This document shows, piece after piece, positions 1-64,000 of a stretch of DNA of 64,000 nucleotides. The stretch lies in contig CALLIK010000002.1 of NCBI GenBank assembly GCA_938009235.1, positions 1 through 64,000 on the forward strand, written 5' to 3'. The stretch is from an uncultured Caulobacterales bacterium. Lineage in GTDB: Bacteria > Pseudomonadota > Alphaproteobacteria > Caulobacterales > Maricaulaceae. Under the pieces are notes generated by a model. The model worked only from the letters and a program-made list of their open reading frames with translations. It did not search any database and was not told the origin of the DNA. The stretch's first letter is position 1, and every line of letters starts with the position of its first letter. Both the position numbers and the translations under genes were made by a program.

Positions 1-1
1 T

Positions 2-115
2 AGCCAAGCCAAGTTGAATGCGGTAGCAAGATCCCTTAACGAGCGTCCCAGAAAGACCCTCGAATATGAAACACCGGCCGAGCGATTTGGCCAATGTGTT
101 GCGATGACCGATTGA
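2..115 (+). CDS. IS30-family transposase, C-terminal end (partial at left edge)
   Basis: Only the last 37 codons are in the window, ending at a TGA at 113-115. The peptide contains LNERPRKTLEYETPAERF, the characteristic C-terminal signature of IS30-family DDE transposases, which move their own element. The catalytic residues would lie to the left and cannot be checked, so I cannot say whether the copy is intact. I could not recognise a terminal inverted repeat with confidence in the bases after the stop. Confidence 0.8.
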   Translation, partial: SQAKLNAVARSLNERPRKTLEYETPAERFGQCVAMTD

Positions 116-762
116 AACCGCAGGCGTTTTAAGCCGCTCACGTGATGGCCATTTTTGATCCAAATTGAGACATCAAAGACTAGTTAGTTGACGTCCGTCT
201 TCGAGGAATTGGAGGCAGTAAAATAATGATCCCCGCTTTAGAAAAGCTAACATCGTTTATTCTCAATCTCTTACACCTAAATTCAAGAGACTAATCCGCG
301 CATTGAAAAACTGTGGCATCCTGCACTAGTCTTCTTTCAACGGGCGGTCATGTGCACATTGATCTGATCGGAAAGAAGTGACGCTTGTCGTTGGAGTCTT
401 GGGTGTAATGTCCCGGGATTTGGGCGGCTGATTGAGAGCTGTTGCATCCTCGACTGATGTGCTCGGCCAATCATGGAAAAAGGCGTTATCGCGAGGGTCC
501 CTCTGGGGCCGAAAACACTACATTTATTCCGGTTCCGCCGGGCCCTGAAATACCCTCGCGAACATCCCACTAATTGGGAATTTTTCTAAAATAAGAGATA
601 CAGGAACTGAGTTGGTTCCGAGGCGCGAAACGCAGAAGGGTGGCTTAACCAATTCATCTATCTTTCGTCGTCACAAGACCTGATCTTGTGACCCATCAGT
701 AGCCTACTTGTGGATTGCAAGGTCAAGCCTTGCAATGACGAGACATGAGCGCGAGACTCTGC
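116..762. other. Gene-poor stretch beside the IS30 remnant
   Basis: No reading frame here has recognisable protein character. The longest, a 77-codon minus-strand frame at 337-570, is Arg-rich, matches no family I know and has no clear ribosome binding site. The right part holds a palindromic repeat listed separately. The stretch probably mixes the flank of the IS element with degraded sequence. Confidence 0.5.
669..740. repeat. Palindromic intergenic repeat (double hairpin)
   Basis: Two hairpins sit side by side: TCACAAGA (671-678) pairs with TCTTGTGA (684-691), and ATTGCAAGG (714-722) pairs with CCTTGCAAT (728-736). The outer ends CGTCA and TGACG are also complementary. This form, two short stems flanked by GTCAT/ATGAC-like ends, is typical of dispersed intergenic palindromes of alphaproteobacteria. 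It lies just past the 3' end of panD and could also help terminate that gene. Only one copy was seen in the window. Confidence 0.6.
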
Positions 763-1116
763 CTATTTTTTAAGCTCGTTATTGTTCTCATCTAGCAAAA
801 CGACTTTCGGCGTATATTTGGCTGCTTTTTTGGCGTCCATTTGGCAATAGGCGATGATGATGATTTTATCGCCGAGTTGGACGCGGCGGGCAGCGGCACC
901 ATTCAGGCCAAAGACTTTGGACCCGCGCGGCGCGTTGATGGCATATGTCGTGAAGCGCTCACCATTGGTGATGTTCAAAATATCGACTTGTTCATTTTGG
1001 AGGATGCCCGCTTTATCGAGTAAATCCTGATCGACGGAGATCGAACCTTCGTAGTGCATGTCAGCTTGGGTGACGACAGCGCGGTGGATTTTACCCTTCA
1101 TCATGGTCAGCATCAT
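763..1116 (-). CDS. panD: Aspartate 1-decarboxylase
   Basis: This cytoplasmic enzyme makes beta-alanine from L-aspartate for pantothenate and coenzyme A synthesis. The 117-residue length is normal for the family. The self-cleavage site is visible as HYEGS, with Gly24-Ser25 where the precursor splits to form the pyruvoyl cofactor on Ser25. Other conserved parts are the KIHRA start, the TYAI segment and NGAAAR in the middle. Met1, Met2, Met5 and Met6 could each serve as start; the family usually begins near the fifth. It stands alone, with no panB or panC nearby. Confidence 0.96.
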
Positions 1117-1253
1117 ATCGGTCTCTTTTCAATCAGGTCGCGCAAAGAAGCTTCCCTTGCGTTAGATATATAGGGATGGCGGCAGGCACCTAAAAGGTGA
1201 AGATGTGTTTTAGCAACCCTCTCCTGCGCAGCCTTTAGGTATGGTTTAGAAAA

Positions 1254-1436
1254 CTAGTGATGATCACTTGGCGCAGCGTTCGGGTCCAATGTGAACACAC
1301 GGTCGCAATATTTGCATGTGACGGAGGTTTCGTCACCCATATCCATATAGACGCGAGGATGTCCCAATGCGCCGCCTGAGCCTTCGCACATAACGCGCTT
1401 TGTAGCGGAGAGGTGTGGCGTTTGAGCTGTTTCCAT
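1254..1436 (-). CDS. Small zinc-finger protein, CHCC type
   Basis: A protein of about 60 residues with the pattern CEGSGGALGHPRVY followed by CKYC and F. This is the zf-CHCC domain also found in the NDUFS6 subunit of mitochondrial complex I. The Cys-His-Cys-Cys set would bind one zinc. Such short proteins are common in alphaproteobacteria and are usually annotated only by domain. I chose the inner ATG (METAQTP) because upstream residues are not part of the family. It is divergent from the ABC ATPase gene, with about 110 bases between. Confidence 0.85.
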   Translation of the reverse strand: METAQTPHLSATKRVMCEGSGGALGHPRVYMDMGDETSVTCKYCDRVFTLDPNAAPSDHH

Positions 1437-1546
1437 GAGAGGCGTCCTTAAATATCGCCTTTTGGGCAATGTGATCTTTTGAGCCGTAAATTCTAAGCGT
1501 TACAGCTTGCACTGGCGTTTAGGCTACGTCTAAAGCTCGGGTCAAT

Positions 1547-2515
1547 ATGAACACACAATCAACATCACCTGCAATCGAAATTATAGGACTGAAAAAGACC
1601 TATGCCGCGTCGAAAAAGGCGCCGGCCAAGACGGCCCTGCATGGCGTTGATCTCGTTATCCCGCGTGGATCGATCTTTGGCCTGCTTGGGCCGAACGGCG
1701 CAGGCAAGTCGACCATGATCAATATTCTGGCGGGCCTCGTGAATAAGAGCGAAGGCATCGCCAAAATCTGCGGCTATGACATCAATACGCAGACACGCGA
1801 TGCGCGGGCCTCTATCGGGATTGTCCCGCAAGAAATCGCGATGGATGTGTTCTTCACGCCTTATCAGGCGCTCGAGTTGCAAGCAGGATATTACGGCGTC
1901 CCGAAGTCTGAACGCCGCAGTATGGAAATCCTAGAGGCGCTGGGCCTTGCAGATAAGCGCGACGCCTATGTGCGGCAGCTCTCGGGCGGAATGAAGAGGC
2001 GCTTGCTGATTGCGAAGGCCCTCGTGCACACGCCGCCCGTCCTCATTCTGGATGAGCCAACGGCGGGTGTAGATATTGAATTGCGTCGACAGCTTTGGGC
2101 TTATGTTGAAAAGCTGCACGCAGCAGGAACGACGATTATTTTGACGACGCATTATCTCGAAGAAGCCGAAGCGCTCTGTGATCGTATCGCGATTATACAT
2201 GATGGCCGCATTGTCGCGAATGAGCCGAAGTCGACATTGCTCTCGCGCTTGGACAAAAAAGTTCTGCGTATTTCACCCGTGGAGCCTTTGACGGCGCTGC
2301 CTGAAGCTCTGTCTGATTTGAATGCAAAGCTCGCGCCCGACGGACAGATCATCATCGAATATCGTAGCGGCACAGATTCCGTCACAGGCATGCTCAACCG
2401 TGTCAAAGACTCTGGCGTGTCGATTGCCGACCTTCGTACCGAAGAAGCCGACCTTGAGGATGTCTTCATGGCGCTGACATATGCGGGTCCGAAATCAGAA
2501 GATACCAAAGCATGA
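1547..2515 (+). CDS. ABC transporter ATP-binding protein
   Basis: ATPase subunit of an ABC exporter of the DrrA/CcmA type, 322 residues. Walker A is GPNGAGKST at residues 48-56, the signature LSGGMKRR is near residue 145 and Walker B VLILDEPT near 165, followed by the switch histidine in LTTHYLEEAE. The C-terminal 80 residues resemble the regulatory extension of ABC-2 exporters. These ATPases normally sit beside a membrane permease gene, but none is here: the next coding sequence is a broken oxidoreductase start overlapping by ATGA. The permease may lie elsewhere or have been lost. Confidence 0.93.
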   Translation: MNTQSTSPAIEIIGLKKTYAASKKAPAKTALHGVDLVIPRGSIFGLLGPNGAGKSTMINILAGLVNKSEGIAKICGYDINTQTRDARASIGIVPQEIAMDVFFTPYQALELQAGYYGVPKSERRSMEILEALGLADKRDAYVRQLSGGMKRRLLIAKALVHTPPVLILDEPTAGVDIELRRQLWAYVEKLHAAGTTIILTTHYLEEAEALCDRIAIIHDGRIVANEPKSTLLSRLDKKVLRISPVEPLTALPEALSDLNAKLAPDGQIIIEYRSGTDSVTGMLNRVKDSGVSIADLRTEEADLEDVFMALTYAGPKSEDTKA

Positions 2516-2604
2516 TCCGCATCGGCCTTCTGGGCGCGTCAAAAATTGCGCCTCAGGGTACTGTAGCGACGATGACAACGCTCGAACCCATTCTAGCGAA
2601 TTAG
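2512..2604 (+). pseudogene. Truncated Gfo/Idh/MocA-family oxidoreductase start
   Basis: A 30-residue frame beginning MIRIGLLGASKIAPQG, the typical NAD(P)-binding N-terminus of Gfo/Idh/MocA dehydrogenases (usually 320-390 residues), then diverging and stopping at TAG 2602-2604. Its ATG overlaps the stop of the ABC gene as ATGA, so the two were once cotranscribed. The rest of the enzyme is absent; the MATE gene begins 63 bases on. This looks like a deletion scar. Confidence 0.7.
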
Positions 2605-2667
2605 AGTGCAGATATAAATCTCTAAACACGGCTTGCGCGATTAAGTCAGGCTCTATAGCTGCGAACC

Positions 2668-4062
2668 ATGTCCTCTGATCTGACAGCTTCGAAAACCACC
2701 CTCCCCGACAGTTGGGGTGGGGAAATGCGTGCGCTTTTAACCCTCGGCATTCCGATGGCTCTCGCGCAGCTTATTCATTATTCCATCTATTTTTTCGATA
2801 CAGTGATGATCTCAAGAGTGGGCGAAAAAGAACTCGCAGCCGCAGCGATTGGGTCCATAATATATTTCCTACTATGGATGATTGGTGCTGGCCCTACGCA
2901 CGCCGTCACCCCTCTCGTGAGTCAGGCCCTAGGCCGAGATAAAGATGACACGCGAGATTCACGCCGCAGTGTCAGAATGGCGATCTGGGTCTGCTTCCTT
3001 ATTTTGCCCCTTCTGGCTGGCTTGGTGTTTTTTGTAGAACCGATGTTGATCGCGCTAGGACAAGATCCAGACGTGTCAGCCCGCGCCCGTGATTATATTA
3101 TTACCCTCGCCCCAGGTTTGCCCTTTGCATTGGCTGTCATGACACTTCGGAATTTCCTCGCGACAATCGAGAAAACAATCGTGCCCTTTATTCTTGTCTC
3201 GCTTGGTACAGTTATAAATGTTGCGCTTAATTACGTTCTAATTTTCGGCAAGTTCGGCGCGCCTGAAATGGGACTTATTGGTGCGGGTATCGCCTCCTCT
3301 ATTTCCTATTTTCTCGGCTTCGTGTTTTTTGTGATTTATATTCACTGGGACAAACGCGCAAAAACGTTTGATCTCTTTAAGCGGTTTTTCAAACCCGATT
3401 GGGAGCGGTTCCGTGAGATCATTAAATTAGGTTGGCCGATATCTGTCACGATCACATTTGAAGGCATGTTGTTCGCGACATCAGGCCTCATCATTGGTGT
3501 TATTGGCGTGTCTGAATTGGCCGCGTATCAAGTTGGGTTAAACGTCGCATCTTTGGCCTTCATGATCCCGTATGGTCTGTCTATGGCGGGCGCAGTTCGG
3601 ATTGGCCTTGCGCGCGGAGCTAATAATCGTCCTGCGGAGTGGCGGGCCTCTACAACAACCATAACGGCTTCAGTGTTCGCCATTGGCATGTTCGCACTTC
3701 CGATCTGGCTTATCCCAGAGCTTATCACAGATGTTTATCTCGATCCTGAAAAACCCAATCAAGCCGACGTGTTTCGTTGGGTTGTGATCTTCCTGCCTAT
3801 GGCCGCCGCCTTCATGCTTTTTGATGCCGCGCAAGTTGCCGCGAACCAACTTCTAAGGGGGTTATCAGATGTGAAATGGCCGATGCTGATTACCGGCATT
3901 AGTTATTGGGGAATTGGGTTTCCAGTCGCTTATGTTCTCGCGCTCAAAACGGATATTGGCGCGCCCGGTGTCTGGTATGGCCTGATGGCAGGTTTGGTTG
4001 CAGCATTTATTGGTCTCGGAACAAGGCTCTGGCTGCAGCTTCGGCGTCCGTCTCCACTTTAG
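2668..4062 (+). CDS. MATE-family multidrug efflux transporter
   Basis: A 464-residue inner-membrane protein with about 12 hydrophobic helices in two similar halves, as in MATE (NorM-type) exporters that use a sodium or proton gradient to expel drugs. The opening LLTLGIPMALAQLIHYSIYF, the segment with GAGPTHAVTPLVSQALG and the second-half QVAANQLLRGLSD are typical. Its 3' end overlaps the convergent DUF1491 gene by 56 bases. Confidence 0.93.
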   Translation: MSSDLTASKTTLPDSWGGEMRALLTLGIPMALAQLIHYSIYFFDTVMISRVGEKELAAAAIGSIIYFLLWMIGAGPTHAVTPLVSQALGRDKDDTRDSRRSVRMAIWVCFLILPLLAGLVFFVEPMLIALGQDPDVSARARDYIITLAPGLPFALAVMTLRNFLATIEKTIVPFILVSLGTVINVALNYVLIFGKFGAPEMGLIGAGIASSISYFLGFVFFVIYIHWDKRAKTFDLFKRFFKPDWERFREIIKLGWPISVTITFEGMLFATSGLIIGVIGVSELAAYQVGLNVASLAFMIPYGLSMAGAVRIGLARGANNRPAEWRASTTTITASVFAIGMFALPIWLIPELITDVYLDPEKPNQADVFRWVVIFLPMAAAFMLFDAAQVAANQLLRGLSDVKWPMLITGISYWGIGFPVAYVLALKTDIGAPGVWYGLMAGLVAAFIGLGTRLWLQLRRPSPL

Positions 4063-4378
4063 TCAATTCGCCATCTAAAAAGGCGCGTCCAGCGGTATCT
4101 TCAATTTCAACGATCCATAAATCTGGGTCACGGTCGACGGCTTTATTTATTTTGACGGACAGTTCTATTTCGTCAAAAGGACCATCCTGATACCATTCTC
4201 GCGCGCCCGTCATTCCCATTTGTTCAGCATAGCGAAATAATGCGGTCCCTTTACGTACAGTAACCCAGAACGCACCAGCGTCAGGGTCCCCGCGGCGTAG
4301 TATAGCTGCATAGGCGCCTTGCGCTTGCGCGCGCCGTAAAAGGGCCGTGATGCGGATCTCTGTTTTGAGGCGTGCCAT
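4007..4378 (-). CDS. DUF1491 family protein
   Basis: 123 residues, predicted soluble. The start (MARLKTEIRITALLRRAQAQ), the central FWVTVRKG and the later DPDLWIVEIED match the alphaproteobacterial DUF1491 family, whose function is unknown. The last 56 bases overlap the end of the convergent MATE gene, so the two transcripts would be antisense there. Confidence 0.85.
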   Translation of the reverse strand: MARLKTEIRITALLRRAQAQGAYAAILRRGDPDAGAFWVTVRKGTALFRYAEQMGMTGAREWYQDGPFDEIELSVKINKAVDRDPDLWIVEIEDTAGRAFLDGELTKVETDAEAAARALFRDQ

Positions 4379-4449
4379 CTAAATTCAACCTAACCTTTTT
4401 CACGCGATAGAAATATTTTCTGAAAATTCTTCATGGTTAATGTCATTTC

Positions 4450-4464
4450 TGGCACCCCTCTTGC
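4450..4464 (+). promoter_or_regulatory. Sigma-54 (-24/-12) promoter
   Basis: TGGCAC, a five-base spacer (CCCTC) and TTGC match the sigma-54 consensus TGGCAC-N5-TTGCW, with the invariant GG and GC at the right spacing. The expected start is about 12 bases on, leaving a short leader before the BcsB-like ATG at 4501. No enhancer-binding activator gene is adjacent. Confidence 0.75.
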
Positions 4465-4500
4465 GTCTGTAACCTCACATTCACACGGGGGCATCGGACT

Positions 4501-7134
4501 ATGTTTCACCACAACACACGTCATATTGCGGCATTACTGCTTTTACTTAGCACGGCAACCTTGCCGCAAACAGGCTATGCAGCAAGCTATCTAGAGACGC
4601 GCACGACAGTACAGAAAACGAAACATATAGCGACTCTGGCTGAGATCACACATGGTGATGCATCGCGCACAACTCATACATTAGATTGGCGTCAACCGAC
4701 CCTACAGCTCTACTTTGACCTCCCGCCAGCAGAGCGAACAACAGAGATCATACTGACTCTATCCGCGGATCCTTTGACACCTGTGGCCTCAAATGCGCCT
4801 TTACAGATCCAATTTAACAATGAAAAACCTGTATCCGTATTTTCAAAAGGTAGAGGGTTTGAAGCTCGTATTCCTCTTGATACAGGTATTGCGCGGGACC
4901 GTAGGAATTCCCTTCGTATCATTTACCCAACACCCAAGGGAACCGATTGCATCATGCCTTCGCATGGGAAATGGTCTGTAGACCTTTCTGCCTCCACTCT
5001 GCGTATGTCTGGCCGTGCCAGAAACAGAAACATGAGCCTTATTGAAATAAAAAAATATCTAACATCTCCCTCTCTTGCTCCCAAAAAGGTAGGTTTGATT
5101 GCACACGGCCCTAACGGAACCGACATGCAAGCTTTGGCCGCTCAAGGCATATCACTACGCGGACCAAGAGTACCAAAGTTCTCCGTCACCACGCGAGGCA
5201 ATGACTTTAACATTGTGATGGTGAAACGTGACCGATTACTAAAAGTAACGAATGATCCAATGATTGTGAACTCAAAGGGTGCGCGGATTTTTGTAGCGAA
5301 AGGACGACCCACGTCGTTAATTTTTACAGCCGATACAGATGCTGAAATTCTGCAAATGCTAGAGATTTTCTCTACACGTAGTCTACCAAATACAAGCCGT
5401 CCGATCGCAAGTATTGGTGAATTAAACCTACAGAACCAGTTAGATCAAGGTGTCGTTCAAATAAAAAAGAAGGCAGCTTTATCAGATTTGGGGGCAGGTC
5501 AATCCACTATAAATTTTAGATCTGACAACTGGGCCTCTGGCACACAAACCTATAGGTTTGGTGTTGAAGATCCAATTGCAACAAAGGCAGAACTTTTACT
5601 TCGCCTATCAACTACGAATGATGTGGCCAACACATCTCGCCTCCGCGTTGCTTTGAACGGTGAAGTGCTCGGCGCAGCAAAATTAGACAGAAAACGTAAA
5701 TCAGTCGCCTTTGATATTGATGCTGGAAAGTTAAACGCCACGTCTAACTTTCTAAGTATATTGCCAGAACTCGATGCAAAACCTGGGTATACTTGTCAGG
5801 CTCAGAACCTTGGAACTCCAAGCTTCACACTTGATCAAGGTTCAAGTCTAACACTCAAGCAAGACACCAAATCACCTATCACGGAATTGTCGCGCCTAGC
5901 CGCGACGGGTGGCATTTTTGCAAAAGCAGAAAGTTACATTGTCCTTCCTCTTGAAACACGAGACTACCAAGCCGCTTTAGGTGTGCTAGGGCAAATGGCG
6001 AAGTCCGCAGGTCACGGGCTAACCCTAGCCGATTATACGCGTAAGGACATTCAGGTTAGCGACAAACATGTTTTAGTCATTGGTCCAACAAAACTCGCTC
6101 AAAAATATACAGCATCCGCTCCAAAAGCCTTACGTGAAGCCTTAAAAGGTAGTGCCGCTACAGGTAAAAACTTGTTGGCCTCCAATATTGAACGTTTTGC
6201 CAATAGTGGAGCTGATGATTTTGCTGTGCAGTTCGCGGCTGCCCAAATGAAGCCTCGTAGAATCCAACGTGGCGGCGTCGCCGCGCTTTACGGATCGGGT
6301 CGCGGAAAGCTCACAGGTATTATTTCTTCGGCATCTGGGGACAGCTTTATTCGTACCAGTCACCAATTAACTCAAATCGCGCATTGGAATGCCTTACGCG
6401 GTGGTGTGTCGCGTTGGGATAAATCATCCGTTGTTATGGCACAAACAGCTCAACCTGCACCTGGGGTAAGTGAACCGCGTGAAAATAGAGAACTAAGCTT
6501 TGCTGGTATTGATTTCCCTCAAATACAGTGGCCTGATTTCGATATGCCAAAAGTAAGTTTGTCTAAATTGAATTGGCCTACCTTCAGAACAGTTGAAAAA
6601 CCCGTAAAGGTGCAGACAGCGAACCTTCCTCGCGACATTTATAAAGATGTCAAACCAGCTAAAACTGCGAAGTCCCTTGAGGCACCTGCAAAATCATTCA
6701 AAACGGTAAGTGTAGAGCCTCGTGTAAAACCAAGTCTTGTAAAGGCATCTGTTCGTCCAGCAAGTTTGCGCGGAAAGTTCCAATTTGAAACACCTAATAC
6801 TCAGAAGGCTGCGTCCTTGCAGGACCTTAAACGCAGCACAAAAGTAAAATGGAATGCTGCAAAGCAATGGTCTAAAGATAAGACGTCTGGTCTCAAACGC
6901 ATCGACACTTTAGATGATATAGCTCAAATGACAGACAAACTACAAGATAAAGTCAAACCTGTAGGTCAAACAACACGTCAATCTATTAAACAAAATATGC
7001 CTGGAAAAGGTCTCATCAAACTTGCGGATCGTACGATCTCTGCGAATGGAATAATTTTGATGCTCGCCCTAGCCGTTTTCTTATTATTGATGAGTATAGC
7101 AAAGCCGACCTCACGGCTTGGCGGGCGACACTAA
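4501..7134 (+). CDS. BcsB-like cellulose/exopolysaccharide synthase subunit
   Basis: An 877-residue exported protein. Residues 1-28 form a signal peptide (LLLLLSTATLPQTGYA), and one C-terminal membrane helix (about 848-867) is followed by a short basic tail. This is the topology of BcsB, the periplasmic partner of cellulose synthase BcsA. The repeated pattern of a beta-sandwich domain, including LQIQFNNEKPV and later LRVALNGEVLG, then an alpha/beta domain, fits the BcsB family. Unusual is a Pro/Lys-rich linker of about 150 residues (roughly 660-810) before the membrane helix. No bcsA, bcsC or cellulase is adjacent, so the polymer could be another beta-glucan or adhesin. A sigma-54 promoter precedes it. 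Confidence 0.75.
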   Translation: MFHHNTRHIAALLLLLSTATLPQTGYAASYLETRTTVQKTKHIATLAEITHGDASRTTHTLDWRQPTLQLYFDLPPAERTTEIILTLSADPLTPVASNAPLQIQFNNEKPVSVFSKGRGFEARIPLDTGIARDRRNSLRIIYPTPKGTDCIMPSHGKWSVDLSASTLRMSGRARNRNMSLIEIKKYLTSPSLAPKKVGLIAHGPNGTDMQALAAQGISLRGPRVPKFSVTTRGNDFNIVMVKRDRLLKVTNDPMIVNSKGARIFVAKGRPTSLIFTADTDAEILQMLEIFSTRSLPNTSRPIASIGELNLQNQLDQGVVQIKKKAALSDLGAGQSTINFRSDNWASGTQTYRFGVEDPIATKAELLLRLSTTNDVANTSRLRVALNGEVLGAAKLDRKRKSVAFDIDAGKLNATSNFLSILPELDAKPGYTCQAQNLGTPSFTLDQGSSLTLKQDTKSPITELSRLAATGGIFAKAESYIVLPLETRDYQAALGVLGQMAKSAGHGLTLADYTRKDIQVSDKHVLVIGPTKLAQKYTASAPKALREALKGSAATGKNLLASNIERFANSGADDFAVQFAAAQMKPRRIQRGGVAALYGSGRGKLTGIISSASGDSFIRTSHQLTQIAHWNALRGGVSRWDKSSVVMAQTAQPAPGVSEPRENRELSFAGIDFPQIQWPDFDMPKVSLSKLNWPTFRTVEKPVKVQTANLPRDIYKDVKPAKTAKSLEAPAKSFKTVSVEPRVKPSLVKASVRPASLRGKFQFETPNTQKAASLQDLKRSTKVKWNAAKQWSKDKTSGLKRIDTLDDIAQMTDKLQDKVKPVGQTTRQSIKQNMPGKGLIKLADRTISANGIILMLALAVFLLLMSIAKPTSRLGGRH

Positions 7135-7179
7135 AAGTAACATTCGCGTCTTGCCTAAAGACGTAAGATTTTAAGGTTT

Positions 7180-7224
7180 TAAGGTCCGTTGAGTCTAGTC
7201 CGAGGCACAATGGACCTTATTTTT
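7180..7224 (+). terminator. Candidate terminator after the BcsB-like gene
   Basis: TAAGGTCC (7180-7187) pairs with GGACCTTA (7212-7219) and is followed by a T-rich run. The loop is long (24 bases), so strength is uncertain. It lies between two convergent genes. Confidence 0.45.
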
Positions 7225-7234
7225 CAGATAAAAA

Positions 7235-8914
7235 TCAATCGACTTGTAAGGGCAGAATGATTTTGAATCGTGTACCTTCACCTTTTTCTGAACGCACATT
7301 CACCTTGCCTTCGTGAAGCTCCGTCAAAGACTGAACCAATGCCAAGCCTAGTCCTGTCCCACGTTCGTCTGAAGTCTGTCCAGCTTCACCCTGCAAATAT
7401 GGGTCTCCGATGCGTGATAGTTCTTCGGCACTCATGCCAACACCTGTGTCAGACACTGAAAGTTCGAGATCTCCGTCAATAGCCTGCGCATCAACATCAA
7501 TATGTCCACCCTTGTGAGAGAACTTCACAGCATTGGACAACAGGTTAAGCAAAATCTGGCGAACTGCACGACGATCTGCTTGGATCAAAAGTGCCTGATC
7601 CAAATCAAGATTTACATCAATAACAACTTCGGCGGCATCAGCGGCAGGTCGGATCATTTTAACGGACGAGCGAATAACATCGGCAGCGTCGAATGTATCA
7701 TAGTTCAACTCATATCGCCCAGCTTCAATTTTAGACATATCTAAAACATCACCAATCAAGTCCAACATATGCTGACCGCTCTCATGAATCAGGTCTGCAT
7801 ATTCAGCATATTTTCCTGGCAATGGGCCAAACAATCGAGACCGCATCATATCGGAAAATCCGATAATGGCATTCAATGGCGTCCGTAGCTCATGGCTCAC
7901 CCCCGCAAAGAAAAGCGTTTTATCTGTACTATCTTGTGCGGCCGTCGCGCCATTTTGACGTAAGACTTCCAATTGCGCTTCTGCGTCCGTGCGGTCACAC
8001 GCATGAACCAACCAGCCTTTTGTTGTTAGGGGCGTAATACGTAGATCGTAATTCGCAGTCTCTCCACTTGCGGCATGCGAGACACGCAAAACCTGAGCGT
8101 TAAATGTCCGCCGCGCTAAATCAACAACAGCAACAAATGGAGCCTGATCCGCATGGTCCTCTGGTAAAAAGTCCATTAAGTCTGAGGGTACATTCCCTGC
8201 AAACTGGGCTAAACCTTGCTCGTTAGTTCCACTGAGTTGCCCTGTTGCATCATATTCAAATAAACCGCCCTCAACACCATCACGCCAATAAGTGCGCCCC
8301 GTCTCAAGCGAGACTTGTGAGCGTCGCAAGGCCGTTGCAAACAAAGTTGAAAGTATAAAGGCCAAAAGTCCGGACATGGCAGACAGACTAGCCCAATCAC
8401 CAACAGCCGTATTCGCGAAAGGTGGTTCAGGTAGAAAGTCCTGACCCGCAGCAACCCAAGTAATAATAGCCATCAAAGCGGCGATAACGATGCCTTCCAG
8501 AACCTTTTCACGTTGGAACAAACTCGCAATGGCAGGCACTGTAATTAAGAGCAAAGCCAGTGGCATGAAACCAAGCGTCACGCAGGCCATAACGGCTAGG
8601 CCGGCCCAACTCAGCATTAGAATAATTTGAATCCATTCTCGATCCGTGAAGCGTGACAAAACCACGCCTATTATACCAGGGAGTGCCCCTGCTAAAAAAA
8701 GCGGAAGTAGAGATTCTACGTCAGCACCCCGCAATACAGAGGCAATAAATCCCGCTGCCAAAGCAAAGAGCCATACGAAACTCGGCATCAGAACAGGCCA
8801 CCTGTCGATGACGCTGCCACGATCCGCCTGATGAATTTTAACAGTCAAATCTGGCTCCCTTACCCACTCAGAATAGTCTAACTGCCCTGAGAACGTGGTT
8901 AATGTTTTCCTCAA
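7235..8914 (-). CDS. DivJ/PleC-like sensor histidine kinase
   Basis: 559 residues: an N-terminal block of about six membrane helices (roughly 35-205), a PAS-like region (about 220-320), a HisKA dimerisation domain with the H-box SHELRTPLNAIIGFSDMM near residue 340, then a HATPase with N box, DTGVGMS and GTGLGLALVQ. There is no receiver domain. The H-box region, with FGPLPGKYAEYADLIHESGQ and LDMSKIEAGRYEL, closely follows the DivJ/PleC group that controls DivK phosphorylation and cell-cycle polarity in stalked alphaproteobacteria, and the multi-helix N-terminus is closer to DivJ. The assignment is from memory of the family. Confidence 0.8.
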   Translation of the reverse strand: MRKTLTTFSGQLDYSEWVREPDLTVKIHQADRGSVIDRWPVLMPSFVWLFALAAGFIASVLRGADVESLLPLFLAGALPGIIGVVLSRFTDREWIQIILMLSWAGLAVMACVTLGFMPLALLLITVPAIASLFQREKVLEGIVIAALMAIITWVAAGQDFLPEPPFANTAVGDWASLSAMSGLLAFILSTLFATALRRSQVSLETGRTYWRDGVEGGLFEYDATGQLSGTNEQGLAQFAGNVPSDLMDFLPEDHADQAPFVAVVDLARRTFNAQVLRVSHAASGETANYDLRITPLTTKGWLVHACDRTDAEAQLEVLRQNGATAAQDSTDKTLFFAGVSHELRTPLNAIIGFSDMMRSRLFGPLPGKYAEYADLIHESGQHMLDLIGDVLDMSKIEAGRYELNYDTFDAADVIRSSVKMIRPAADAAEVVIDVNLDLDQALLIQADRRAVRQILLNLLSNAVKFSHKGGHIDVDAQAIDGDLELSVSDTGVGMSAEELSRIGDPYLQGEAGQTSDERGTGLGLALVQSLTELHEGKVNVRSEKGEGTRFKIILPLQVD

Positions 8915-9034
8915 AGCAAATTAGGAACGATAAGGCTAACCCATTCGCGTCTCAGGTCCGTTACACCTAAATCACACACCCATTTGACGTGCTGCAGTGA
9001 AGACATTCACGTAAAGTTCCCCTATATGGCGTGC

Positions 9035-9442
9035 ATGACCTATCCTGCTAATGTCCAAGACATGATTGACGACTTCGCCTTTCTGGATGATTGGGAAGAT
9101 CGCTATATGCATGTGATTGACCTCGGGAAGAACTTACCTCCTTTCCCGCTAGACGCAAAAACAGACATAAATAAGGTCAAAGGGTGTGCCAGTCAGGTTT
9201 GGTTAGCGAGCACGCATGAGAACGGCCTCTGGTATTTTTCAGGCGATAGTGATGCCCATATCGTCAAAGGCCTCGTCGCCATCGTCCTACAAATATTTTC
9301 AGGGCGTACGGCAGCGGACATAACCGCTTTGGATGCCAATGACATTCTCTCAAAACTCGGACTCGCAGAGCACTTATCAGCTCAGCGCTCCAACGGCCTT
9401 GCGGCCATGATAGGACGTATCAAGGCTGAAGCGGCAGCTTAG
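9035..9442 (+). CDS. sufE: SufE-family cysteine desulfuration protein
   Basis: A protein of about 135 residues that accepts sulfur from the cysteine desulfurase SufS and passes it to iron-sulfur cluster assembly. The acceptor cysteine is in KVKGCASQVW, and the start (DMIDDFAFLDDWEDRY) and the helix containing GLVAIVLQIFSGRT are typical. I chose the ATG at 9035 (MTYPANV) because family members begin there; the frame stays open upstream to a TTG. The rest of the suf operon is not present. It overlaps the convergent membrane protein gene by four bases. Confidence 0.92.
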   Translation: MTYPANVQDMIDDFAFLDDWEDRYMHVIDLGKNLPPFPLDAKTDINKVKGCASQVWLASTHENGLWYFSGDSDAHIVKGLVAIVLQIFSGRTAADITALDANDILSKLGLAEHLSAQRSNGLAAMIGRIKAEAAA

Positions 9443-10287
9443 GAGAAAATTTCTGCGACTGTAGGCGTGCCACCTTTTATCGTTTTAATCTCAACATAGG
9501 CTGCCGTCAGAGCAGAAGCGAATAGAGCATACATCACATAGCCGCCGACACCGGCTATACCATTATACATCAATTGCTGAACAATGGGCAGATTGAGCGC
9601 CGCGGTTGGGTCGCCCGACATCACACTGATACCTGTCAGGACCATACCTAAACCTAGGGTCACAGAGTAGATCACGCTACCAAGTATAGATGTTAACAGT
9701 AACAGCAAAAAAATGTAGCGCTTATTGCCTTTGGCAAACGTCCAAGATGCTCCTAATGAGCCAAAAATTCCTTTGTCTTCATACATCATCATGGGTCCAG
9801 CCAAAGCCCAGCCTGGCCAAACAAAAATGGTGCCAATGAGCAATGGTAGCATCCCAATATAACAAACGATGACATAGATTAATGCGGTAATAAACATCGG
9901 AACCGTCAGGCGTAGCGCTCGACCGTGCACGTTTTTTGCCACCTCTGTGTTCGTCATTGCAGCATAAGACGTTTGTATTACGACCAACTGAAACCAAACC
10001 GCCAGCAAAAGTCCAAAGACACCTATACTTATAGTCCAGCCCCAATACCCTGCCTGCAGCACAAAGTCTTCAGCAGACGCTGCAGTTTCAAGGACAGTCT
10101 GTAGCTGCGTCGACATCAGGATAGCCGAAGCAATCGTGAAGCATAGGCTAACAGCCAATGCGATTAATAAAGTACGAGGTGAGCTGAAAAGACTCGTAAA
10201 TGTACGAGAGAGGACACGTCCAAAGTCAAATGTTTTACGGTCAGGGTTTTGCCAATCAAACTCGTAACCTGTCTCAGTATTAACCAT
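9439..10287 (-). CDS. Predicted integral membrane protein, unknown function
   Basis: 282 residues with about six hydrophobic helices and a soluble N-terminus of about 35 residues. It resembles the broad group of uncharacterised membrane proteins with a glycerophosphodiester phosphodiesterase-like membrane domain, but I see no diagnostic motif. The start is the ATG preceded by GGGAGA. Its 3' end overlaps sufE by four bases on the other strand. Confidence 0.7.
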   Translation of the reverse strand: MVNTETGYEFDWQNPDRKTFDFGRVLSRTFTSLFSSPRTLLIALAVSLCFTIASAILMSTQLQTVLETAASAEDFVLQAGYWGWTISIGVFGLLLAVWFQLVVIQTSYAAMTNTEVAKNVHGRALRLTVPMFITALIYVIVCYIGMLPLLIGTIFVWPGWALAGPMMMYEDKGIFGSLGASWTFAKGNKRYIFLLLLLTSILGSVIYSVTLGLGMVLTGISVMSGDPTAALNLPIVQQLMYNGIAGVGGYVMYALFASALTAAYVEIKTIKGGTPTVAEIFS

Positions 10288-10335
10288 CTTCAATCATCTC
10301 CCTGCCTTAGTGCTAACGAAAGTCTGTTCACAGGT

Positions 10336-10929
10336 CTAGGGCTTCAATTCGACATCCCAATACAAAAAATCAAGCCAACTTTCATGTAGATAATTAGGAG
10401 GAAATCGTCGGCCCTGACTTTGCAATTCATGCATAGATGGCTGCATAGGTTTTAAGTTCGGGTGCATGCGGGCTTCGCGTGGAAGACGGCCGCCTTTCTT
10501 CAAGTTACAGCTCGAACAGGCGGCCACAATATTCGTCCAACTTGTCTCCCCTCCAAGGCGCCTCGGGATAACATGATCGAACGTCAACTCATTTGGAGAA
10601 CCGCAATAAGCGCACTTAAACCCGTCACGAAGAAATAGGTTAAACCGCGTGAATGCAGGTGAGCGATTTTGCGGCACATAGTCTTTTAAGGCGACAACCG
10701 ACGGGATTTGTATTTCGATGTTAGGGCTACGAACATATTGTTCATAGTGATCGATTACATTGACGCGATCGAGAAAGACTGCCTTCACGGCATCTTGCCA
10801 AGACCAAAGAGATAGCGGGAAATAGGAGAGCGGCTGATAATCTGCGTTCAAAATTAAACAGGGGTAACTGCCCTGCCGAACGGGTGCCGCCCCTGCAAGC
10901 TGCTTTATATCAGCAGAAAAAGCGCTCAT
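10336..10929 (-). CDS. HNH endonuclease family protein
   Basis: 197 residues. The core carries CAYCG, FDHVIPRRLGGETSWTN and CSSCNLKKG: two CxxC zinc ligand pairs around the His-containing betabeta-alpha-metal nuclease centre. The N-terminal LILNADYQPLSYFPLSLWSW is typical of the long HNH proteins conserved on alphaproteobacterial and cyanobacterial chromosomes. Their cellular role is not established; they are usually housekeeping genes and not phage cargo. Confidence 0.9.
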   Translation of the reverse strand: MSAFSADIKQLAGAAPVRQGSYPCLILNADYQPLSYFPLSLWSWQDAVKAVFLDRVNVIDHYEQYVRSPNIEIQIPSVVALKDYVPQNRSPAFTRFNLFLRDGFKCAYCGSPNELTFDHVIPRRLGGETSWTNIVAACSSCNLKKGGRLPREARMHPNLKPMQPSMHELQSQGRRFPPNYLHESWLDFLYWDVELKP

Positions 10930-11071
10930 GAAGCACCTGCTGAAAGTATTTTAGACTTCAAAAATTGAGCTATAAGAATACTGAAGGCACATCTCCGAGA
11001 TTAAACAAGCTTGAAGTTCAACCTACGCAGAAAGTTATTATTTTTACAAGGGGCGTAAATGCCGCTCTCGT

Positions 11072-12595
11072 TTAAAACTCTCCAGTTACAGGCCTGAGTT
11101 TCAATAGTTTTGCAAGTTTCACTAAGCGATAATATACTTGGTCCGTAATCATACTTGAGTGTTTTGGTTTACAAAGTAAGTGAAGCTCACCCCCACGAAT
11201 ATCTAATTCAAAATCTTCTAGCAATGACGGCGTTCGCCCCGTCGCAACAATACCCAATCTAATCGCAGCCCCAATACAGGCTGCCGTATGGCGTTGTTCG
11301 TCAACAAGTAACGCTTCTATTAAACCTGTCACGGGAGGCTTCTTCTTGGCCGTGTAAGTTCGTAAAAGAGACAGAGACAGAAACGCTCTTTCCGCATGTG
11401 TCAGTCCCGCGACAGGTGCATAAAGGACATCCTGAAAAACAAGTTCAGCCTTATAATCAGGATGTAAATTTTTCCCAAGGCCTGCAAGATGACAAGCGGC
11501 CTGAATAAGGCGCGCATCATCTCGCTCACTAAAGCCGCAAGGCAACGCCGCCAGAAGCGGTGATAAAAACCGATAAAGCGGCGGTCCAAAATGTTCCGCC
11601 TGTACGGACCCGCGTGCAAAGTCACGACATCCATCAATCAACGCGTCACGGCCCTTCACAGATTCGGGTAACATATCCCAGACCAAACCCTCACGAAGAC
11701 CTGCCATGGAAATGACGACGGACTTAGGTTTAAAATACTTCAACAGGCGATCTAACATAAGACCCGCATATGGAAGAGTTTCTGCACGTGCCTTTCGCAT
11801 ACCAGGCCAATTCAAGACATCGTCCAACCCGTCAGTCCAAGCCCAGTTAGCCAATTCGGATGCTGCCTCTGCGGACAAGCGATACCCCTGCAAAGTCCGC
11901 ATAGGATACTTCATGCGTTTCTGATGTATCGAAGCTAAGTTTCTCCAAGCTCCACCGATCAAGTAAAGTATATCTTCGCCCTGCAGATACTGAGGTGTTG
12001 CAGTTAAAGCTTCATCCAGCGCCTCAACCCGAGCCGCATAATCTTCAGTCTTTAGCTCTGCCAAATCTCCGCCAATTACATCAAATGGACCTAAAGGCAG
12101 AGAGACACCTTGTACCTCCGCGCCGTCGGACTTCAACTCTGGGCCAACACGCATAAGCTCTAAACTCGCGCCTCCAAGGTCCGCCCCGATACCTGCACGG
12201 CGATCATTATTAGCCAAAAGCCCCAGCGCAGATAATCGTGCCTCCTCTGCACCAGAAATAGGCGTAATATCTAGACCTGTTTCTAGTTTTATTGATTTAA
12301 CAAAATCAGGCGCATCTTCTGCGACACGTAAGGCCGCAGTCGCCCCAACCAATGGCGCAGGTAAATTTCGGGCTGAGATGATCTGTGAAAAACGTACCAG
12401 CGCTTCACGGCACTGAATTTTACCAGTCTCTGACAAACGACCAGTCCGCTTTAAATCGCGTCCTAATCCAGCCAGAATTTTCTCATTATAGACGGGAGTG
12501 AAATGAGACCCAAACACATCATAAATAACAAGGCGAACAGAGTTCGATCCAATGTCAATAACAGCAAGCTGCCTGAGAGGTTGATACGTAGACAC
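11072..12595 (-). CDS. ppx: Exopolyphosphatase / Ppx-GppA phosphatase
   Basis: 507 residues. The N-terminal ASKHA fold has the phosphate-binding loop VIDIGSNSVRLVIYD and a second loop with GADLGGASLELMRVG; the C-terminal part is HD-like helical. It removes phosphate from polyphosphate or hydrolyses pppGpp; which cannot be told from sequence alone. It starts with GTG directly after the TAA of ppk1, so the polymerase and the degrading enzyme are made from one message. Confidence 0.93.
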   Translation of the reverse strand: MSTYQPLRQLAVIDIGSNSVRLVIYDVFGSHFTPVYNEKILAGLGRDLKRTGRLSETGKIQCREALVRFSQIISARNLPAPLVGATAALRVAEDAPDFVKSIKLETGLDITPISGAEEARLSALGLLANNDRRAGIGADLGGASLELMRVGPELKSDGAEVQGVSLPLGPFDVIGGDLAELKTEDYAARVEALDEALTATPQYLQGEDILYLIGGAWRNLASIHQKRMKYPMRTLQGYRLSAEAASELANWAWTDGLDDVLNWPGMRKARAETLPYAGLMLDRLLKYFKPKSVVISMAGLREGLVWDMLPESVKGRDALIDGCRDFARGSVQAEHFGPPLYRFLSPLLAALPCGFSERDDARLIQAACHLAGLGKNLHPDYKAELVFQDVLYAPVAGLTHAERAFLSLSLLRTYTAKKKPPVTGLIEALLVDEQRHTAACIGAAIRLGIVATGRTPSLLEDFELDIRGGELHLLCKPKHSSMITDQVYYRLVKLAKLLKLRPVTGEF

Positions 12596-14749
12596 TTAAC
12601 TTACCAACTTCGGATGGAAAATTTGAGTATCTGGAACGTCTGCCTCTTCGAGATGAGCGGGCGCGGAATCTTCCAAAGCAGCCCCCCGTCCCGATAAGGA
12701 AGGGTTTTCCATGAAATATTCATGGGCCGAGAAACGTGCGGTTCCCTCTTCTAGAGCAACCCGTACATATCTGCCTGTTGCCTGTAGTTCCCAACTATTT
12801 TCAGTATCCAATAAATTGGCCATCATGATTTGATTTAAAATTTGATTATGAACAGTTGGGCTTTCAACGGGAACAAGCGTCTCAATACGGCGGTTCAAGT
12901 TACGAGGCATCCAATCAGCAGAACTAATAAATACTAGCGCCTTATCAGATGGCATGTCTGCTCCGTTTCCAAAACACGCGATACGAGAATGCTCAAGGAA
13001 CCGCCCAACAATAGACTTCACTCTTATGTTCTCACTCATGCCCGTCACGCCAGGGCGCAAACAACAAATCCCGCGGACGACCAAGTCAATCTTAACCCCC
13101 GCTTGGGACGCCTCATATAGCTTTTCTATCACGACAGGGTCTACAAGTGCGTTCATCTTCGCCCAAATTGTAGCGGGGCGGCTCGCCCGTGCATGGATCA
13201 TTTCACCGTCAATATATTCGAGTAAGTTCTCCCGTAACGAAATAGGCGCAATAGCCAGCTTTTGCAGATCCTTGGGTTTATTATAACTCGTCATGAAATT
13301 GAATAGTTGCCCAACATCCTCACCAATCACAGGGTCAGCCGTAAAGAGGGCTAGGTCGGTATAAACTTTAGCATTTTGGGCGTGATAGTTTCCAGTTCCC
13401 AGATGAGTATAAGTCTTCAGTTGTCCCTGCTCTCGCCTGATAACAAGACTAACCTTTGCGTGTGTTTTATACCCTACAAAACCGTAGACTACTTGCACGC
13501 CAGCGCGTTCCAGATCCCTAGCCCATCGCAAGTTAGACGCCTCGTCAAATCTAGCCTTTAACTCGACAAGTGCCGTAACATTTTTACCTGCTTCAGCAGC
13601 ATCAATTAAGGCCCGCACAATCGGGCTATCCTCACTGGTGCGATAAAGCGTTTGTTTTATCGCGACGACATTGAGGTCCCGAGCGGCTTGTTGAAGAAAC
13701 TGAATGACAACATCAAACTCTTCGTAAGGGTGATGAACTACAATATCCTTTGCAGCAATCGCCGCCAGACAATCGCCATCAAATTCACGAATACGTTCTG
13801 GAAAGCGAGCCGTAAAACGTGGGAACAATAGGTCATTCGCCCCCACTTTCACAAGTTCTGACATATCGCACAACCCAAGTATGTCGGCACTATCAGATAT
13901 CGTTTCTTCTGAGCAATCAAAGCTACTGATGAGGAAATTCCTCAAAGCCGCATCAATGGCCTGATTAATTTCCAACCGGATGACGCGCCCTCGACGGCGT
14001 TCTTTCAACAGAGTTTCGAAATGTTGGACAAGGTCCTCTGCGCGTTCATCAATCGCTATACCGCTATCGCGCGTAATTCTAAAAACACCAGATGATGTCA
14101 CATCAAAGTCAGGGTAAATATTCGAGGCAAAGGTTTGCAAGACATCTTCGATCAAGACGAAGTTTCGATCTTTTCCACTCGCCTTAATTTCAATATATCG
14201 CGGGACGTTCAATGGCACCGTAATCAATCCAAAAAGAGGGTCGCGATCTTCTTGTTCTAACCCAAGCGCAATACCAAAACCTAAGTTGGGTAAAAAAGGA
14301 AACGGATGTGCAGGGTCCACGGCCAAAGGCGTCAAGAGCGGCAGAATATTTGCATCAAAGGTCGCTCGAAGTGACTCACTTTGATCCTCACTCAAGTCCT
14401 CAACGCTACAAACGTTTATTTTCTTTGTAACGAGTTCACGGCGCAATTTACGCCAGCATCTATTTTGCCGCGTAACAATCTTACCTGCGCGGCGATCAAT
14501 TTTGATTAGCTGTTCGGCAGGTGACAGCTCAAGGTCGCCTTTACCGCGAAGGCCTGCTCGCATTTGCTCACGTAGACCAGCCACACGAACCATATAGAAT
14601 TCGTCTAAGTTGGAGGCCGAAATTGACAAAAATCGGACGCGTTCAAGCAATGGGACTTGCGGATTTTCCGCCTCTTCCAAAACGCGTGTATTGAAAAACA
14701 ACCAAGAAATTTCTCGGTTAAAAAGGCGTGAGGGATTATTAGGTTTCAC
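12596..14749 (-). CDS. ppk1: Polyphosphate kinase 1
   Basis: 717 residues, full length for PPK1, which polymerises the terminal phosphate of ATP into polyphosphate. The N-terminal signature SNLDEFYMVRVAG is present. The catalytic histidines lie in the two phospholipase D-like domains, as in THAKVSLVIRRE and LEHSRIACFGNG, with AIKQTLYRTSEDSPIV between. The frame opens with GTG. It leads the ppk1-ppx operon. Confidence 0.97.
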   Translation of the reverse strand: MKPNNPSRLFNREISWLFFNTRVLEEAENPQVPLLERVRFLSISASNLDEFYMVRVAGLREQMRAGLRGKGDLELSPAEQLIKIDRRAGKIVTRQNRCWRKLRRELVTKKINVCSVEDLSEDQSESLRATFDANILPLLTPLAVDPAHPFPFLPNLGFGIALGLEQEDRDPLFGLITVPLNVPRYIEIKASGKDRNFVLIEDVLQTFASNIYPDFDVTSSGVFRITRDSGIAIDERAEDLVQHFETLLKERRRGRVIRLEINQAIDAALRNFLISSFDCSEETISDSADILGLCDMSELVKVGANDLLFPRFTARFPERIREFDGDCLAAIAAKDIVVHHPYEEFDVVIQFLQQAARDLNVVAIKQTLYRTSEDSPIVRALIDAAEAGKNVTALVELKARFDEASNLRWARDLERAGVQVVYGFVGYKTHAKVSLVIRREQGQLKTYTHLGTGNYHAQNAKVYTDLALFTADPVIGEDVGQLFNFMTSYNKPKDLQKLAIAPISLRENLLEYIDGEMIHARASRPATIWAKMNALVDPVVIEKLYEASQAGVKIDLVVRGICCLRPGVTGMSENIRVKSIVGRFLEHSRIACFGNGADMPSDKALVFISSADWMPRNLNRRIETLVPVESPTVHNQILNQIMMANLLDTENSWELQATGRYVRVALEEGTARFSAHEYFMENPSLSGRGAALEDSAPAHLEEADVPDTQIFHPKLVS

Positions 14750-14836
14750 GTGTAGTCAGCTCTAACTTTGATCCAGGACGCCGATTGCGTTTAATGGCAG
14801 TCCTAACTCTATAGCACAAGCTACCCCTCAATAAGG

Positions 14837-15307
14837 TTAAGCCGCTGCACTCTTCAAAGTTTCATCAGTCAAAATCGTAAAAAGACTCAGCTCATCTGGA
14901 GCCGTACGTAACCGGGATCGATTGTCATGACGACGAAGTTGGCGGGACACACGTGCCAAAGCTCGTAAATGAGCTCCCGCTGCATCAGATGGCGCCAACA
15001 GGAAGGCCACCAAGTCTACGGGTCGTCCATCCACACTATCAAAATCCATTGGTTCGCTCAGCCGAGCAAACCCCGCGACAACCCTATCGATACCATTTAT
15101 TCTAGCATGAGGTAATGCCACACCATTACCAACGCCTGTAGACCCTAAACGTTCACGTTCTATGGCTGCTGAGACAATATCACGACGCGGCATATTCAAT
15201 CCATGACCCGTAATCAAACGGTCGGCCATTTCTTGAAAAAGTTGTTTTTGCGAGCCCGCATGTAGGTCGAGAACGACACTTTCAGGCGAAAATAAATTGT
15301 CAGTCAT
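14837..15307 (-). CDS. ptsN: Nitrogen-regulatory PTS EIIA protein
   Basis: About 156 residues, a single EIIA-Ntr domain. The phosphorylated histidine is in NGVALPHARING. PtsN relays phosphate from PtsO/PtsP and regulates potassium uptake, stringent response enzymes and, in several bacteria, sigma-54-linked functions. The start ATG at 15307 has GGGG six bases upstream; two in-frame starts lie slightly further up. It is downstream of hpf on the same strand, 154 bases apart, keeping the hpf-ptsN pairing, but rpoN is not next to them. Confidence 0.92.
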   Translation of the reverse strand: MTDNLFSPESVVLDLHAGSQKQLFQEMADRLITGHGLNMPRRDIVSAAIERERLGSTGVGNGVALPHARINGIDRVVAGFARLSEPMDFDSVDGRPVDLVAFLLAPSDAAGAHLRALARVSRQLRRHDNRSRLRTAPDELSLFTILTDETLKSAAA

Positions 15308-15461
15308 ATCCATCCCCACATTCACGCCTAAGTCATATTTGCCAATATGGCATTACACATCAAGCGCGCCCGGAAGTGTATGTTTCATTCAATATGCGGC
15401 CATATATCCGCCAAGGTCGACTAGGTCAAATGACGTATCCATTATCGTATCTCAGGGGTAT

Positions 15462-16040
15462 TTAGGTGACTTTGGGGTCAATCCAACCAATATGGCCGTC
15501 TGCACGTTTAAAAACAACATTAATGCCTCCGTGCTTAACATTATGAAAAACAACAACACCTGAGTCAGCTAACCCAAGTTCCAATGCAGCCATGCCTGGC
15601 GTCAATGTACGTATGTGTTTTGTGCTTTCAGCGATAACCATAGGCTCATCTTGAATGATGGCCGTATCATTATCTTCTAAATCGAAATCATCACTCACTG
15701 GGTTCGCTAGCACAAACATTGAGGCTTCTTTTGCCTTTGCCCGCTGACTGTGATCTTTTAGACGTCGTTTATAGCGGCGCAGGCGTTTTTCCATATGCTC
15801 CAAGGCTTCATCTGTCGCAGGATAGGCCTCATGTGCGTTACCTTGAGCCTCCATAGAAGCACCCGAGGGTAAATGGACTGAACATACCGTTCTAAACCCT
15901 GACCCCTCCCTCGCAATACTGACCTGCGCCTCACCTTCCCTATGGATATACTTGTCCATCATCTCCTCTAACCGGCTTGTAATTCGTTCGCGTAGCGCTT
16001 GTGAAACATCGATTCCTTTGGAGACGATTTGGATTTGCAT
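15462..16040 (-). CDS. hpf: Ribosome hibernation promoting factor, long form
   Basis: 192 residues. The N-terminal S30AE domain (about 1-105) starts MQIQIVSKGIDVSQALRERI. After an acidic linker, the C-terminal dimerisation domain ends FHNVKHGGINVVFKRADGHI. Long HPF both binds the 30S subunit and pairs 70S ribosomes into inactive 100S dimers in stationary phase. The ATG chosen has AAGG upstream; a TTG lies two codons before. Confidence 0.94.
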   Translation of the reverse strand: MQIQIVSKGIDVSQALRERITSRLEEMMDKYIHREGEAQVSIAREGSGFRTVCSVHLPSGASMEAQGNAHEAYPATDEALEHMEKRLRRYKRRLKDHSQRAKAKEASMFVLANPVSDDFDLEDNDTAIIQDEPMVIAESTKHIRTLTPGMAALELGLADSGVVVFHNVKHGGINVVFKRADGHIGWIDPKVT

Positions 16041-16148
16041 GGGCAACCTTTCTTATGGTTTTAATAATGTGCAGGCTTTGTCTATAACACAGAATTGAGG
16101 CTTTGTCGAAATTTTGAACACTTTCTCTCTGTCAAACGTAAGAAGCTT

Positions 16149-16955
16149 ATGAATATGGTTAATGCAAACATCCGTTCTGACCTCATTCGCGCCGCTACAA
16201 ACCTGCTTGCAGCACCCTTAATTTGGATTTGTTCATCGTTAGGTTTTTTTATAGACGGCGCTCGAAGTCCATCAGGTTTTTCGGATCTGACGGCCAATTT
16301 ACTCGTACCTCAAACAACCGCATTTTCGATCTGGCTTCCAATTTTTATCGGGATCATGACCTACAGCGTTATACAAAGCATGCCCAGCAATCTCACGCGT
16401 GACCTTTTTCGACAAACAGGCTGGTGGGTTGCGGGTGGGCTGTGGGGAATTATCGCGTGGGGCCTTGTCACGGCATTTGTGCCAGACTCGCGCGTTGAAG
16501 AAGTGGCGACATTGGTTTTCATTCCCGCTATGTGCGCGCTCGTTGTTGCGACGGTAAGGCTCTCTCGCCGTCGTCAGGCGTTAAACGCGATGGAAAAGGC
16601 CTTCGTTCTCACCCCCATCAGCCTCATTGCAGGTTGGTGTTCAATCGCAGTTTTCATTGGCCTAAACGGCTTAATCTGGAGCCACGCCGAAGGGTGGGGA
16701 TGGAGCAACATTGGAACTGCCCTCTCTGTTTTAGGCCTAGCTTTGTGGTGGATCATCTATGTATTAAGACAGGGTGCCATAAACAAAGCCTACGCCTTTC
16801 CTTGTATCTGGGGTCTTAGTTTTCTCGCCCTGAGGCATTTTGGGCAAGGCGGCTTTGTTTGGATTGGGGCGGCAGCTTTGGTTGGAATTGTAGCTATCAT
16901 CTTGGCCTGCGTCGTAAAAACTGATGTGAAGTCTTCAACCATCGCAAAACATTAA
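16149..16955 (+). CDS. TspO-like tryptophan-rich membrane protein
   Basis: About 268 residues with seven or eight hydrophobic helices and many tryptophans. The segment with PQTTAFSIWLPIFIGIMTYS resembles the long tryptophan-rich relatives of TspO/MBR, but I cannot confirm membership. I took the ATG at 16149 (MNMVNAN) as start. It diverges from hpf, with about 108 bases between. Confidence 0.6.
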   Translation: MNMVNANIRSDLIRAATNLLAAPLIWICSSLGFFIDGARSPSGFSDLTANLLVPQTTAFSIWLPIFIGIMTYSVIQSMPSNLTRDLFRQTGWWVAGGLWGIIAWGLVTAFVPDSRVEEVATLVFIPAMCALVVATVRLSRRRQALNAMEKAFVLTPISLIAGWCSIAVFIGLNGLIWSHAEGWGWSNIGTALSVLGLALWWIIYVLRQGAINKAYAFPCIWGLSFLALRHFGQGGFVWIGAAALVGIVAIILACVVKTDVKSSTIAKH

Positions 16956-16956
16956 A

Positions 16957-17454
16957 CTAACCGAAGATATTTGTGTCTTGCTCCAGCGGGTCAGGACCAT
17001 ATTGGTTTGAATTGGGATTGCCTGGGAAAGTAAACCACACGAGCTTTCCAAGAACTACAATAACCCCAATGCTCGGTAAGGCTCCAAGAATCCTAAACCC
17101 GAGCACCAACCAACCCGATTGACCTAAATCATGGCATCGTCGAATATCTAACATGATATCAGGAAGGAAGTTACTCAGCGCAAAGATAAACATTAAGAAA
17201 AACGCAATCAGCCCGCTCGCCCCAAGCACGACATCAGGATCCATACTATTTGGATCACCACTTTCTATAGCCTGATTTATGGCGTCGAAAAACTCACTCC
17301 TCCCATCAGCCATGTAAACAACTGTGGCTAAAACAGCATAAATAATAAGTTGATAGAGCAGGACCCACCAATAAGCAGACCGTTGCGCACGCCCATTCGC
17401 ATTTACATAATTGGCGTAATACCGCCGAACCGCTGTTCCAAAATCAAGCATCAT
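16957..17454 (-). CDS. DUF805 membrane protein
   Basis: 165 residues with four membrane helices. NANGRAQRSAYWWVLLY at the start and IRRCHDLGQSGWLVL in the middle are the hallmark motifs of DUF805 (YhaH-like) inner-membrane proteins. The function is unknown. It converges on the TspO-like gene, with one base between stops. Confidence 0.9.
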   Translation of the reverse strand: MMLDFGTAVRRYYANYVNANGRAQRSAYWWVLLYQLIIYAVLATVVYMADGRSEFFDAINQAIESGDPNSMDPDVVLGASGLIAFFLMFIFALSNFLPDIMLDIRRCHDLGQSGWLVLGFRILGALPSIGVIVVLGKLVWFTFPGNPNSNQYGPDPLEQDTNIFG

Positions 17455-17527
17455 CCAAATATATCCGCATTATACCCAAAAGGACTCAGTCCCATTATTC
17501 ATACATGGTTAGTCGTGTATTGAATCT

Positions 17528-19258
17528 CTATTCGCCGCCACCAAAGCGCTCCGTCCATGTCGTAATATCCTCATCTTCAATCTTAGAGAACAACACAGGC
17601 GGCGCACTGACGATGTGTCCATGAGGCAAGGCATCCAATAGATCTGCGGCGTCGCCAAAGTTCCACGTTCGATTGCCTTCTGGAATACTCATAGCTTCCA
17701 GAATTTTTGCCGCGGCATCAGGAATAATAGGTTGAGCGATAATACCAAATAGGGCGACCAAGTTCAAACCAGTCCGAACCCCCATCGCGGCCTGATCAAC
17801 ATCCGTTTTATAATGCGTCCAAGGCGCAGCTTGCGTCAGATATTCATTACCTGCGGCCCAAATCGCGCGCGTCTCTGCCATAGCTTTGCGGAATTCTCGC
17901 GCTTCGTAATACGCAATCAATTTCGGCAAACGCTCCGTGAGTTCAGCTTCAATCCAAACCTCTGCATCGGTCTTCACGCCGCCCGCAGGAATAGCACCGT
18001 CAAATTTCTTCACGCAATAACTCGTAATACGGTTTACGAAATTACCCAGAACATTGGCTAGGTCTGAATTTACGCTCGCTTGGAACTCCTCCCAAGTGAA
18101 AGCCGCATCTGAGCCTTCCGGGGCATTCGCCATTAAATGCCAGCGCCAATAATCAGACGGGGCAATATCAATCGCCTGGTCCATAAATACGCCGCGCTTT
18201 TGGCTCGTCGAGAACTTCCCGCCATACCACGTCACCCAGTTAAAGGCTTTTAACTCATCCACGAGTTTCCAAGGCTGGTTACTGCCCTTTATTGTCGTCG
18301 GGAATGACAGCGTGTGAAAGGCAACATTGTCTTTACCCATAAATTGAACATAGCGCGTCTCGTCTGCGCCTTTATCTGTTCGCCAGTAAGGTTCCCAATC
18401 TCCGCCCGTTTTAGCGGCCCAGTCTTGGGTTGCGCCGATATAAGCAATCGGAGCGTCAAACCAAACGTAGAAGACTTTCCCATCAAATCCGTCACGTGTA
18501 TTTCCATCGTCATCAACAACAGGAATACCCCATTCCAAATCTCGCGTTATCGAGCGATCACGAAGTCCCTCGTCCAACCATTTCATCGCGATAGATGTCG
18601 TGAGTGTAGGCCAATCGGCACGATGGCTCTCCACCCACTCCCGGAGCTTACCGCTCATTTCGGACTGCTTTAGATAAAGGTGGTTTGTGTCGCGGATTTC
18701 AACATCGCGACTTCCCGAGACCGCGCTATACGGGTCAATCAGATCAATCGGGTCCAGCAGTTTACCACAACTATCACACTGATCGCCACGCGCTTTTTCA
18801 AAGGCGCAATTCGGGCAGGTTCCTTCAACATAACGATCCGGCAGATACCGGCCGTCCGCAACAGAATAGACCTGCTTAGAAATGCGTTCTTCAATAAAAC
18901 CGTTAGCTTCTAAAGCTAGAGCAAATTCTTGCGTAAGACGCTGCGTGCTCTCCGAACTAGAACGACCAAAATAATCATAGGTCAGCTTAAAAGCGGCCCC
19001 AGCTTCGGCTTGCGCGATATGCATGGCATCGCAATACTCTGAAACCGTAAGGCCCGCATCTGCCGCCGCTAATTCCGCAGGCGTGCCATGTTCATCCGTC
19101 GCACAGATATAGAGCACGTCATGACCCAAAAGGCGCATAACGCGACTGTAAACATCTGCGGGTAACATTGAACCCGCCAAATTGCCCAAATGCTTGACCC
19201 CGTTGATATACGGAAGCGCAGAGGTGACGAGAATGCGTTGAGGTGTAGATATAGCCAT
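17528..19258 (-). CDS. metG: Methionine-tRNA ligase
   Basis: 576 residues. Class I synthetase that charges tRNA-Met. The nucleotide-binding motif is LPYINGVKHLGNLAG, with HLGN in the HIGH position, and the KMSKS-like loop reads KFSTSQKRG. A zinc knuckle of two CxxC pairs (CPNC and CDSC) lies in the connective domain. The C-terminal tRNA-binding extension seen in E. coli MetG is absent, so this is the short form. Confidence 0.96.
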   Translation of the reverse strand: MAISTPQRILVTSALPYINGVKHLGNLAGSMLPADVYSRVMRLLGHDVLYICATDEHGTPAELAAADAGLTVSEYCDAMHIAQAEAGAAFKLTYDYFGRSSSESTQRLTQEFALALEANGFIEERISKQVYSVADGRYLPDRYVEGTCPNCAFEKARGDQCDSCGKLLDPIDLIDPYSAVSGSRDVEIRDTNHLYLKQSEMSGKLREWVESHRADWPTLTTSIAMKWLDEGLRDRSITRDLEWGIPVVDDDGNTRDGFDGKVFYVWFDAPIAYIGATQDWAAKTGGDWEPYWRTDKGADETRYVQFMGKDNVAFHTLSFPTTIKGSNQPWKLVDELKAFNWVTWYGGKFSTSQKRGVFMDQAIDIAPSDYWRWHLMANAPEGSDAAFTWEEFQASVNSDLANVLGNFVNRITSYCVKKFDGAIPAGGVKTDAEVWIEAELTERLPKLIAYYEAREFRKAMAETRAIWAAGNEYLTQAAPWTHYKTDVDQAAMGVRTGLNLVALFGIIAQPIIPDAAAKILEAMSIPEGNRTWNFGDAADLLDALPHGHIVSAPPVLFSKIEDEDITTWTERFGGGE

Positions 19259-19404
19259 AGCGCGCCTTCTACCCGCACTTGTAACGCATTCAAGCGGAAT
19301 TGCCGCACAAGCCCTCCAAACACGAGTTATTTGTCTATGAGAGGCTCATTTATAAAATTGGTTCGGCCTCAGATATGTGCCGAGAGAATAGAGGAGTAGC
19401 CAAG

Positions 19405-19476
19405 ATGAACGATTCCAGTGGGTTTGCTGGCGAGATCAGCACGTTTCTTCGCGGAAAAGCCATCCCAGACGTCTAA
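19405..19476 (+). CDS. Possible 23-residue small ORF
   Basis: The reading frame MNDSSGFAGEISTFLRGKAI plus three residues has a good ribosome binding site (GAGGAG, eight bases before the ATG). It lies in the 300-base gap between metG and tRNA-Thr. I do not recognise it. It may be a real micro-protein, a leader, or the surviving start of a lost gene. The rest of the gap shows only a short hairpin near 19509. Confidence 0.25.
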   Translation: MNDSSGFAGEISTFLRGKAIPDV

Positions 19477-19559
19477 AGCCAAAAAAAATACAGATTGCTG
19501 TCATAAGCGGCTTGCCACTGCGGCAAACGAACGCTAAACGCCCGCCACACCAGACAAGT

Positions 19560-19635
19560 GCCCCTATAGCTCAGCTGGTAGAGCACCTGATTTGTAATCA
19601 GGGGGTCCGCGGTTCGAGTCCGTGTGGGGGCACCA
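19560..19635 (+). tRNA. tRNA-Thr (anticodon TGT)
   Basis: A full 76-base cloverleaf. The acceptor arms GCCCCTA and TGGGGGC pair with one G-U, followed by A and an encoded CCA. The D arm is AGCTCAGCTGGTAGAGC, the anticodon loop TTTGTAA gives anticodon TGT, and the T arm holds GGTTCGAGTCC. An integrase gene begins about 120 bases downstream, so its 3' end is probably the attachment site of the mobile element to the right. Confidence 0.97.
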
Positions 19636-19757
19636 TTTTCCGACATCACGAACCGGATATGTTGTTGAAATCATTAGGTTTTAACTCAACTGACCTTACC
19701 TAACCTCTGATTTCCTCAACTTGTGTGACACAACACGTGACACATCATGTGATACAA

Positions 19758-21092
19758 ATGCCAATTATGAAACGGCTCAATCAGTACCTACTTTGCCGTG
19801 GGGGCTTCTGGAACTACCATCGGCGTGTTCCGAATGCCTACCGCGAACTGGACCCAAGAGGGACCATCCGAACAGCACTCAATACAGACTCCTTACAGAT
19901 TGCGAGAGCACGCCGCGATGCGCTTGCGAGCGCAGATGAGAAACTTTGGCGTGCGCTGCAGTCAGAGCTACCTTCCGCACTCGACGCTTATGAGGCTGCC
20001 CGTGAGCGCGCGATGGCCCTTGGCTTCATCTACATCCCTGCTGAAGAGTTGGCTGCTCAGGCCACAATGGATGAAATCCTAAGCCGGCTAAAGAAGGTCG
20101 AGACCTCCTCTCCTATCGTGACTGTTCAAGCAGATGCTATGCTCGGCCTAGTCGAGCCTACGGCTATAACGATCACAAAAGCCTTCAAAATTTACTGTGA
20201 GAAAATTTGCGCAGTCGACCTCAAAGGGAAATCCGACACTCAAATTAAGAATTGGAAGAAAGTCAAACGACGAGCGGTTAACAATTTTGTTGCTGTCTGC
20301 GGCGATCTTCCAATGAATGAGATCAAGAGAAGCCACGCCAGGCAAGTCTACGATTGGTGGAGCAAACGCGTTAATCCTACGGACGATTCTAAGCCTCTTC
20401 ACGCGAACTCTGGGAACAAGGACTTTACTAACCTCAAGACACTCTTCGAGCGCTTCTGGGCTTATCAGGGGGATGAAACGCGAGAGAACCCGTTCCGCAA
20501 TCTTCGCTTCAAAAATGTAATCTACAAAGATATCCCGTCGTTTGAACCTGATTGGATCAAAAACAAGATCCTAGCGTCGAGCATGTTGGAAGACTTGAAC
20601 ATAGAAGCGCGCTGCCTTGTCTACACAATGGTGGAGACAGGTTGCCGTCCCAGCGAATTGGCAAACCTAAGACCTGAGCACATCATTCTGGATCACGACA
20701 TCCCACACTTGCAAATCCGCCCTCAGGCAAAACGCGAACTCAAATCTAAGTCGGCCAATCGAGACATCCCGCTCTTGGGGGTTTCTCTTCAGGCAATGCA
20801 AGCTTGCCCGAATGGCTTTCCGCGATATCGTGAGAAGAGCAATTCTTTGTCTGCGACGCTAACCAAGGCCTTCAAGGCTCGAGACTTATTTCCGACGGAG
20901 GATCACCGGATCTACTCTCTTCGCCATTCTTTCGAGAAGAGAATGCTGGAGGCAGGATTGGACTATGGGCTGCGGTGCAAACTAATAGGACACTACAACA
21001 ACCGTCCTGACTATGGAGATGGAGGTTCATTAGAATTTAGGCGTGACGAACTGGCTAAGATTATTTTTGATAATATTAACCTTAGCCTCTAG
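19758..21092 (+). CDS. int: Tyrosine-type site-specific integrase
   Basis: About 444 residues. It joins the element to its chromosomal site and excises it. The N-terminal part (LCRGGFWNYHRRVPNAYREL) is the DUF6538-type start of tRNA-targeting integrases, followed by a SAM-like core-binding domain near 140-260. Catalytic residues visible are R in GCRPSELANL, the YSLRHSF box, and GHYNNRP, with a downstream tyrosine likely in the PDYGDGG segment. I chose ATG 19758; in-frame GTGs exist upstream at 19725. Its last four bases overlap the small gene on the other strand. Confidence 0.9.
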   Translation: MPIMKRLNQYLLCRGGFWNYHRRVPNAYRELDPRGTIRTALNTDSLQIARARRDALASADEKLWRALQSELPSALDAYEAARERAMALGFIYIPAEELAAQATMDEILSRLKKVETSSPIVTVQADAMLGLVEPTAITITKAFKIYCEKICAVDLKGKSDTQIKNWKKVKRRAVNNFVAVCGDLPMNEIKRSHARQVYDWWSKRVNPTDDSKPLHANSGNKDFTNLKTLFERFWAYQGDETRENPFRNLRFKNVIYKDIPSFEPDWIKNKILASSMLEDLNIEARCLVYTMVETGCRPSELANLRPEHIILDHDIPHLQIRPQAKRELKSKSANRDIPLLGVSLQAMQACPNGFPRYREKSNSLSATLTKAFKARDLFPTEDHRIYSLRHSFEKRMLEAGLDYGLRCKLIGHYNNRPDYGDGGSLEFRRDELAKIIFDNINLSL

Positions 21093-21292
21093 CGGTAACG
21101 ATCAAGACGTAACTTGCGCCCTCGAAGAGACTCGAGCTCTTTTTCAAGTCGATCAAAGAGTGGCCAAGCTGCCGAGCTATGGTTTTCAATTATCCAGGTC
21201 AGTTTACCTAGCGCTTCGGATATTTCGGCTTCGGGGCCTCGGCTATTGCCAGCCTGGTCTGAGTTCATAGAAGTCATCGGTGTTATATGCAC
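21089..21292 (-). CDS. Small WPLF-motif protein (copy 1)
   Basis: Up to 67 residues; Met9 is another possible start. The C-terminal part, LTWIIENHSSAAWPLFDRLE, lines up with the product of 50419-50652 (LTRIIDLYGMSYWPLFERLE). The shared pattern is LTxII, seven residues, then WPLFxRLExEL. This suggests a helical family linked to the mobile element. The function is unknown. Similar short proteins are common near integrases in alphaproteobacteria, as far as I recall. Confidence 0.65.
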   Translation of the reverse strand: MHITPMTSMNSDQAGNSRGPEAEISEALGKLTWIIENHSSAAWPLFDRLEKELESLRGRKLRLDRYR

Positions 21293-21372
21293 CCAATGCG
21301 AAATCCACCCAATAAGTCCATTTTAGTATTTCACAGCCGTCCAAAGCACACGCTAGTACAAATACAGTTCCA

Positions 21373-24300
21373 CTAAAGATCTTGAAGCATATTAAACAAG
21401 TCTGCGACCCACTTTTTATATGCCATATGTTGCTGGACTCGCCCAAGATACTGCTTGTTCTTACCTGCAAAAATCAAGAGGTCTGTCGAATTATAACCTC
21501 TTCTCAACAAGGTCCCTAAACTCTCGACCAAAGTTGGGTCAAGCTCAGGCTGAGCGCCATAAGGGTCAACAATTTTCACTGCTTGGGATACAATATTTAC
21601 CGCGAAGGATAGACCTCTTGATATTACTTGGCCCGTTAAATTTCTAGCCTTGGGGCAAACCATTTCAGATCTATTTACGGAATCGGGACAACCCGATAAG
21701 AGCTCTTCGATTACGCGAATAGGGACGCCATTGATCCACCCGATCAAACCAGGGGTAATTTCATCGATCGACAAAGCGTTAAAAGGATCATTTTTGCTTT
21801 TCCCACAGATCGCATTAATATCCGGATAGACTTCTTGCAGCAATTCCTGAGACGCAAAGCTGTCAACCTTAAGCCAGTTCAATACCCACTTTATCCAACC
21901 TTCCACGTCTGTCGGCAACAAGTTTCCATCATTCAAAATTTTCTCAACCAGGTTTTTAACCAAGTCTATTGGCACGCCAGATTGCGCTGCTAAAGCAACG
22001 ACCGCTTTATCAGAATCTTCAGTTTTTATCGGTCTCAAAACCGAATTGAACTGAACGACTTTTGCTTCATATTCTAATTGAGAATTAGTCTTTCTCGCAA
22101 TGTAAGCACCAAAAGAGCTCTCCCAACGAGGTTTTGCTATGTCGCCGTCTTTTTGTTCTCCGGTCAAGAAAGGAAGTCTGTTCATAGTATACTGGACATC
22201 GCCATCAAGAATTTGACCGCTCATAACTCGATCCAATACATGGTTGATAGGATCAACTATCTCGATGCATCGATCATCTTCCGGCAAGACCGCTTGAAGG
22301 GTTTGAACCATATCAATACTCAACGCCTTTCCAGATGAGTGTTCAATGATACTATCGTGAATTAACAACACTACTCCATTTGCCACATGACCCGCCCTGC
22401 CTGCTCGACCGGCCGCATTTAAAATCTCGTGTGCCCCCAACTTTTCCCGCCCTTTTCCGTCTGGCATTGCTCTTTTATCGCCTGCCAATATAGCAAGGTC
22501 AGCAGGTAAATTTAAGCCTTGTGCGAGTGTTGGGGTGGCTACAATTACAAATGCTCCGTTGGGTCTCTTGTACATCTTTTCTGACAGCACACGTTCTATG
22601 GGCAACATTGATGCATTGTGAGGAACTGCGACTGCAGGTCCCTCCAGAACAGAGTGTTTTAAATTCCCTAATTCCATTTCAAGGGCATCCCAATACGCTT
22701 TTTCAAATTCAGTAGGATGAACTGTCCAGCCATCTAAGATTTCTGTTATTTTTGCAGCAGTAGATACTGCATGCGCCTTATTATTTACAAAAATTATTGT
22801 TTTAATTCGTTGCTTGGCGGCCGATGCAGCTATGCTTGCAGCAACGACGTTGGCGTTAGGTTTGAGCAGAATTCTATTCCCAGACAACTTGCCGGACAAG
22901 GAAACTGTATTTGATAAAACCTTGGTGAACGAACAATACGCCTCGTTGAGCTCTCGTGCGAGCCAGTTGTGCTGTAGTCCCCAGACTGCATACGGGTGAG
23001 CTCGAAGAAGTTCGGCAGCTTTTTTCCTGAGAGTTGCAGCAGTTTTTTCTTTTTCTTTGTTCAGACTTATCTGTTTTGACAAAGCCATTAGCTTTATTTT
23101 ATCTAATTGTTCTTTTTCATAGTATATTACTCCCCTTGCCTGACGACTTGGTTTCCACAACAACTGTACGAAAACACATTGCCTTTCGGTAAGCTCAGCA
23201 ACCCAGTCACTTAATTCATTGCCGTTTTTAAGCATTGCTGACATGAATAATAGGTCAGCATCGGGTACGATGTTCACAAATGACAATATGCAAAACATTG
23301 CATCAAGTGCTCGCCGTATCTTGCCAGCAGACGGGCTCAACAGATGGCACTCATCAAAAACCAGAAGACCCGCATCCGAAAATGCTTCGGGAGCGAACGA
23401 CAACATGGCCAAACATCGCTCAGGAGTCATTACCTCAATCTCTTTGAGAGATGATTCAGAGATCAGAAGTTGATCAAAATCGTTGGAAACCACAGAGCCA
23501 ACGAGGTCCTCTGGAAACATCTCTTGCAGATCAGAGGTAAGCTGATCTACAAGTGCGTGCGTTGGCGCCAGAAAAATTACTTTCTTTTTTCGTGCTAGCA
23601 CGCCAGCAATTTTCAACGAAGAAACAGTTGTTTTTCCAGCACCCGTAGGAAGCACCATTACTGCCGATTTTCCAGTTTCTTGGAACTCCTTGTCTATTGC
23701 CTCTCGATGGTTGGGCCAAAGAAAGGGAAATTCTTTACTCCTATTCTGTATCCATTTTTTCCAAAAAACTTCATCTGCTCCGCTTGGTGGTTTAACTTGG
23801 GCAAGCGACGCTGAATTAATTCCATCCCAAGTGGATATTAGCAAAGAAGCAAGATGGCGAGGTCCTGCATATACGCCTATTCGGGAAACAGAGTCTTCCA
23901 TCAAGCCATCAACTTCCATTCCAGAAGAAAGGGCTTTGACTTTTTCGAAAAGTTGTTTCGAATTTTCCACTCCTGATGGGACATCAGATTGATATGCTAA
24001 ATCGAGCATCTCCGACGCCAACATTTCAATACCTAATCTTAGAGCTTCAAAGAGGGCTGATGTGGCCCTATCCTCGATGTAAGAACCCTCAACATAAGTA
24101 GGGAAAACTTGCTCAGGTTTTTGGTGTATTTTATAGAGATTCCCACTGGCTAAATCTCTAATGTGACTACACAATTCAATGGCGACATCAGCATGATCAA
24201 GATTTATTTCTTTGGATGCCTCGTATGCATCAGCATACTGCTCCGAAGCCAAAAAAAGCAAACCTGCTGATAACTTGGAATCAACTCGGTCTCGAGAAAG

Positions 24301-24618
24301 TAACGGAGCATTAGATTCAACCGGAGAAGAGACCTTTCTGCGGCTCAGTATTTGGTGAGCAGTAGCAGAAACAAAGGCTGCTGATTTTTTATCGGAACCA
24401 GAATCGCTAACTGAAGCCACTATTTCATACGCATCAGCGATACGTTCTAGAGGCCAATCACCCAATCTCAATGATGGACTAGTGCCGTCACGGTCTTGAA
24501 GCCTTTCAGAAACGAGAGCCGTATATTGGCGTGTTAGTAGTTGCGGGATATCATCTGAATTCAATCCAGGCAGATTAGGTGCCGAACGCAGTATTTGAGA
24601 AGTTTTTGGGTCAAACAT
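21373..24618 (-). CDS. SF2 helicase of a nuclease-helicase defence pair (HamB-like)
   Basis: About 1081 residues. A helical N-terminal region of roughly 310 residues precedes an SF2 helicase: motif I LPTGAGKTT (about 321-329), motif II DECH (about 422-425), motif III SAM, and a C-terminal lobe with TLAQGLNLPADLAI and motif VI NAAGRAGRAG. The motifs resemble the Ski2-like branch. The remaining 350 residues are not recognised. The start was set at ATG 24618, which has GAGGAAG upstream and overlaps the nuclease gene by eight bases. The pair matches the layout of Hachiman (HamA nuclease, HamB helicase), which acts against phage DNA; this is inference from motifs and order. Confidence 0.75.
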   Translation of the reverse strand: MFDPKTSQILRSAPNLPGLNSDDIPQLLTRQYTALVSERLQDRDGTSPSLRLGDWPLERIADAYEIVASVSDSGSDKKSAAFVSATAHQILSRRKVSSPVESNAPLLSRDRVDSKLSAGLLFLASEQYADAYEASKEINLDHADVAIELCSHIRDLASGNLYKIHQKPEQVFPTYVEGSYIEDRATSALFEALRLGIEMLASEMLDLAYQSDVPSGVENSKQLFEKVKALSSGMEVDGLMEDSVSRIGVYAGPRHLASLLISTWDGINSASLAQVKPPSGADEVFWKKWIQNRSKEFPFLWPNHREAIDKEFQETGKSAVMVLPTGAGKTTVSSLKIAGVLARKKKVIFLAPTHALVDQLTSDLQEMFPEDLVGSVVSNDFDQLLISESSLKEIEVMTPERCLAMLSFAPEAFSDAGLLVFDECHLLSPSAGKIRRALDAMFCILSFVNIVPDADLLFMSAMLKNGNELSDWVAELTERQCVFVQLLWKPSRQARGVIYYEKEQLDKIKLMALSKQISLNKEKEKTAATLRKKAAELLRAHPYAVWGLQHNWLARELNEAYCSFTKVLSNTVSLSGKLSGNRILLKPNANVVAASIAASAAKQRIKTIIFVNNKAHAVSTAAKITEILDGWTVHPTEFEKAYWDALEMELGNLKHSVLEGPAVAVPHNASMLPIERVLSEKMYKRPNGAFVIVATPTLAQGLNLPADLAILAGDKRAMPDGKGREKLGAHEILNAAGRAGRAGHVANGVVLLIHDSIIEHSSGKALSIDMVQTLQAVLPEDDRCIEIVDPINHVLDRVMSGQILDGDVQYTMNRLPFLTGEQKDGDIAKPRWESSFGAYIARKTNSQLEYEAKVVQFNSVLRPIKTEDSDKAVVALAAQSGVPIDLVKNLVEKILNDGNLLPTDVEGWIKWVLNWLKVDSFASQELLQEVYPDINAICGKSKNDPFNALSIDEITPGLIGWINGVPIRVIEELLSGCPDSVNRSEMVCPKARNLTGQVISRGLSFAVNIVSQAVKIVDPYGAQPELDPTLVESLGTLLRRGYNSTDLLIFAGKNKQYLGRVQQHMAYKKWVADLFNMLQDL

Positions 24619-25453
24619 TATGACCCACTTCCTCGTCAAAATTTTCTAGGGCTTGAATAACATTCAAAGCGAATTGGTCGAACCATGTTCGCAAGTCACC
24701 ATCTACTATAAAACTAGCGCCTATTTTTTGCTTCTGTCCAATCCCCTTTATATCCTCATAGCGACCGAATAAATTTTTTCTGCTATCTTCGTTATCCATA
24801 TCTGCCATCAAGGCAAATGCTGCTCGATAACGTCGAAGTTTTATATCAAGCACCTTGGAGGCCGCGTTAGTTGCAGATTGAATATCCAATCCGCTTTGCA
24901 CTATTAAGTGAGTAGCCGTCGCTACCAACTCAGCTACTCTCTCATTTGTATGCATTGCCGAAAACCCAGTAATTACGTTATTATCAAAAGTGCTCTTCGG
25001 ATATGCAGTGCATTTATCTTCAAATATTGTCACCTGAGAAATAGCAGGGATTCCCGGCATCATTTCTATCATAAGACCATCTAGACCTTGCGACGTTGCT
25101 TTGAGGTGCGGATCCTTCAACAAGCATCCATTTAGACTTTGTTGATGCGCTGCTATCCAAGAAATGATCTCAAAGATTAATCCGTCACGTTGCCAACGAG
25201 GATACCCCACTCGTGGAACTACTTTCACATCCTGAACAGTTAGTTTTACAATCGCCTCTGCCTTCAATGAGGCATGAGTGAAGAGAGGAACTGCAGACGA
25301 AAGAGAGCCTATGATAGTGCCCGCATAAGATGCTTGGCCTAACAGTACGACTGCGATCAAACGAGACAAATCATCCGAGTTTTCAAGCTCCCATCTTTCG
25401 CCCGTGCTATGCAGGTCAATTGGCACTATTTGAGTGTTAAGCGGCTTGATCAT
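24611..25453 (-). CDS. PD-(D/E)xK nuclease of the defence pair (HamA/DUF1837-like)
   Basis: 280 residues. A PD-(D/E)xK centre is visible: E95 in GLIFEIISW, D125 in QGLDGLMIE, and E145-x-K147 in TIFEDKC. The spacing and the GLDG motif recall DUF1837/HamA of Hachiman, but I cannot run the profile. The helicase follows with an eight-base overlap, so both are made together. About 130 bases upstream, to the conjugation block, hold the likely promoter. Alternatives are other nuclease-helicase pairs such as AbpAB. Confidence 0.65.
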   Translation of the reverse strand: MIKPLNTQIVPIDLHSTGERWELENSDDLSRLIAVVLLGQASYAGTIIGSLSSAVPLFTHASLKAEAIVKLTVQDVKVVPRVGYPRWQRDGLIFEIISWIAAHQQSLNGCLLKDPHLKATSQGLDGLMIEMMPGIPAISQVTIFEDKCTAYPKSTFDNNVITGFSAMHTNERVAELVATATHLIVQSGLDIQSATNAASKVLDIKLRRYRAAFALMADMDNEDSRKNLFGRYEDIKGIGQKQKIGASFIVDGDLRTWFDQFALNVIQALENFDEEVGHNV

Positions 25454-25581
25454 ATGATCAGATCTATCTCGTAATTTAGTGTTTCTAGGCCCAATATATC
25501 GCGCCGATTCTAAAAAATCAGCTTGGTCGACTTCACAAGGTGTAATTGTGATGGCACTAAAAGCAATTATTTTTCTTAAGA

Positions 25582-25839
25582 TCAGTTTCCAGAGACTCTA
25601 TCCACTCTAAAGTTCCTTCGCGCCTTCTTAAACCCACTATCAGACGCCAAAAACCCAGCCAACATAGACGGTACCAAAGCCGCAGGTCCAACCGACCCGT
25701 CATAGCTCTCATTATAAATCCGAGCATAGTCCTCCAGCATCTGATTCAATTCAGGGTCCACCTGAATTGTCATCTTCACAGGCGTTAGATCCGGTAGCTT
25801 CCCAATCCGCAAAGTCGGTTTCAATGTTTCTTTAGCCAT
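25582..25839 (-). CDS. DUF2274 protein of the conjugation operon
   Basis: 85 residues. LRIGKLPDLTPVKMTIQVDP and GFKKARR match DUF2274, a short protein regularly encoded after trbI in alpha- and betaproteobacterial conjugative elements. The function is unknown. I took the inner ATG (MAKETLKP) because GGAGG sits seven bases before it; the frame continues five codons further up, into the end of trbI. It is the last gene of the trb operon. Confidence 0.88.
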   Translation of the reverse strand: MAKETLKPTLRIGKLPDLTPVKMTIQVDPELNQMLEDYARIYNESYDGSVGPAALVPSMLAGFLASDSGFKKARRNFRVDRVSGN

Positions 25840-25843
25840 AAGT

Positions 25844-27169
25844 TCAGCCTCCATAAGGTTTCAGGACCAAGTCCTGATTGACAATAACGCGCAGCCGCCA
25901 ACCTGGGCGGACTCGCAAAGTAGGTTTTCGGGAGAGGGCTTGGTTCACGGCGCTTTGACCAGCCTGATTGATCGTGTCCTGACCACCGCCTCGTATGGCT
26001 TCAAGAATTCGATCTTCATCATTCGAACCCAACTCAGACGCGACCGACAGAACGGACGACAACAGCGCCGCCCCAAACAAGCTGCCACGATGACGATCAA
26101 CTTTGTCACGAAGCCCTGTCTCTCCAGACAAGTCGGTCCCAGGCAGGCTATCGATCTCAAGTGACGACCCATCCGGCAAAACCAACCTATTCCAAACAAC
26201 AAGAGCGCGAGACTGACCCGCATCAATCTCGCTGTCATAACGGCCAAGAAGCTTAGTCCCTTGCGGGATCAAAAGATGCTGCCCGGTCGGGGTATCAAAG
26301 ACATTCTCCGTCACCTGACCAATCACCTGCCCAGGCAAATCCGAATTCAAGCCTGTGATAAGGCTCGCAGGAATGATCGTCCCCGCCATAACTTGATAAG
26401 GCGAAACAGGTCGCTGCAAACTATGCGGATTATAGACATCTGAATTGCCAACCGCCGGGGCTTGCGCCTGTATTTGGCCCTGCGCCTGTGGCTCAGCCGT
26501 CGACCTATTCGCACCCACTCCCTGAGCGCCAAACACACCACTCCCAAAAAGCGCAGCAAGCGCCGCCTCTCCTGGCGCTGCTGCATTTAACAGATCATCT
26601 TGGAATCCATTCGAAAGTCTGCCCTGAAGGCCACTTTGATTTCCACCTTGGTTTCCGCGTTGCTCTCCAGCGTGAATGCCGTTCGCATTACCAGCGCCTG
26701 AATCCCCGCCGTCATTCGCAATGAAGAACAGTTTCGAGGTTCTTGGCGAAGATGCGTTTGCGTCCTGGCCTGTCCCTCCCGCATAGCCCTGCGAGAGTGC
26801 GGGGCTGTACCTCGGGGGCGGTTGATATCGGAACGGGTTGTCAGGTGCCGCAGGTTCTACCTTTCCAGTATAATAGCCTGCGCCAATATCACCAGGCAGC
26901 GGCGGTCCTAATCGTGACCGAGTGGGTTTCACGTCATCATACTTCTGAGGGAGCTCATTCAGAACCTCAGGCAGAACTTTCGAATTGGTGTTGTAGATTA
27001 CCTTAGGTGCGTCGCCGGACCGATCAGGCGAGCGGAAAGCAAAGCTAGCTGCAAGTAGGATCGCTAGCGCGGAACTTCCCAGCAAGGCCCCAATCACGCG
27101 GCGGTTAAACCGCTTCACAGATGGTGGCCGTCCTCGGATCTCAAGCGGGGCTGTGTTGGTAGGGCTCAT
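25844..27169 (-). CDS. trbI: TrbI/VirB10 conjugation channel protein
   Basis: 441 residues. VirB10-type subunit that spans from the inner to the outer membrane and forms the core of the type IV secretion channel. A membrane helix lies near residues 27-47 (ALLGSSALAILLAASFAF), then a Pro/Gln/Gly-rich periplasmic linker, then the conserved domain with LIPQGTKLLGRYDS and QSRALVVWNRLVLPDG. It overlaps trbG by four bases. Confidence 0.95.
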   Translation of the reverse strand: MSPTNTAPLEIRGRPPSVKRFNRRVIGALLGSSALAILLAASFAFRSPDRSGDAPKVIYNTNSKVLPEVLNELPQKYDDVKPTRSRLGPPLPGDIGAGYYTGKVEPAAPDNPFRYQPPPRYSPALSQGYAGGTGQDANASSPRTSKLFFIANDGGDSGAGNANGIHAGEQRGNQGGNQSGLQGRLSNGFQDDLLNAAAPGEAALAALFGSGVFGAQGVGANRSTAEPQAQGQIQAQAPAVGNSDVYNPHSLQRPVSPYQVMAGTIIPASLITGLNSDLPGQVIGQVTENVFDTPTGQHLLIPQGTKLLGRYDSEIDAGQSRALVVWNRLVLPDGSSLEIDSLPGTDLSGETGLRDKVDRHRGSLFGAALLSSVLSVASELGSNDEDRILEAIRGGGQDTINQAGQSAVNQALSRKPTLRVRPGWRLRVIVNQDLVLKPYGG

Positions 27170-28194
27170 TGCGCAGTCCTCCCGATTGTCACGACCTGCT
27201 GGTCCTTTTCACCCAAGCGTAATTCAGCGCGGGCGAAGAGACGGTCCACGATATAATAGCGGCCTTTCACACGGTAATTGACGAGCTGCGTGTCGCCCTC
27301 ATTACCAACCACGAAAAGGGGTGGGGCTTCGCCTTGATCCAATCGCGCCGGAAACTGGATGTAGACTTTCCGTCCGTCATCGAACGCCTGATGCGGCCTC
27401 CAATGCGGATCATCGCCCTCAATCTCATATCGAAAATTCAGGTTCTCGACCGAGAGGTTTTGCTGAGCCAAAGGCGGCGTAACCGATTGCCCAGAAACCC
27501 GCGCACCCTCACTTACTCGCTGGGGCCGCGTTTTCGACAAGCTCACCAATTCACTATGGGGGTAACGCCACGACACAGCTGCCATATACGTCTCGCGGTA
27601 CGAGGTGAGTTCAACGTAATAGGTCCGCGCCGATGTCGTAATGATAAGATTAGTATTAAGGCCGCTCTCCACCGGCTTCACAAGAATATGCACTTGTTCA
27701 CTTACGCCTTCACCTGAAAGCGTATCACCCAATATCCAGCGCTCCGTATCACCAGACGACACCGAGATCAGACGCTCGCCTGGCTGAAGCGCAATATCCG
27801 TCACCTGCTCAGGCGCGGTATAGACTTGGTAAAGCGCGCCCTTGGCATAAGGGTAGACTTGGATCGCATTTACATAGGCCCCAGTCTTTGGCCCCACTTT
27901 CGCGCCAGCCTTATTCGCATCGATAATCTCATGCGGCTTTGAGACTAAGCCATCCTCTGCCATCACATAGGCGGCCTCAACAGGTTTCATCTGTCCAGGC
28001 AATGGAACCGCCGTAAAACGTTCCACAATAATGGTCTCTGTTTCAGGCGCGGGCGCGACATCACCCTCCACAACAATAGCCTGCTGCAGAGGTTCGGGAT
28101 CGAGTTTAAAATCATCCTGCATCTTCGTTGAAAGATGCGAGCACCCACTCAAGACAAGAGCGGAGAATGCAAGGGTAAGGTAGAATGTCTTCAT
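27166..28194 (-). CDS. trbG: TrbG/VirB9 conjugation channel protein
   Basis: 342 residues. VirB9-type subunit that lines the outer-membrane ring of the channel. The N-terminus is a lipoprotein signal with lipobox LVLSGC, unusual because VirB7 normally supplies the lipid. The conserved C-terminal part includes NFRYEIEGDDPHWRPHQAF and FVVGNEGDTQLVNYR. The ATG at 28194 overlaps the trbF stop as ATGA; an upstream in-frame start is less likely. Confidence 0.94.
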   Translation of the reverse strand: MKTFYLTLAFSALVLSGCSHLSTKMQDDFKLDPEPLQQAIVVEGDVAPAPETETIIVERFTAVPLPGQMKPVEAAYVMAEDGLVSKPHEIIDANKAGAKVGPKTGAYVNAIQVYPYAKGALYQVYTAPEQVTDIALQPGERLISVSSGDTERWILGDTLSGEGVSEQVHILVKPVESGLNTNLIITTSARTYYVELTSYRETYMAAVSWRYPHSELVSLSKTRPQRVSEGARVSGQSVTPPLAQQNLSVENLNFRYEIEGDDPHWRPHQAFDDGRKVYIQFPARLDQGEAPPLFVVGNEGDTQLVNYRVKGRYYIVDRLFARAELRLGEKDQQVVTIGRTAQ

Positions 28195-28889
28195 GGCGTA
28201 TTTCCCTGAGTGCGGTCGCGGGACCAATTGATGTCGTGGACATAAAGTCCGAGAGGATTGCGTTGGAGCGCGGCTTCATCGCGCGGCGGCTCCGTGATGA
28301 CATTGAGCATCGCGGTATGTGCCGAGACGGCCTGCTTCACGCCGGACCGAAACTCTGTCTCGCGCCAACGAATTTCAAAGCTTGAGTCTGAGGAGCGAAC
28401 AACGCTCTCAATATCAACCGAGACAGACCGCAAGCCGACTTCAGCAAAGGGATCATTACTCGTCGCATAGGCTGACAAGGTTCCAGCGGCCTGACTGGTG
28501 GTGAAGTCATAGGCCTCAAGCCAGTTCTGACGCACGACAATGGGATCTGTTGAGACACCCCGAACCTTGCGAATGAAAGTGGCAAGCTGGAACGCAATCT
28601 GCGCATCCGATGGAATATAATCTTCAACGGTTGGCGATACGCCCCTGACCTCACCTGAAGAGTCAATCTCAACAACGTATGGGATGATCCGGCTCTGCGT
28701 CGCTTGCCATCCAATGATGCCAGTGAGGCTAAAGGCCAGCGCAATTGAGACCAGTGATGTGATCCGCCAATTCTTCGCCTGAACGCGCGCGGATCCAATC
28801 CGCTCGTCCCAGACTTGGGCCGCCTTCTGATATGGGGTAACGGGTTCGGGCGTGCGCCCATAAGCAGCTTGGGATCTTTTCCAAGTCAT
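28191..28889 (-). CDS. trbF: TrbF/VirB8 conjugation protein
   Basis: 232 residues. VirB8-type bitopic protein: a short cytoplasmic N-terminus (YGRTPEPVTPYQKAAQVWDE), one membrane helix near 47-66, and a periplasmic NTF2-like domain beginning IIPYVVEIDSSGEV. It nucleates assembly of the channel. It overlaps trbG by four bases and follows trbL after 50 bases. Confidence 0.94.
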   Translation of the reverse strand: MTWKRSQAAYGRTPEPVTPYQKAAQVWDERIGSARVQAKNWRITSLVSIALAFSLTGIIGWQATQSRIIPYVVEIDSSGEVRGVSPTVEDYIPSDAQIAFQLATFIRKVRGVSTDPIVVRQNWLEAYDFTTSQAAGTLSAYATSNDPFAEVGLRSVSVDIESVVRSSDSSFEIRWRETEFRSGVKQAVSAHTAMLNVITEPPRDEAALQRNPLGLYVHDINWSRDRTQGNTP

Positions 28890-28939
28890 ATGTAATCTCC
28901 TATGATTTAATTTGAAATTCGAGTGAAAAGTTGGAGCGG

Positions 28940-30313
28940 TTAGCTATCATCATCGGCAAGCTTAGGGCCGCTCGATGCGCCGCCGCTGTCACCGCCGCGA
29001 AGGCCGTGAAGCGCTGCGGATTCAGCACGGGAGCTTGAATGTCCGCCGCGTGCCTGTTTGGCCCAGTCTGGCGGCTGTCCGCTTCCAGCGCTGGCTCCAT
29101 TGCCGCCGCCAGAAGGTCCACCCGGTCCAGTTTTGCTGATAGAGCCGCCCGTTCCCGTCACAGCGCCGCGCGCCCCGGAAACAGACTTAGCTTTGAGGGC
29201 CCCGCCAGCTTTGGCGATACTTCCTTTAGCTGCATTGGCAATTGAGCCTGCCCCGGCTTGGGCAACAGCAGACATCCCGGCAGCAGCGCCTTTAACGCCG
29301 CTTGCACCAGATGCCACTTTACCCATCGCGAAAGCCATCTTTGCACCGCCGGACAACGCAGCTCCAGATTTTACAGCGCCAACCGCTGCGCCCGTCGCAG
29401 CCTTACCTGCACCCATCGCACCAGCAGCTCCGACTGCACCGGCAGCGCCCACGGCAGCAGCCGCGCCCACTGCAGCGCCTGCACCAAGCTGAGGCGCGCC
29501 GCTGACAAGACCTGTCGCAATACCTGGACCGAAGAGACCCAATGCGAATAATGCGAGACTGGCAAGGATAACGCCGCCTGCATCCTCGAGCGAAACATTC
29601 CCTTCGAGACCGGCTGTCACTTCAGTAAAGAGCGTGGAACCAATCCCTATGATGATGGCAAGCACCATCATCTTGATGCCGGAGGAGACGATATTTCCAA
29701 GAACGCGCTCAGCCAAAAAGGACGTTCGGTTCCAGAGCGCAAAGGGAATAAGAATAAACCCCGCCAGCGTCGTGAGTTTAAATTCAATGATGGTGACGAA
29801 GAGCTGAATTGCCAAAAAGAAGAAGGCAAAAATCGTAATCAGCCACGCTAAAAACAAGACAAAGATAAGAACAATATTCACAAAAAAAGCGACCGGCCCG
29901 CTCAAGTCTTTGATCGTGTCCAGAATGGGGGACGCCGCATCAAACCCAGTAGCGGCAATAAAGCCTGGTCGTAAAAGATCTTCAGCGCGCAGACTTGTCC
30001 CCGTGGCTTGCAAACCCAAGCCAGCGAAACTGTCAAAGACAACATTCGACAGAAAGGCGAAGTTTCCAATGATGTAGGCAAAGACGCCTATGTAGATAAC
30101 CTTCTTCAAGAACTTCGCCATGATCATGCCGTCGGACGCCATCGCCCAGAACAGACCTGCCAGAACGAGGTCGATGACTATCAAGGTTGCCACGAGAAAA
30201 TCGACTTCGGATCCCAACAACCCAAATCCAGAGTCGATGTAGCGCGAAAAGGTCGACACAAAATTGTCGATGATCGACATGTCGGAAGGCGCGGCTTGCG
30301 CAATAGGCAACAT
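28940..30313 (-). CDS. trbL: TrbL/VirB6 conjugation membrane protein
   Basis: 457 residues from the ATG at 30313, which follows the trbJ stop by one base and has GGAGG just upstream (30319-30323). The frame is open further up but that overlaps trbJ. VirB6-type polytopic protein with about six helices and LTTLAGFILIPFALWNRTSF, a conserved TrbL segment. From about residue 300 on it is a low-complexity Ala/Gly tail ending in a hydrophilic Ser/Gly region. It helps pass DNA through the inner membrane. Confidence 0.94.
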   Translation of the reverse strand: MLPIAQAAPSDMSIIDNFVSTFSRYIDSGFGLLGSEVDFLVATLIVIDLVLAGLFWAMASDGMIMAKFLKKVIYIGVFAYIIGNFAFLSNVVFDSFAGLGLQATGTSLRAEDLLRPGFIAATGFDAASPILDTIKDLSGPVAFFVNIVLIFVLFLAWLITIFAFFFLAIQLFVTIIEFKLTTLAGFILIPFALWNRTSFLAERVLGNIVSSGIKMMVLAIIIGIGSTLFTEVTAGLEGNVSLEDAGGVILASLALFALGLFGPGIATGLVSGAPQLGAGAAVGAAAAVGAAGAVGAAGAMGAGKAATGAAVGAVKSGAALSGGAKMAFAMGKVASGASGVKGAAAGMSAVAQAGAGSIANAAKGSIAKAGGALKAKSVSGARGAVTGTGGSISKTGPGGPSGGGNGASAGSGQPPDWAKQARGGHSSSRAESAALHGLRGGDSGGASSGPKLADDDS

Positions 30314-30314
30314 A

Positions 30315-31013
30315 TTAGCCTCCCCGACCCATGAAGGATTCATGACGAGCGGCTCCGGCTTGTTCCTGATAAATGGCCCGCGAGCGCTCAATGGCGTGCG
30401 CGCGATATTGCGACGCCATCATTTCCTGCATTTGCATCGTTTGCTTGGCAGATAAGGCCGTGATCTGGTTTCCGGCCTGCATGGCAGACAGCTCACCAGC
30501 GGAGCTTTGGCTTGCGCCAATCAAACGATCTAAATTACGCGCATCAGCCTGCACGGCCTCGACAATCTGGGCCTGCATCACCACGCTATCGCGGTAAGCC
30601 TCGCGCGCCGCGTCCTGCTGAGCGTCCGCAATTTGAGCCTGCTCGGTGACCGACCAGTCCGCATAGGCATCGGGGAAATGGCTTTCAAAAGCCCGTTCAA
30701 TTTGATCTATGCGATAGGTCAGTGCCCGCGCCTCATTGGTCAGGCGCGTGATCTCATTGAGCGTCCGGTTCAATTCACCGGAGACATCAAACCCCTGGCT
30801 AACCAAGTGTTGAGCCTGATATCGTAAAGACTGTATCTGGTGTTGAACCTGCTGAAGCGTGCGGGTTGCCGTCAGAACATTTTGAACGAGGTTTGTCGGG
30901 TCAATGACAATACCGCCAATACCGAATATGGCATGGGCAGGCGTAGAAAAAGCGAGCGGCATAACAATGGCGGTTAGCAAGATGTGGCGAAGTGTTTTGA
31001 GAGTACGGCGCAT
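30315..31013 (-). CDS. trbJ: TrbJ/VirB5 conjugation protein
   Basis: 232 residues with a signal peptide (LLTAIVMPLAFSTPAHA) and a long alpha-helical body. VirB5-like minor pilus component. IFGIGGIVIDPTNLVQNVLT after the signal is typical of TrbJ. Its ATG overlaps the trbE stop by one base. The usual small trbK lipoprotein gene, which gives entry exclusion and often follows trbJ, is missing: only one base separates trbJ from trbL. Confidence 0.94.
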   Translation of the reverse strand: MRRTLKTLRHILLTAIVMPLAFSTPAHAIFGIGGIVIDPTNLVQNVLTATRTLQQVQHQIQSLRYQAQHLVSQGFDVSGELNRTLNEITRLTNEARALTYRIDQIERAFESHFPDAYADWSVTEQAQIADAQQDAAREAYRDSVVMQAQIVEAVQADARNLDRLIGASQSSAGELSAMQAGNQITALSAKQTMQMQEMMASQYRAHAIERSRAIYQEQAGAARHESFMGRGG

Positions 31014-33505
31014 TAGAAGGCTCCTTTCGGGAGAGAAGGGGATGAAGTTGAAACAAGGTCTGGTTCGGAAAAGAGACAGAGCACCGGATCGGAAATGAGA
31101 TCAGCGGCCCAGCCGAGCCCTGAGCGGACGAGCCACACAGACGCAAAATCTTCAGACGAATACTCCGCAGACAGCTCAGACGCGGCTTGCAAATCTTCCG
31201 GAGATGAAGCGCCGCAAATAGCGAGCGAGACAGGGCCAAGGGTTAAATCAAAGACGCGGTTCCCTGCACGGCTTTGGAAATAATAATCCTGCTTCGGCGT
31301 TGCGAAACTGATCAATTGGATCTGCGTCTCGTTCAGACCGAACCGCAGATAGGCTTCCGCTTGTTGCGGTTCAGAGGCCCGCGCGTTCGGCAGAAATATC
31401 CGGGAGGGGCAGCTTTCAATCAATGCAGGCGCGATGGGAGAGCTGACAATATCCGAAAGGGATTGTGTTGCGAAGATCACGGATACATTCTTCTTCCGAA
31501 GCACCTTCAACCATTCCCGAATCCGCTCTGCAAAAATAGGGTCGTCCAGAAAGACCCAGGCCTCATCCAAGACCAGCAACGTGGGCCGCCCATCAAAGCG
31601 CGCTTCCAACCGATGAAACAGATAAGTGAGTACCGGCAAAACCAACGCCTTGGTATGCATCAACTCTTCCATCTCAAAACATTGCCAATCAGATCCAGAT
31701 AGACCGTCTGTGTCCGCATCCAAGACGGAGCCATGTGCGCCTTCTAAAGTGAAAGGCTGAAGAGCTTGCCGAATTTTGGAGGACTGCAAAAGCGCCGTTA
31801 ACCCCGTCAACGTTCGCTCTTCAACAGGGGCGCTCGCAAGCGATGAAAGAGCGGTCCAGACAATGTCTTTTAGCTCAGGCGTGATTTCCAAACCTTCATG
31901 CCGCAAAAGATCCAACACCCAACCTTCCGCCCAGGAAAGCTCTGCCGCGTCACTAATATTACGAAGGGGCTGAAAACAAAGGCCGCCTGCGCCGCCCAGC
32001 TCATAATGCTCGCCTTCCATCCCGAGCGTAGCCACTTTGGCGCTGCGCCCTTTGTCAAAAAGGAAAACTTGTGCGTCGCCATAGCGTCGAAACTGCAAGG
32101 CCAATAAACAAAGTAAAACAGATTTACCCGCACCTGTTGGTCCAATGATCAATGTGTGGCCGACATCACCTTGATGGGTCACCAACCGAAAAGGCGTATG
32201 TCCTTGTGTGGTCGCATGCAGGAGCGGTGGACCGTTCAAATGTGAGTTGCGCTCTGGTCCTGCCCAGATAGCTGAAAGCGGCATCATATGCGCTAAGTTC
32301 AACGTATGAATGATGGGCTGCCGGACATTTGCGTAAGCATGTCCTGGCAAAGACCCCAGCCAGGCTTCGACCGCATTCACAGTCTCTCGCATCGTCACGA
32401 ACCCTTGACCATTTACGACCTGCTCAATCGCTTTGATCTGGCTATCGGCAATGCTGGCATCGACGCTGCACACAACAAGTGTCTGGGTCACATAGCCAAA
32501 GCCAACATGATCTTGTCCCAGAAGCTGAAGGGCCATATCCGCATCAGCCGATTGATTATCTGCATCTGTATCGACCAGCGCTGACGCTTCATTGGTCATC
32601 ACTTCCTTCAGGACGGCCATGACACTCTTGCGCTTGGCAAACCATTGGCGGCGATATTGACCGAGAACCTTGGTCGCGCCTGGCTTGTCCATCGGTAGGA
32701 AACGGGTCATCCAGCGATAGGGAAACCCTAGCGCGTTTAAACCGTCCAAAAGACCAGGCTCTGTGGCGCTTGGAAAGCCCATAATCGTCAGGCTGCGAAT
32801 GTGCTGCCCGCCAAGACGCGGCTCTAACCCTCCAACAAAATCGACCCCGCCTAAGACGGCATCCAAATGTATTGGAATATCTGGCACGCGGACAGGCTGC
32901 CGCTCTCCAGGCGCAAGGCAGGATTGTAGATAGGTCAACGTTTCTGCATCGTTTAGAAAAGCGGCTTCGGGAAAGACCGAGGCCAGCATATCGGCAGCCG
33001 CATCTGTGTGTTTGATAAAGGCCTGCAGCGTATCGCGTGCCGCATCTCGCAACGGAGCTGTTTCCCCATCTCCTTGCGTAGCCTCCACGAATATACCAGC
33101 CAGCTTTGCGGCTTTATCCGCAGGCGGGAGAAAGCTGAGCGTTAGGTGGTAATCACTCTCGAAAAGCGAGCCGACCTCATTATGCAAACCTCGACGCTCT
33201 TCATCAATCAACCAGGCTAATGGATCTCTAAACTCACTCGAGACGTAAGTGTCAGCGGCGCGGCGCGTGGCTTCAAAATGCAAAGCCCAACCCGAGCCAA
33301 ACCGGCGCAACGCATTATTGACGCGAGCACAGGCGGCAACAAGTTCTTGCGGAGATGAGCTCTCCAAATCCGGCCCCCTAAACCGAAGGCTACGTTGAAA
33401 GCTTCCATCCTTATTCAGGACAATACCCGGTGCTATGAGAGCGGCCCAAGGGAGATGGTCCGCCAGTAAAGAGGGGCGTGATTTATATTCTTTGAGATTG
33501 ATCAT
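31013..33505 (-). CDS. trbE: TrbE/VirB4 conjugation ATPase
   Basis: 830 residues. The largest ATPase of the channel, which powers pilus and channel assembly from the inner membrane. Walker A is IIGPTGAGKSVLL, Walker B TLLVLDEAWVFLDD, followed by FATQSLSDI. The N-terminal CagE/TrbE domain starts LKEYKSRPSLLADHLPWAAL. It overlaps trbD by four bases. Confidence 0.96.
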   Translation of the reverse strand: MINLKEYKSRPSLLADHLPWAALIAPGIVLNKDGSFQRSLRFRGPDLESSSPQELVAACARVNNALRRFGSGWALHFEATRRAADTYVSSEFRDPLAWLIDEERRGLHNEVGSLFESDYHLTLSFLPPADKAAKLAGIFVEATQGDGETAPLRDAARDTLQAFIKHTDAAADMLASVFPEAAFLNDAETLTYLQSCLAPGERQPVRVPDIPIHLDAVLGGVDFVGGLEPRLGGQHIRSLTIMGFPSATEPGLLDGLNALGFPYRWMTRFLPMDKPGATKVLGQYRRQWFAKRKSVMAVLKEVMTNEASALVDTDADNQSADADMALQLLGQDHVGFGYVTQTLVVCSVDASIADSQIKAIEQVVNGQGFVTMRETVNAVEAWLGSLPGHAYANVRQPIIHTLNLAHMMPLSAIWAGPERNSHLNGPPLLHATTQGHTPFRLVTHQGDVGHTLIIGPTGAGKSVLLCLLALQFRRYGDAQVFLFDKGRSAKVATLGMEGEHYELGGAGGLCFQPLRNISDAAELSWAEGWVLDLLRHEGLEITPELKDIVWTALSSLASAPVEERTLTGLTALLQSSKIRQALQPFTLEGAHGSVLDADTDGLSGSDWQCFEMEELMHTKALVLPVLTYLFHRLEARFDGRPTLLVLDEAWVFLDDPIFAERIREWLKVLRKKNVSVIFATQSLSDIVSSPIAPALIESCPSRIFLPNARASEPQQAEAYLRFGLNETQIQLISFATPKQDYYFQSRAGNRVFDLTLGPVSLAICGASSPEDLQAASELSAEYSSEDFASVWLVRSGLGWAADLISDPVLCLFSEPDLVSTSSPSLPKGAF

Positions 33506-33768
33506 GCGAGATAGCCTTTCTGGCGAAGGTGGCGGCGCAGCACGTCAAGGAAGAGGGGATCGCGTTTGGCCATGACCACACAGCTTGTTTGACCAAGAAC
33601 CCAAACCGCCACGCCAACAGGCCAGAGCTGAAGCCCTAGACCTAAGGCGGCGGCTAATGTCCCATTGAGGATGGTGGCCGCGCGCGGCGCACCCGCCATC
33701 ATGATGGGCTGGGTCACCGAGCGGTGAACGGGGATCACGTAACCTTCGATATGCTGCGCCGCGCTCAT
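33502..33768 (-). CDS. trbD: TrbD/VirB3 conjugation protein
   Basis: 88 residues. GYVIPVHRSVTQPIMMAGAP opens the VirB3-like family, with two helices close together (about 28-60) and FLDVLRRHLRQKGYL at the end. A small inner-membrane protein that works with VirB4. It is overlapped at both ends by its neighbours (TAATG with trbC, ATGA with trbE), so the genes are translationally coupled. Confidence 0.94.
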   Translation of the reverse strand: MSAAQHIEGYVIPVHRSVTQPIMMAGAPRAATILNGTLAAALGLGLQLWPVGVAVWVLGQTSCVVMAKRDPLFLDVLRRHLRQKGYLA

Positions 33769-34100
33769 TAAAGCGTTGCCCCGCCGCCAAAGCTGAAGAA
33801 GGACAAGAAGAAGCTTGTTGCCGTGAAGGCGATGGACAAGCCAAAGACGATCTGGATCAACTTACGAAAGCCGCCGCCCGTATCGCCAAAGGCGAGACCA
33901 AGACCAGCCATGATGATAGCTATAGTTCCGACAATTTTTGCAATCGGTCCCTCGACAGATGAGAGAATTTGCGTGAGCGGGCCTTCCCACGGCATACCAG
34001 AACCGGCTGCATAGGCGGGAGCCGCAAGGCAGAGAAGTGATAGGCCAAGGCCAAGTGTGAGGGCCGCCCGTGATTGGGCATGCGTAGAGAACAGGGTCAT
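33768..34100 (-). CDS. trbC: TrbC/VirB2 pilin
   Basis: 110 residues. Major conjugative pilus subunit: a long signal peptide ending in CLAAPAYA, then two hydrophobic helices (IVGTIAIIMAGLGLAFG and IVFGLSIAFTATSFFLSFF) separated by a short basic loop. The ATG at 34100 has GGAG upstream; the frame extends 14 codons further. TrbC of RP4 is cyclised by the TraF peptidase, and a TraF gene is present at 40735-41277. Confidence 0.92.
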   Translation of the reverse strand: MTLFSTHAQSRAALTLGLGLSLLCLAAPAYAAGSGMPWEGPLTQILSSVEGPIAKIVGTIAIIMAGLGLAFGDTGGGFRKLIQIVFGLSIAFTATSFFLSFFSFGGGATL

Positions 34101-34167
34101 AAAGACACTCCATAAAGATTGAGGTTTTGAAAGAGGCTGCACACAGCGCGTGCAGCGAGATTAGACC

Positions 34168-35124
34168 TTAGGGAGGGACAACAGGCTCAAGCCGGTAATC
34201 TCCATTTTGGTCACTTGAGAGAACGCGAAGGATATCCTTGATCCGGCGAACACCGTTTCGGTTCTCGATCCCGACGACGATATCAACCGCCGTAGAAATT
34301 AGTTTGCGCGGCACATTCGCCGCGACTTCGCCCACCAGTTGCTCTAACCGGTCCAGTCCATCGGCGGCGCTATTGGCGTGAACCGTCGCGATGCCGCCTG
34401 GATGACCAGTCGACCACGCCTTCAAAAGATCAAGAGCTTCTCCGCCCCGCACTTCCCCTACGATAATACGGTCTGGACGAAGGCGAAGGGTGGAGCGAAC
34501 AAGCTCAGCCATTTTGACCATTGGTTGGGTACGAAGTGCGACGCAGTCTTTAGCCGCGCAACGAAGTTCTCTTGTATCCTCAAGGATGAGAACACGGTCT
34601 CCAGATTGGGCCACAACCGCAAGGCAGGCATTAGCTAAAGTCGTTTTCCCAGAGCCTGTACCGCCAACAATGAGAATGTTCTTTCGCGTCTTAATCGCGC
34701 GTTCTAATTCAACAGCATTATTTGAAGTAATCGTTCCAGCCTCCACATACTCGTCCAAAGTAAAAACAGAAGCAGCATGATTTCGGATAGCAAAAGATGG
34801 GGCCGTCACAACAGGCGGAAGAAGACCTTCAAAGCGTTGACCGCCAATAGGCAATTCAGCACTTACAATGGGCTGCTCTCGCGTCACATCAAAACCGGAT
34901 AGGCTCGCAACAAGCCTAACAATTCGATCTGCCTGATCGGGCGCAACGATATCACCAACGCAGCGGCGTCCCTCGCCTGCCCGTTCGACCCAAAGCGATC
35001 CGTCCGGGTTTTGCATAATTTCGACAACGGAAGGATCGGAGAGCGCCTTGCAAATGACTGTGCCAAATGCCGTGCGCAACATTGCATCCGTTCGGGACCG
35101 GCTTTCGGAAATTGGATTACTCAT
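34168..35124 (-). CDS. trbB: TrbB/VirB11 conjugation ATPase
   Basis: 318 residues from the ATG that overlaps the upstream gene by eight bases. Hexameric VirB11-type ATPase. Walker A is IVGGTGSGKTTLA, and the Asp box LILEDTRELRC, the motif RPDRIIVGEVRGGEAL and the His box TGHPGGIATVHANSA are all present. First gene of the trb operon proper. Confidence 0.96.
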   Translation of the reverse strand: MSNPISESRSRTDAMLRTAFGTVICKALSDPSVVEIMQNPDGSLWVERAGEGRRCVGDIVAPDQADRIVRLVASLSGFDVTREQPIVSAELPIGGQRFEGLLPPVVTAPSFAIRNHAASVFTLDEYVEAGTITSNNAVELERAIKTRKNILIVGGTGSGKTTLANACLAVVAQSGDRVLILEDTRELRCAAKDCVALRTQPMVKMAELVRSTLRLRPDRIIVGEVRGGEALDLLKAWSTGHPGGIATVHANSAADGLDRLEQLVGEVAANVPRKLISTAVDIVVGIENRNGVRRIKDILRVLSSDQNGDYRLEPVVPP

Positions 35125-35620
35125 TCGCAGTCTCCTCTTTCGCAGGCCTGGCCGGAGCGGGCTTATGCAAGAGCTCCAATTCTTCATGGGTGAAAAACTG
35201 GCTCTCACCTGTCACGAGGTCTTCTAACGGGCCTAGAAACCCACCTGAGCTTTCTGCCAAAAGCTGGCGAAGCATTTCACGGTACAATTCGTATCGGCGC
35301 GCACCGTCGATCTTAGCAGCGGGTTTTTCTTCATCCGGCAATGGCGGAATGGTCGTGAGAATATGCCTGACGAGTAGTCCGTGGGATTCCAGCATAACAA
35401 CCTGCCGGTCCGCCATGCGATCTTGATTTCTAAGCATCCCATCTAGACGTCTAATAAGCGCAGCAATCTGATTATCAGTCCGTTCTTTTGACAGCCAATG
35501 ATCAAGTGCGTCATTCACTGTCTTGGATATCGTTAAGCCGGGGCGATCTACAGCCAACCGAAGTTTTCTGTAAACAAGGTCATCAACATACCCTCGGACC
35601 ATATTTTTGTTCGTTGTCAT
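35117..35620 (-). CDS. CopG-like protein of the conjugation operon
   Basis: 167 residues. The N-terminal part (NMVRGYVDDLVYRKLRLAVD) looks like a ribbon-helix-helix strand and helix; the remainder is charged and helical. Proteins annotated as CopG-family regulators occur at this position, between traG and trbB, in many related elements. It may control the trb operon or act as a transfer accessory protein. It follows traG by two bases. Confidence 0.75.
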   Translation of the reverse strand: MTTNKNMVRGYVDDLVYRKLRLAVDRPGLTISKTVNDALDHWLSKERTDNQIAALIRRLDGMLRNQDRMADRQVVMLESHGLLVRHILTTIPPLPDEEKPAAKIDGARRYELYREMLRQLLAESSGGFLGPLEDLVTGESQFFTHEELELLHKPAPARPAKEETANE

Positions 35621-35622
35621 TT

Positions 35623-37698
35623 TTATAATTCCGATACGTCTAAATCTGGCGACTTCGATGTCTGGTTAATTTGGTTCAGGCCAAAAGTTCCCCTCGCGGC
35701 ATCTGGGATTGAAGGCTCATCTGCCTGCTGGCCCTGTTCCGGCTCCTGCACATAATTTTCGGGCGGATGGTTTTGGAGTTTTGATTCATCGCTGCCCAAT
35801 GGCGGCGTTTGTTCTTTTCCCCCATCACCTGATTTCAAACTTTTCGGTTTGATCCGCCGGTCCGGGTCGGACGCGTCAAAAAGGGTTTGATTAAGCTGGG
35901 CTGTCTGTTGACCCCAGTCATCCGAACGCGGGCGGGGAGCATCGCGATAAGGGTGACTAGGGCCATTCAAGGTGGGTGGAGGGCTCACCCTTCCCTTGAA
36001 ATTCTGATCGGCATAATACCGAATTTTCTTCGCGCGAATGGGCGCTGTTCCAGAAATTAGAACGACTTCCTCATCTGCAGGCAATTGCATGACCTCGCCT
36101 GGCGTTAAGAGTTGACGGGCCGTTTCCTGACGCGAGACCATCACATGACTGAGCCACGGCGCGAGACGGTGTCCCGCGTAATTGCGCATGGCCCGCATCT
36201 CGGTTGTCGCGCCCAGCGCATCACTGATCCGTTTGGCTGTCCGCTCATCATTCGTGGCGAATGCTACGCGCACATGGCAATTATCCAGAATGGAATTGTT
36301 AGGCCCGTAAGCCTTCTCAATCTGGTTCAAAGACTGCGCAATAAGGAACGCGCGCAAGCCATAACCCGCCATAAAAGCCAAAGCGCTTTCGAAGAAGTCC
36401 AAGCGTCCTAGCGCAGGAAACTCATCGAGCATAAGCAGAACTTGCCGCCGCGCATTTCCGTCAATTTCGCCGTCCAGTTTTTCAGTTAGGCGTCTGCCTA
36501 TCTGATTTAAAATAAGACGCATCAGAGGCTTCGTGCGGGAGATATCTGAAGGTGGAACAACCAAGTAGAGCGAGATCGGTTTCTCGGCATTGATAAGATC
36601 ATCAATTCGCCAATCACATTTTGAAGTCACCTCGGCCACGGTCGGGTCACGATACAATCCAAGGAAGCTCATCGCCGTCGAAAGCACGCCTGAGCGTTCG
36701 TTCTCAGACTTATTGAGGAGTTCTCGTGCCGCCTGCGCGACAACGGGATGAACTGATGCCGCTTCGGCACTTTCGCCATCGCTGCTCTTGGTGACTGCAT
36801 CCCCGCAGCCGAGGTGATTAGTGGCCATCATAATCCGCAGCGTCTGTTCAAAACTGCGCGCAGGATCAGAGAGGAAAACGGCGACGCGAGACAGCGTCTT
36901 TTCGGGATCAGTGTAGAGGACATGCAAGATTGCGCCGACAAGCAAAGCATGGCCTGTTTTCTCCCAATGGGTTCTTCGCTCGAGCGCGCCTTCCGGATCC
37001 ACAAGGATATCAGCAATATTCTGAACGTCCCGAACTTCATTCCGGCCTTTCCGGACTTCAAGCAGCGGATTGTATTTCGCCGATGCAGGGTTGGTCGGAT
37101 CGAATAGGAGGCAATGTGAGAAACTTGAACGCCAACCTGATGTCAGTGTCCAATTCTCACCTTTGATATCGTGAATAACCGCAGAGTGAGGCCAAGACAA
37201 AAGTGTTGGGATAACGAGGCCTACACCTTTGCCAGAGCGTGTCGGCGCAAAGGTCATCACATGTTCTGGGCCGTCATGCCGGATATAGTTATCTTCGGTG
37301 CGCCCAATGAAAACACCTTTGGGCTCAAACAGACCTTCTGCTTTCAGGTCCTTATCCGTTGCCCATTTTGACGACCCAAATGTGGTAAGACGTTTAGCCT
37401 GGCGGCCCCGCCAAACAGATCCCACGACGGAAACAACCACACCTGAAAAAGCAGACCCGATAGCCATCCATCCGCCTTTGGCAAACACGTCAGGCGCATA
37501 AGGCTCAAATGCGTACCACCACTCAAACAACCGCCAAGGATAATAGACAGGGATATCCTTCATAATGAACCAAGGCTGCCCCAGATAGGGATCATAGCTT
37601 AGTTCAGTCGCCACCCATTGGGTCGCAGACCAGACACCGCCGCCAATCGTCGTGAAGACGAGTGCGACTTGACCTGTGAGTATGGATTGCGGTGACAC
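35623..37698 (-). CDS. traG: TraG/VirD4 type IV coupling protein
   Basis: 691 residues. Membrane-bound ATPase that brings the relaxase-DNA complex to the channel. Two N-terminal helices (about 10-30 and 75-93), Walker A in APTRSGKGVGLVIPTLLSW, Walker B VLLMLDEFPALGR, and FLIAQSLNQIEKAYG are diagnostic. The last 100 residues are hydrophilic and Pro/Gln-rich. The 130 bases upstream may hold the operon promoter. Confidence 0.95.
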   Translation of the reverse strand: MSPQSILTGQVALVFTTIGGGVWSATQWVATELSYDPYLGQPWFIMKDIPVYYPWRLFEWWYAFEPYAPDVFAKGGWMAIGSAFSGVVVSVVGSVWRGRQAKRLTTFGSSKWATDKDLKAEGLFEPKGVFIGRTEDNYIRHDGPEHVMTFAPTRSGKGVGLVIPTLLSWPHSAVIHDIKGENWTLTSGWRSSFSHCLLFDPTNPASAKYNPLLEVRKGRNEVRDVQNIADILVDPEGALERRTHWEKTGHALLVGAILHVLYTDPEKTLSRVAVFLSDPARSFEQTLRIMMATNHLGCGDAVTKSSDGESAEAASVHPVVAQAARELLNKSENERSGVLSTAMSFLGLYRDPTVAEVTSKCDWRIDDLINAEKPISLYLVVPPSDISRTKPLMRLILNQIGRRLTEKLDGEIDGNARRQVLLMLDEFPALGRLDFFESALAFMAGYGLRAFLIAQSLNQIEKAYGPNNSILDNCHVRVAFATNDERTAKRISDALGATTEMRAMRNYAGHRLAPWLSHVMVSRQETARQLLTPGEVMQLPADEEVVLISGTAPIRAKKIRYYADQNFKGRVSPPPTLNGPSHPYRDAPRPRSDDWGQQTAQLNQTLFDASDPDRRIKPKSLKSGDGGKEQTPPLGSDESKLQNHPPENYVQEPEQGQQADEPSIPDAARGTFGLNQINQTSKSPDLDVSEL

Positions 37699-37829
37699 GT
37701 ATAAGCCTCGTTTGAAGTTCGAGACATAAGGTCAGGGGAAAAGTGAAATTTGGCTATTCAGTCGGTTGCTGTCGATTCACATACGCTGGAGATTATAAGA
37801 GGTAGGTTGAGGGTCAGATGTTTGAAGTT

Positions 37830-38465
37830 TCAAAATTCAGGAAACAAAACATCACAATTTGCTCTTAGGCTATAGGGCTCGCCTTCCCCAAAAATGAGAT
37901 GATCAAATAAAACAATTTTCATGAGGCTCAACGCCGTATCGAGTCTCTCCGTAAGTAAGATATCTTCCTGACTGGGTCTTGGGTCACCGCTTGGGTGGTT
38001 ATGTGCAATCATCACCGAAGACGCATCGACAAGAAGAGCACGCCTCACAATTTCGCGTAGGTAAATGGGTGCGCGGTCGATACTGCCAACCCAAAGATCC
38101 TCTTCAATGAATCTATATTTCGAGTCGAGGTAGATGACAGCTAACGCTTCATTTCGCCGCCCGTTTAAGAGCGCAGCAAAATGCGCCTGCGCCGCTTCCA
38201 AGGTCACGACATAGCTAGATGCATTTGCAATGACTTCTCGAGTCATAGACGTCACGACATTGGGAATGGCTAGAAGTAAGTTCGTTGCCTCGGGCCCGAT
38301 TATTTTCTCGAGGTCATGTCGGTCAGCGCGCGTCGCATGTTGAAAGCTGTGAAATTTCTCAAGGACATCCATAGCCGCTTGGTGAGGCTTTGGGCTGACC
38401 GACTGAAACAAGGTTGCAAGAACTGATCGATCAAAGCTTTGAAGCTTTTCCCTATGTTCAATCAT
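37830..38465 (-). CDS. radC: RadC-like JAB-domain protein
   Basis: 211 residues from the inner ATG (MIEHREKL). The RadC C-terminal domain carries the JAMM metal motif: HNHPSGDPRPSQED with a preceding glutamate region. The name radC is historical; a role in DNA repair is not proven, and such genes are frequent on mobile elements. It lies between traG and the relaxase on the same strand. Confidence 0.9.
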   Translation of the reverse strand: MIEHREKLQSFDRSVLATLFQSVSPKPHQAAMDVLEKFHSFQHATRADRHDLEKIIGPEATNLLLAIPNVVTSMTREVIANASSYVVTLEAAQAHFAALLNGRRNEALAVIYLDSKYRFIEEDLWVGSIDRAPIYLREIVRRALLVDASSVMIAHNHPSGDPRPSQEDILLTERLDTALSLMKIVLFDHLIFGEGEPYSLRANCDVLFPEF

Positions 38466-38576
38466 CCAACACCCCAAACGCCATACAATCTGCACTATAT
38501 GCAAATATACGCGGCTGGGTAGCATGAATGCTGTTCACACTTAGGAGGTATTGAGACACCTGAATTTCGACATATG

Positions 38577-40607
38577 TCATCGCGCAGGCCCCTTTCTACC
38601 TGTCACGTCCCAACTAATGCCGCCCGCAGAAACCCGCCCCGAAATAGATTGCCCCAACCGCTTTTCCATAACGGGCCGCCAAGGCACGAGCGTAAACTCA
38701 CGGGAACGCTCAATGACTGCAAACTTTCCACTCGGACGATCAATGGACCCTCGGTAGATACCATCGACCTGCCGAGCCGGCCCAATTTCAGAATAGGGCT
38801 TTCCAATGTCCCGTTCCAAACCCTCTGCGGCTGATCGAAGATCCATAGCTTTGAGGCTTTCAATCGTTCGGCTTGGCAGCTTGCCATCACTGCCCGTTTC
38901 AAACCCCATCCCGCGCAAGCGCTCCAACCGCTTTTCAAAGGCGGTTCTAAAATTCGGGGCACACTCGGTCTCGACCCCATCAATCGACAAGGTGGTGTCT
39001 AGCCAGGTCACGCCTTCCGCCCTCTCCATTTGCCGGAGCGTTAATTGGCTATCGCGTTCAAGCCCTGCCGGCATCCGTCGCGTTCGCTCAACTTCATAGT
39101 CCGCTGCTCTCTTCAGATAGTCACTTGGTATCTTCCAAGACCCATCAGCTTGTCTGGCAACTAGGTTCTTTCGCCGTAAGGCTTCAAGTCGTCTCACATG
39201 TGCTTGGGCATATGCTGGTGAGACCCGATCACTTTGGGTGGCATGGCTGACCTCGCTATAAACGCCTTGATGCTTAGCAGCATATTCAACAATTGATTGA
39301 TCAATGGGGCGAGCCCCCCTGGGGTGCGGTTTCAAGGTGATGACTTGCCCGCGTTTCAGACTTTCAAACGTCTCATCTTCTCCCACCTTCGAGAACACGG
39401 GAGATCCCTTCAAATCCTCAATTAACACAAAGCCGCCTGGCCTCGTATCATCAGGCCTTCCGAAGTGCCGGACGATGCCTGTGACCTCGCTTGCGCGAGC
39501 ACTGTTTGGATCAAACATATTTCGCTCAGTAATGAATTCAGGGCGCATAGGCTGACCAATTTCAATACCGTTTTGTTGCATTGTGCGGTGAATGGCCGAA
39601 ACGATCTCTTTTCGTTCACTGATCTGCCGAAGTTTATCGGTAAAATCCGCATCAAGTTTCCAACGTCCAGACCCCAAACGTTCTGCAAGGCCCATGTCGG
39701 ATAATCGTTGCAATCGGCGAACTTCTAGTCGCCTATGCCAGACACGGTCTGCAGGAACAGATCCGCTGGTATCGACAATCCCATCCGTGACTTGTTTTGA
39801 AAGAGAGGCATCAATTGCTGTAAAGCCAGCAGCATCAACCGTCCGCGCTAAGCGTACCCGGCCATCCATCTGAGAGACGGGACCTAATTCAAGTTCGACA
39901 AAGCGCTGGGCTCTTTCGCGTAAAGTTTGCGAGACGTATTTCCGAGGCATCACAAGGTCTTTACCGTCATCCCTGACGCCCCGGATGATAAGATGTGTAT
40001 GAGGTTGGCCGGTATCATAATGGTCCGCTGCCACCCAATCCAGTTTGGTATCCAAGTCGGATTCCATTTGGCCTACAATGTCCTGTGTGAACGCCGTTAG
40101 GTCCTGTAACTGAGCGCCATCTTCCGCAGAGATAATAATTCGAAAACCGTGTCTGTCATCCTGACATCTCGTAGCAAAATCAAGCGAGCGTTCGTTACCT
40201 AATAGGTCTTCATCTAAGCTCTGCTCAGAATTTACATTAGGCCCATAGAGTTGCGCAGGCTCACCTCGCTCATCCGTCCCGTCTCTCTGGATATAGTCTA
40301 CATGCTTCCGAAGAGCGGCTAGACCTCCACCGGATATTTTCTTGATCGAAACTTTTACGATCACGCGTCTCTGAAACGCCATAGGGCGAGCCGCACGGCT
40401 ACCGCTTGAAACTTTAACCCCACGGGAGCCTTGGCGCGTGGAACGTTCTAGGCCGTTCATAAAACTTACGGCACGGCGTGAACCAGAGGCGCTTCGAATA
40501 CGTCCTAGCTGAACCTCAAAATGATCCTCCCCACTTGTTTTCAATGATTTTGACTTTGAACGTCCTTTGTTGCCATTTCGGGGTTTGTGCACAGCTATAA
40601 CCCCCAT
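38577..40607 (-). CDS. Relaxase (VirD2-like, DUF3363)
   Basis: 676 residues from ATG 40607. It would nick the element at oriT and lead the strand into the recipient. The N-terminal domain has the metal-binding motif III, DHYDTGQPHTHLIIRG, plus a probable motif I tyrosine in HVDYIQRDG. The long C-terminal half is the DUF3363 region usual in alphaproteobacterial integrative elements. The frame opens 25 codons further up, but those residues are not family-like. The candidate oriT lies directly upstream. Confidence 0.92.
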   Translation of the reverse strand: MGVIAVHKPRNGNKGRSKSKSLKTSGEDHFEVQLGRIRSASGSRRAVSFMNGLERSTRQGSRGVKVSSGSRAARPMAFQRRVIVKVSIKKISGGGLAALRKHVDYIQRDGTDERGEPAQLYGPNVNSEQSLDEDLLGNERSLDFATRCQDDRHGFRIIISAEDGAQLQDLTAFTQDIVGQMESDLDTKLDWVAADHYDTGQPHTHLIIRGVRDDGKDLVMPRKYVSQTLRERAQRFVELELGPVSQMDGRVRLARTVDAAGFTAIDASLSKQVTDGIVDTSGSVPADRVWHRRLEVRRLQRLSDMGLAERLGSGRWKLDADFTDKLRQISERKEIVSAIHRTMQQNGIEIGQPMRPEFITERNMFDPNSARASEVTGIVRHFGRPDDTRPGGFVLIEDLKGSPVFSKVGEDETFESLKRGQVITLKPHPRGARPIDQSIVEYAAKHQGVYSEVSHATQSDRVSPAYAQAHVRRLEALRRKNLVARQADGSWKIPSDYLKRAADYEVERTRRMPAGLERDSQLTLRQMERAEGVTWLDTTLSIDGVETECAPNFRTAFEKRLERLRGMGFETGSDGKLPSRTIESLKAMDLRSAAEGLERDIGKPYSEIGPARQVDGIYRGSIDRPSGKFAVIERSREFTLVPWRPVMEKRLGQSISGRVSAGGISWDVTGRKGPAR

Positions 40608-40734
40608 GAAACCAGAGAAAAATGAAGGCCCTTGTGCACACTCGCTCGCGTGTTGTGCATACCAAAAACGATGTGCAGACAAGGCGTTAGCCTAGAGGTG
40701 TGCACACCTCGCTTTATCTCGCCCTCCACGCCCT
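40608..40734. other. Candidate origin of transfer (oriT) region
   Basis: The gap between the relaxase start and the traF stop. It holds a perfect 16-base palindrome, GAGGTGTGCACACCTC, at 40695-40710, and two further TTGTGCA motifs at 40632 and 40653. Relaxases usually bind inverted repeats next to their own gene. The nick site itself could not be recognised. Confidence 0.45.
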
Positions 40735-41277
40735 TCACCCGCGCCCAGCCCTTCGCCGCTCTGAACCCCATTGAAACCGCCCTAAATATTGGGCTTGCCC
40801 CAAGACGTTGGAAATAGGGACGGGACCGAAGTAGCGGCTATCAAAAGAGGTCTGCACATCGGTTGAGATCAAGAAGACTTGGCCCTCTTGGATAAGGTAG
40901 CACCCAGTCAAGGAAGGTAACTCACGCCCAAAAGAGTCATGAGACAGAACGACAATCGCGGGCCTATTACGCATCAAAACTTGCCCTGGATGATGACAAA
41001 TTTCATCGCCGGTGACAGCCCAAACGGTCTTAATAATCGGGATATTTGAGGGTAAATAATGCCGTTCAACCGCCAATTTCTGTGCAATATTTGGTGCAAA
41101 AGCCGCGACTAAATCGCCTGCTTCAGGGGTAACTTTGAACTCCAAACGATACCATCCAATAGGAGCACTGGGGCTTGGATTATATATAATTCGCGGTGTG
41201 CTAGGCGACACTGTCTGAAACAATGTCGCCGTGCACAGCGTTACAATCGCAGCAGGCGCTATAAAGCGTATCATCAT
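40735..41277 (-). CDS. traF: TraF-type S26 signal peptidase
   Basis: 180 residues. One N-terminal membrane helix, then the S26 catalytic pair: Ser in NPSPSAPIGWYR and Lys in PIIKTVWAVTGD. TraF of RP4 trims and cyclises the TrbC pilin, which fits the trbC gene here. The ATG at 41277 overlaps the stop of the DUF2840 gene as ATGA. Confidence 0.92.
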   Translation of the reverse strand: MMIRFIAPAAIVTLCTATLFQTVSPSTPRIIYNPSPSAPIGWYRLEFKVTPEAGDLVAAFAPNIAQKLAVERHYLPSNIPIIKTVWAVTGDEICHHPGQVLMRNRPAIVVLSHDSFGRELPSLTGCYLIQEGQVFLISTDVQTSFDSRYFGPVPISNVLGQAQYLGRFQWGSERRRAGRG

Positions 41278-41738
41278 ACCCAACTTGCCAAAAGGTAGGC
41301 AGGATCACCTCCGCCAACGATTAAATTATGAAGCATCCGCCAACGCGTGGCGCTTATATCCTCAACGCTTAAGGCACTGCCTTTCAAAATATCGATGACA
41401 GCAAGTGTCCGCATTGCCTGCGTTTTACCTTGCACATTTAGAAGAATATCGACTCCAGGCGTGACGCCCTTAACAGGGTGCTGCGACGGTATTGATAAAG
41501 CTCGGCCTATAAGAATGGACCAGCTTTGGGTCCCGTATTTATTGCCAGTCCAGCGCTCATAGCCAAATATTTGATCTGGCTCAAAAGCCGCAAACTTGCG
41601 CCTCCAACCGCGCCTCACGGTCTTAACCGGAGACCCAAATAGGATGCGGTCATTCCGTCTATTTTTACGATAAACTTCAGCAACAAGCGTTAGGTTTTTT
41701 GAGGCTAACGACTTCAATGCCCCTTCCTTATTGGTCAT
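41274..41738 (-). CDS. DUF2840 protein
   Basis: 154 residues, soluble and basic. GWRRKFAAFEPDQIFGYERW and QTLRTLAVID-like segments match DUF2840, a family nearly always found between the regulator gene and traF in such elements. The function is unknown. ATG 41738 was preferred; the frame opens five codons earlier. It overlaps the regulator gene by 11 bases. Confidence 0.85.
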   Translation of the reverse strand: MTNKEGALKSLASKNLTLVAEVYRKNRRNDRILFGSPVKTVRRGWRRKFAAFEPDQIFGYERWTGNKYGTQSWSILIGRALSIPSQHPVKGVTPGVDILLNVQGKTQAMRTLAVIDILKGSALSVEDISATRWRMLHNLIVGGGDPAYLLASWV

Positions 41739-41958
41739 TATCAGACCGATCATTCGCTGGCGCTGGGTAGCTTCCGATGTTCCGGCTCCGGGACCAATGA
41801 TCTAAATCCGCACGATGGTAGAGGACTTTCGCGCCATGCTTCCTGTAATTTGGTCCTTCATTTCGCCACCGCATGGCATCCAAAGTTGTGACCTTCATCC
41901 GCAAAAATACTGCCGCTTCGTCAACAGTATAGAACGGGCTTTCAATTGGGTTTTCCAT
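41728..41958 (-). CDS. AlpA/MerR-like helix-turn-helix regulator
   Basis: 76 residues. FYTVDEAAVFLRMKVTTLDA is a winged helix-turn-helix of the excisionase/AlpA type, followed by YRKHGAKVLYHRADLDHW. Such proteins act as excision directionality factors or as regulators of the transfer genes. AAAGGAAAA precedes the ATG. An imperfect palindrome, shared with the promoter of the DUF2285 gene, lies 50 bases upstream. Confidence 0.88.
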   Translation of the reverse strand: MENPIESPFYTVDEAAVFLRMKVTTLDAMRWRNEGPNYRKHGAKVLYHRADLDHWSRSRNIGSYPAPANDRSDNDQ

Positions 41959-42007
41959 AATTTTCCTTTCACCTAGTGCCAATCACTTGAGGTCGGATTG
42001 ACTTATA

Positions 42008-42027
42008 AGAGGACTATATTCCTATTT
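42008..42027. promoter_or_regulatory. Candidate operator 1 (shared 20-base element)
   Basis: AGAGGACTATATTCCTATTT, with near-palindromic core AGGAC-TATA-TTCCT. An 18 of 20 match occurs in inverted orientation upstream of the DUF2285 gene. It overlaps a TATAGT sequence that could be the -10 box of the regulator gene. Confidence 0.5.
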
Positions 42028-42087
42028 ATGAAGGTTGTGGGAGTGCCGAAATTAAGACTCTTGATTTCGATACCCTCTACAAAGGCG

Positions 42088-42894
42088 CTAGAAGGAAGCG
42101 CGTTGCAATAGGTCCCGATAGCCGCAGGTAACGAATGCTCTTCCACGGTCCCGCGCACGCACGGCGTGGTTTTTCAAGGAGCGGTTTGACGCCCATTCCT
42201 GAGCAATGCGGCGCTCTCCAAATATCGCAATTGCGATGTCTCGAAGGCTACCTAAGTACTCATTTTCCCGACCCGATTGGATGTGTTGAACATCCCAAGC
42301 CAAGAGGCCTTCCAGTAATTTATCGCGGCTCGGAACACGCTTGATATCAAACGTTTCTCCGTCGCCTGAGTGATGGAGCGAGAGAAGATGTTCAATCGTT
42401 TTTAATCGTCTCTCAGCCCCAGACGTTCCGCTCAAAGTGATGACAACACGGGTGTCATCCCGCATCTCAATGAGGTCAGTCGTAATCAATTGGATCCAAA
42501 ATCTATGACCGCCCAAACGAATATGGCGCACGCCATCAGCCGTATCCAATACAGTTGGACAACATTTCAAAGACGCTAAGGAAAAACCGTCAACACTCCC
42601 ATTTTTAGCCGTGTCTAAGTGAACCTTGACCGTCCCAATCAAAAGGTTCGGTCTCCAAAAAACGGGTGCTTCGCTCGCAGGAAGTTCGGGATCAGCGAAG
42701 GCAATAAGGCCATAGGTCTCTGCCTCGAGGTAAGGTTTATTCAAACGAATGTGCCGCAGGCCTAAGTTTGTGTCGGCCACCTCCATCGGTTCAAACCGAT
42801 GACGGTTCCACGCTATGTTATATTCTGGGTTACGGCGCAGGCCTTCCCAGGCCCAGGCCGCATCCGACATTATGATCTTAGCTTGTTCGCCCAC
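42088..42894 (-). CDS. DUF2285 / DUF6499 protein
   Basis: 268 residues. The N-terminal WAWEGLRRNPEYNIAWNRH is the DUF6499 (transcriptional-regulator-like) start; the C-terminal part, with SLRDIAIAIFGERRIAQEW and a helix-turn-helix-like end, is DUF2285. Such proteins are standard next to the AlpA-like regulator and DUF736 in these elements and are presumed DNA-binding. The frame opens with GTG; Met9 is an alternative. Confidence 0.85.
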   Translation of the reverse strand: MGEQAKIIMSDAAWAWEGLRRNPEYNIAWNRHRFEPMEVADTNLGLRHIRLNKPYLEAETYGLIAFADPELPASEAPVFWRPNLLIGTVKVHLDTAKNGSVDGFSLASLKCCPTVLDTADGVRHIRLGGHRFWIQLITTDLIEMRDDTRVVITLSGTSGAERRLKTIEHLLSLHHSGDGETFDIKRVPSRDKLLEGLLAWDVQHIQSGRENEYLGSLRDIAIAIFGERRIAQEWASNRSLKNHAVRARDRGRAFVTCGYRDLLQRASF

Positions 42895-42927
42895 GGCCTT
42901 TTTCTCTTCTCATTCTTAAGTAGAACA

Positions 42928-42947
42928 AAATAGGAACATATTCCTCT
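42928..42947. promoter_or_regulatory. Candidate operator 2 (shared 20-base element)
   Basis: On the minus strand AGAGGAATATGTTCCTATTT, with perfect arms AGGAA and TTCCT around TATG. It lies 34 bases before the DUF2285 start and matches the element at 42008-42027 in 18 of 20 positions. Confidence 0.5.
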
Positions 42948-43013
42948 AAAAGTAAACAGCTGAATCCAAAAATGAGTCAGTTCCGTTATTATTTCGCGCT
43001 TCAAGGGAGCGTG

Positions 43014-43040
43014 AAAAACCGCCCGTCAGGTGACGAGCGG
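43014..43040 (-). terminator. Rho-independent terminator of the DUF736 gene
   Basis: Read on the minus strand: CCGCTCGTC, loop ACCT, GACGGGCGG, then five T. The nine-base stem has one G-U pair. It sits 27 bases after the DUF736 stop. Confidence 0.85.
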
Positions 43041-43066
43041 CCTTAGATGTTGAGTGTGGTTTGCGC

Positions 43067-43387
43067 TTACTTTGGGTTCCAAAGCAGGACGAAGCGGTCG
43101 TCTTGGTCTTTGACTTTCGCCAAATTGGCGTAGACTTTGTTCGGCCCGATAGCTGGGTCAGCGAGTGTTAGGGACATATAGTCTTTGCCGGACCCTTGCG
43201 CGGTTACCATCCAACCTGCACCGATCTCGGCATTCTTACCTCCAGCCAAAACTCGAAAATCAGGCTGGCTATCATTTGTCTTCCTGCCATTTGCGACGAT
43301 GCGGATGGGGGTGGATAAAGATAGCATTGCCAGTGTGCCTTCAAATCCAGTTTCAGTTGTCGTGACGTAGCCAAGTGCGTTTGCCAT
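43067..43387 (-). CDS. DUF736 protein
   Basis: 106 residues. LGYVTTTETGFEGTLAMLSL at the start and YMSLTLADPAIGPNKVYANL near the end are the DUF736 signature. The family is small, soluble and nearly confined to conjugative elements and plasmids; the function is unknown. GGAGA precedes the ATG. A decayed copy of the same gene lies inverted at 43692-44041. Confidence 0.92.
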   Translation of the reverse strand: MANALGYVTTTETGFEGTLAMLSLSTPIRIVANGRKTNDSQPDFRVLAGGKNAEIGAGWMVTAQGSGKDYMSLTLADPAIGPNKVYANLAKVKDQDDRFVLLWNPK

Positions 43388-43531
43388 GGTTCATATCTCC
43401 ATATGTTAGTGTCTCGAGGACCCGATGCCCTGTTGACACCGACCGGCAGAGCGGCGCGGCTGGCCCAGACACCCGCAGCGTCGCCAACGGCGTAAGCGTA
43501 AGGGGCGAAACGATAGTGGAGCACCGCTGGA

Positions 43532-43592
43532 AAGGACTGATTTGTTTTCGCGAGGAATGCGGCCCACGGGGCCGCAGGGGAAATCAGTCCTT
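43532..43592. repeat. Strong hairpin at the centre of the DUF736 inverted repeat
   Basis: AAGGACTGATTT (43532-43543) pairs perfectly with AAATCAGTCCTT (43581-43592), and inside it GCGGCCC (43559-43565) pairs with GGGCCGC (43569-43575). It sits in the 304-base gap between the two divergent DUF736 copies. The rest of the gap holds partly matching promoter flanks in inverted order. No gene is seen. Confidence 0.75.
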
Positions 43593-43691
43593 GGAGGCGG
43601 TTGGCCGGGCTAGACGTGGCGCTCAGGTCAGGATGTCAACAGGATATCGGGGCCTTACTTTAAGACGCGCAGACATGTGGAGGTATGAACC

Positions 43692-44041
43692 ATGGCAAGG
43701 GTATTTGGCGGCCCAATAGTATGATCAACAGGAACTGGGTTTGAAGGCGGACTTGCGATGCGAAAGTTGCAGCTTTTTCCACCCTTATCCGTCTTCGCCT
43801 ACGAAGGGTTTGAAGACATATGATAGCCTGTCCGTTCTTATTTTCTAAATTTTGGATAGGGGTATGATTGATCTTCCGAGAGTGGCGCAGGTTGGATGGA
43901 GGCCGCGCAAGCCTTTCTGGTGAAGATAAAATGCCCCTGACACTCACTGACCCGTCTATCGGGCCGAGCAAAGTTTGCATCAATTCTGGTAAAGGCAGAT
44001 ATCAAGTCGATCCTGAAACCCTGATTTGGAACTTTGAGTAG
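43692..44041 (+). pseudogene. Decayed, inverted copy of DUF736
   Basis: The leader and ATG (GAACCATGGCAA) match the intact gene, as does the stretch after GAACTGGGTTTGAAGGC. The C-terminal frame reads LTLTDPSIGPSKVCINSGKG and ends WNFE, against LTLADPAIGPNKVYANLAKV and WNPK in the intact copy. The frame is broken early (TGA at codon 11) and several indels follow. Its terminator is also kept, so the entire unit was duplicated and inverted. Confidence 0.8.
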
Positions 44042-44067
44042 GCGTTAGCCTTATCCCGCATTTAAGG

Positions 44068-44094
44068 CCGTTCGTCACCTGACGGGTGGTTTTT
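44068..44094 (+). terminator. Rho-independent terminator of the DUF736 pseudogene
   Basis: CCGTTCGTC, loop ACCT, GACGGGTGG, then five T. Same design and loop as the terminator of the intact copy, with extra G-U pairs. Confidence 0.8.
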
Positions 44095-44158
44095 ACGGCG
44101 ACCGCCCTTATCTACCAGTCAGATTAAGCTAAACAGAAACGCGGTTCTGAGATCAGGT

Positions 44159-45931
44159 CTAACCAAATAAGAAGGCTGTAATACCGGTGGCTGCAGCAGC
44201 ACTAGATGCTGCGCGCAACGTGCTTTTTCCTGCATTGGATAGATCCGACTTACCTCTTAATACGTTTATCGCCTCAAACCCAGCCGCCGCTAAACCTGTA
44301 TATTGGGCAGATTCAAGAACCCTGTCTCCAAATGTATTGTCCGATACATTGACAAAAACCACCTCAACATTCTCGGTTAGCTCTGCGTTTGAAAATTCAC
44401 TGGTTTCAACCCCATCCATCTTCGACGCGACTTCATCGGTCGCTTTAAGCTCGATATCTTTATAGCGCTGCTGATGTTCTCGCACATAACTTTCACTATT
44501 GGTCGCTTTGAGTTGATACTCTGAAAGTACCTCGTCGGTCTGTGAAGATTTAATCATGACATCGGATCCTTGATGCGAGGTAGCCTCATGGAGTTTTGCA
44601 TAGGTGTCTTGATTATTAGCATTATAGGTCTCAACCCACATCAGTTCATGGTAAATTCCTTTCACATTATTGGCCACGCCTTGAAGTTGCTCGGGCGTCT
44701 TTGAGTCCAAGTAATCTGATAACTCAATCTCGCTTGCATCATGCAAGTCATTGTTTGAGCGCCGAAGCGCCTCCAGGACAAGCTCTTGCTCTAAAGACCC
44801 ATCTATAGCTGTCCGGGTAAGAAGCGCGTAAAAAACACCCCCAATTGTACCGGTCGCACTAAAGGGCGCTTTTGAGGCGTATGATTTATACGCCTTCAAT
44901 ACGGCAGGCTCAAAATCTTTGAGAATATGCCTACGATATATAACCGCATTTTTAGTATCGAGTCGTCCGCACACACGCTCAGTATTTTCCTTCAAGTAGC
45001 TATGCAGTTTCTCTAACGCGGCGCGGAACTGCAGTGCCTCGTGAGCCGATAGCTCTAATGGATCATCATTCAGTCTTTCTTGGATAGCTGCCGCCAAGAC
45101 GCCACATGTTTCGACAATTTGTTTATCTTCTTTAGGAAGCGTATCAAAATCACGTGGGTTTGATGATATGATTTTATATGTCACAACTCCAACAACTGCG
45201 CCAAATCCAGCAAGGACTAATGCGCCTGTTGCCATGCCTCCGCCCAGACCAAGAGCCGCAAGTGTAGCGCTATTTGCTGCAGCGCCTGACAATGTTGAGA
45301 TCGCCGTTCCTGTTCCTGCCGTACCGAAGGTACTGACCAGACTAAAAAGCGTTACCGTGCCAGTAACCCCAGCGACCTTGGCGGTCACAAGTTTCCCAAA
45401 TGACCCCATCCAACCTTCTGCATCCTTCCGACTAATTTGTAAGATACATGCTGTTATCGCTGTCAGCTGTTTATTGGTATTTGTAAGGAGTTCCCGAGCA
45501 TCTTCTGGATCGAAGTAGGGTTTGATAATCGTTCTAACGTCGCCATAGATATTTCCAGTAACGCCTGCCGCCGTGGCTAACGACCCTGTGACCCCTTTAT
45601 CATCCAGATAGCTTTTGGCCGGCGCGTAGACGTGAGTTTTCACCTTCTCTTTTGTCGTTTTAGCGCCTTCAGAAATACCCGCTTTTTCATCTATCGCTTT
45701 TGCAGTGTTCTTCACCGCGTCAAATGATGATTTTGCTTTGTCAGAACCTTGTTGAACAAATTTATCTACACCTGTCTCAGTGTATTTACGGCGGCCTGCA
45801 GTCGCTATTTCATCGGCTTTTGATTTCGTTACTTTCTTAATTTCACTGTTTTCAAAATCTTGACTTAACTGGCGGGCTGTATCTCTGGCTTTGCGCTGTA
45901 GCCTTCGCCCGAAATTTTCATTCTCAGTCAT
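44159..45931 (-). CDS. Large glycine-rich protein with a nuclease-like motif
   Basis: 590 residues; I do not recognise the family. In order: a charged helical N-terminus (about 1-140) with many Lys, Glu and Ala; a Gly/Ala-rich hydrophobic stretch (about 185-260) that could insert in a membrane; a helical middle; then a PD-(D/E)xK-like segment with D457 in GSDVMIK and Q473-x-K475 in EYQLKAT, the QxK variant; and a second Gly/Ala-rich hydrophobic tail. A toxin, a colicin-like effector or an abortive-infection protein are possible. It lies between the transfer genes and ardA. Confidence 0.6.
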   Translation of the reverse strand: MTENENFGRRLQRKARDTARQLSQDFENSEIKKVTKSKADEIATAGRRKYTETGVDKFVQQGSDKAKSSFDAVKNTAKAIDEKAGISEGAKTTKEKVKTHVYAPAKSYLDDKGVTGSLATAAGVTGNIYGDVRTIIKPYFDPEDARELLTNTNKQLTAITACILQISRKDAEGWMGSFGKLVTAKVAGVTGTVTLFSLVSTFGTAGTGTAISTLSGAAANSATLAALGLGGGMATGALVLAGFGAVVGVVTYKIISSNPRDFDTLPKEDKQIVETCGVLAAAIQERLNDDPLELSAHEALQFRAALEKLHSYLKENTERVCGRLDTKNAVIYRRHILKDFEPAVLKAYKSYASKAPFSATGTIGGVFYALLTRTAIDGSLEQELVLEALRRSNNDLHDASEIELSDYLDSKTPEQLQGVANNVKGIYHELMWVETYNANNQDTYAKLHEATSHQGSDVMIKSSQTDEVLSEYQLKATNSESYVREHQQRYKDIELKATDEVASKMDGVETSEFSNAELTENVEVVFVNVSDNTFGDRVLESAQYTGLAAAGFEAINVLRGKSDLSNAGKSTLRAASSAAAATGITAFLFG

Positions 45932-46058
45932 TCACAAGGCCCATAAATTCAGATTATTCGCATCCAAACGCGTGCGCCTCGTATATTTGAAAGTAAAGAG
46001 CCGAACAGTTTGATAAAGACATTTAAGCCCGCAATTTGGAGAAAGCTTACACCCTGTT

Positions 46059-46129
46059 GCTAGGAGAACAAATTTCTCGACCATCGGCAGAGCTATCAAC
46101 TTACAAAATCCTGAGCGGGTTCTCCTAGC
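46059..46129. repeat. Inverted repeat between ardA and the nuclease-like gene
   Basis: GCTAGGAGAAC (46059-46069) and GTTCTCCTAGC (46119-46129) are perfect 11-base arms separated by 49 bases. It is just past the ardA stop and about 130 bases before the next start, so it could be an operator or part of a terminator. Confidence 0.55.
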
Positions 46130-46133
46130 CCTC

Positions 46134-46721
46134 TCACCGCGACCAAAATATATGAACGGAATTATGGCCCATTTCGATTATAAAGACATCGCCATTTAAC
46201 TCCATATCCTGACCCATTGAAGCCCAATCAATATAGTTCCGTAGGTTTTCTGGGATCTCCGTACCGGTCTCAGTTGTCAGCTGCTCGGCATAGTCTGCGA
46301 GACTCTCATGCTCTCCTGCATAGTCTTCAAAAGCGCGGCGCGCATCGTCAAGGTTGCCACCAAAATGCTCCGTAAGTTTCGCGCCCAGCTCCCCACGTTC
46401 AGCGATGAACGACGCTTTCGCAGCAACAGTTTCAAAGCTTTCATATTCTGCAATCCGCAGGCCTTCAAATCCAGCATAATCATGAATAGCCCACTCCTCC
46501 GCATCTGGCTCACGGCTAGCTGCCAACATGATGCGCACCGCTGCGCTTATCTCATCAGCATCATCCGCCCAAACCCAGCGACCGTGTAAGGTCCCTGCAT
46601 TGTAACTCGCAAGGCAAGCCACATAGATAGCCGGACGATCCCCGCTAGGGTGCGCCACCTCTTGCTGCAAGAACGCTTCTCCCTCGGCGGTTCGGCTGGA
46701 TTCTGAATTCAAAACTGTCAT
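46134..46721 (-). CDS. ardA: Antirestriction protein ArdA
   Basis: 195 residues from the ATG at 46721, preceded by GGAGA; the frame opens 34 codons earlier but those are not family-like. ArdA mimics the bend and charge of B-form DNA and blocks type I restriction enzymes. IYVACLASYNAGTLHGRWV, the acidic content, and AIHDYAGFEGLRIAEYESFE are diagnostic. It protects the incoming element in a new host, so it is expected early in transfer. Confidence 0.95.
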   Translation of the reverse strand: MTVLNSESSRTAEGEAFLQQEVAHPSGDRPAIYVACLASYNAGTLHGRWVWADDADEISAAVRIMLAASREPDAEEWAIHDYAGFEGLRIAEYESFETVAAKASFIAERGELGAKLTEHFGGNLDDARRAFEDYAGEHESLADYAEQLTTETGTEIPENLRNYIDWASMGQDMELNGDVFIIEMGHNSVHIFWSR

Positions 46722-47589
46722 GTCGCTCTCCAAGCTACGCGCCCCTTCGCATTGTTTCCCCCGGCAGGAGGGGTGGGCGGCTAGGAAGGACGGACAGGCA
46801 CGGGGCATAAGGGCGGTGCACAAGGGCTAAGGTAGGAAAAGAAAGACATTTCAAACGAACCTCAAGACCCGCCGCCCTTGCGCAGCGACCGCCCTGTGCC
46901 ACTCCGGCCTGCCGCCCACACCTCTTGCCCGGGGAAACTTACACCCTGAGATTTAAGAAGGCCTTCAAGGCGTCCCGCACCACCAACGGAAAATTTCCTC
47001 AAGAGATAGAGCCTTTTGAGCTCGGGGATCTCAACCCCGCGAGTCCCTCCGAAGGGCGTACAGCGCCCGAGAGCGCCTCGCGGGGCAAGGTGTGTGGACC
47101 GCTAGGCGTGGATCGGTCGGCTTGACCGACGCAATCCACGACATGTGGTTCACGCCCTGTCCGCTTGGCTTTGAAGCCAAGTTAGGTCACCGACGAGCTG
47201 ATAAGCCCCTGCCTTTAGCTTCAGTTTTCAAGCTCGCCTTGAAAAGCAGTGACGTTCAGCTCCACGATCAGAACAGGACAAAGTTCTGTCCAATCCATAA
47301 GGTCACTTAGATCACGTCAGGGATGAAAGCCGATAGGCGAAAACCGCAAAGCGGGTTTCGTTCACGCCAGCCCGGCCCTAAGGGAGACGCCCACCCAGAA
47401 GCATATTACTCAAACCAAAGAATAGACGACTAGAAACAGAATAGAGATTAAATACCGACACTAAAATTCGCAGAAAGCCCCAGTTACTCATCCGCGATTA
47501 CAAAGATTGCGGACACTTCGCGTCGTAACGGCTTGCAAAAGTTAGATTAGTAGCGAAGGTTGAAGTAAGATTCGATTGCGAGACCATAT
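46722..47589. repeat. Run of strong hairpins upstream of ardA
   Basis: No convincing gene. Visible pairs: 46763-46781 with 46911-46929 (17 of 19 positions); CCCCGCGAG 47035-47043 with CTCGCGGGG 47077-47085; CGTGGAT 47107-47113 with ATCCACG 47134-47140; CTTGGCTT with AAGCCAAG at 47164-47181; TTTTCAAG 47225-47232 with CTTGAAAA 47238-47245; CGAAAACCGC 47338-47347 with GCGGGTTTCG 47351-47360 (one mismatch). The last 190 bases are AT-rich and probably hold the promoter of the next gene. Confidence 0.7.
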
Positions 47590-48870
47590 ATGGAAGACCA
47601 ATTACTAAAATTAGACTTGATCGAGGACATGCTCGTCGGTTCGGGAGCTGGAGATTTTCGTGAGCTCGAGCGCATTACAGATGTCTTTTGTCCATTCGAA
47701 GCCGTTGGTATGGTGTCGCAAGAAATCAAGCATTCAAGCTTCCTGTCCTACATTCTTGACGAGAATAAACCACATGTTTTTGGATCTAAGGTTTTGCAGG
47801 AGCTTTTGAGTCTGATTGCTGAAAGGACATCTGATATTGATATTGGGTTTTCCAAACTCGACTTGCATTTTATGGATATCTCAAAGGCAACGATTTCGAG
47901 AGAGTGGAGAAATATTGATCTGTTGATCGAAGTACCCAGACGGACGTCAGATCATGCCAAGGGACTCTTGATTACAATTGAATTGAAAATTCACGCGGCT
48001 GAAAGTCCTAATCAGCTAGAAAAATATAAGAAGATCGTCGATGACGAATTTTCAGATGACGAATGGGATAAGATTTTCGTCTTCCTAACACTCCATGAAG
48101 ATGATCCAAGTGAGTCAAATAGTGACACTTGGATCCCCGTTGGTCTTCCAGAATTCATTGAGAGACTTGAACTCTTTATCGGCTCTGACAACTTTCAAGG
48201 ACAAAGCGCCAGCCTACTCAATTCCTATATTAAGATGATGCGGAGAAATTTTATGCCCGACATTGAACTAGAAAAAATTGCGAGAAAAATTTGGGCCAAA
48301 CATAAACTCGCCTTAGATGCCCTGAATGAATACTACCCCGATTTGAGGGGAGAAGTGACGGAACTCATTTACGAGAATCGAGAAGAATTGGCATCTTACC
48401 TTTCTGAGCAAACAGGTTATCGGATTGTGATTGAAAATTCAGACTACGGCTATATTCGCTTCGGAGTTGCGGATTGGGACGACTTGGAAGGCTTACTATC
48501 TGGTGACGAGAGCTGGCTTGATACGGATAGATTGATGGCTTTAGAAATCCGCCCTTGGGGTGATGATAAGATTAGAATGTCATATGTCATTGGCCCAGGT
48601 GCTTCGGAGATGAGAGAAGCTATTTTTGACCACATCTTGAAGCAAATCGGTAAGGGGAAAATAAAAATCGGACGACGAACACCTGTAAGCAGCACTCGTC
48701 ATAAGCATTTGTCAGCTGAATTCATCCTTAGTGAAAAACGTTATAAACAGGCCGAAGAAGCTGAAGAAAATGCAATCGATTTATTTGAGGTCGTAAAAAA
48801 GAATATTGCCAAATTTTTGAAAACAACGCTACCCATCTATGATAAAGTAATGCGTAAAGCCGCTCAGTAA
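47590..48870 (+). CDS. PD-(D/E)xK nuclease family protein (PDDEXK_4-like)
   Basis: 426 residues. The nuclease centre reads D110 in WRNIDLLIEV and E131-x-K133 in ITIELKIHA, followed by QLEKYKK, typical of PDDEXK_4 proteins. An earlier HSSFLSYILDENKPH is also characteristic. The C-terminal 200 residues form an unrecognised domain with charged helices at the end. These proteins recur in defence islands, but their target is not known to me. It is a single gene with its own AT-rich upstream region. Confidence 0.8.
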   Translation: MEDQLLKLDLIEDMLVGSGAGDFRELERITDVFCPFEAVGMVSQEIKHSSFLSYILDENKPHVFGSKVLQELLSLIAERTSDIDIGFSKLDLHFMDISKATISREWRNIDLLIEVPRRTSDHAKGLLITIELKIHAAESPNQLEKYKKIVDDEFSDDEWDKIFVFLTLHEDDPSESNSDTWIPVGLPEFIERLELFIGSDNFQGQSASLLNSYIKMMRRNFMPDIELEKIARKIWAKHKLALDALNEYYPDLRGEVTELIYENREELASYLSEQTGYRIVIENSDYGYIRFGVADWDDLEGLLSGDESWLDTDRLMALEIRPWGDDKIRMSYVIGPGASEMREAIFDHILKQIGKGKIKIGRRTPVSSTRHKHLSAEFILSEKRYKQAEEAEENAIDLFEVVKKNIAKFLKTTLPIYDKVMRKAAQ

Positions 48871-48983
48871 ATCTACCATCTATTGCCATATTCATAGGGA
48901 GCATCGGCACCCGCCAGAATCGTATATAGTTTGATTTTAGAGGCTGTTTTGTAGTTCACGAGCTTAACAACGAAGATGTCCAG

Positions 48984-49460
48984 ATGACACCATTACTTCA
49001 AAAATCTTCTCTCAAAAGGAAGCTTTTTTATTTCGTGACAATTGCAATCTTGGTCTCTTGCCAACAATCATCTGAACCTGAAATAACAGTTCCTTCCGAT
49101 ACTATAAAGCCCAAGGAAAACCGGATTACTGTTAAACTATTTGGTCCGGGAGATCGGGGCAATTATTTTAAGGTCGCGTCTGATGACATATCAATCCGGG
49201 GTAAGTGTTTTGATGCTCATATTAACGGGGTTTATGGGTTTGGAAGGTTTATTCTGGATGACGATAAACCTTACAATCTTTGGGGTTATTTCCATAGACG
49301 CCATTCACCAAGCGGTGATCGAGAATTGATTAAAAAAATCGTACCTGGGAAAACTGTCCCAGTTGACTTTAAGATATCAAAATGTGGTAAAAACGGCTAC
49401 TATGACAAGTCCGAACAAATAGCCAATTTCATCGGACAAGTGACTGTGAAAGCCCCATAG
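48984..49460 (+). CDS. Predicted lipoprotein, unknown function
   Basis: 158 residues. The signal ends in a lipobox, ILVSC (Cys26), so the mature protein is probably lipid-anchored. The rest looks like a small beta-rich domain with two later cysteines. I do not recognise it. It follows the nuclease gene by 113 bases on the same strand. Confidence 0.65.
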   Translation: MTPLLQKSSLKRKLFYFVTIAILVSCQQSSEPEITVPSDTIKPKENRITVKLFGPGDRGNYFKVASDDISIRGKCFDAHINGVYGFGRFILDDDKPYNLWGYFHRRHSPSGDRELIKKIVPGKTVPVDFKISKCGKNGYYDKSEQIANFIGQVTVKAP

Positions 49461-49536
49461 ATCACATTAGTATCCAAAGCACCAAAAACCAGCCTACACA
49501 CTCGCCCCGCCCAGAGTTTCAAGCTAAGCCACACCT

Positions 49537-49998
49537 ATGATCCGACACCTCTCAATTGCTATATCCGCACTCGCAATCACCCTACCTCTAACGGCCTGCG
49601 CAAATGGCCAAGCCAAAGCCTCGACCGATACCACCCAAACCTACACATCCATCTATTTGTCTGACGGAGACAGCGGACGCCTAGGAGACCTAAAGTTCCG
49701 CCTCGCCAACATAGACGCCCCTGAAACCAGATCTCTAAAACAGCGCGGCGGCGCAAAATGCGAAGCGGAACGCGAAATCGGCTTTGAGGCCAAAGCCTTT
49801 CTCGTACGCTTCACAAAAGACAAAACCCTTCAAATCACCAAAGACTACGGTGAGGACCGCTACGGACGCTTGGTCATAGACCTAAGCGCAGACGGCGAAG
49901 ACGTTGCAACAGCTGGCGTCGAAGCCGGCCACCTACGCTCTTGGCCCCACAAGAAGGGCCGTGCTCAATCTCCTAAGCCTGATTGGTGCGCACCGTGA
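49537..49998 (+). CDS. Thermonuclease-like (SNase) lipoprotein
   Basis: 153 residues. Signal with lipobox LTAC, then an SNase-like OB fold: DGDSGRLGDLKFRLANIDAP, an acidic GAKCEAEREIGFEAKAFL and DRYGRLVIDL. The calcium-binding and catalytic Asp, Arg and Glu positions appear present, so it may cut extracellular or periplasmic DNA and RNA. It is the first of a tight run of genes. Confidence 0.85.
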   Translation: MIRHLSIAISALAITLPLTACANGQAKASTDTTQTYTSIYLSDGDSGRLGDLKFRLANIDAPETRSLKQRGGAKCEAEREIGFEAKAFLVRFTKDKTLQITKDYGEDRYGRLVIDLSADGEDVATAGVEAGHLRSWPHKKGRAQSPKPDWCAP

Positions 49999-50366
49999 GT
50001 GAAATTTGGCCAGATACTGAAACCACCTTGTCTCCTGAAGCCATTGCAGACTTAAGACGGCTCTCAACCGACCATGCCGTGAATGCAGATCTCATACATT
50101 CTCTGACGGCCTCAAAAGAAGAAGCCCTAGCGCATTTAAAGTTCTTCAAACGCATGATGATCATAAGCAATGGTGTCCTCATGTTTCTAGGACTGACACT
50201 CGCGGGTTTTGGCGTGCTCCGCCTGATGGACACCTTTTCCATCCTAGGCCTGATTTGCCTGCTCGTAGGAACGCTACTCTTCTTAAAATTCACAACCGTC
50301 TTCATAAGCATGCACCGTGCACTTCAAGAAACCGAAGCTGTTGCGCGTAAGCATCAATTGATATGA
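49995..50366 (+). CDS. Small membrane protein, unknown function
   Basis: About 123 residues, with a likely GTG start overlapping the previous stop as GTGA. An acidic N-terminus is followed by two close membrane helices (about 55-100, including MFLGLTLAGFGVLRLMD). I do not recognise it. It appears translationally coupled to the nuclease lipoprotein gene. Confidence 0.65.
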   Translation: MSEIWPDTETTLSPEAIADLRRLSTDHAVNADLIHSLTASKEEALAHLKFFKRMMIISNGVLMFLGLTLAGFGVLRLMDTFSILGLICLLVGTLLFLKFTTVFISMHRALQETEAVARKHQLI

Positions 50367-50418
50367 AGAGAAGACCCACGCGCAATCTCCAACCAGATGA
50401 ATGTAACAAAGCCCAACA

Positions 50419-50652
50419 ATGAAAAATTATAATTTGCTCAATCAACACATGGTCCTCACAGATGGTTTCGAAGATCAATCCCCAGAAGACCTCCAGGCCC
50501 AAATACCAAAGATCCAAGACAGTCTTCGAACGCTGACACGTATCATTGACCTCTATGGTATGAGCTACTGGCCCTTATTCGAACGCCTAGAAGCTGAGTT
50601 GGCTTTTCGAGAAAACCTAGATGAACGCTTGAATAAATGGAGACAAGCGTAA
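50419..50652 (+). CDS. Small WPLF-motif protein (copy 2)
   Basis: 77 residues. LTRIIDLYGMSYWPLFERLE matches the product of 21089-21292. Its stop overlaps the start of the phosphoesterase gene as TAATG. Function unknown. Confidence 0.7.
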   Translation: MKNYNLLNQHMVLTDGFEDQSPEDLQAQIPKIQDSLRTLTRIIDLYGMSYWPLFERLEAELAFRENLDERLNKWRQA

Positions 50653-51440
50653 TGCGTCTTTGGATTCTATCAGACTTGCACATTGAAGGCTGCGTATGGG
50701 ACGTGCCCACGCCCCCGCCAAACTATGACGTGCTGATTGCGGCGGGCGATATTCACGACCCTGCGAGCGCAGGCGTCGACTGGCTCGCGGACCGAGCTAA
50801 TGGTAAGCCTGTGATCTATGTACCCGGCAATCATGAATGGTACGCTCACAATCAGCCCTTCACAGTTAAATCTGAAACCGCAGAAGCGAGAAGGATTGCA
50901 AAGGAACGCGGCGTTCACTTCCTAATGGATGAGTCCGTGATTATCGACGGTGTGCGGTTTCTAGGCGCGACACTTTGGACAGATTGGAACCTACGCGGCA
51001 ATGCAGCAGCCGCAATGGGTTATGCCTCTATAGCGATGAACGACCACATCGTCATTTACCCAGAAGAGGTTGGTCGAGCCCTAAGCCCGCGCCAATCCCA
51101 AAGCTGGCACTTGGCCTCTAGATACTGGCTGGAAGAAGAACTCCCGAAGACAGGAGATTGGGATAAGACTGTTGTCGTCACCCATCACCTCCCGCATCCG
51201 AGGTCAGTCTCTCAGAAATTCAAAGACAGTCCGCTCAACCCCGCTTTCGCATCGGACCTCTCCGAGCTTGTCGAAACTTGCGGCGCACCGCTTTGGATAC
51301 ACGGACATACGCATGATAGTTTTGACTATATGGCAGGCAAGACCCGTATTGTTTGTAACCCCAAAGGTTACGGCCCAAAAGGTGAAGGCGCGCCTATCGA
51401 AAACCGTGCCTTTGATCCAAACCTAGTTGTCGAGGTTTAA
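50652..51440 (+). CDS. Metallophosphoesterase
   Basis: 262 residues from the ATG that overlaps the previous TAA. Calcineurin-like fold: LSDLHIEG, AAGDIHD, PGNHEWY, THHLPHP and HGHTHDS supply the metal-binding Asp, His and Asn residues in the expected order. The substrate cannot be told; related proteins cleave nucleotides or other phosphoesters. Confidence 0.9.
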   Translation: MRLWILSDLHIEGCVWDVPTPPPNYDVLIAAGDIHDPASAGVDWLADRANGKPVIYVPGNHEWYAHNQPFTVKSETAEARRIAKERGVHFLMDESVIIDGVRFLGATLWTDWNLRGNAAAAMGYASIAMNDHIVIYPEEVGRALSPRQSQSWHLASRYWLEEELPKTGDWDKTVVVTHHLPHPRSVSQKFKDSPLNPAFASDLSELVETCGAPLWIHGHTHDSFDYMAGKTRIVCNPKGYGPKGEGAPIENRAFDPNLVVEV

Positions 51441-51445
51441 GACAC

Positions 51446-52333
51446 ATGACAAACGACCTCGAAGACATTGCTAAAAAACTCGAAGCCTCTGACGACTATA
51501 AAGTCCTTAGACGCTTAAACGTCGGTTCCCACTTCCAGCCCTACCAATGCGGCGAAACCTTCCGCGCCATCTACCTCGATCTGGAAACGACAGGCCTGAA
51601 CCCCGACCTAGATGAAATTATAGAAATAGGCATGGTCCCTTTCACCTATGGACCTGAAGGCCAAATCTATTCGGTAGAAGCCCCCTACTCAAAACTTAGA
51701 GAACCCTCAGAACCAATCTCTGAGGAAGTTACAAAGGTCAACAATATCACCAATGATATGGTGAGCGGAAAAACCATTGATCCTAATGAGGTTTTCGATT
51801 TCGTCAAAAAAGCTGGATTGATCATCGCCCATAACGCCAGCTTCGACCGCGTCTTTATGGAAAAGTTCTCCCCTGAATTCGCAGAAAAACCTTGGGCTTG
51901 CTCCATGGCGCAAATCCCTTGGAAAGAAGAAGGTTTTGGCGGGGAACGTCTCTCCCACATCGCAGCAGACCTAGGCTTCTTCTATGACGCCCACAGAGCC
52001 GTCGAAGATTGTCACGCGGGCATAGAAGTTCTCTCCCACATCCTACCCGTCTCAAAAGAGCTCGCGATGTCAAAGTTACTGACCGCAGCGAGGCAAGACA
52101 CAAAAAGGATCTGGGCCGTCAACGCGCCCTATGATTTCAAAGACATTCTAAAAGCGCGTGGATATCGATGGAATGACGGCAATGACGGACGCTCTAAATC
52201 CTGGTATCTAGACGTCTCATCCGACACTTATGATGAAGAATGCACCTTCCTCCAAAAAGAAATCTACCAAACCGACATCAACTTACCGGTCACCAATATT
52301 ACCGCCAAAGATAGATTTTCAAAAAGAGTCTAA
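51446..52333 (+). CDS. DnaQ-like 3'-5' exonuclease
   Basis: 295 residues. DEDDh exonuclease: YLDLETTGLNP (Exo I), IAHNASFDRVF (Exo II), HRAVEDCHAG (Exo III). The C-terminal third, with APYDFKDILKARGYRWNDG, is a short domain often fused to such enzymes in alphaproteobacteria. It follows the phosphoesterase gene after five bases. Confidence 0.9.
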   Translation: MTNDLEDIAKKLEASDDYKVLRRLNVGSHFQPYQCGETFRAIYLDLETTGLNPDLDEIIEIGMVPFTYGPEGQIYSVEAPYSKLREPSEPISEEVTKVNNITNDMVSGKTIDPNEVFDFVKKAGLIIAHNASFDRVFMEKFSPEFAEKPWACSMAQIPWKEEGFGGERLSHIAADLGFFYDAHRAVEDCHAGIEVLSHILPVSKELAMSKLLTAARQDTKRIWAVNAPYDFKDILKARGYRWNDGNDGRSKSWYLDVSSDTYDEECTFLQKEIYQTDINLPVTNITAKDRFSKRV

Positions 52334-52397
52334 GCTGGGGAAATAATTCCCGCTTCATCCTAAATCCGTATCAAAAGTTTAGACAAGGTATCAGATA

Positions 52398-52862
52398 ATG
52401 AAGACGTCATTTCAACTGGACCCGTCAATTTCCAAATTGGTGGAAGCCAGGAATTCCCTTAGACAGAAGTATGCCGCACATAATCTAAAATTCACTCTAG
52501 ATGGGAATTTGGTAGGTGATATTGGAGAAGCCATATCCGTAGAAATGTTCGGCATAAGACTCTCTGAATCGAACACCTCTGGCATTGATGGTTTCGCCCC
52601 GGACGGTCGATCAGTTCAAATTAAGGCCACAGGGACAAATCGTGGACCCGCTTTCCGCAATACAATGGCCAGAGCAGACCACTTATTGTTTTTCAGTTTT
52701 GACTTTGAAAACCTTTTAGCAACGGTCGTCTATAACGGGCCTGAAGATATCATTCTCGCCGAATTCCCTACTAGTTGGAAGGGCCAGCGTGCCGTCTCAA
52801 TGACAAAGATTGAAAGATTAGCCAGCACACTTACGTGCGATCAGATGTTGGAAAATCACTGA
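52398..52862 (+). CDS. Small PD-(D/E)xK-like protein before the McrBC-like pair
   Basis: 154 residues. GDIGEAISVEMFG (E44), GIDGFAPDG (D64) and VQIKATG (Q74-x-K76) give the order expected for a compact PD-(D/E)xK nuclease fold with Q for E. It resembles DUF6998. It lies 120 bases before the McrB-like gene on the same strand and may be part of that system or a separate nuclease. Confidence 0.65.
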   Translation: MKTSFQLDPSISKLVEARNSLRQKYAAHNLKFTLDGNLVGDIGEAISVEMFGIRLSESNTSGIDGFAPDGRSVQIKATGTNRGPAFRNTMARADHLLFFSFDFENLLATVVYNGPEDIILAEFPTSWKGQRAVSMTKIERLASTLTCDQMLENH

Positions 52863-52982
52863 TCTAGCTCAACAGCGCTTTGATCTCAAAAGGCACGCGA
52901 TCCAAATTGTTATCTCATGGGGTAGCAAATAGGCTTTTATCACTTAGAGTAAGCAACTGCATTGCCTTTGAGGAGAGATTCG

Positions 52983-54614
52983 ATGGAAACAGGTCAAGAC
53001 TTGTTCGATCATTATACGAGTAGTGGGTTTTCATTCGATCCAGACTTGCTGTCTCGTTACGCACTATCTCTGCATTCCAAGCCCTTCGTCATTTTGTCTG
53101 GCATCTCAGGCACCGGCAAGACCAAAATTGCGCAGCTGTTCCCAATGGAGCAACTTCAAGAAACAAGAAGGGCTGCAGCTAGGCCTGCACCTGCCCGTCA
53201 AGACCAAGGACGTATAAGTGTACAAATCACGGCAGGTTTGAGAGATGGCGATCCTCGCGGCAATATCAAAAGGCAACATTTGGATACAATATTCGAGACA
53301 GCTCAGCTTGACGAGATCAACGCCAAAATTCCCGCGCTAGAAGCCGCCGGCAACGAGGACAATATTATTGACCCCGTGACTCTGACTATTCTCACCCCAG
53401 ATGGCGGAGAAGAAAAAATGGGAGTATATGTTCAAAGGGCCAGTAACCCACTAATTCGCCTCCGGAGTAAATCTAAAAGAGGGGAAACACCGGGGTATGA
53501 TTTCCAGCCCTACCTCCAAGCTAATTTTCAGGTCGGTGATACTCTAACCTTAGCAAAAGTTGGCCCTTATCGTTTTGAAATCGTAGGGGCAAATGATGCT
53601 GACAAAAACGTCGCTGAAACAGAGCGTCTGAGTTTTGTAGAGGAAGTCGATAAACAGCTTTTTGTTCCCGTGAGGAGTGACTGGACAGATCAAAGTGAAA
53701 TTTTTGGCTATTATGATTCACTGTCCCAGGCCTATATCGTCACACCTATTCTTAAGTTCCTTCTAGATGCCATCGCTTATCCTGAAGCTCCATTTCATCT
53801 AATTTTAGATGAAATGAACCTTTCTAAGGTCGAGCACTATTTCTCAGACTTCTTGTCGTGCTTGGAAAGTCGCGTCACAACTGAGGAAGGCATCACTCAA
53901 GCCGCCGTTTCGCTCCATAATTATGGTGGCTATGTAAAGGCGAGTGACCCATTAGTAGAAGATGTACCATCGAAGATAGAGCTTCCTACCAACCTCTATG
54001 TAACTGGTACAGTGAATGTCGATGAGACCACGTATATGTTCAGCCCCAAGGTTCTGGACCGGTCCAATGTTATTGAATTTAACGAAGTTAAACTCAACGA
54101 GATTGGAACTACTCGCGATACAGGGCCTATATCCTTAGAACGCCTTCCACAATTTGGGCACCACAAACCCGTAACCCAAACTGACTTCCAAGCTCTGAAA
54201 GAGAGCGCGAAGACAGTCCTACTATCGCTGCATGATTCAATGTCGTCGGACAATAACCATTTTGGATATCGTACGGCATTTGAAATGGCTCGCTTCATAA
54301 ACGTCGTTCATGACCTGGTTGGGGCCGCTGATGAGAACACCCAAGCAGCCCTAGATGCGCAAATCGTACAAAAGCTACTACCAAAGCTAAATGGGAGTCA
54401 GGCTGAGCTTGAGGACCTCTTAGTCAAATTGATAAAACTTATTTTCACGTTTGATGGTGGTGACGTTGTAGAAGTTGAAACTCTGAACAATACTTGGCTG
54501 GTCAATGAAGGGGCGGAACGGATCCAAGCCTCAAAATATCCACTTTCATTGACCAAACTGGCGAGCATGTTGATAGAAGTACGGGTCCGAGGCTTCACCG
54601 CGTTTATCAACTAA
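52983..54614 (+). CDS. McrB-like AAA+ GTPase
   Basis: 543 residues. The AAA+ core has Walker A GISGTGKT (about 40-47), Walker B LILDEMNLSKVEHYF (about 270), and the McrB-specific TVNVDETTYMFSPKVLDR (about 343-360). Between Walker A and Walker B lies an insertion of about 150 residues not usual for McrB. McrB uses GTP to drive DNA translocation for its nuclease partner McrC, cutting DNA with modified bases. The partner follows after one base. A DNA-binding N-terminal domain is absent, so recognition may lie in the insertion. Confidence 0.85.
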   Translation: METGQDLFDHYTSSGFSFDPDLLSRYALSLHSKPFVILSGISGTGKTKIAQLFPMEQLQETRRAAARPAPARQDQGRISVQITAGLRDGDPRGNIKRQHLDTIFETAQLDEINAKIPALEAAGNEDNIIDPVTLTILTPDGGEEKMGVYVQRASNPLIRLRSKSKRGETPGYDFQPYLQANFQVGDTLTLAKVGPYRFEIVGANDADKNVAETERLSFVEEVDKQLFVPVRSDWTDQSEIFGYYDSLSQAYIVTPILKFLLDAIAYPEAPFHLILDEMNLSKVEHYFSDFLSCLESRVTTEEGITQAAVSLHNYGGYVKASDPLVEDVPSKIELPTNLYVTGTVNVDETTYMFSPKVLDRSNVIEFNEVKLNEIGTTRDTGPISLERLPQFGHHKPVTQTDFQALKESAKTVLLSLHDSMSSDNNHFGYRTAFEMARFINVVHDLVGAADENTQAALDAQIVQKLLPKLNGSQAELEDLLVKLIKLIFTFDGGDVVEVETLNNTWLVNEGAERIQASKYPLSLTKLASMLIEVRVRGFTAFIN

Positions 54615-54615
54615 T

Positions 54616-56154
54616 ATGGCCATAGAGATATATAGTGACCTAGAGCTTACAAAGCCGATTTCTGATGCCCAACTTTTTGAGGGGCTCACTTACTATGCCG
54701 ATTTAACAGATCAGACCCTAAATGAGCGCCAGGCTATAATTGCAAAAGCTGGACTCGCAAACTTTGGTTCCAAACAGCTAAAGAACGAGATCTGGGAGTT
54801 TAAGATTGACGGGTTTGTAGGACACATCCAATTTTCTGATCGGACGTATCAGGTTAGATCCACTAAACTTGCACTTGATGGATCCGGCGATGAACAATTC
54901 CAAAAGCTGTTGGAGGACATACAAGAGACATTAGGTAGCTTCACATTCCGTTATGGCACGCCATCTTCTGCGAGCGTAACATCCGATGCCCAAAACTTGG
55001 CAGATGACCTAAGGCGGTTGGAGTATTTAACATCAAGTTTCTCGAACAATAGCGACCTTAGGTCCATCTCGACCTTGTTAAATATCTTATATCGCCGCCC
55101 GAATAACGTCCTTCGTGACACAACAGAATATATCAAAGCTGGCAAACCAGGGCGAATTGATGTTCGGACCGCAACCCGCAATCTCAACAAACTTGGATTG
55201 GTTTCGCTTGAAAATAGAAGCCAATACGGCGGCATAGAGCTAGGTGGAAAAAGGTACAGTGCGACTCGACTTCCAACGATCAAGAAAGTGACGAGTTACG
55301 ACACCCCAGAAAATAGGTTCATTAAATTCGTTCTGAATGACTTCGAAGGCCTATGCATTCGGCTACGTGGAGACCACCCTAAAAATGATCGAATACTGTC
55401 TGATGCGAATACGCTCCTCGCGCTCGTTAGACAGCATCTGGCGGAACCGCTCTTTCGGGAAGTCCGGCCATTGTCATATTTTCCATCCCATTCATCCGTA
55501 CTAACCCGAGATTTTGCTTATGCCGGAATCTACGAGCATTTTATGCGATCAAAGTATGGCACATCACATTTGCTCGAAAACTTAGAGGCGCAGCTAAGAT
55601 TTTCTTCGCTGAAAGACATCGCTACACTTTATGAAATCTGGTGCTTCACTCAGGTTGTCAACGCCGCATTCGACCCTGAAGACGCTCTTTACATTGACGG
55701 CTTTAATCGTAACCTCAGCAAACTCTCCAACGGGGTGTGTTGGCGAACAAAAGACATCGCAATTTATTTCAACAAGTCGTTTAGTCGAAAGTCTGGCTCC
55801 TATTCACTAACGCTGCGCCCTGATATTGTTGTAGAAAGAAAATTAGGAACCAACCTCCGCTACTGGCTCTTCGACGCAAAGTATAAAGTGAAAATAACTA
55901 AAGATGTTTCTGGTGTCGCTCATTCCGGCGACATTCACAAAATGCACACCTACGTAGACGCAATACACGGCTCCGTTGCCTCCATCGCGCTCTACCCAGG
56001 AACGGCAAATATTTCCTACCCCAGAATGCTCAAAGCGGACGCTGCGGATATTGAAAGTGCCCTGCGGCTCGGAGGAGTGGGCGCAATCGGGTTAGTTCCC
56101 GGGAGAGGTCAGCCAGATGTAAAGAGAGCTATAGAGATAATTGGCAGTCTCTAA
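54616..56154 (+). CDS. McrC-like nuclease (DUF2357)
   Basis: 512 residues. The N-terminal half resembles DUF2357, the region that binds McrB-like GTPases. The C-terminal nuclease shows D403 in TLRPDIVVERK and D420-x-K422 in YWLFDAKYKV, a PD-(D/E)xK centre. It begins one base after the McrB-like stop. A strong hairpin terminator follows at 56188. Confidence 0.85.
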   Translation: MAIEIYSDLELTKPISDAQLFEGLTYYADLTDQTLNERQAIIAKAGLANFGSKQLKNEIWEFKIDGFVGHIQFSDRTYQVRSTKLALDGSGDEQFQKLLEDIQETLGSFTFRYGTPSSASVTSDAQNLADDLRRLEYLTSSFSNNSDLRSISTLLNILYRRPNNVLRDTTEYIKAGKPGRIDVRTATRNLNKLGLVSLENRSQYGGIELGGKRYSATRLPTIKKVTSYDTPENRFIKFVLNDFEGLCIRLRGDHPKNDRILSDANTLLALVRQHLAEPLFREVRPLSYFPSHSSVLTRDFAYAGIYEHFMRSKYGTSHLLENLEAQLRFSSLKDIATLYEIWCFTQVVNAAFDPEDALYIDGFNRNLSKLSNGVCWRTKDIAIYFNKSFSRKSGSYSLTLRPDIVVERKLGTNLRYWLFDAKYKVKITKDVSGVAHSGDIHKMHTYVDAIHGSVASIALYPGTANISYPRMLKADAADIESALRLGGVGAIGLVPGRGQPDVKRAIEIIGSL

Positions 56155-56187
56155 TCTGCCATTTTTCAATTTCTGAAGGTTTCCTTT

Positions 56188-56215
56188 AAAAAAATGGCTC
56201 CGTAGAGCCATTTTT
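56188..56215. terminator. Bidirectional terminator
   Basis: AAAATGGCTC, loop CGTA, GAGCCATTTT, with A runs on the left and T runs on the right. It serves the McrC-like gene on the plus strand and the micro-ORF on the minus strand. Confidence 0.85.
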
Positions 56216-56216
56216 A

Positions 56217-56366
56217 TTATCCAAATGGATCTTCAATTTTACTTTCTAAGATTTCTATCTTATTTTTCAGATATTCAATTTCGTCTCGAATTTCGTCTTT
56301 GAAGAGCTGAAGATAAAGCGCATCCGCCTCAGAAGGGGCCGCGATTATTTTGGTTTGAATTCCCAT
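56217..56366 (-). CDS. 49-residue coiled-coil micro-protein
   Basis: A short frame with ribosome binding site GGAGAAG before the ATG. The second half (LKNKIEILESKIEDP) has a heptad pattern of Leu and Ile typical of a short coiled coil. It starts 11 bases after the stop of the AIPR-like gene, in the same operon, and ends at a terminator. I do not recognise it; an oligomerisation partner or an antidote is possible. Confidence 0.6.
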   Translation of the reverse strand: MGIQTKIIAAPSEADALYLQLFKDEIRDEIEYLKNKIEILESKIEDPFG

Positions 56367-56377
56367 ACTGCTTCTCC

Positions 56378-57712
56378 CTAGCTCATCAACGCAAATTTGA
56401 ATTGCTGAAAAGCAAGGTTGTAAGACCCCTTGTCCTTACCAACCTTCTGGGGGTCATAGTTAGACATTGTTATTGCCATATTGAAACCTTCAACAATTGC
56501 ATCGAAATGCTTCTCTAGGAACTCAAACGGATTCACCTTCCATCCAACCTGGCACTCTTCCACCTCCATAATAGCTGATAGGCCAAACACCAATGGAGCA
56601 ATGAACCCATCAGGAACTTTAAACTCCGTAGGTTGTTTAAAATAAGGTGTAGAAGCCGTACCAGTCTTTGGTTTCTTGACAGCTGTAATCTTACCGAACT
56701 TTCCGCCGGAACGATTATATGATTTAGGTAAGTTTATATGCATCCAATCTACCAACTCTGGCATATCAACTAATATGTCGAATGCAGACTCTACCGAACT
56801 ATTTTGTAGTTGATACTTACCCGTCTTCTGTTGTGTCGCAATGTCGTCCTGCGTCATCAACAAGTCGAAGTTTTCTGACAGCTTTGCCTTGCTACTATAC
56901 AAGAGAGTAGGATTTAAATCGAATGTCTCATCGTTAGATAAGCAATTCTCTTTTTCCAACAATGACAGCGGGACCCATGCTAGTGACACTAAGTCTCGAA
57001 CACGAATTGGGGTCCGGTCATCGCTTTTCCACTCGTTAAGCTTCCACTCGACGCGTTCGGCTAACTGTGGAGATTTTTTCTCAAATCTCGCACGAATTTC
57101 GTCATAAAAGCCCTTCTGGTTAGCTTTCGCCTCTAATGAAAGTTGGGCATTATTGTTACGAGACGCACAGATGTCTATCATAGCAATCCGGAACTCTTCT
57201 AAAGTTTCGGCGCTATCATCTGAAGGAATAAGCAATTCGGTGGCCACATAGAAATTCAACTCATCTTCTAGTTCTAATATTTCACCTAGGTTTTCATCCC
57301 AGACTGACATTAAATCATCCCAAGTCTTGAGTTTTCTAGACCACTCTTGCCCGGTCGCCGCTTCAATCAAGAAAATACCGATTGAAAGCATGTTGTGACC
57401 ACCATCAAGAACACCTTCTACACCACCTGAGAAATCGACTTTATACCGATTTCTTTCTAATGAAGTGGCAGAAGAAGTCGCAATGAGAAGACCCTTTGAT
57501 TTGAATTGAAACAATTCCGGAGAACCCTTCAGAGTATCAATAATTTCAGAGGTGACACGATTGGTTTTGGGTTTGCGTGGGTTCGCGTCCAGTATGTTTT
57601 TCTGGAACAAAGGGATAAGCTGCTTTGCTTTCAAGTATCCCGTTACACGCGTTATTGCATTAAACTCATCCTCAGATGCGTGAAAAATGCGTATTATGTT
57701 TTGCTTTGTCAT
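56378..57712 (-). CDS. AIPR-like protein
   Basis: 444 residues. FQFKSKGLLIATSSAT followed by VLDGGHNMLSIGIFLIE (D103-GGHN) has the arrangement of the AIPR family (abortive infection phage resistance) and the DGQHR-type ParB-like proteins. The rest is helical and unrecognised. It is transcribed toward the McrC-like gene; a tetranucleotide repeat lies 156 bases upstream. The AIPR match is from motif shape and not a profile search. Confidence 0.6.
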   Translation of the reverse strand: MTKQNIIRIFHASEDEFNAITRVTGYLKAKQLIPLFQKNILDANPRKPKTNRVTSEIIDTLKGSPELFQFKSKGLLIATSSATSLERNRYKVDFSGGVEGVLDGGHNMLSIGIFLIEAATGQEWSRKLKTWDDLMSVWDENLGEILELEDELNFYVATELLIPSDDSAETLEEFRIAMIDICASRNNNAQLSLEAKANQKGFYDEIRARFEKKSPQLAERVEWKLNEWKSDDRTPIRVRDLVSLAWVPLSLLEKENCLSNDETFDLNPTLLYSSKAKLSENFDLLMTQDDIATQQKTGKYQLQNSSVESAFDILVDMPELVDWMHINLPKSYNRSGGKFGKITAVKKPKTGTASTPYFKQPTEFKVPDGFIAPLVFGLSAIMEVEECQVGWKVNPFEFLEKHFDAIVEGFNMAITMSNYDPQKVGKDKGSYNLAFQQFKFALMS

Positions 57713-57868
57713 TTTAATTTCCTTTGTAAAGACAAAGGAGAGGCTAAATTTTTACCGGTCGAGCCCTTAAACTCTTCCTATATGTCCAGCCCACTCCAGG
57801 GTTTCCGTCACAAATCCTTGCGACAGGCCCCAATAGGATTAAAATGTAAAAAAGTCAAGTTATTATCG

Positions 57869-57888
57869 ATCTATCTATCTATCTATCT
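57869..57888. repeat. ATCT tetranucleotide repeat (5 copies)
   Basis: Five perfect ATCT units in the 291-base gap between the AIPR-like and methyltransferase genes. On the minus strand it sits just before TTGACT (57853-57858), a possible -35 box of the AIPR-like gene, so copy number could alter transcription. The rest of the gap shows nothing else. Confidence 0.75.
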
Positions 57889-58003
57889 AATAAACCCTTA
57901 AGTTATTGATTAATATGAATACTTATTTTCTGACACTAAGCGTTTAAACGCCGGATCACAATCTAACGACACTTTAGCTGGTAGATAAGAGACGTGCCCC
58001 GAC

Positions 58004-59911
58004 CTAATATCCTACGAAAAGATATTCTTTCACTGAGTTCCTGTTGCTCGACTTCTTATGACCTTGGTTCGCAAAGGAATATCTATAGTCGATCTCTTGG
58101 ACTTCAATATGAGTTTTGTACTTCCCCATCAATGCGACGAGTTCATCCTTTGTGGGCAGTGAATTTGAAGAATAGGACAAAAGGATAATACTGTCTTTGA
58201 GACGCCTAAAGAGCCTGTCAAAAGCGTCATGAGAGCCAACTCGTGTACTGAACGGGGTTGGGTAATTCTTAAACTTCTTGGTCTTCAAATGCTCCTGCAT
58301 CTGAACGCCCTTCCAATCACATGCCAAGCCTTCAACAAAGTGATAGCGACGTACATATTCGTTGTCAGATAAGGGGCTATAATAAGGCGGATCAAGATAG
58401 ACTAAATCAGGCTTGAAAGATGCCGTCATTGCATCCCCTCTGCGCGATTTACTCTCGCGACCATTATCGAAGACAGCTTCGTTCATCAGTGCAGTAGCTC
58501 TGCGAATTTGCTCCTCCATACTCATGCGCAAATCAGCGCGGCCATCATCATATCGGAGGCCCGTATATGTGAAAATTCCCCGAGCTCTTTTCTTGACGCA
58601 GGCCCGAATAAGAGCGGACATTGCAAGCGCACGCTTATATGGATTTCTAATTTTCGCGATGTTTGCACGAACCAAATCAATTATCTGATTTTCTTCGTCG
58701 GTATAATAAAGTCCTTCGAAAGTATCTTGGACGAAACTCCCTTTTGAAGAGTTCTCCCAAAATAGTTTTTCAATATCGCTCTCTGATAAGGTTATCGAAC
58801 TATTCTCGACGAGGGCTTTAGTAATAGTCGCCCCCATCGCCATGTAATCATTGGCGAAGACCTGCTTGCCCATACTCTTGAACATGTAACTTACAACGCC
58901 GGAGCCCGAAAAGAGGTCAGCCACCGTCTCAAACTCAAACCGGTTAGCTATGTTTTGGATGTGCGGGAGTAATTTCTCTTTGGACCCCATATATCGCGTT
59001 GAAGGATATAGGCTTGCTTGCTCTATTAGGGGAGCTGGAACTTCTTTCAATACGAAGCGAGGATGCGCCTTCGCAGTAACAATCACATCTTGTCCTTTTC
59101 GCGTACCAGCCTTCGAACTTATATTACGGCGAGTGCTATGAACCGCAATCTCCATACCTTCATATAATTCCGTAATGAGAGGGTGGTTGGAATTTGTAAG
59201 CACGACGTGGCAACCGAGCTTCTGAAGACGTCGAACTTCTTCAGCAAGTTCAGCATGATCTTCATCATCAAAGCGTTCTTTGGTGTATCGTTTAAAGTCT
59301 GAGTATTCAGAAATGGGTAGATAAGGCGGATCCAAAAATACGAAATCACCAGCGCGCGCATTTTCTTTGAGAACTTTTTTGTAATCCCCCAAAATAATTT
59401 CCGTGCCTTGAAGAGCCTTTGAAGCGGATCGAAGTGTATCCGCCCTAACAAATTTAGCCTTTGGATTTTTCCCGTATGGTGAATTGAAATGACCGCTTTT
59501 ATTGACCCGGTAAAGCCCATTGAAACAGGTTCTATTCAAGAAAATTGTCCGCGCGCCAGCAGTGACCTCATCTAGGTCCTCAAAACGCCTTGCTCGAATT
59601 TCGTAAAAGTCTTCCTCTGTGTTTTTTAGAGAAGACAATTTGACAATTAGAGCCTCCACCTGGTCTCTAACTACTGTATAAACATTGATGAGTTCGGGGT
59701 TCAGATCACCAATGACCCCCTGCTCTGGATTTATATCAAAAAACAAGGCCGCCCCTCCGATGAAGGGTTCGATATATCGGTTGAATGCCTTCGGCCTAAC
59801 CCGGTTCAACTCGTCTAAAAGCTGCGATTTCCCACCAGCCCATTTCAAGAAGGGCTTTGATGGAGGAAGTTCCTTCCCATTCAAGCAAGCGATTGGCAAT
59901 GCATGGTTCAT
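58004..59911 (-). CDS. Fused twin-domain DNA adenine methyltransferase (M.FokI-like)
   Basis: 635 residues. Two complete D12-class adenine methyltransferase domains in tandem. The first has PFLKWAGGKSQLL (WAGGK at 24-28) and LDPPYLP (194-197); the second has STRYMGSKEKLL, VADLFSGSGVVSY and VYLDPPYYSP (from 507). This is the architecture and size of M.FokI, whose halves methylate the two strands of an asymmetric site. GGGA precedes the ATG at 59911; earlier in-frame starts exist at 59923 and GTG 59965. The matching nuclease could be the divergent gene at 60275. Confidence 0.85.
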   Translation of the reverse strand: MNHALPIACLNGKELPPSKPFLKWAGGKSQLLDELNRVRPKAFNRYIEPFIGGAALFFDINPEQGVIGDLNPELINVYTVVRDQVEALIVKLSSLKNTEEDFYEIRARRFEDLDEVTAGARTIFLNRTCFNGLYRVNKSGHFNSPYGKNPKAKFVRADTLRSASKALQGTEIILGDYKKVLKENARAGDFVFLDPPYLPISEYSDFKRYTKERFDDEDHAELAEEVRRLQKLGCHVVLTNSNHPLITELYEGMEIAVHSTRRNISSKAGTRKGQDVIVTAKAHPRFVLKEVPAPLIEQASLYPSTRYMGSKEKLLPHIQNIANRFEFETVADLFSGSGVVSYMFKSMGKQVFANDYMAMGATITKALVENSSITLSESDIEKLFWENSSKGSFVQDTFEGLYYTDEENQIIDLVRANIAKIRNPYKRALAMSALIRACVKKRARGIFTYTGLRYDDGRADLRMSMEEQIRRATALMNEAVFDNGRESKSRRGDAMTASFKPDLVYLDPPYYSPLSDNEYVRRYHFVEGLACDWKGVQMQEHLKTKKFKNYPTPFSTRVGSHDAFDRLFRRLKDSIILLSYSSNSLPTKDELVALMGKYKTHIEVQEIDYRYSFANQGHKKSSNRNSVKEYLFVGY

Positions 59912-60274
59912 TTTTGTTCCCATTTTGTTCAGTGTATTGCATTGCGAATCTGTTCCGTCAATCACAAGCTAGTGGCCGGATCAGAAAGGTTCAACAAGTC
60001 AGATCTGCATAACCTCGGTTCTTTGAATGGACGAATAGCCCGCAAGTCTTTGTCGCGATTGCACCTATGGTCGAATATTTCGGATATTGCCCAAAAATGG
60101 AAAGTTCCATTTACGCTGAGCGTAAGCTCTAGCCAGAGTTTCACGAAAGACGCCGGAGCGCTCTTGCGATTAGATTAAGTGTTTGCAATTTAAAATCAGT
60201 CCGCCAAAGCTGATGATAGAGAAAGCCTGGTCATGGGTTTCACATCCAACAAATTTTGAATTTGAGTAAGAACT
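59912..60274. promoter_or_regulatory. Divergent intergenic region
   Basis: About 360 bases between the starts of the methyltransferase and the DGQHR-nuclease gene. No believable gene on either strand; the short frames here have no ribosome binding site or family character. It must hold both promoters. Confidence 0.5.
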
Positions 60275-62572
60275 ATGGACAGTACTAACCCTGCAAATTT
60301 GCTCGGACCAAAAGAACAGATTTCAGCACATAGAGCACGTAGCAAAAAACATATCGAGAGGACCGTGAACAGAAAGGAGTTTTCTGGTCAAATTGAGGAC
60401 GGATGGTCCTATTCTGAAAAAAAATACAAAACTAAAATTAAGTTAGAAAAACAAAAGCCCAATGACGAAGTATTCGAAGACCAGGTTTGGTGTTTGTTTA
60501 GTTCAATGGGCTTCACAAAGATGTCCGCAGGCCGGCATTTTACTCTCCAGTATGGAAAAAACGAAGCAGAGATGCAGCAGATTGATGTATTAGCCGCTGA
60601 CGATGATGTTGCGATCGTTGTTGAATGTAAGGCCACTAAGGAAGCTGGAAAGAAAGAGAAGGGCACCTTCAAGAAGACCGTTGAAGCTATGTCATCCCAA
60701 AGAGCAGGTATTATTCGAGAGCTCAAAAAACTCCTTAAAAACCCAAAACTCAAAGTTGCCTTTATATTTGCCACGAAAGATTACAGACTTATTGAGAATG
60801 ATAAGGAGCGGTTGAAATCCGCTAAAATCCATCATTTCGGTGAAAATGAAATCGAATATTATCGAGAGTTAGCTGACCACTTGGGAAGTGCTGCGCGATA
60901 TCAACTAGAGGCAGATCTATTTCCAAATCAAAAAATACCCAACATCCATAATGAAGTTTATGCGATCGAGTCACGTGTTGGAAAGATAAAGTGTTACACT
61001 TTTTCAATTGAGCCGGAAAGGTTGTTGAAACTGGGCTATGTCCTCCATCGTTCCCGTGCGGTCGATACGATGCCAAACTACCAAAGACTGATAAAGAAGA
61101 ACCGGTTAAAGAATATTCGCGAATTTGTGGAAAAAGGGGGGTATTTCCCCAATTCTCTAATTGTAAACATCAATGACAAAGTCTTTTTTGAATCGCTCGG
61201 TAAGAACATTGAAAATAGCTCTTCAAGTATCGGGGTTCTCAAACTCCCTCAGAAATACAAGAGTATCTTTATCATCGATGGCCAGCATCGTTTATATTCT
61301 TACTCTGACAGTTCTAAGGCTCAGTCATCAACCGTCCCCGTGGTCGCATTTGTGAAGCTAGATGGCGACGAGCAACTAAAGATGTTCATGGATATAAATG
61401 AAAACCAAAAAGCCATATCTGCAAACCTAAAGACGACTTTGGAAGCAGACTTAAAGTGGGACTCTGACGACCTTAAGCAACGGGCGACAGGCCTCATCAA
61501 TACAGTCGCAATTAAATTAGGTGAAGATTCGAACTCCCCACTCTTCGGTAGAGTTATGGTAGGTGAAGATAAGAAGAGTGATCTTCGGCGCATAAGCTTA
61601 ACATCAATTACACGCGGTATCAAAGGCACGAAATTGGTTGGTCGCTTCTCTCCATCAGAAGTGCTTGAACCTGGTTTTTTCTACACCGGTTCAAATGAGA
61701 AAACTCTTGAGAAGATCACCACGGTTCTTTGGCGTTATTTCGAAGACATTTCAGAAGCTGCGCCCTTGGAATGGGATAGATTTCAAACAAATGAAGGCCT
61801 AATAAATAGCCCTAATGGCGCAACCGCCCTGATAACGACATTTGGTGACATTTTAGATTTTGTAATAAACACTAAAAATTTGTCTGATAGCGATAGCACA
61901 ACAGACGAAATTTATGACCTATGCTCTCCATACATTGCAGTTCTAGGAAAATATCTGAACAATGTTCCTTCTGAACAACGCGCTGAAATGCGGCGTCAAA
62001 AAGGTGGTCAAGCCCCGCTTGTCTTCAGGCGGTTCTATCAGAAATCGCTCAACATTGTGTTTAGCGACTTCTCTCCCGAAGGGTATACAGAATTTTGGGA
62101 AAGTCGCGAAAACGAAATTGTTGACGCAGCAAAGAGAGAGATCGCGTCAATTGAAATAAGCCTGAAGTCGGCAACTAAAAGTGCGCTCGAGAGTAAGTTC
62201 AATGAAAATTGGGAAATTGCCGGTATACCCATCAAGGTCCGCAAATCTGCGAATGAACTAAAGATCGAAAAGGAGAACCTTTCGGGCCAGGTAGTCGACT
62301 TAATGGATTGTTTAAATTTAATACACTATCGCGATATCTTTCTTCAAAATTGGGAAGATCTCTTCAAGTCTGTTTACATTTTCCCCAAGTCAGAAAACAA
62401 ATCCAAAAAGTTACAAACACAATGGTTGGATAGACTAAGCAGAATCCGAAACGACCTCACTCACCAGCACATGATATTGCCTGAAGATGCCAAATTTTTA
62501 AGCGCTGTCACAGATTGGGTGCTTGAAGATAACACGGAGAAACTCGAGCTCGGCGGCCATCTTTCAGGCTAA
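60275..62572 (+). CDS. Nuclease-DGQHR-HEPN-type protein
   Basis: 765 residues in three parts. Residues about 60-190 form a PD-(D/E)xK nuclease: D104 in QIDVLAADD and E117-x-K119 in VVECKATK. Residues about 220-560 are a DGQHR domain, with FIIDGQHRLYS at 332-342, related to DndB/ParB-like proteins. The C-terminal region ends with RIRNDLTHQH, an R725-x4-H730 motif typical of HEPN ribonucleases. It is divergent from the twin methyltransferase. Restriction of unmethylated DNA, with RNA cutting as a second step, is a possible role. Confidence 0.75.
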   Translation: MDSTNPANLLGPKEQISAHRARSKKHIERTVNRKEFSGQIEDGWSYSEKKYKTKIKLEKQKPNDEVFEDQVWCLFSSMGFTKMSAGRHFTLQYGKNEAEMQQIDVLAADDDVAIVVECKATKEAGKKEKGTFKKTVEAMSSQRAGIIRELKKLLKNPKLKVAFIFATKDYRLIENDKERLKSAKIHHFGENEIEYYRELADHLGSAARYQLEADLFPNQKIPNIHNEVYAIESRVGKIKCYTFSIEPERLLKLGYVLHRSRAVDTMPNYQRLIKKNRLKNIREFVEKGGYFPNSLIVNINDKVFFESLGKNIENSSSSIGVLKLPQKYKSIFIIDGQHRLYSYSDSSKAQSSTVPVVAFVKLDGDEQLKMFMDINENQKAISANLKTTLEADLKWDSDDLKQRATGLINTVAIKLGEDSNSPLFGRVMVGEDKKSDLRRISLTSITRGIKGTKLVGRFSPSEVLEPGFFYTGSNEKTLEKITTVLWRYFEDISEAAPLEWDRFQTNEGLINSPNGATALITTFGDILDFVINTKNLSDSDSTTDEIYDLCSPYIAVLGKYLNNVPSEQRAEMRRQKGGQAPLVFRRFYQKSLNIVFSDFSPEGYTEFWESRENEIVDAAKREIASIEISLKSATKSALESKFNENWEIAGIPIKVRKSANELKIEKENLSGQVVDLMDCLNLIHYRDIFLQNWEDLFKSVYIFPKSENKSKKLQTQWLDRLSRIRNDLTHQHMILPEDAKFLSAVTDWVLEDNTEKLELGGHLSG

Positions 62573-62758
62573 CCGGTGCAACCTCACTCTAGTGAATATA
62601 GGACGCTCAGAGATCCCTGAAATTAAAGTACGTTTCATACATCAAATCTTATGGCAGCTAGAGGTCATTGATGAGTATCAATTGTGAAAACGTAGAGCCC
62701 CACAATAATATAGGGCAGGTTCTCCTATATTCAATTTTAGCTATATGAAGGTTGTTAG
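62573..62758. other. Intergenic region before the TPR gene
   Basis: No supported gene. A short hairpin (TATAGG with CCTATA) lies near 62710-62730 and a GAAGG ribosome binding site at 62747. Confidence 0.4.
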
Positions 62759-64000
62759 ATGGAAAAATGGGCTTCGCTACTGCAAGATATTGTCACGTCG
62801 ATCTCACTTGATGAAGCTGATTTAGGGCCTGTCATAAACGCGTGTGATGACCCAAAGGTAGAAATTTATCTGAAGGGTTTACCACACAAAGGCATTCAAC
62901 CGCCCATAAAGGATAACTCGATCATTGCCGAGCTCAACGCGTCGGGGCAAACAGCAGAAGCAACCATATTAAACCTTACAATACACCGTTCAATCTTGGA
63001 GAATACCAACAATCCGGGTGCACTCTCAGCAAGTGAAAAAATCCAAATTTCAGATCTATTTGATGAGCTAATAGCATCCTGCCGAAATCACCCAGATGAA
63101 CTTTCACCAAGCGCATATTTCATCTTACGCTTGAATGCAGGCTTCTATGGTTCGGAAGGAGATTTTGAAGCTGAAAAAAATGCCAACGATGAAGCGCTGA
63201 AAATTTTACGTCACCAAACACTCTCTAATAAACACGATCAACGCGAAAAGTTGGCGGATTTTCTTTACAACCTTGGAATTCTTTATAGCCAAAGAGAGAA
63301 CTTTTCTGCATCCCTAAACGCTTACAAAGAAGCGCGGGACATCGGCATCCTTCTAATTCAGAACGGATCCGCCTCTTCCAAACATAGTCTGGCAATAACA
63401 TTAAACAATCTGGGTAATTTACAAGGACGAACAGGCGACTCAGAAGCGGCCCTTATTTCACTTTCCAGCGCAATAGCTATATACCGTGAATTGATAGAAG
63501 AGTGTTTTCATTCATGTGAAGAGGATCTTGCTCTCTCTCTCATTTCAATCGGAAAAATACACTTCACCAAAAAGGACTTTGAACAAGCTAAGCTAGATTT
63601 AAAAGAAGCGTGCCATCTGTATGAGACACTAAGCGAAATCCATCCAACTCAATATCAAACCGGCTTGGCATTGGCTTTAAGGAACCTTGGCGGCACTTAC
63701 GGCCAAAACGAGGAGCTTGCGCTTGCTCTTGAATGCTTTGAAAAAGCCTGCGTGATCGATAGAAATTTGGCGAGTTCCGGAGATCCGGATGCATGCAATG
63801 GATTAGCATCGACGCTGAACAATTTGGCAATAATATATTTTAAGCAGGGGCATTTTCAATTGTGCCAAGACGCGTTCCAAGAGTGCTGGCAGGTTCGCAG
63901 CCGACTTTCGGTCGAAAACCCCTTAACATTCGGAGGAGATCTCGCCTCCCTCCTAAAAAACCTTGGAATGGTCCACAGGAAGCTTGGCAATCATACTGCG
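62759..64000 (+). CDS. Tetratricopeptide repeat protein (partial at right edge)
   Basis: The frame is open for 414 codons from ATG 62759 to the window end. After an N-terminal domain of about 120 residues I do not recognise, at least five TPR units appear, for example LNNLGNLQGRTGDSEAALIS, LRNLGGTYGQNEELALALEC and LNNLAIIYFKQGHFQLCQ. The kinesin-light-chain type of repeat (xxNNLGxxxxxxGxxxxA) is often fused to CHAT or other effector domains in defence and signalling proteins; such a domain would lie beyond the edge. Confidence 0.8.
   Translation, partial: MEKWASLLQDIVTSISLDEADLGPVINACDDPKVEIYLKGLPHKGIQPPIKDNSIIAELNASGQTAEATILNLTIHRSILENTNNPGALSASEKIQISDLFDELIASCRNHPDELSPSAYFILRLNAGFYGSEGDFEAEKNANDEALKILRHQTLSNKHDQREKLADFLYNLGILYSQRENFSASLNAYKEARDIGILLIQNGSASSKHSLAITLNNLGNLQGRTGDSEAALISLSSAIAIYRELIEECFHSCEEDLALSLISIGKIHFTKKDFEQAKLDLKEACHLYETLSEIHPTQYQTGLALALRNLGGTYGQNEELALALECFEKACVIDRNLASSGDPDACNGLASTLNNLAIIYFKQGHFQLCQDAFQECWQVRSRLSVENPLTFGGDLASLLKNLGMVHRKLGNHTA

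What the first reader, a model, noticed from the sequence alone, without database searches (positions are those of the whole stretch)
56217..62572. Candidate new modification-linked defence cluster: twin methyltransferase, nuclease-DGQHR-HEPN protein, AIPR-like protein and micro-ORF
Seen: a fused D12 methyltransferase gene, a divergent gene with PD-(D/E)xK, DGQHR and RNxxxH motifs, and nearby an AIPR-like gene with a coiled-coil micro-ORF. Known: M.FokI-type fusions protect asymmetric sites; DGQHR and AIPR proteins occur in DNA-modification and abortive-infection systems. Inference: these genes form one restriction or abortive system using methylation as the self mark. I know of no described system with this set.
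Basis: partly seen in the sequence, partly recalled or inferred. Interest (0 to 1): 0.85.

Follow-up and report, generated by a model that had tools for sequence, protein, structure and literature searches.

The report
Methylase paired with three-part nuclease
A DNA-marking enzyme and a large protein with two predicted cutting domains sit side by side here and, in related forms, in many unrelated bacteria and phages, so they are probably a little-known two-gene anti-virus system; the two other genes named in the finding are probably not part of it.

Summary
The main genes are real. The three-gene reading fails; a two-gene reading holds. I examined 24 other loci coding for the long PD-(D/E)xK–DGQHR–HEPN-type protein. 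In 21 a D12 adenine methylase is nearby, usually the next gene; the other 3 carry a radical-SAM gene instead; none carries the AIPR-like gene. Nuclease residues are intact in all 22 methylase-linked copies (window included) and altered in all 3 radical-SAM-linked ones, which are not one clade (p-AU 0.00016). The HEPN RxxxxH motif is kept in 16 of 25. The window's twin methylase is AlwI-type: 7 of 8 relatives opened sit beside an AlwI-family endonuclease; none was found in this genome, whose only D12 methylase is this one. Best reading: modification-linked restriction in which a ParB-like domain governs a DNA-cutting and, here, perhaps an RNA-cutting domain, with an AlwI-type methylase swapped in. 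Whether the mark shields DNA or licenses the nuclease (SspE-like) is open. I saw no description of this pair in the papers searched.

The parts
58004..59911 (-). Twin D12 adenine methylase, AlwI type (GTG start at 59965 also possible); halves about 59120-59842 and 58208-58993
   Evidence: 54-65% identity to 8 opened relatives, 7 of them beside AlwI-family endonucleases
60275..62572 (+). 765-aa effector protein: PD-(D/E)xK nuclease, DGQHR (ParB/DndB-like) domain, HEPN-like C-terminus
60476..60631 (+). PD-(D/E)xK catalytic core of that protein, residues 68-119 (E68, D104, E117, K119)
   Evidence: residues intact in 22 of 22 methylase-linked copies, window included; the whole model's best solved-structure matches are the nucleases Cdn1 and Card1 (probability 1.00, E 5.4e-3 to 3.4e-2; none at E 0.001 or better; aligned ranges not given)
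60962..61852 (+). DGQHR domain, residues 230-526; DGQHR motif at 61277-61291
   Evidence: NCBIfam TIGR03187 1.9e-47; motif identical in 25 of 25 copies; model matches viral models with GmrSD, occlusion-protein and sulfur-modification names (aligned ranges not given)
62162..62494 (+). HEPN-like (Swt1-type) C-terminal region, residues 630-740; RNDLTH motif at 62447-62464
   Evidence: below cut-off; PDC-M34B
59912..60274 (.). Divergent intergenic region between the two genes, expected to hold both promoters
   Evidence: coordinates; the promoter scan found 14 sites in 55900-63000 against 12.0 (sd 3.6) in shuffles and none in this gap, so no promoter is claimed

Best explanation
A two-gene, modification-linked restriction system. 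The methylase puts N6-methyl marks on both strands of an asymmetric GAT-containing site (predicted GGATC/GATCC, from its AlwI-type relatives). The large protein is the effector: its DGQHR domain, of the ParB/GmrS/DndB kind, is expected to bind an NTP and read the state of the DNA, and then to release the PD-(D/E)xK domain to cut DNA lacking the self mark. The HEPN-like end would cut RNA as a second, self-sacrificing step. Shown here: gene pairing across phyla, intact motifs, conservation pattern, no AlwI endonuclease and no other D12 methylase detected in this genome. Inferred: site, NTP use, order of steps, defence role. In this window an AlwI-type twin methylase stands where other loci have a single D12 methylase.
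For: Of 24 other long-form loci 21 have a D12 methylase, co-directional in 21 of 21; gap -50 to 276 bases in 17 of the 19 pairs measured, the other two having a second methylase and R.DpnII in between. In prophage-like contigs L017 and L022 the 9 flanking proteins scanned are 8 phage proteins and one of unknown function, no further restriction gene. Matrix correlation of the two proteins: r 0.39, 0.60 and 0.35 for three row sets (permutations as high: 0, 0 and 14 of 5000). The motif NGLYRxN, recalled as typical of GATC-reading enzymes, occurs in the N half here and in 16 of 19 partner methylases. Nuclease residues intact in 22/22 methylase-linked copies and altered in 3/3 radical-SAM-linked ones. 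This genome: no AlwI-family hit, one D12 methylase, the twin. Relatives in print: a DGQQR arginine is needed for GTP hydrolysis and nicking in SspE (PMC13251355, passages); a DndB-like protein binds ATP and GTP (PMC12704722, passages).
Against: No function has been tested. The pair is divergent here, unlike all 21 others. The combination of an AlwI-type twin methylase with this effector is seen only in the window (effector in 0 of 8 twin-methylase loci; twin methylase not seen in the 24 effector loci). The HEPN model scores under its cut-off and its motif is missing in 9 of 25 copies, so RNA cutting is not a core step of the family. The [DNS]PP[YFW] pattern was not found in 2 of the 19 partner methylases, L007 and L012. 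The AlwI family model rang in none of the 14 control genomes, so its absence rests also on the negative BLAST of the window; the genome is 94.8% complete. Several loci are near copies, so counts are not independent.
Confidence: 0.6

Rival explanations
1. Mark-licensed effector: as in SspE, the self mark switches the effector on (NTP hydrolysis, then nuclease release), rather than shielding DNA from a nuclease that is always ready.
For: SspE has the same logic of ParB-like NTPase plus nuclease, and is described as not toxic without the mark (PMC13251355, passages). DGQHR motif identical in 25 of 25. The effector co-exists with a DpnII system in L007/L012, and the tree needs two changes of partner between D12 and radical SAM.
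Against: A D12 methylase or a radical-SAM gene is present in 24 of 24 loci, which also fits a toxic nuclease that needs protection. SspE reads a sulphur mark and carries HNH, not PD-(D/E)xK.
Confidence: 0.25
2. Chance neighbours in the window: the AlwI-type methylase is an orphan that lost its endonuclease, and the effector lost its own single D12 methylase.
For: Divergent orientation here only; twin methylases sit beside AlwI endonucleases in 7 of 8 loci opened, and a paper reports AlwI-family endonucleases always with the fused methylase (PMC12898733, section 2.1). A methylase without its endonuclease occurs (L051).
Against: Both genes are intact; the effector has a D12 methylase or radical-SAM gene nearby in 24 of 24 other loci, and this methylase is the only D12 methylase found in the genome.
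Confidence: 0.15
3. The large protein is a regulator or helper of modification (DndB- or DpdB-like) rather than an effector.
For: Its middle domain matches DpdB/DndB models; DndB is described as a regulator and DpdB as an ATPase used for insertion (PMC10853773 and PMC12839542, passages).
Against: The PD-(D/E)xK residues are intact in 22 of 22 methylase-linked copies; a methylase of this kind is not known to need a helper (recalled).
Confidence: 0.1
4. The full set (methylase, effector, AIPR-like protein, micro-ORF) is one system, as first read.
For: Adjacency; AIPR-family genes are reported frequent near R-M systems (PMC3506569, passages; Priestia example).
Against: AIPR-like gene in 0 of 24 effector loci and no partner at 5 of 5 AIPR-like relatives in the stretches held; micro-ORF without relatives in the loci held.
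Confidence: 0.06

Closest known systems
AlwI-type (Type IIS) restriction-modification
   Same: Twin D12 methylase, 54-65% identical to 8 opened relatives, 7 beside AlwI-family endonucleases
   Different: No AlwI endonuclease found in window or genome; an unrelated PD-(D/E)xK-DGQHR-HEPN protein instead
SspABCD-SspE (phosphorothioate-sensing)
   Same: ParB-like DGQ[QH]R domain joined to a nuclease, beside DNA-modifying genes (PMC13251355, passages)
   Different: DNA methylase instead of sulphur chemistry; PD-(D/E)xK and HEPN-like ends instead of HNH
GmrSD Type IV restriction
   Same: ParB/Srx-fold domain with DGQQR-like motif in a restriction protein (PMC4619093, passages); structural matches to GmrSD-named viral models
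   Different: GmrSD_N model 15.4 bits against cut-off 33.2 and no HNH match; comes with its own methylase
Dnd/Dpd systems (DndB, DpdB)
   Same: DGQHR domain next to DNA-modification genes
   Different: No other Dnd or Dpd gene among the 10 window proteins scanned; DpdB equivalog score 77.8 against 300
ParB-HEPN (Swt1-like) fusion listed in Anantharaman et al. 2013 (Saro_3948)
   Same: Same ParB plus Swt1-like HEPN architecture, from the species of L002, probably this very family (PMC3710099, Table 1 passage)
   Different: The passages seen name neither the N-terminal nuclease nor a methylase partner; identity of Saro_3948 with the L002 protein was not checked
PD-lambda-5 (prophage defence with a methylase)
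   Different: Its B model matches this methylase at E 7e-22, as do many D12 models; the effector's three PADLOC hits include no PD-lambda-5 model

Membership tests
AlwI-type R-M | Fused twin D12 methylase of the AlwI type | tested here: met
   54-65% identity over 97-100% of the query to the 8 relatives opened, 7 of them AlwI-linked; PDLC03261 949.6 bits
AlwI-type R-M | AlwI-family endonuclease | tested here: not met
   No tblastn hit in the window with 3 AlwI proteins at E up to 1; PF09491 0 matches in own genome, but controls silent too; the near relative L072 does have one by BLAST
AlwI-type R-M | GGATC methylation | not testable with these tools
   needs methylation calling
D12 methylase + long DGQHR nuclease pair (this report) | Adjacent D12 methylase | tested here: met
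   for the window; 21 of 24 others
D12 methylase + long DGQHR nuclease pair (this report) | Intact E..D..ExK and DGQHR | tested here: met
D12 methylase + long DGQHR nuclease pair (this report) | Co-directional operon | tested here: not met
   divergent in the window; co-directional in 21 of 21 others
Dpd (DpdB) | DpdB equivalog score and DpdA partner | tested here: not met
   77.8 bits against 300; no DpdA among the 10 window proteins scanned; rest of genome not searched
Dnd | dndA/C/D/E genes | tested here: not met
   none among the 10 window proteins scanned around it; rest of genome not searched
GmrSD | GmrSD_N above cut-off and HNH domain | tested here: not met
   15.4 against 33.2 bits; no HNH match
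SspE | HNH nuclease and sulphur-mark genes | tested here: not met
   no HNH match; no sulphur-mark gene among the 10 window proteins scanned
HEPN (Swt1-like) | Family score and Rx4-6H motif | tested here: inconclusive
   motif RNDLTH present; Pfam 18.1 against 27.5 bits
AIPR (neighbour gene) | Pfam AIPR above cut-off | tested here: not met
   15.6 against 25 bits

The most novel reading that the evidence does not exclude
A modular immune effector that reads different DNA marks: a DGQHR NTPase hub paired with exchangeable modification genes (single Dam-like, DpnII set, AlwI twin, or an undescribed radical-SAM module), in which the mark licenses rather than shields, and in which nuclease and HEPN ends are kept or lost according to the partner: DNA cutting with methylases, and RNA cutting alone where a radical-SAM enzyme supplies a possibly new DNA modification.
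Probability: 0.18. Interest if true: 0.85.

Novelty: new variant of a known kind. Interest (0 to 1): 0.62.

Why it matters
Loci with this pair come from Bacillota, Bacteroidota and Actinomycetota, from three other genomes of the window's own family, one more of its phylum, and from viral contigs. None of the window protein's three PADLOC hits covers it as a whole, and I saw no description of the pair in the papers searched. It offers a direct test of an open question: how ParB-like NTPase domains couple a DNA mark to DNA cutting. The radical-SAM-linked copies, with altered nuclease residues and a kept RxxxxH motif, point to a possible DNA modification worth looking for by mass spectrometry.

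Tried and rejected
Three-gene cluster: rejected on co-occurrence. M.FokI-type: replaced by AlwI type. PD-lambda-5 membership: not supported. Idea that the AIPR-like protein is itself a DGQHR relative because of its DGGHN motif: profile comparison gave 10.8% probability, so not claimed, although a paper places the N-terminal part of DndB in the AbiU1/AIPR family (PMC3506569, passage). AIPR-like fold model too poor to use (pLDDT 46.9). Sequence search of solved structures with the effector profile: two hits at E 0.46, both cytochrome c peroxidase. Viral-contig scans with the single AIPR-like and methylase proteins: no relatives; a scan with an AIPR alignment gave 2. Phage records: 2 matches to the DGQHR domain and 1 weak match to the AIPR-like protein. 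Promoter scan at shuffle level; terminator-like sites 10 against 6.8, sd 2.8. Independent-pairs test of partner against nuclease loss: only 2 pairs, cannot reach significance. The matrix correlation falls to 0.35 with 14 of 5000 permutations as high once L006 and two near copies are left out; L018 and L060 were left out of that test because their methylase or effector gene is split into two frames, and the window was not among its rows.
Full report
What is there. The window holds, in order, a micro-ORF (56217-56366, minus), an AIPR-like gene (56378-57712, minus), a twin D12 methylase (58004-59911 or to 59965, minus) and, divergently, a 765-aa protein (60275-62572, plus). Family scans support the methylase and the DGQHR domain strongly, and the AIPR and HEPN labels only below Pfam's cut-offs. 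The protein's motifs are E68, D104, E117, K119, DGQHR 335-339 and RNDLTH 725-730. A predicted model (mean pLDDT 84.9, pTM 0.55) was compared whole. Among solved structures no match reached E 0.001; the best are the nucleases Cdn1 and Card1 (probability 1.00, E 5.4e-3 to 3.4e-2), with AF1548, McrBC and FokI lower down. Among viral models 10 reached E 0.001, of which three carry GmrSD names, one is called occlusion protein, one sulfur modification protein; the first ParB-like name is at 1.1e-3. These outputs give no aligned ranges; that the first set concerns the N-terminal part and the second the middle part is my inference from the motifs.

Who travels with whom. I collected 24 other loci that code for the long protein: 9 from genome contigs (a scan with single-protein patterns, so close relatives only), 9 from viral contigs (L017-L025; the 22 further hits matched the DGQHR domain only and served as a comparison), 2 from plasmids (of the 5 plasmid records with at least 80% cover, 3 looked like duplicates of these by organism, length and identity and were not fetched), and 4 from whole-genome searches (2 of 398 genomes of the phylum at E 1e-30 and 4 of 137 of the family at E 1e-40 had it, own genome included in both). 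A D12 methylase is present in 21 of 24; the other 3 have a radical-SAM gene; the AIPR-like gene is in 0 of 24; an AlwI endonuclease in 0; DpnII in 2; a DUF7226 gene in 4. Among the 22 DGQHR-domain-only loci D12 is found in 2 and an N6/N4 methylase in 12. Some loci are near copies (L007/L012, L019/L020, L041/L042) and flanks are unequal, some cut by contig ends, so the counts are not independent draws.

Anatomy elsewhere. The two genes run in one direction in 21 of 21. In 17 of 19 measured pairs they are 276 bases apart or closer, many overlapping; in L007 and L012 a second methylase and a DpnII-type gene (Pfam DpnII 2.1e-110 for L007's) stand between, so the protein is a fourth gene of a DpnII-like operon. 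In L017 and L022 the 9 flanking proteins scanned are terminase, portal, minor head, helicase-loader and SSB proteins and one of unknown function (a tenth, in L025, is a tape-measure protein); not every flanking frame was scanned. In four loci the third gene is DUF7226; the L009 copy matches the last third of a PADLOC Type II endonuclease model (E 3.8e-14): perhaps a DNA-reading part. In L002 and L003 (plasmids of Novosphingobium and Agrobacterium) the protein lies with a short DGQHR protein, a radical-SAM protein, two ATP-binding proteins (HATPase by Pfam in L003) and a PIN-like protein; in L021 with a radical-SAM gene, 39% identical to that of L003.

Conservation pattern. Over 25 copies (window included) DGQHR is identical in all. 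The residues E68, D104, E117, K119 are intact in all 22 methylase-linked copies; in the 3 radical-SAM-linked copies K119 is R, R or T, and in one D104 is N. On the tree the radical-SAM copies are not one clade (AU p 0.00016) and two changes of partner are needed; two independent cases are too few for a test of the link with nuclease loss. The aligned RxxxxH is present in 16 of 25 (the L060 copy, read from its separate C-terminal piece, included) and missing in 9, which need one change on the tree (two of the 9, L009 and L010, end early). The window keeps both ends. DGQHR-protein and methylase identities correlate (r 0.39 for 19 pairs, 0.60 without L006, 0.35 without L006, L020 and L012; permutations as high 0, 0 and 14 of 5000). 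NGLYRxN is in 16 of the 19 partner methylases and the pattern [DNS]PP[YFW] in 17 of 19, missing in L007 and L012.

The methylase. Of 24 plasmid records with a match at E 1e-60 or better, 11 cover at least 80% of the query, at 53-60% identity; 10 of these 11 are annotated as Dam-family enzymes, one carries no annotation. I opened 7 of the 11: 6 have an AlwI-family endonuclease next to the methylase or one small gene away (two of them, from Geobacillus, nearly identical), and one (L051) has none. A genome of the window's own family (G512) has the twin methylase at 65% with an AlwI-type endonuclease beside it. A paper reports the same rule, that AlwI-family endonucleases were always associated with this kind of fused methylase (PMC12898733, section 2.1 read and passages). 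In the window no AlwI protein is found, the family model finds none in the genome (controls silent), and the only D12 methylase found in the genome is this twin. Hence the inference that the AlwI-type methylase here serves the DGQHR protein. GGATC as its site is inferred from its relatives' partner (the specificity of AlwI is recalled), not shown.

The AIPR-like gene and micro-ORF. Relatives at 34-41% identity were found on plasmids, viral contigs and in G500; none of the 5 opened has the methylase or the DGQHR protein in the stretch held. In the family, 2 of 137 genomes have the AIPR-like gene (own and G500) and 4 of 137 the DGQHR protein (own, G402, G485, G530), sharing only the window's genome. 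The micro-ORF has no relative in the loci held, and no frame behind 4 AIPR-like relatives looked like it, by eye.

Mechanism. SspE offers the best-studied parallel: an arginine of DGQQR is needed for GTP hydrolysis and nicking, the self mark stimulates the GTPase, and this licenses the nuclease (PMC13251355, passages). A DndB-like protein binds ATP and GTP (PMC12704722, passages). HEPN domains are reported as tightly associated with many R-M systems, and a Swt1-like HEPN fused to ParB was listed in 2013 under Saro_3948, probably the L002 family (PMC3710099, passages). From this I infer: methylase marks self; DGQHR domain reads the mark with an NTP; the nuclease cuts unmarked DNA; HEPN, where kept, cuts RNA. 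Whether the mark shields or licenses cannot be told from sequence.

Novelty. Searches for DGQHR (6 papers listed), DndB with HEPN (4), DndB with adenine methyltransferase, operon and nuclease (4), and at least four of five related terms (4) showed no description of this pair in what I saw: the listings, and passages of PMC10853773, PMC12839542, PMC12704722, PMC12707154, PMC4619093, PMC3710099 and PMC3506569. The 19 copies of A2 match PADLOC through seven models named DpdB, DndB, PDC-M34B, CARF_PDDEXK and Csx1. I rate it a new variant of modification-linked restriction.

Setting. The cluster has 42.4% G+C against 49.6% for bases 1-47000, and that stretch carries relaxase-like (DUF3363), coupling-protein, VirB4-like, TrbI and ArdA genes, so the genes are probably cargo of a conjugative element, beside an McrB-like/DUF2357-PD-(D/E)xK pair and a PDC-S26 gene.

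Noticed in passing
56217-57712: AIPR-like gene with DGGHN and RNNN..KANQKG motifs, 34-41% identical to genes on Roseomonas and Subdoligranulum plasmids, two viral contigs and G500; below Pfam AIPR's cut-off. The micro-ORF behind it has no relative in the loci held.
   Followed up: partly
52962-56154: McrB-like ATPase (PDC-M26A) followed by a DUF2357 / PDDEXK_7 protein: a probable McrBC-like modification-dependent restriction pair.
   Followed up: no
47590-48870: PDDEXK_4 protein of the PADLOC candidate family PDC-S26 (E 8.2e-97).
   Followed up: no
25847-46823: Conjugation genes (TrbI, VirB4-like, TraG coupling protein, DUF3363 relaxase-like) and an ArdA antirestriction gene: the window is probably part of a conjugative element.
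   Followed up: no
L002, L003, L021: Radical-SAM protein with DGQHR proteins (in L002 and L003 also ATP-binding proteins and a PIN-like protein): possibly an undescribed DNA-modification system.
   Followed up: partly
L027, L028, L033-L040, L043, L044: Short DGQHR proteins on viral contigs with N6/N4 methylases, 12 of 22 loci.
   Followed up: partly
L009, L010, L011, L013: DUF7226 protein as third gene; the L009 copy matches the C-terminal part of a Type II endonuclease model.
   Followed up: no
L051: AlwI-type methylase without its endonuclease on an Acinetobacter plasmid, near a carbapenemase gene; described only.
   Followed up: partly
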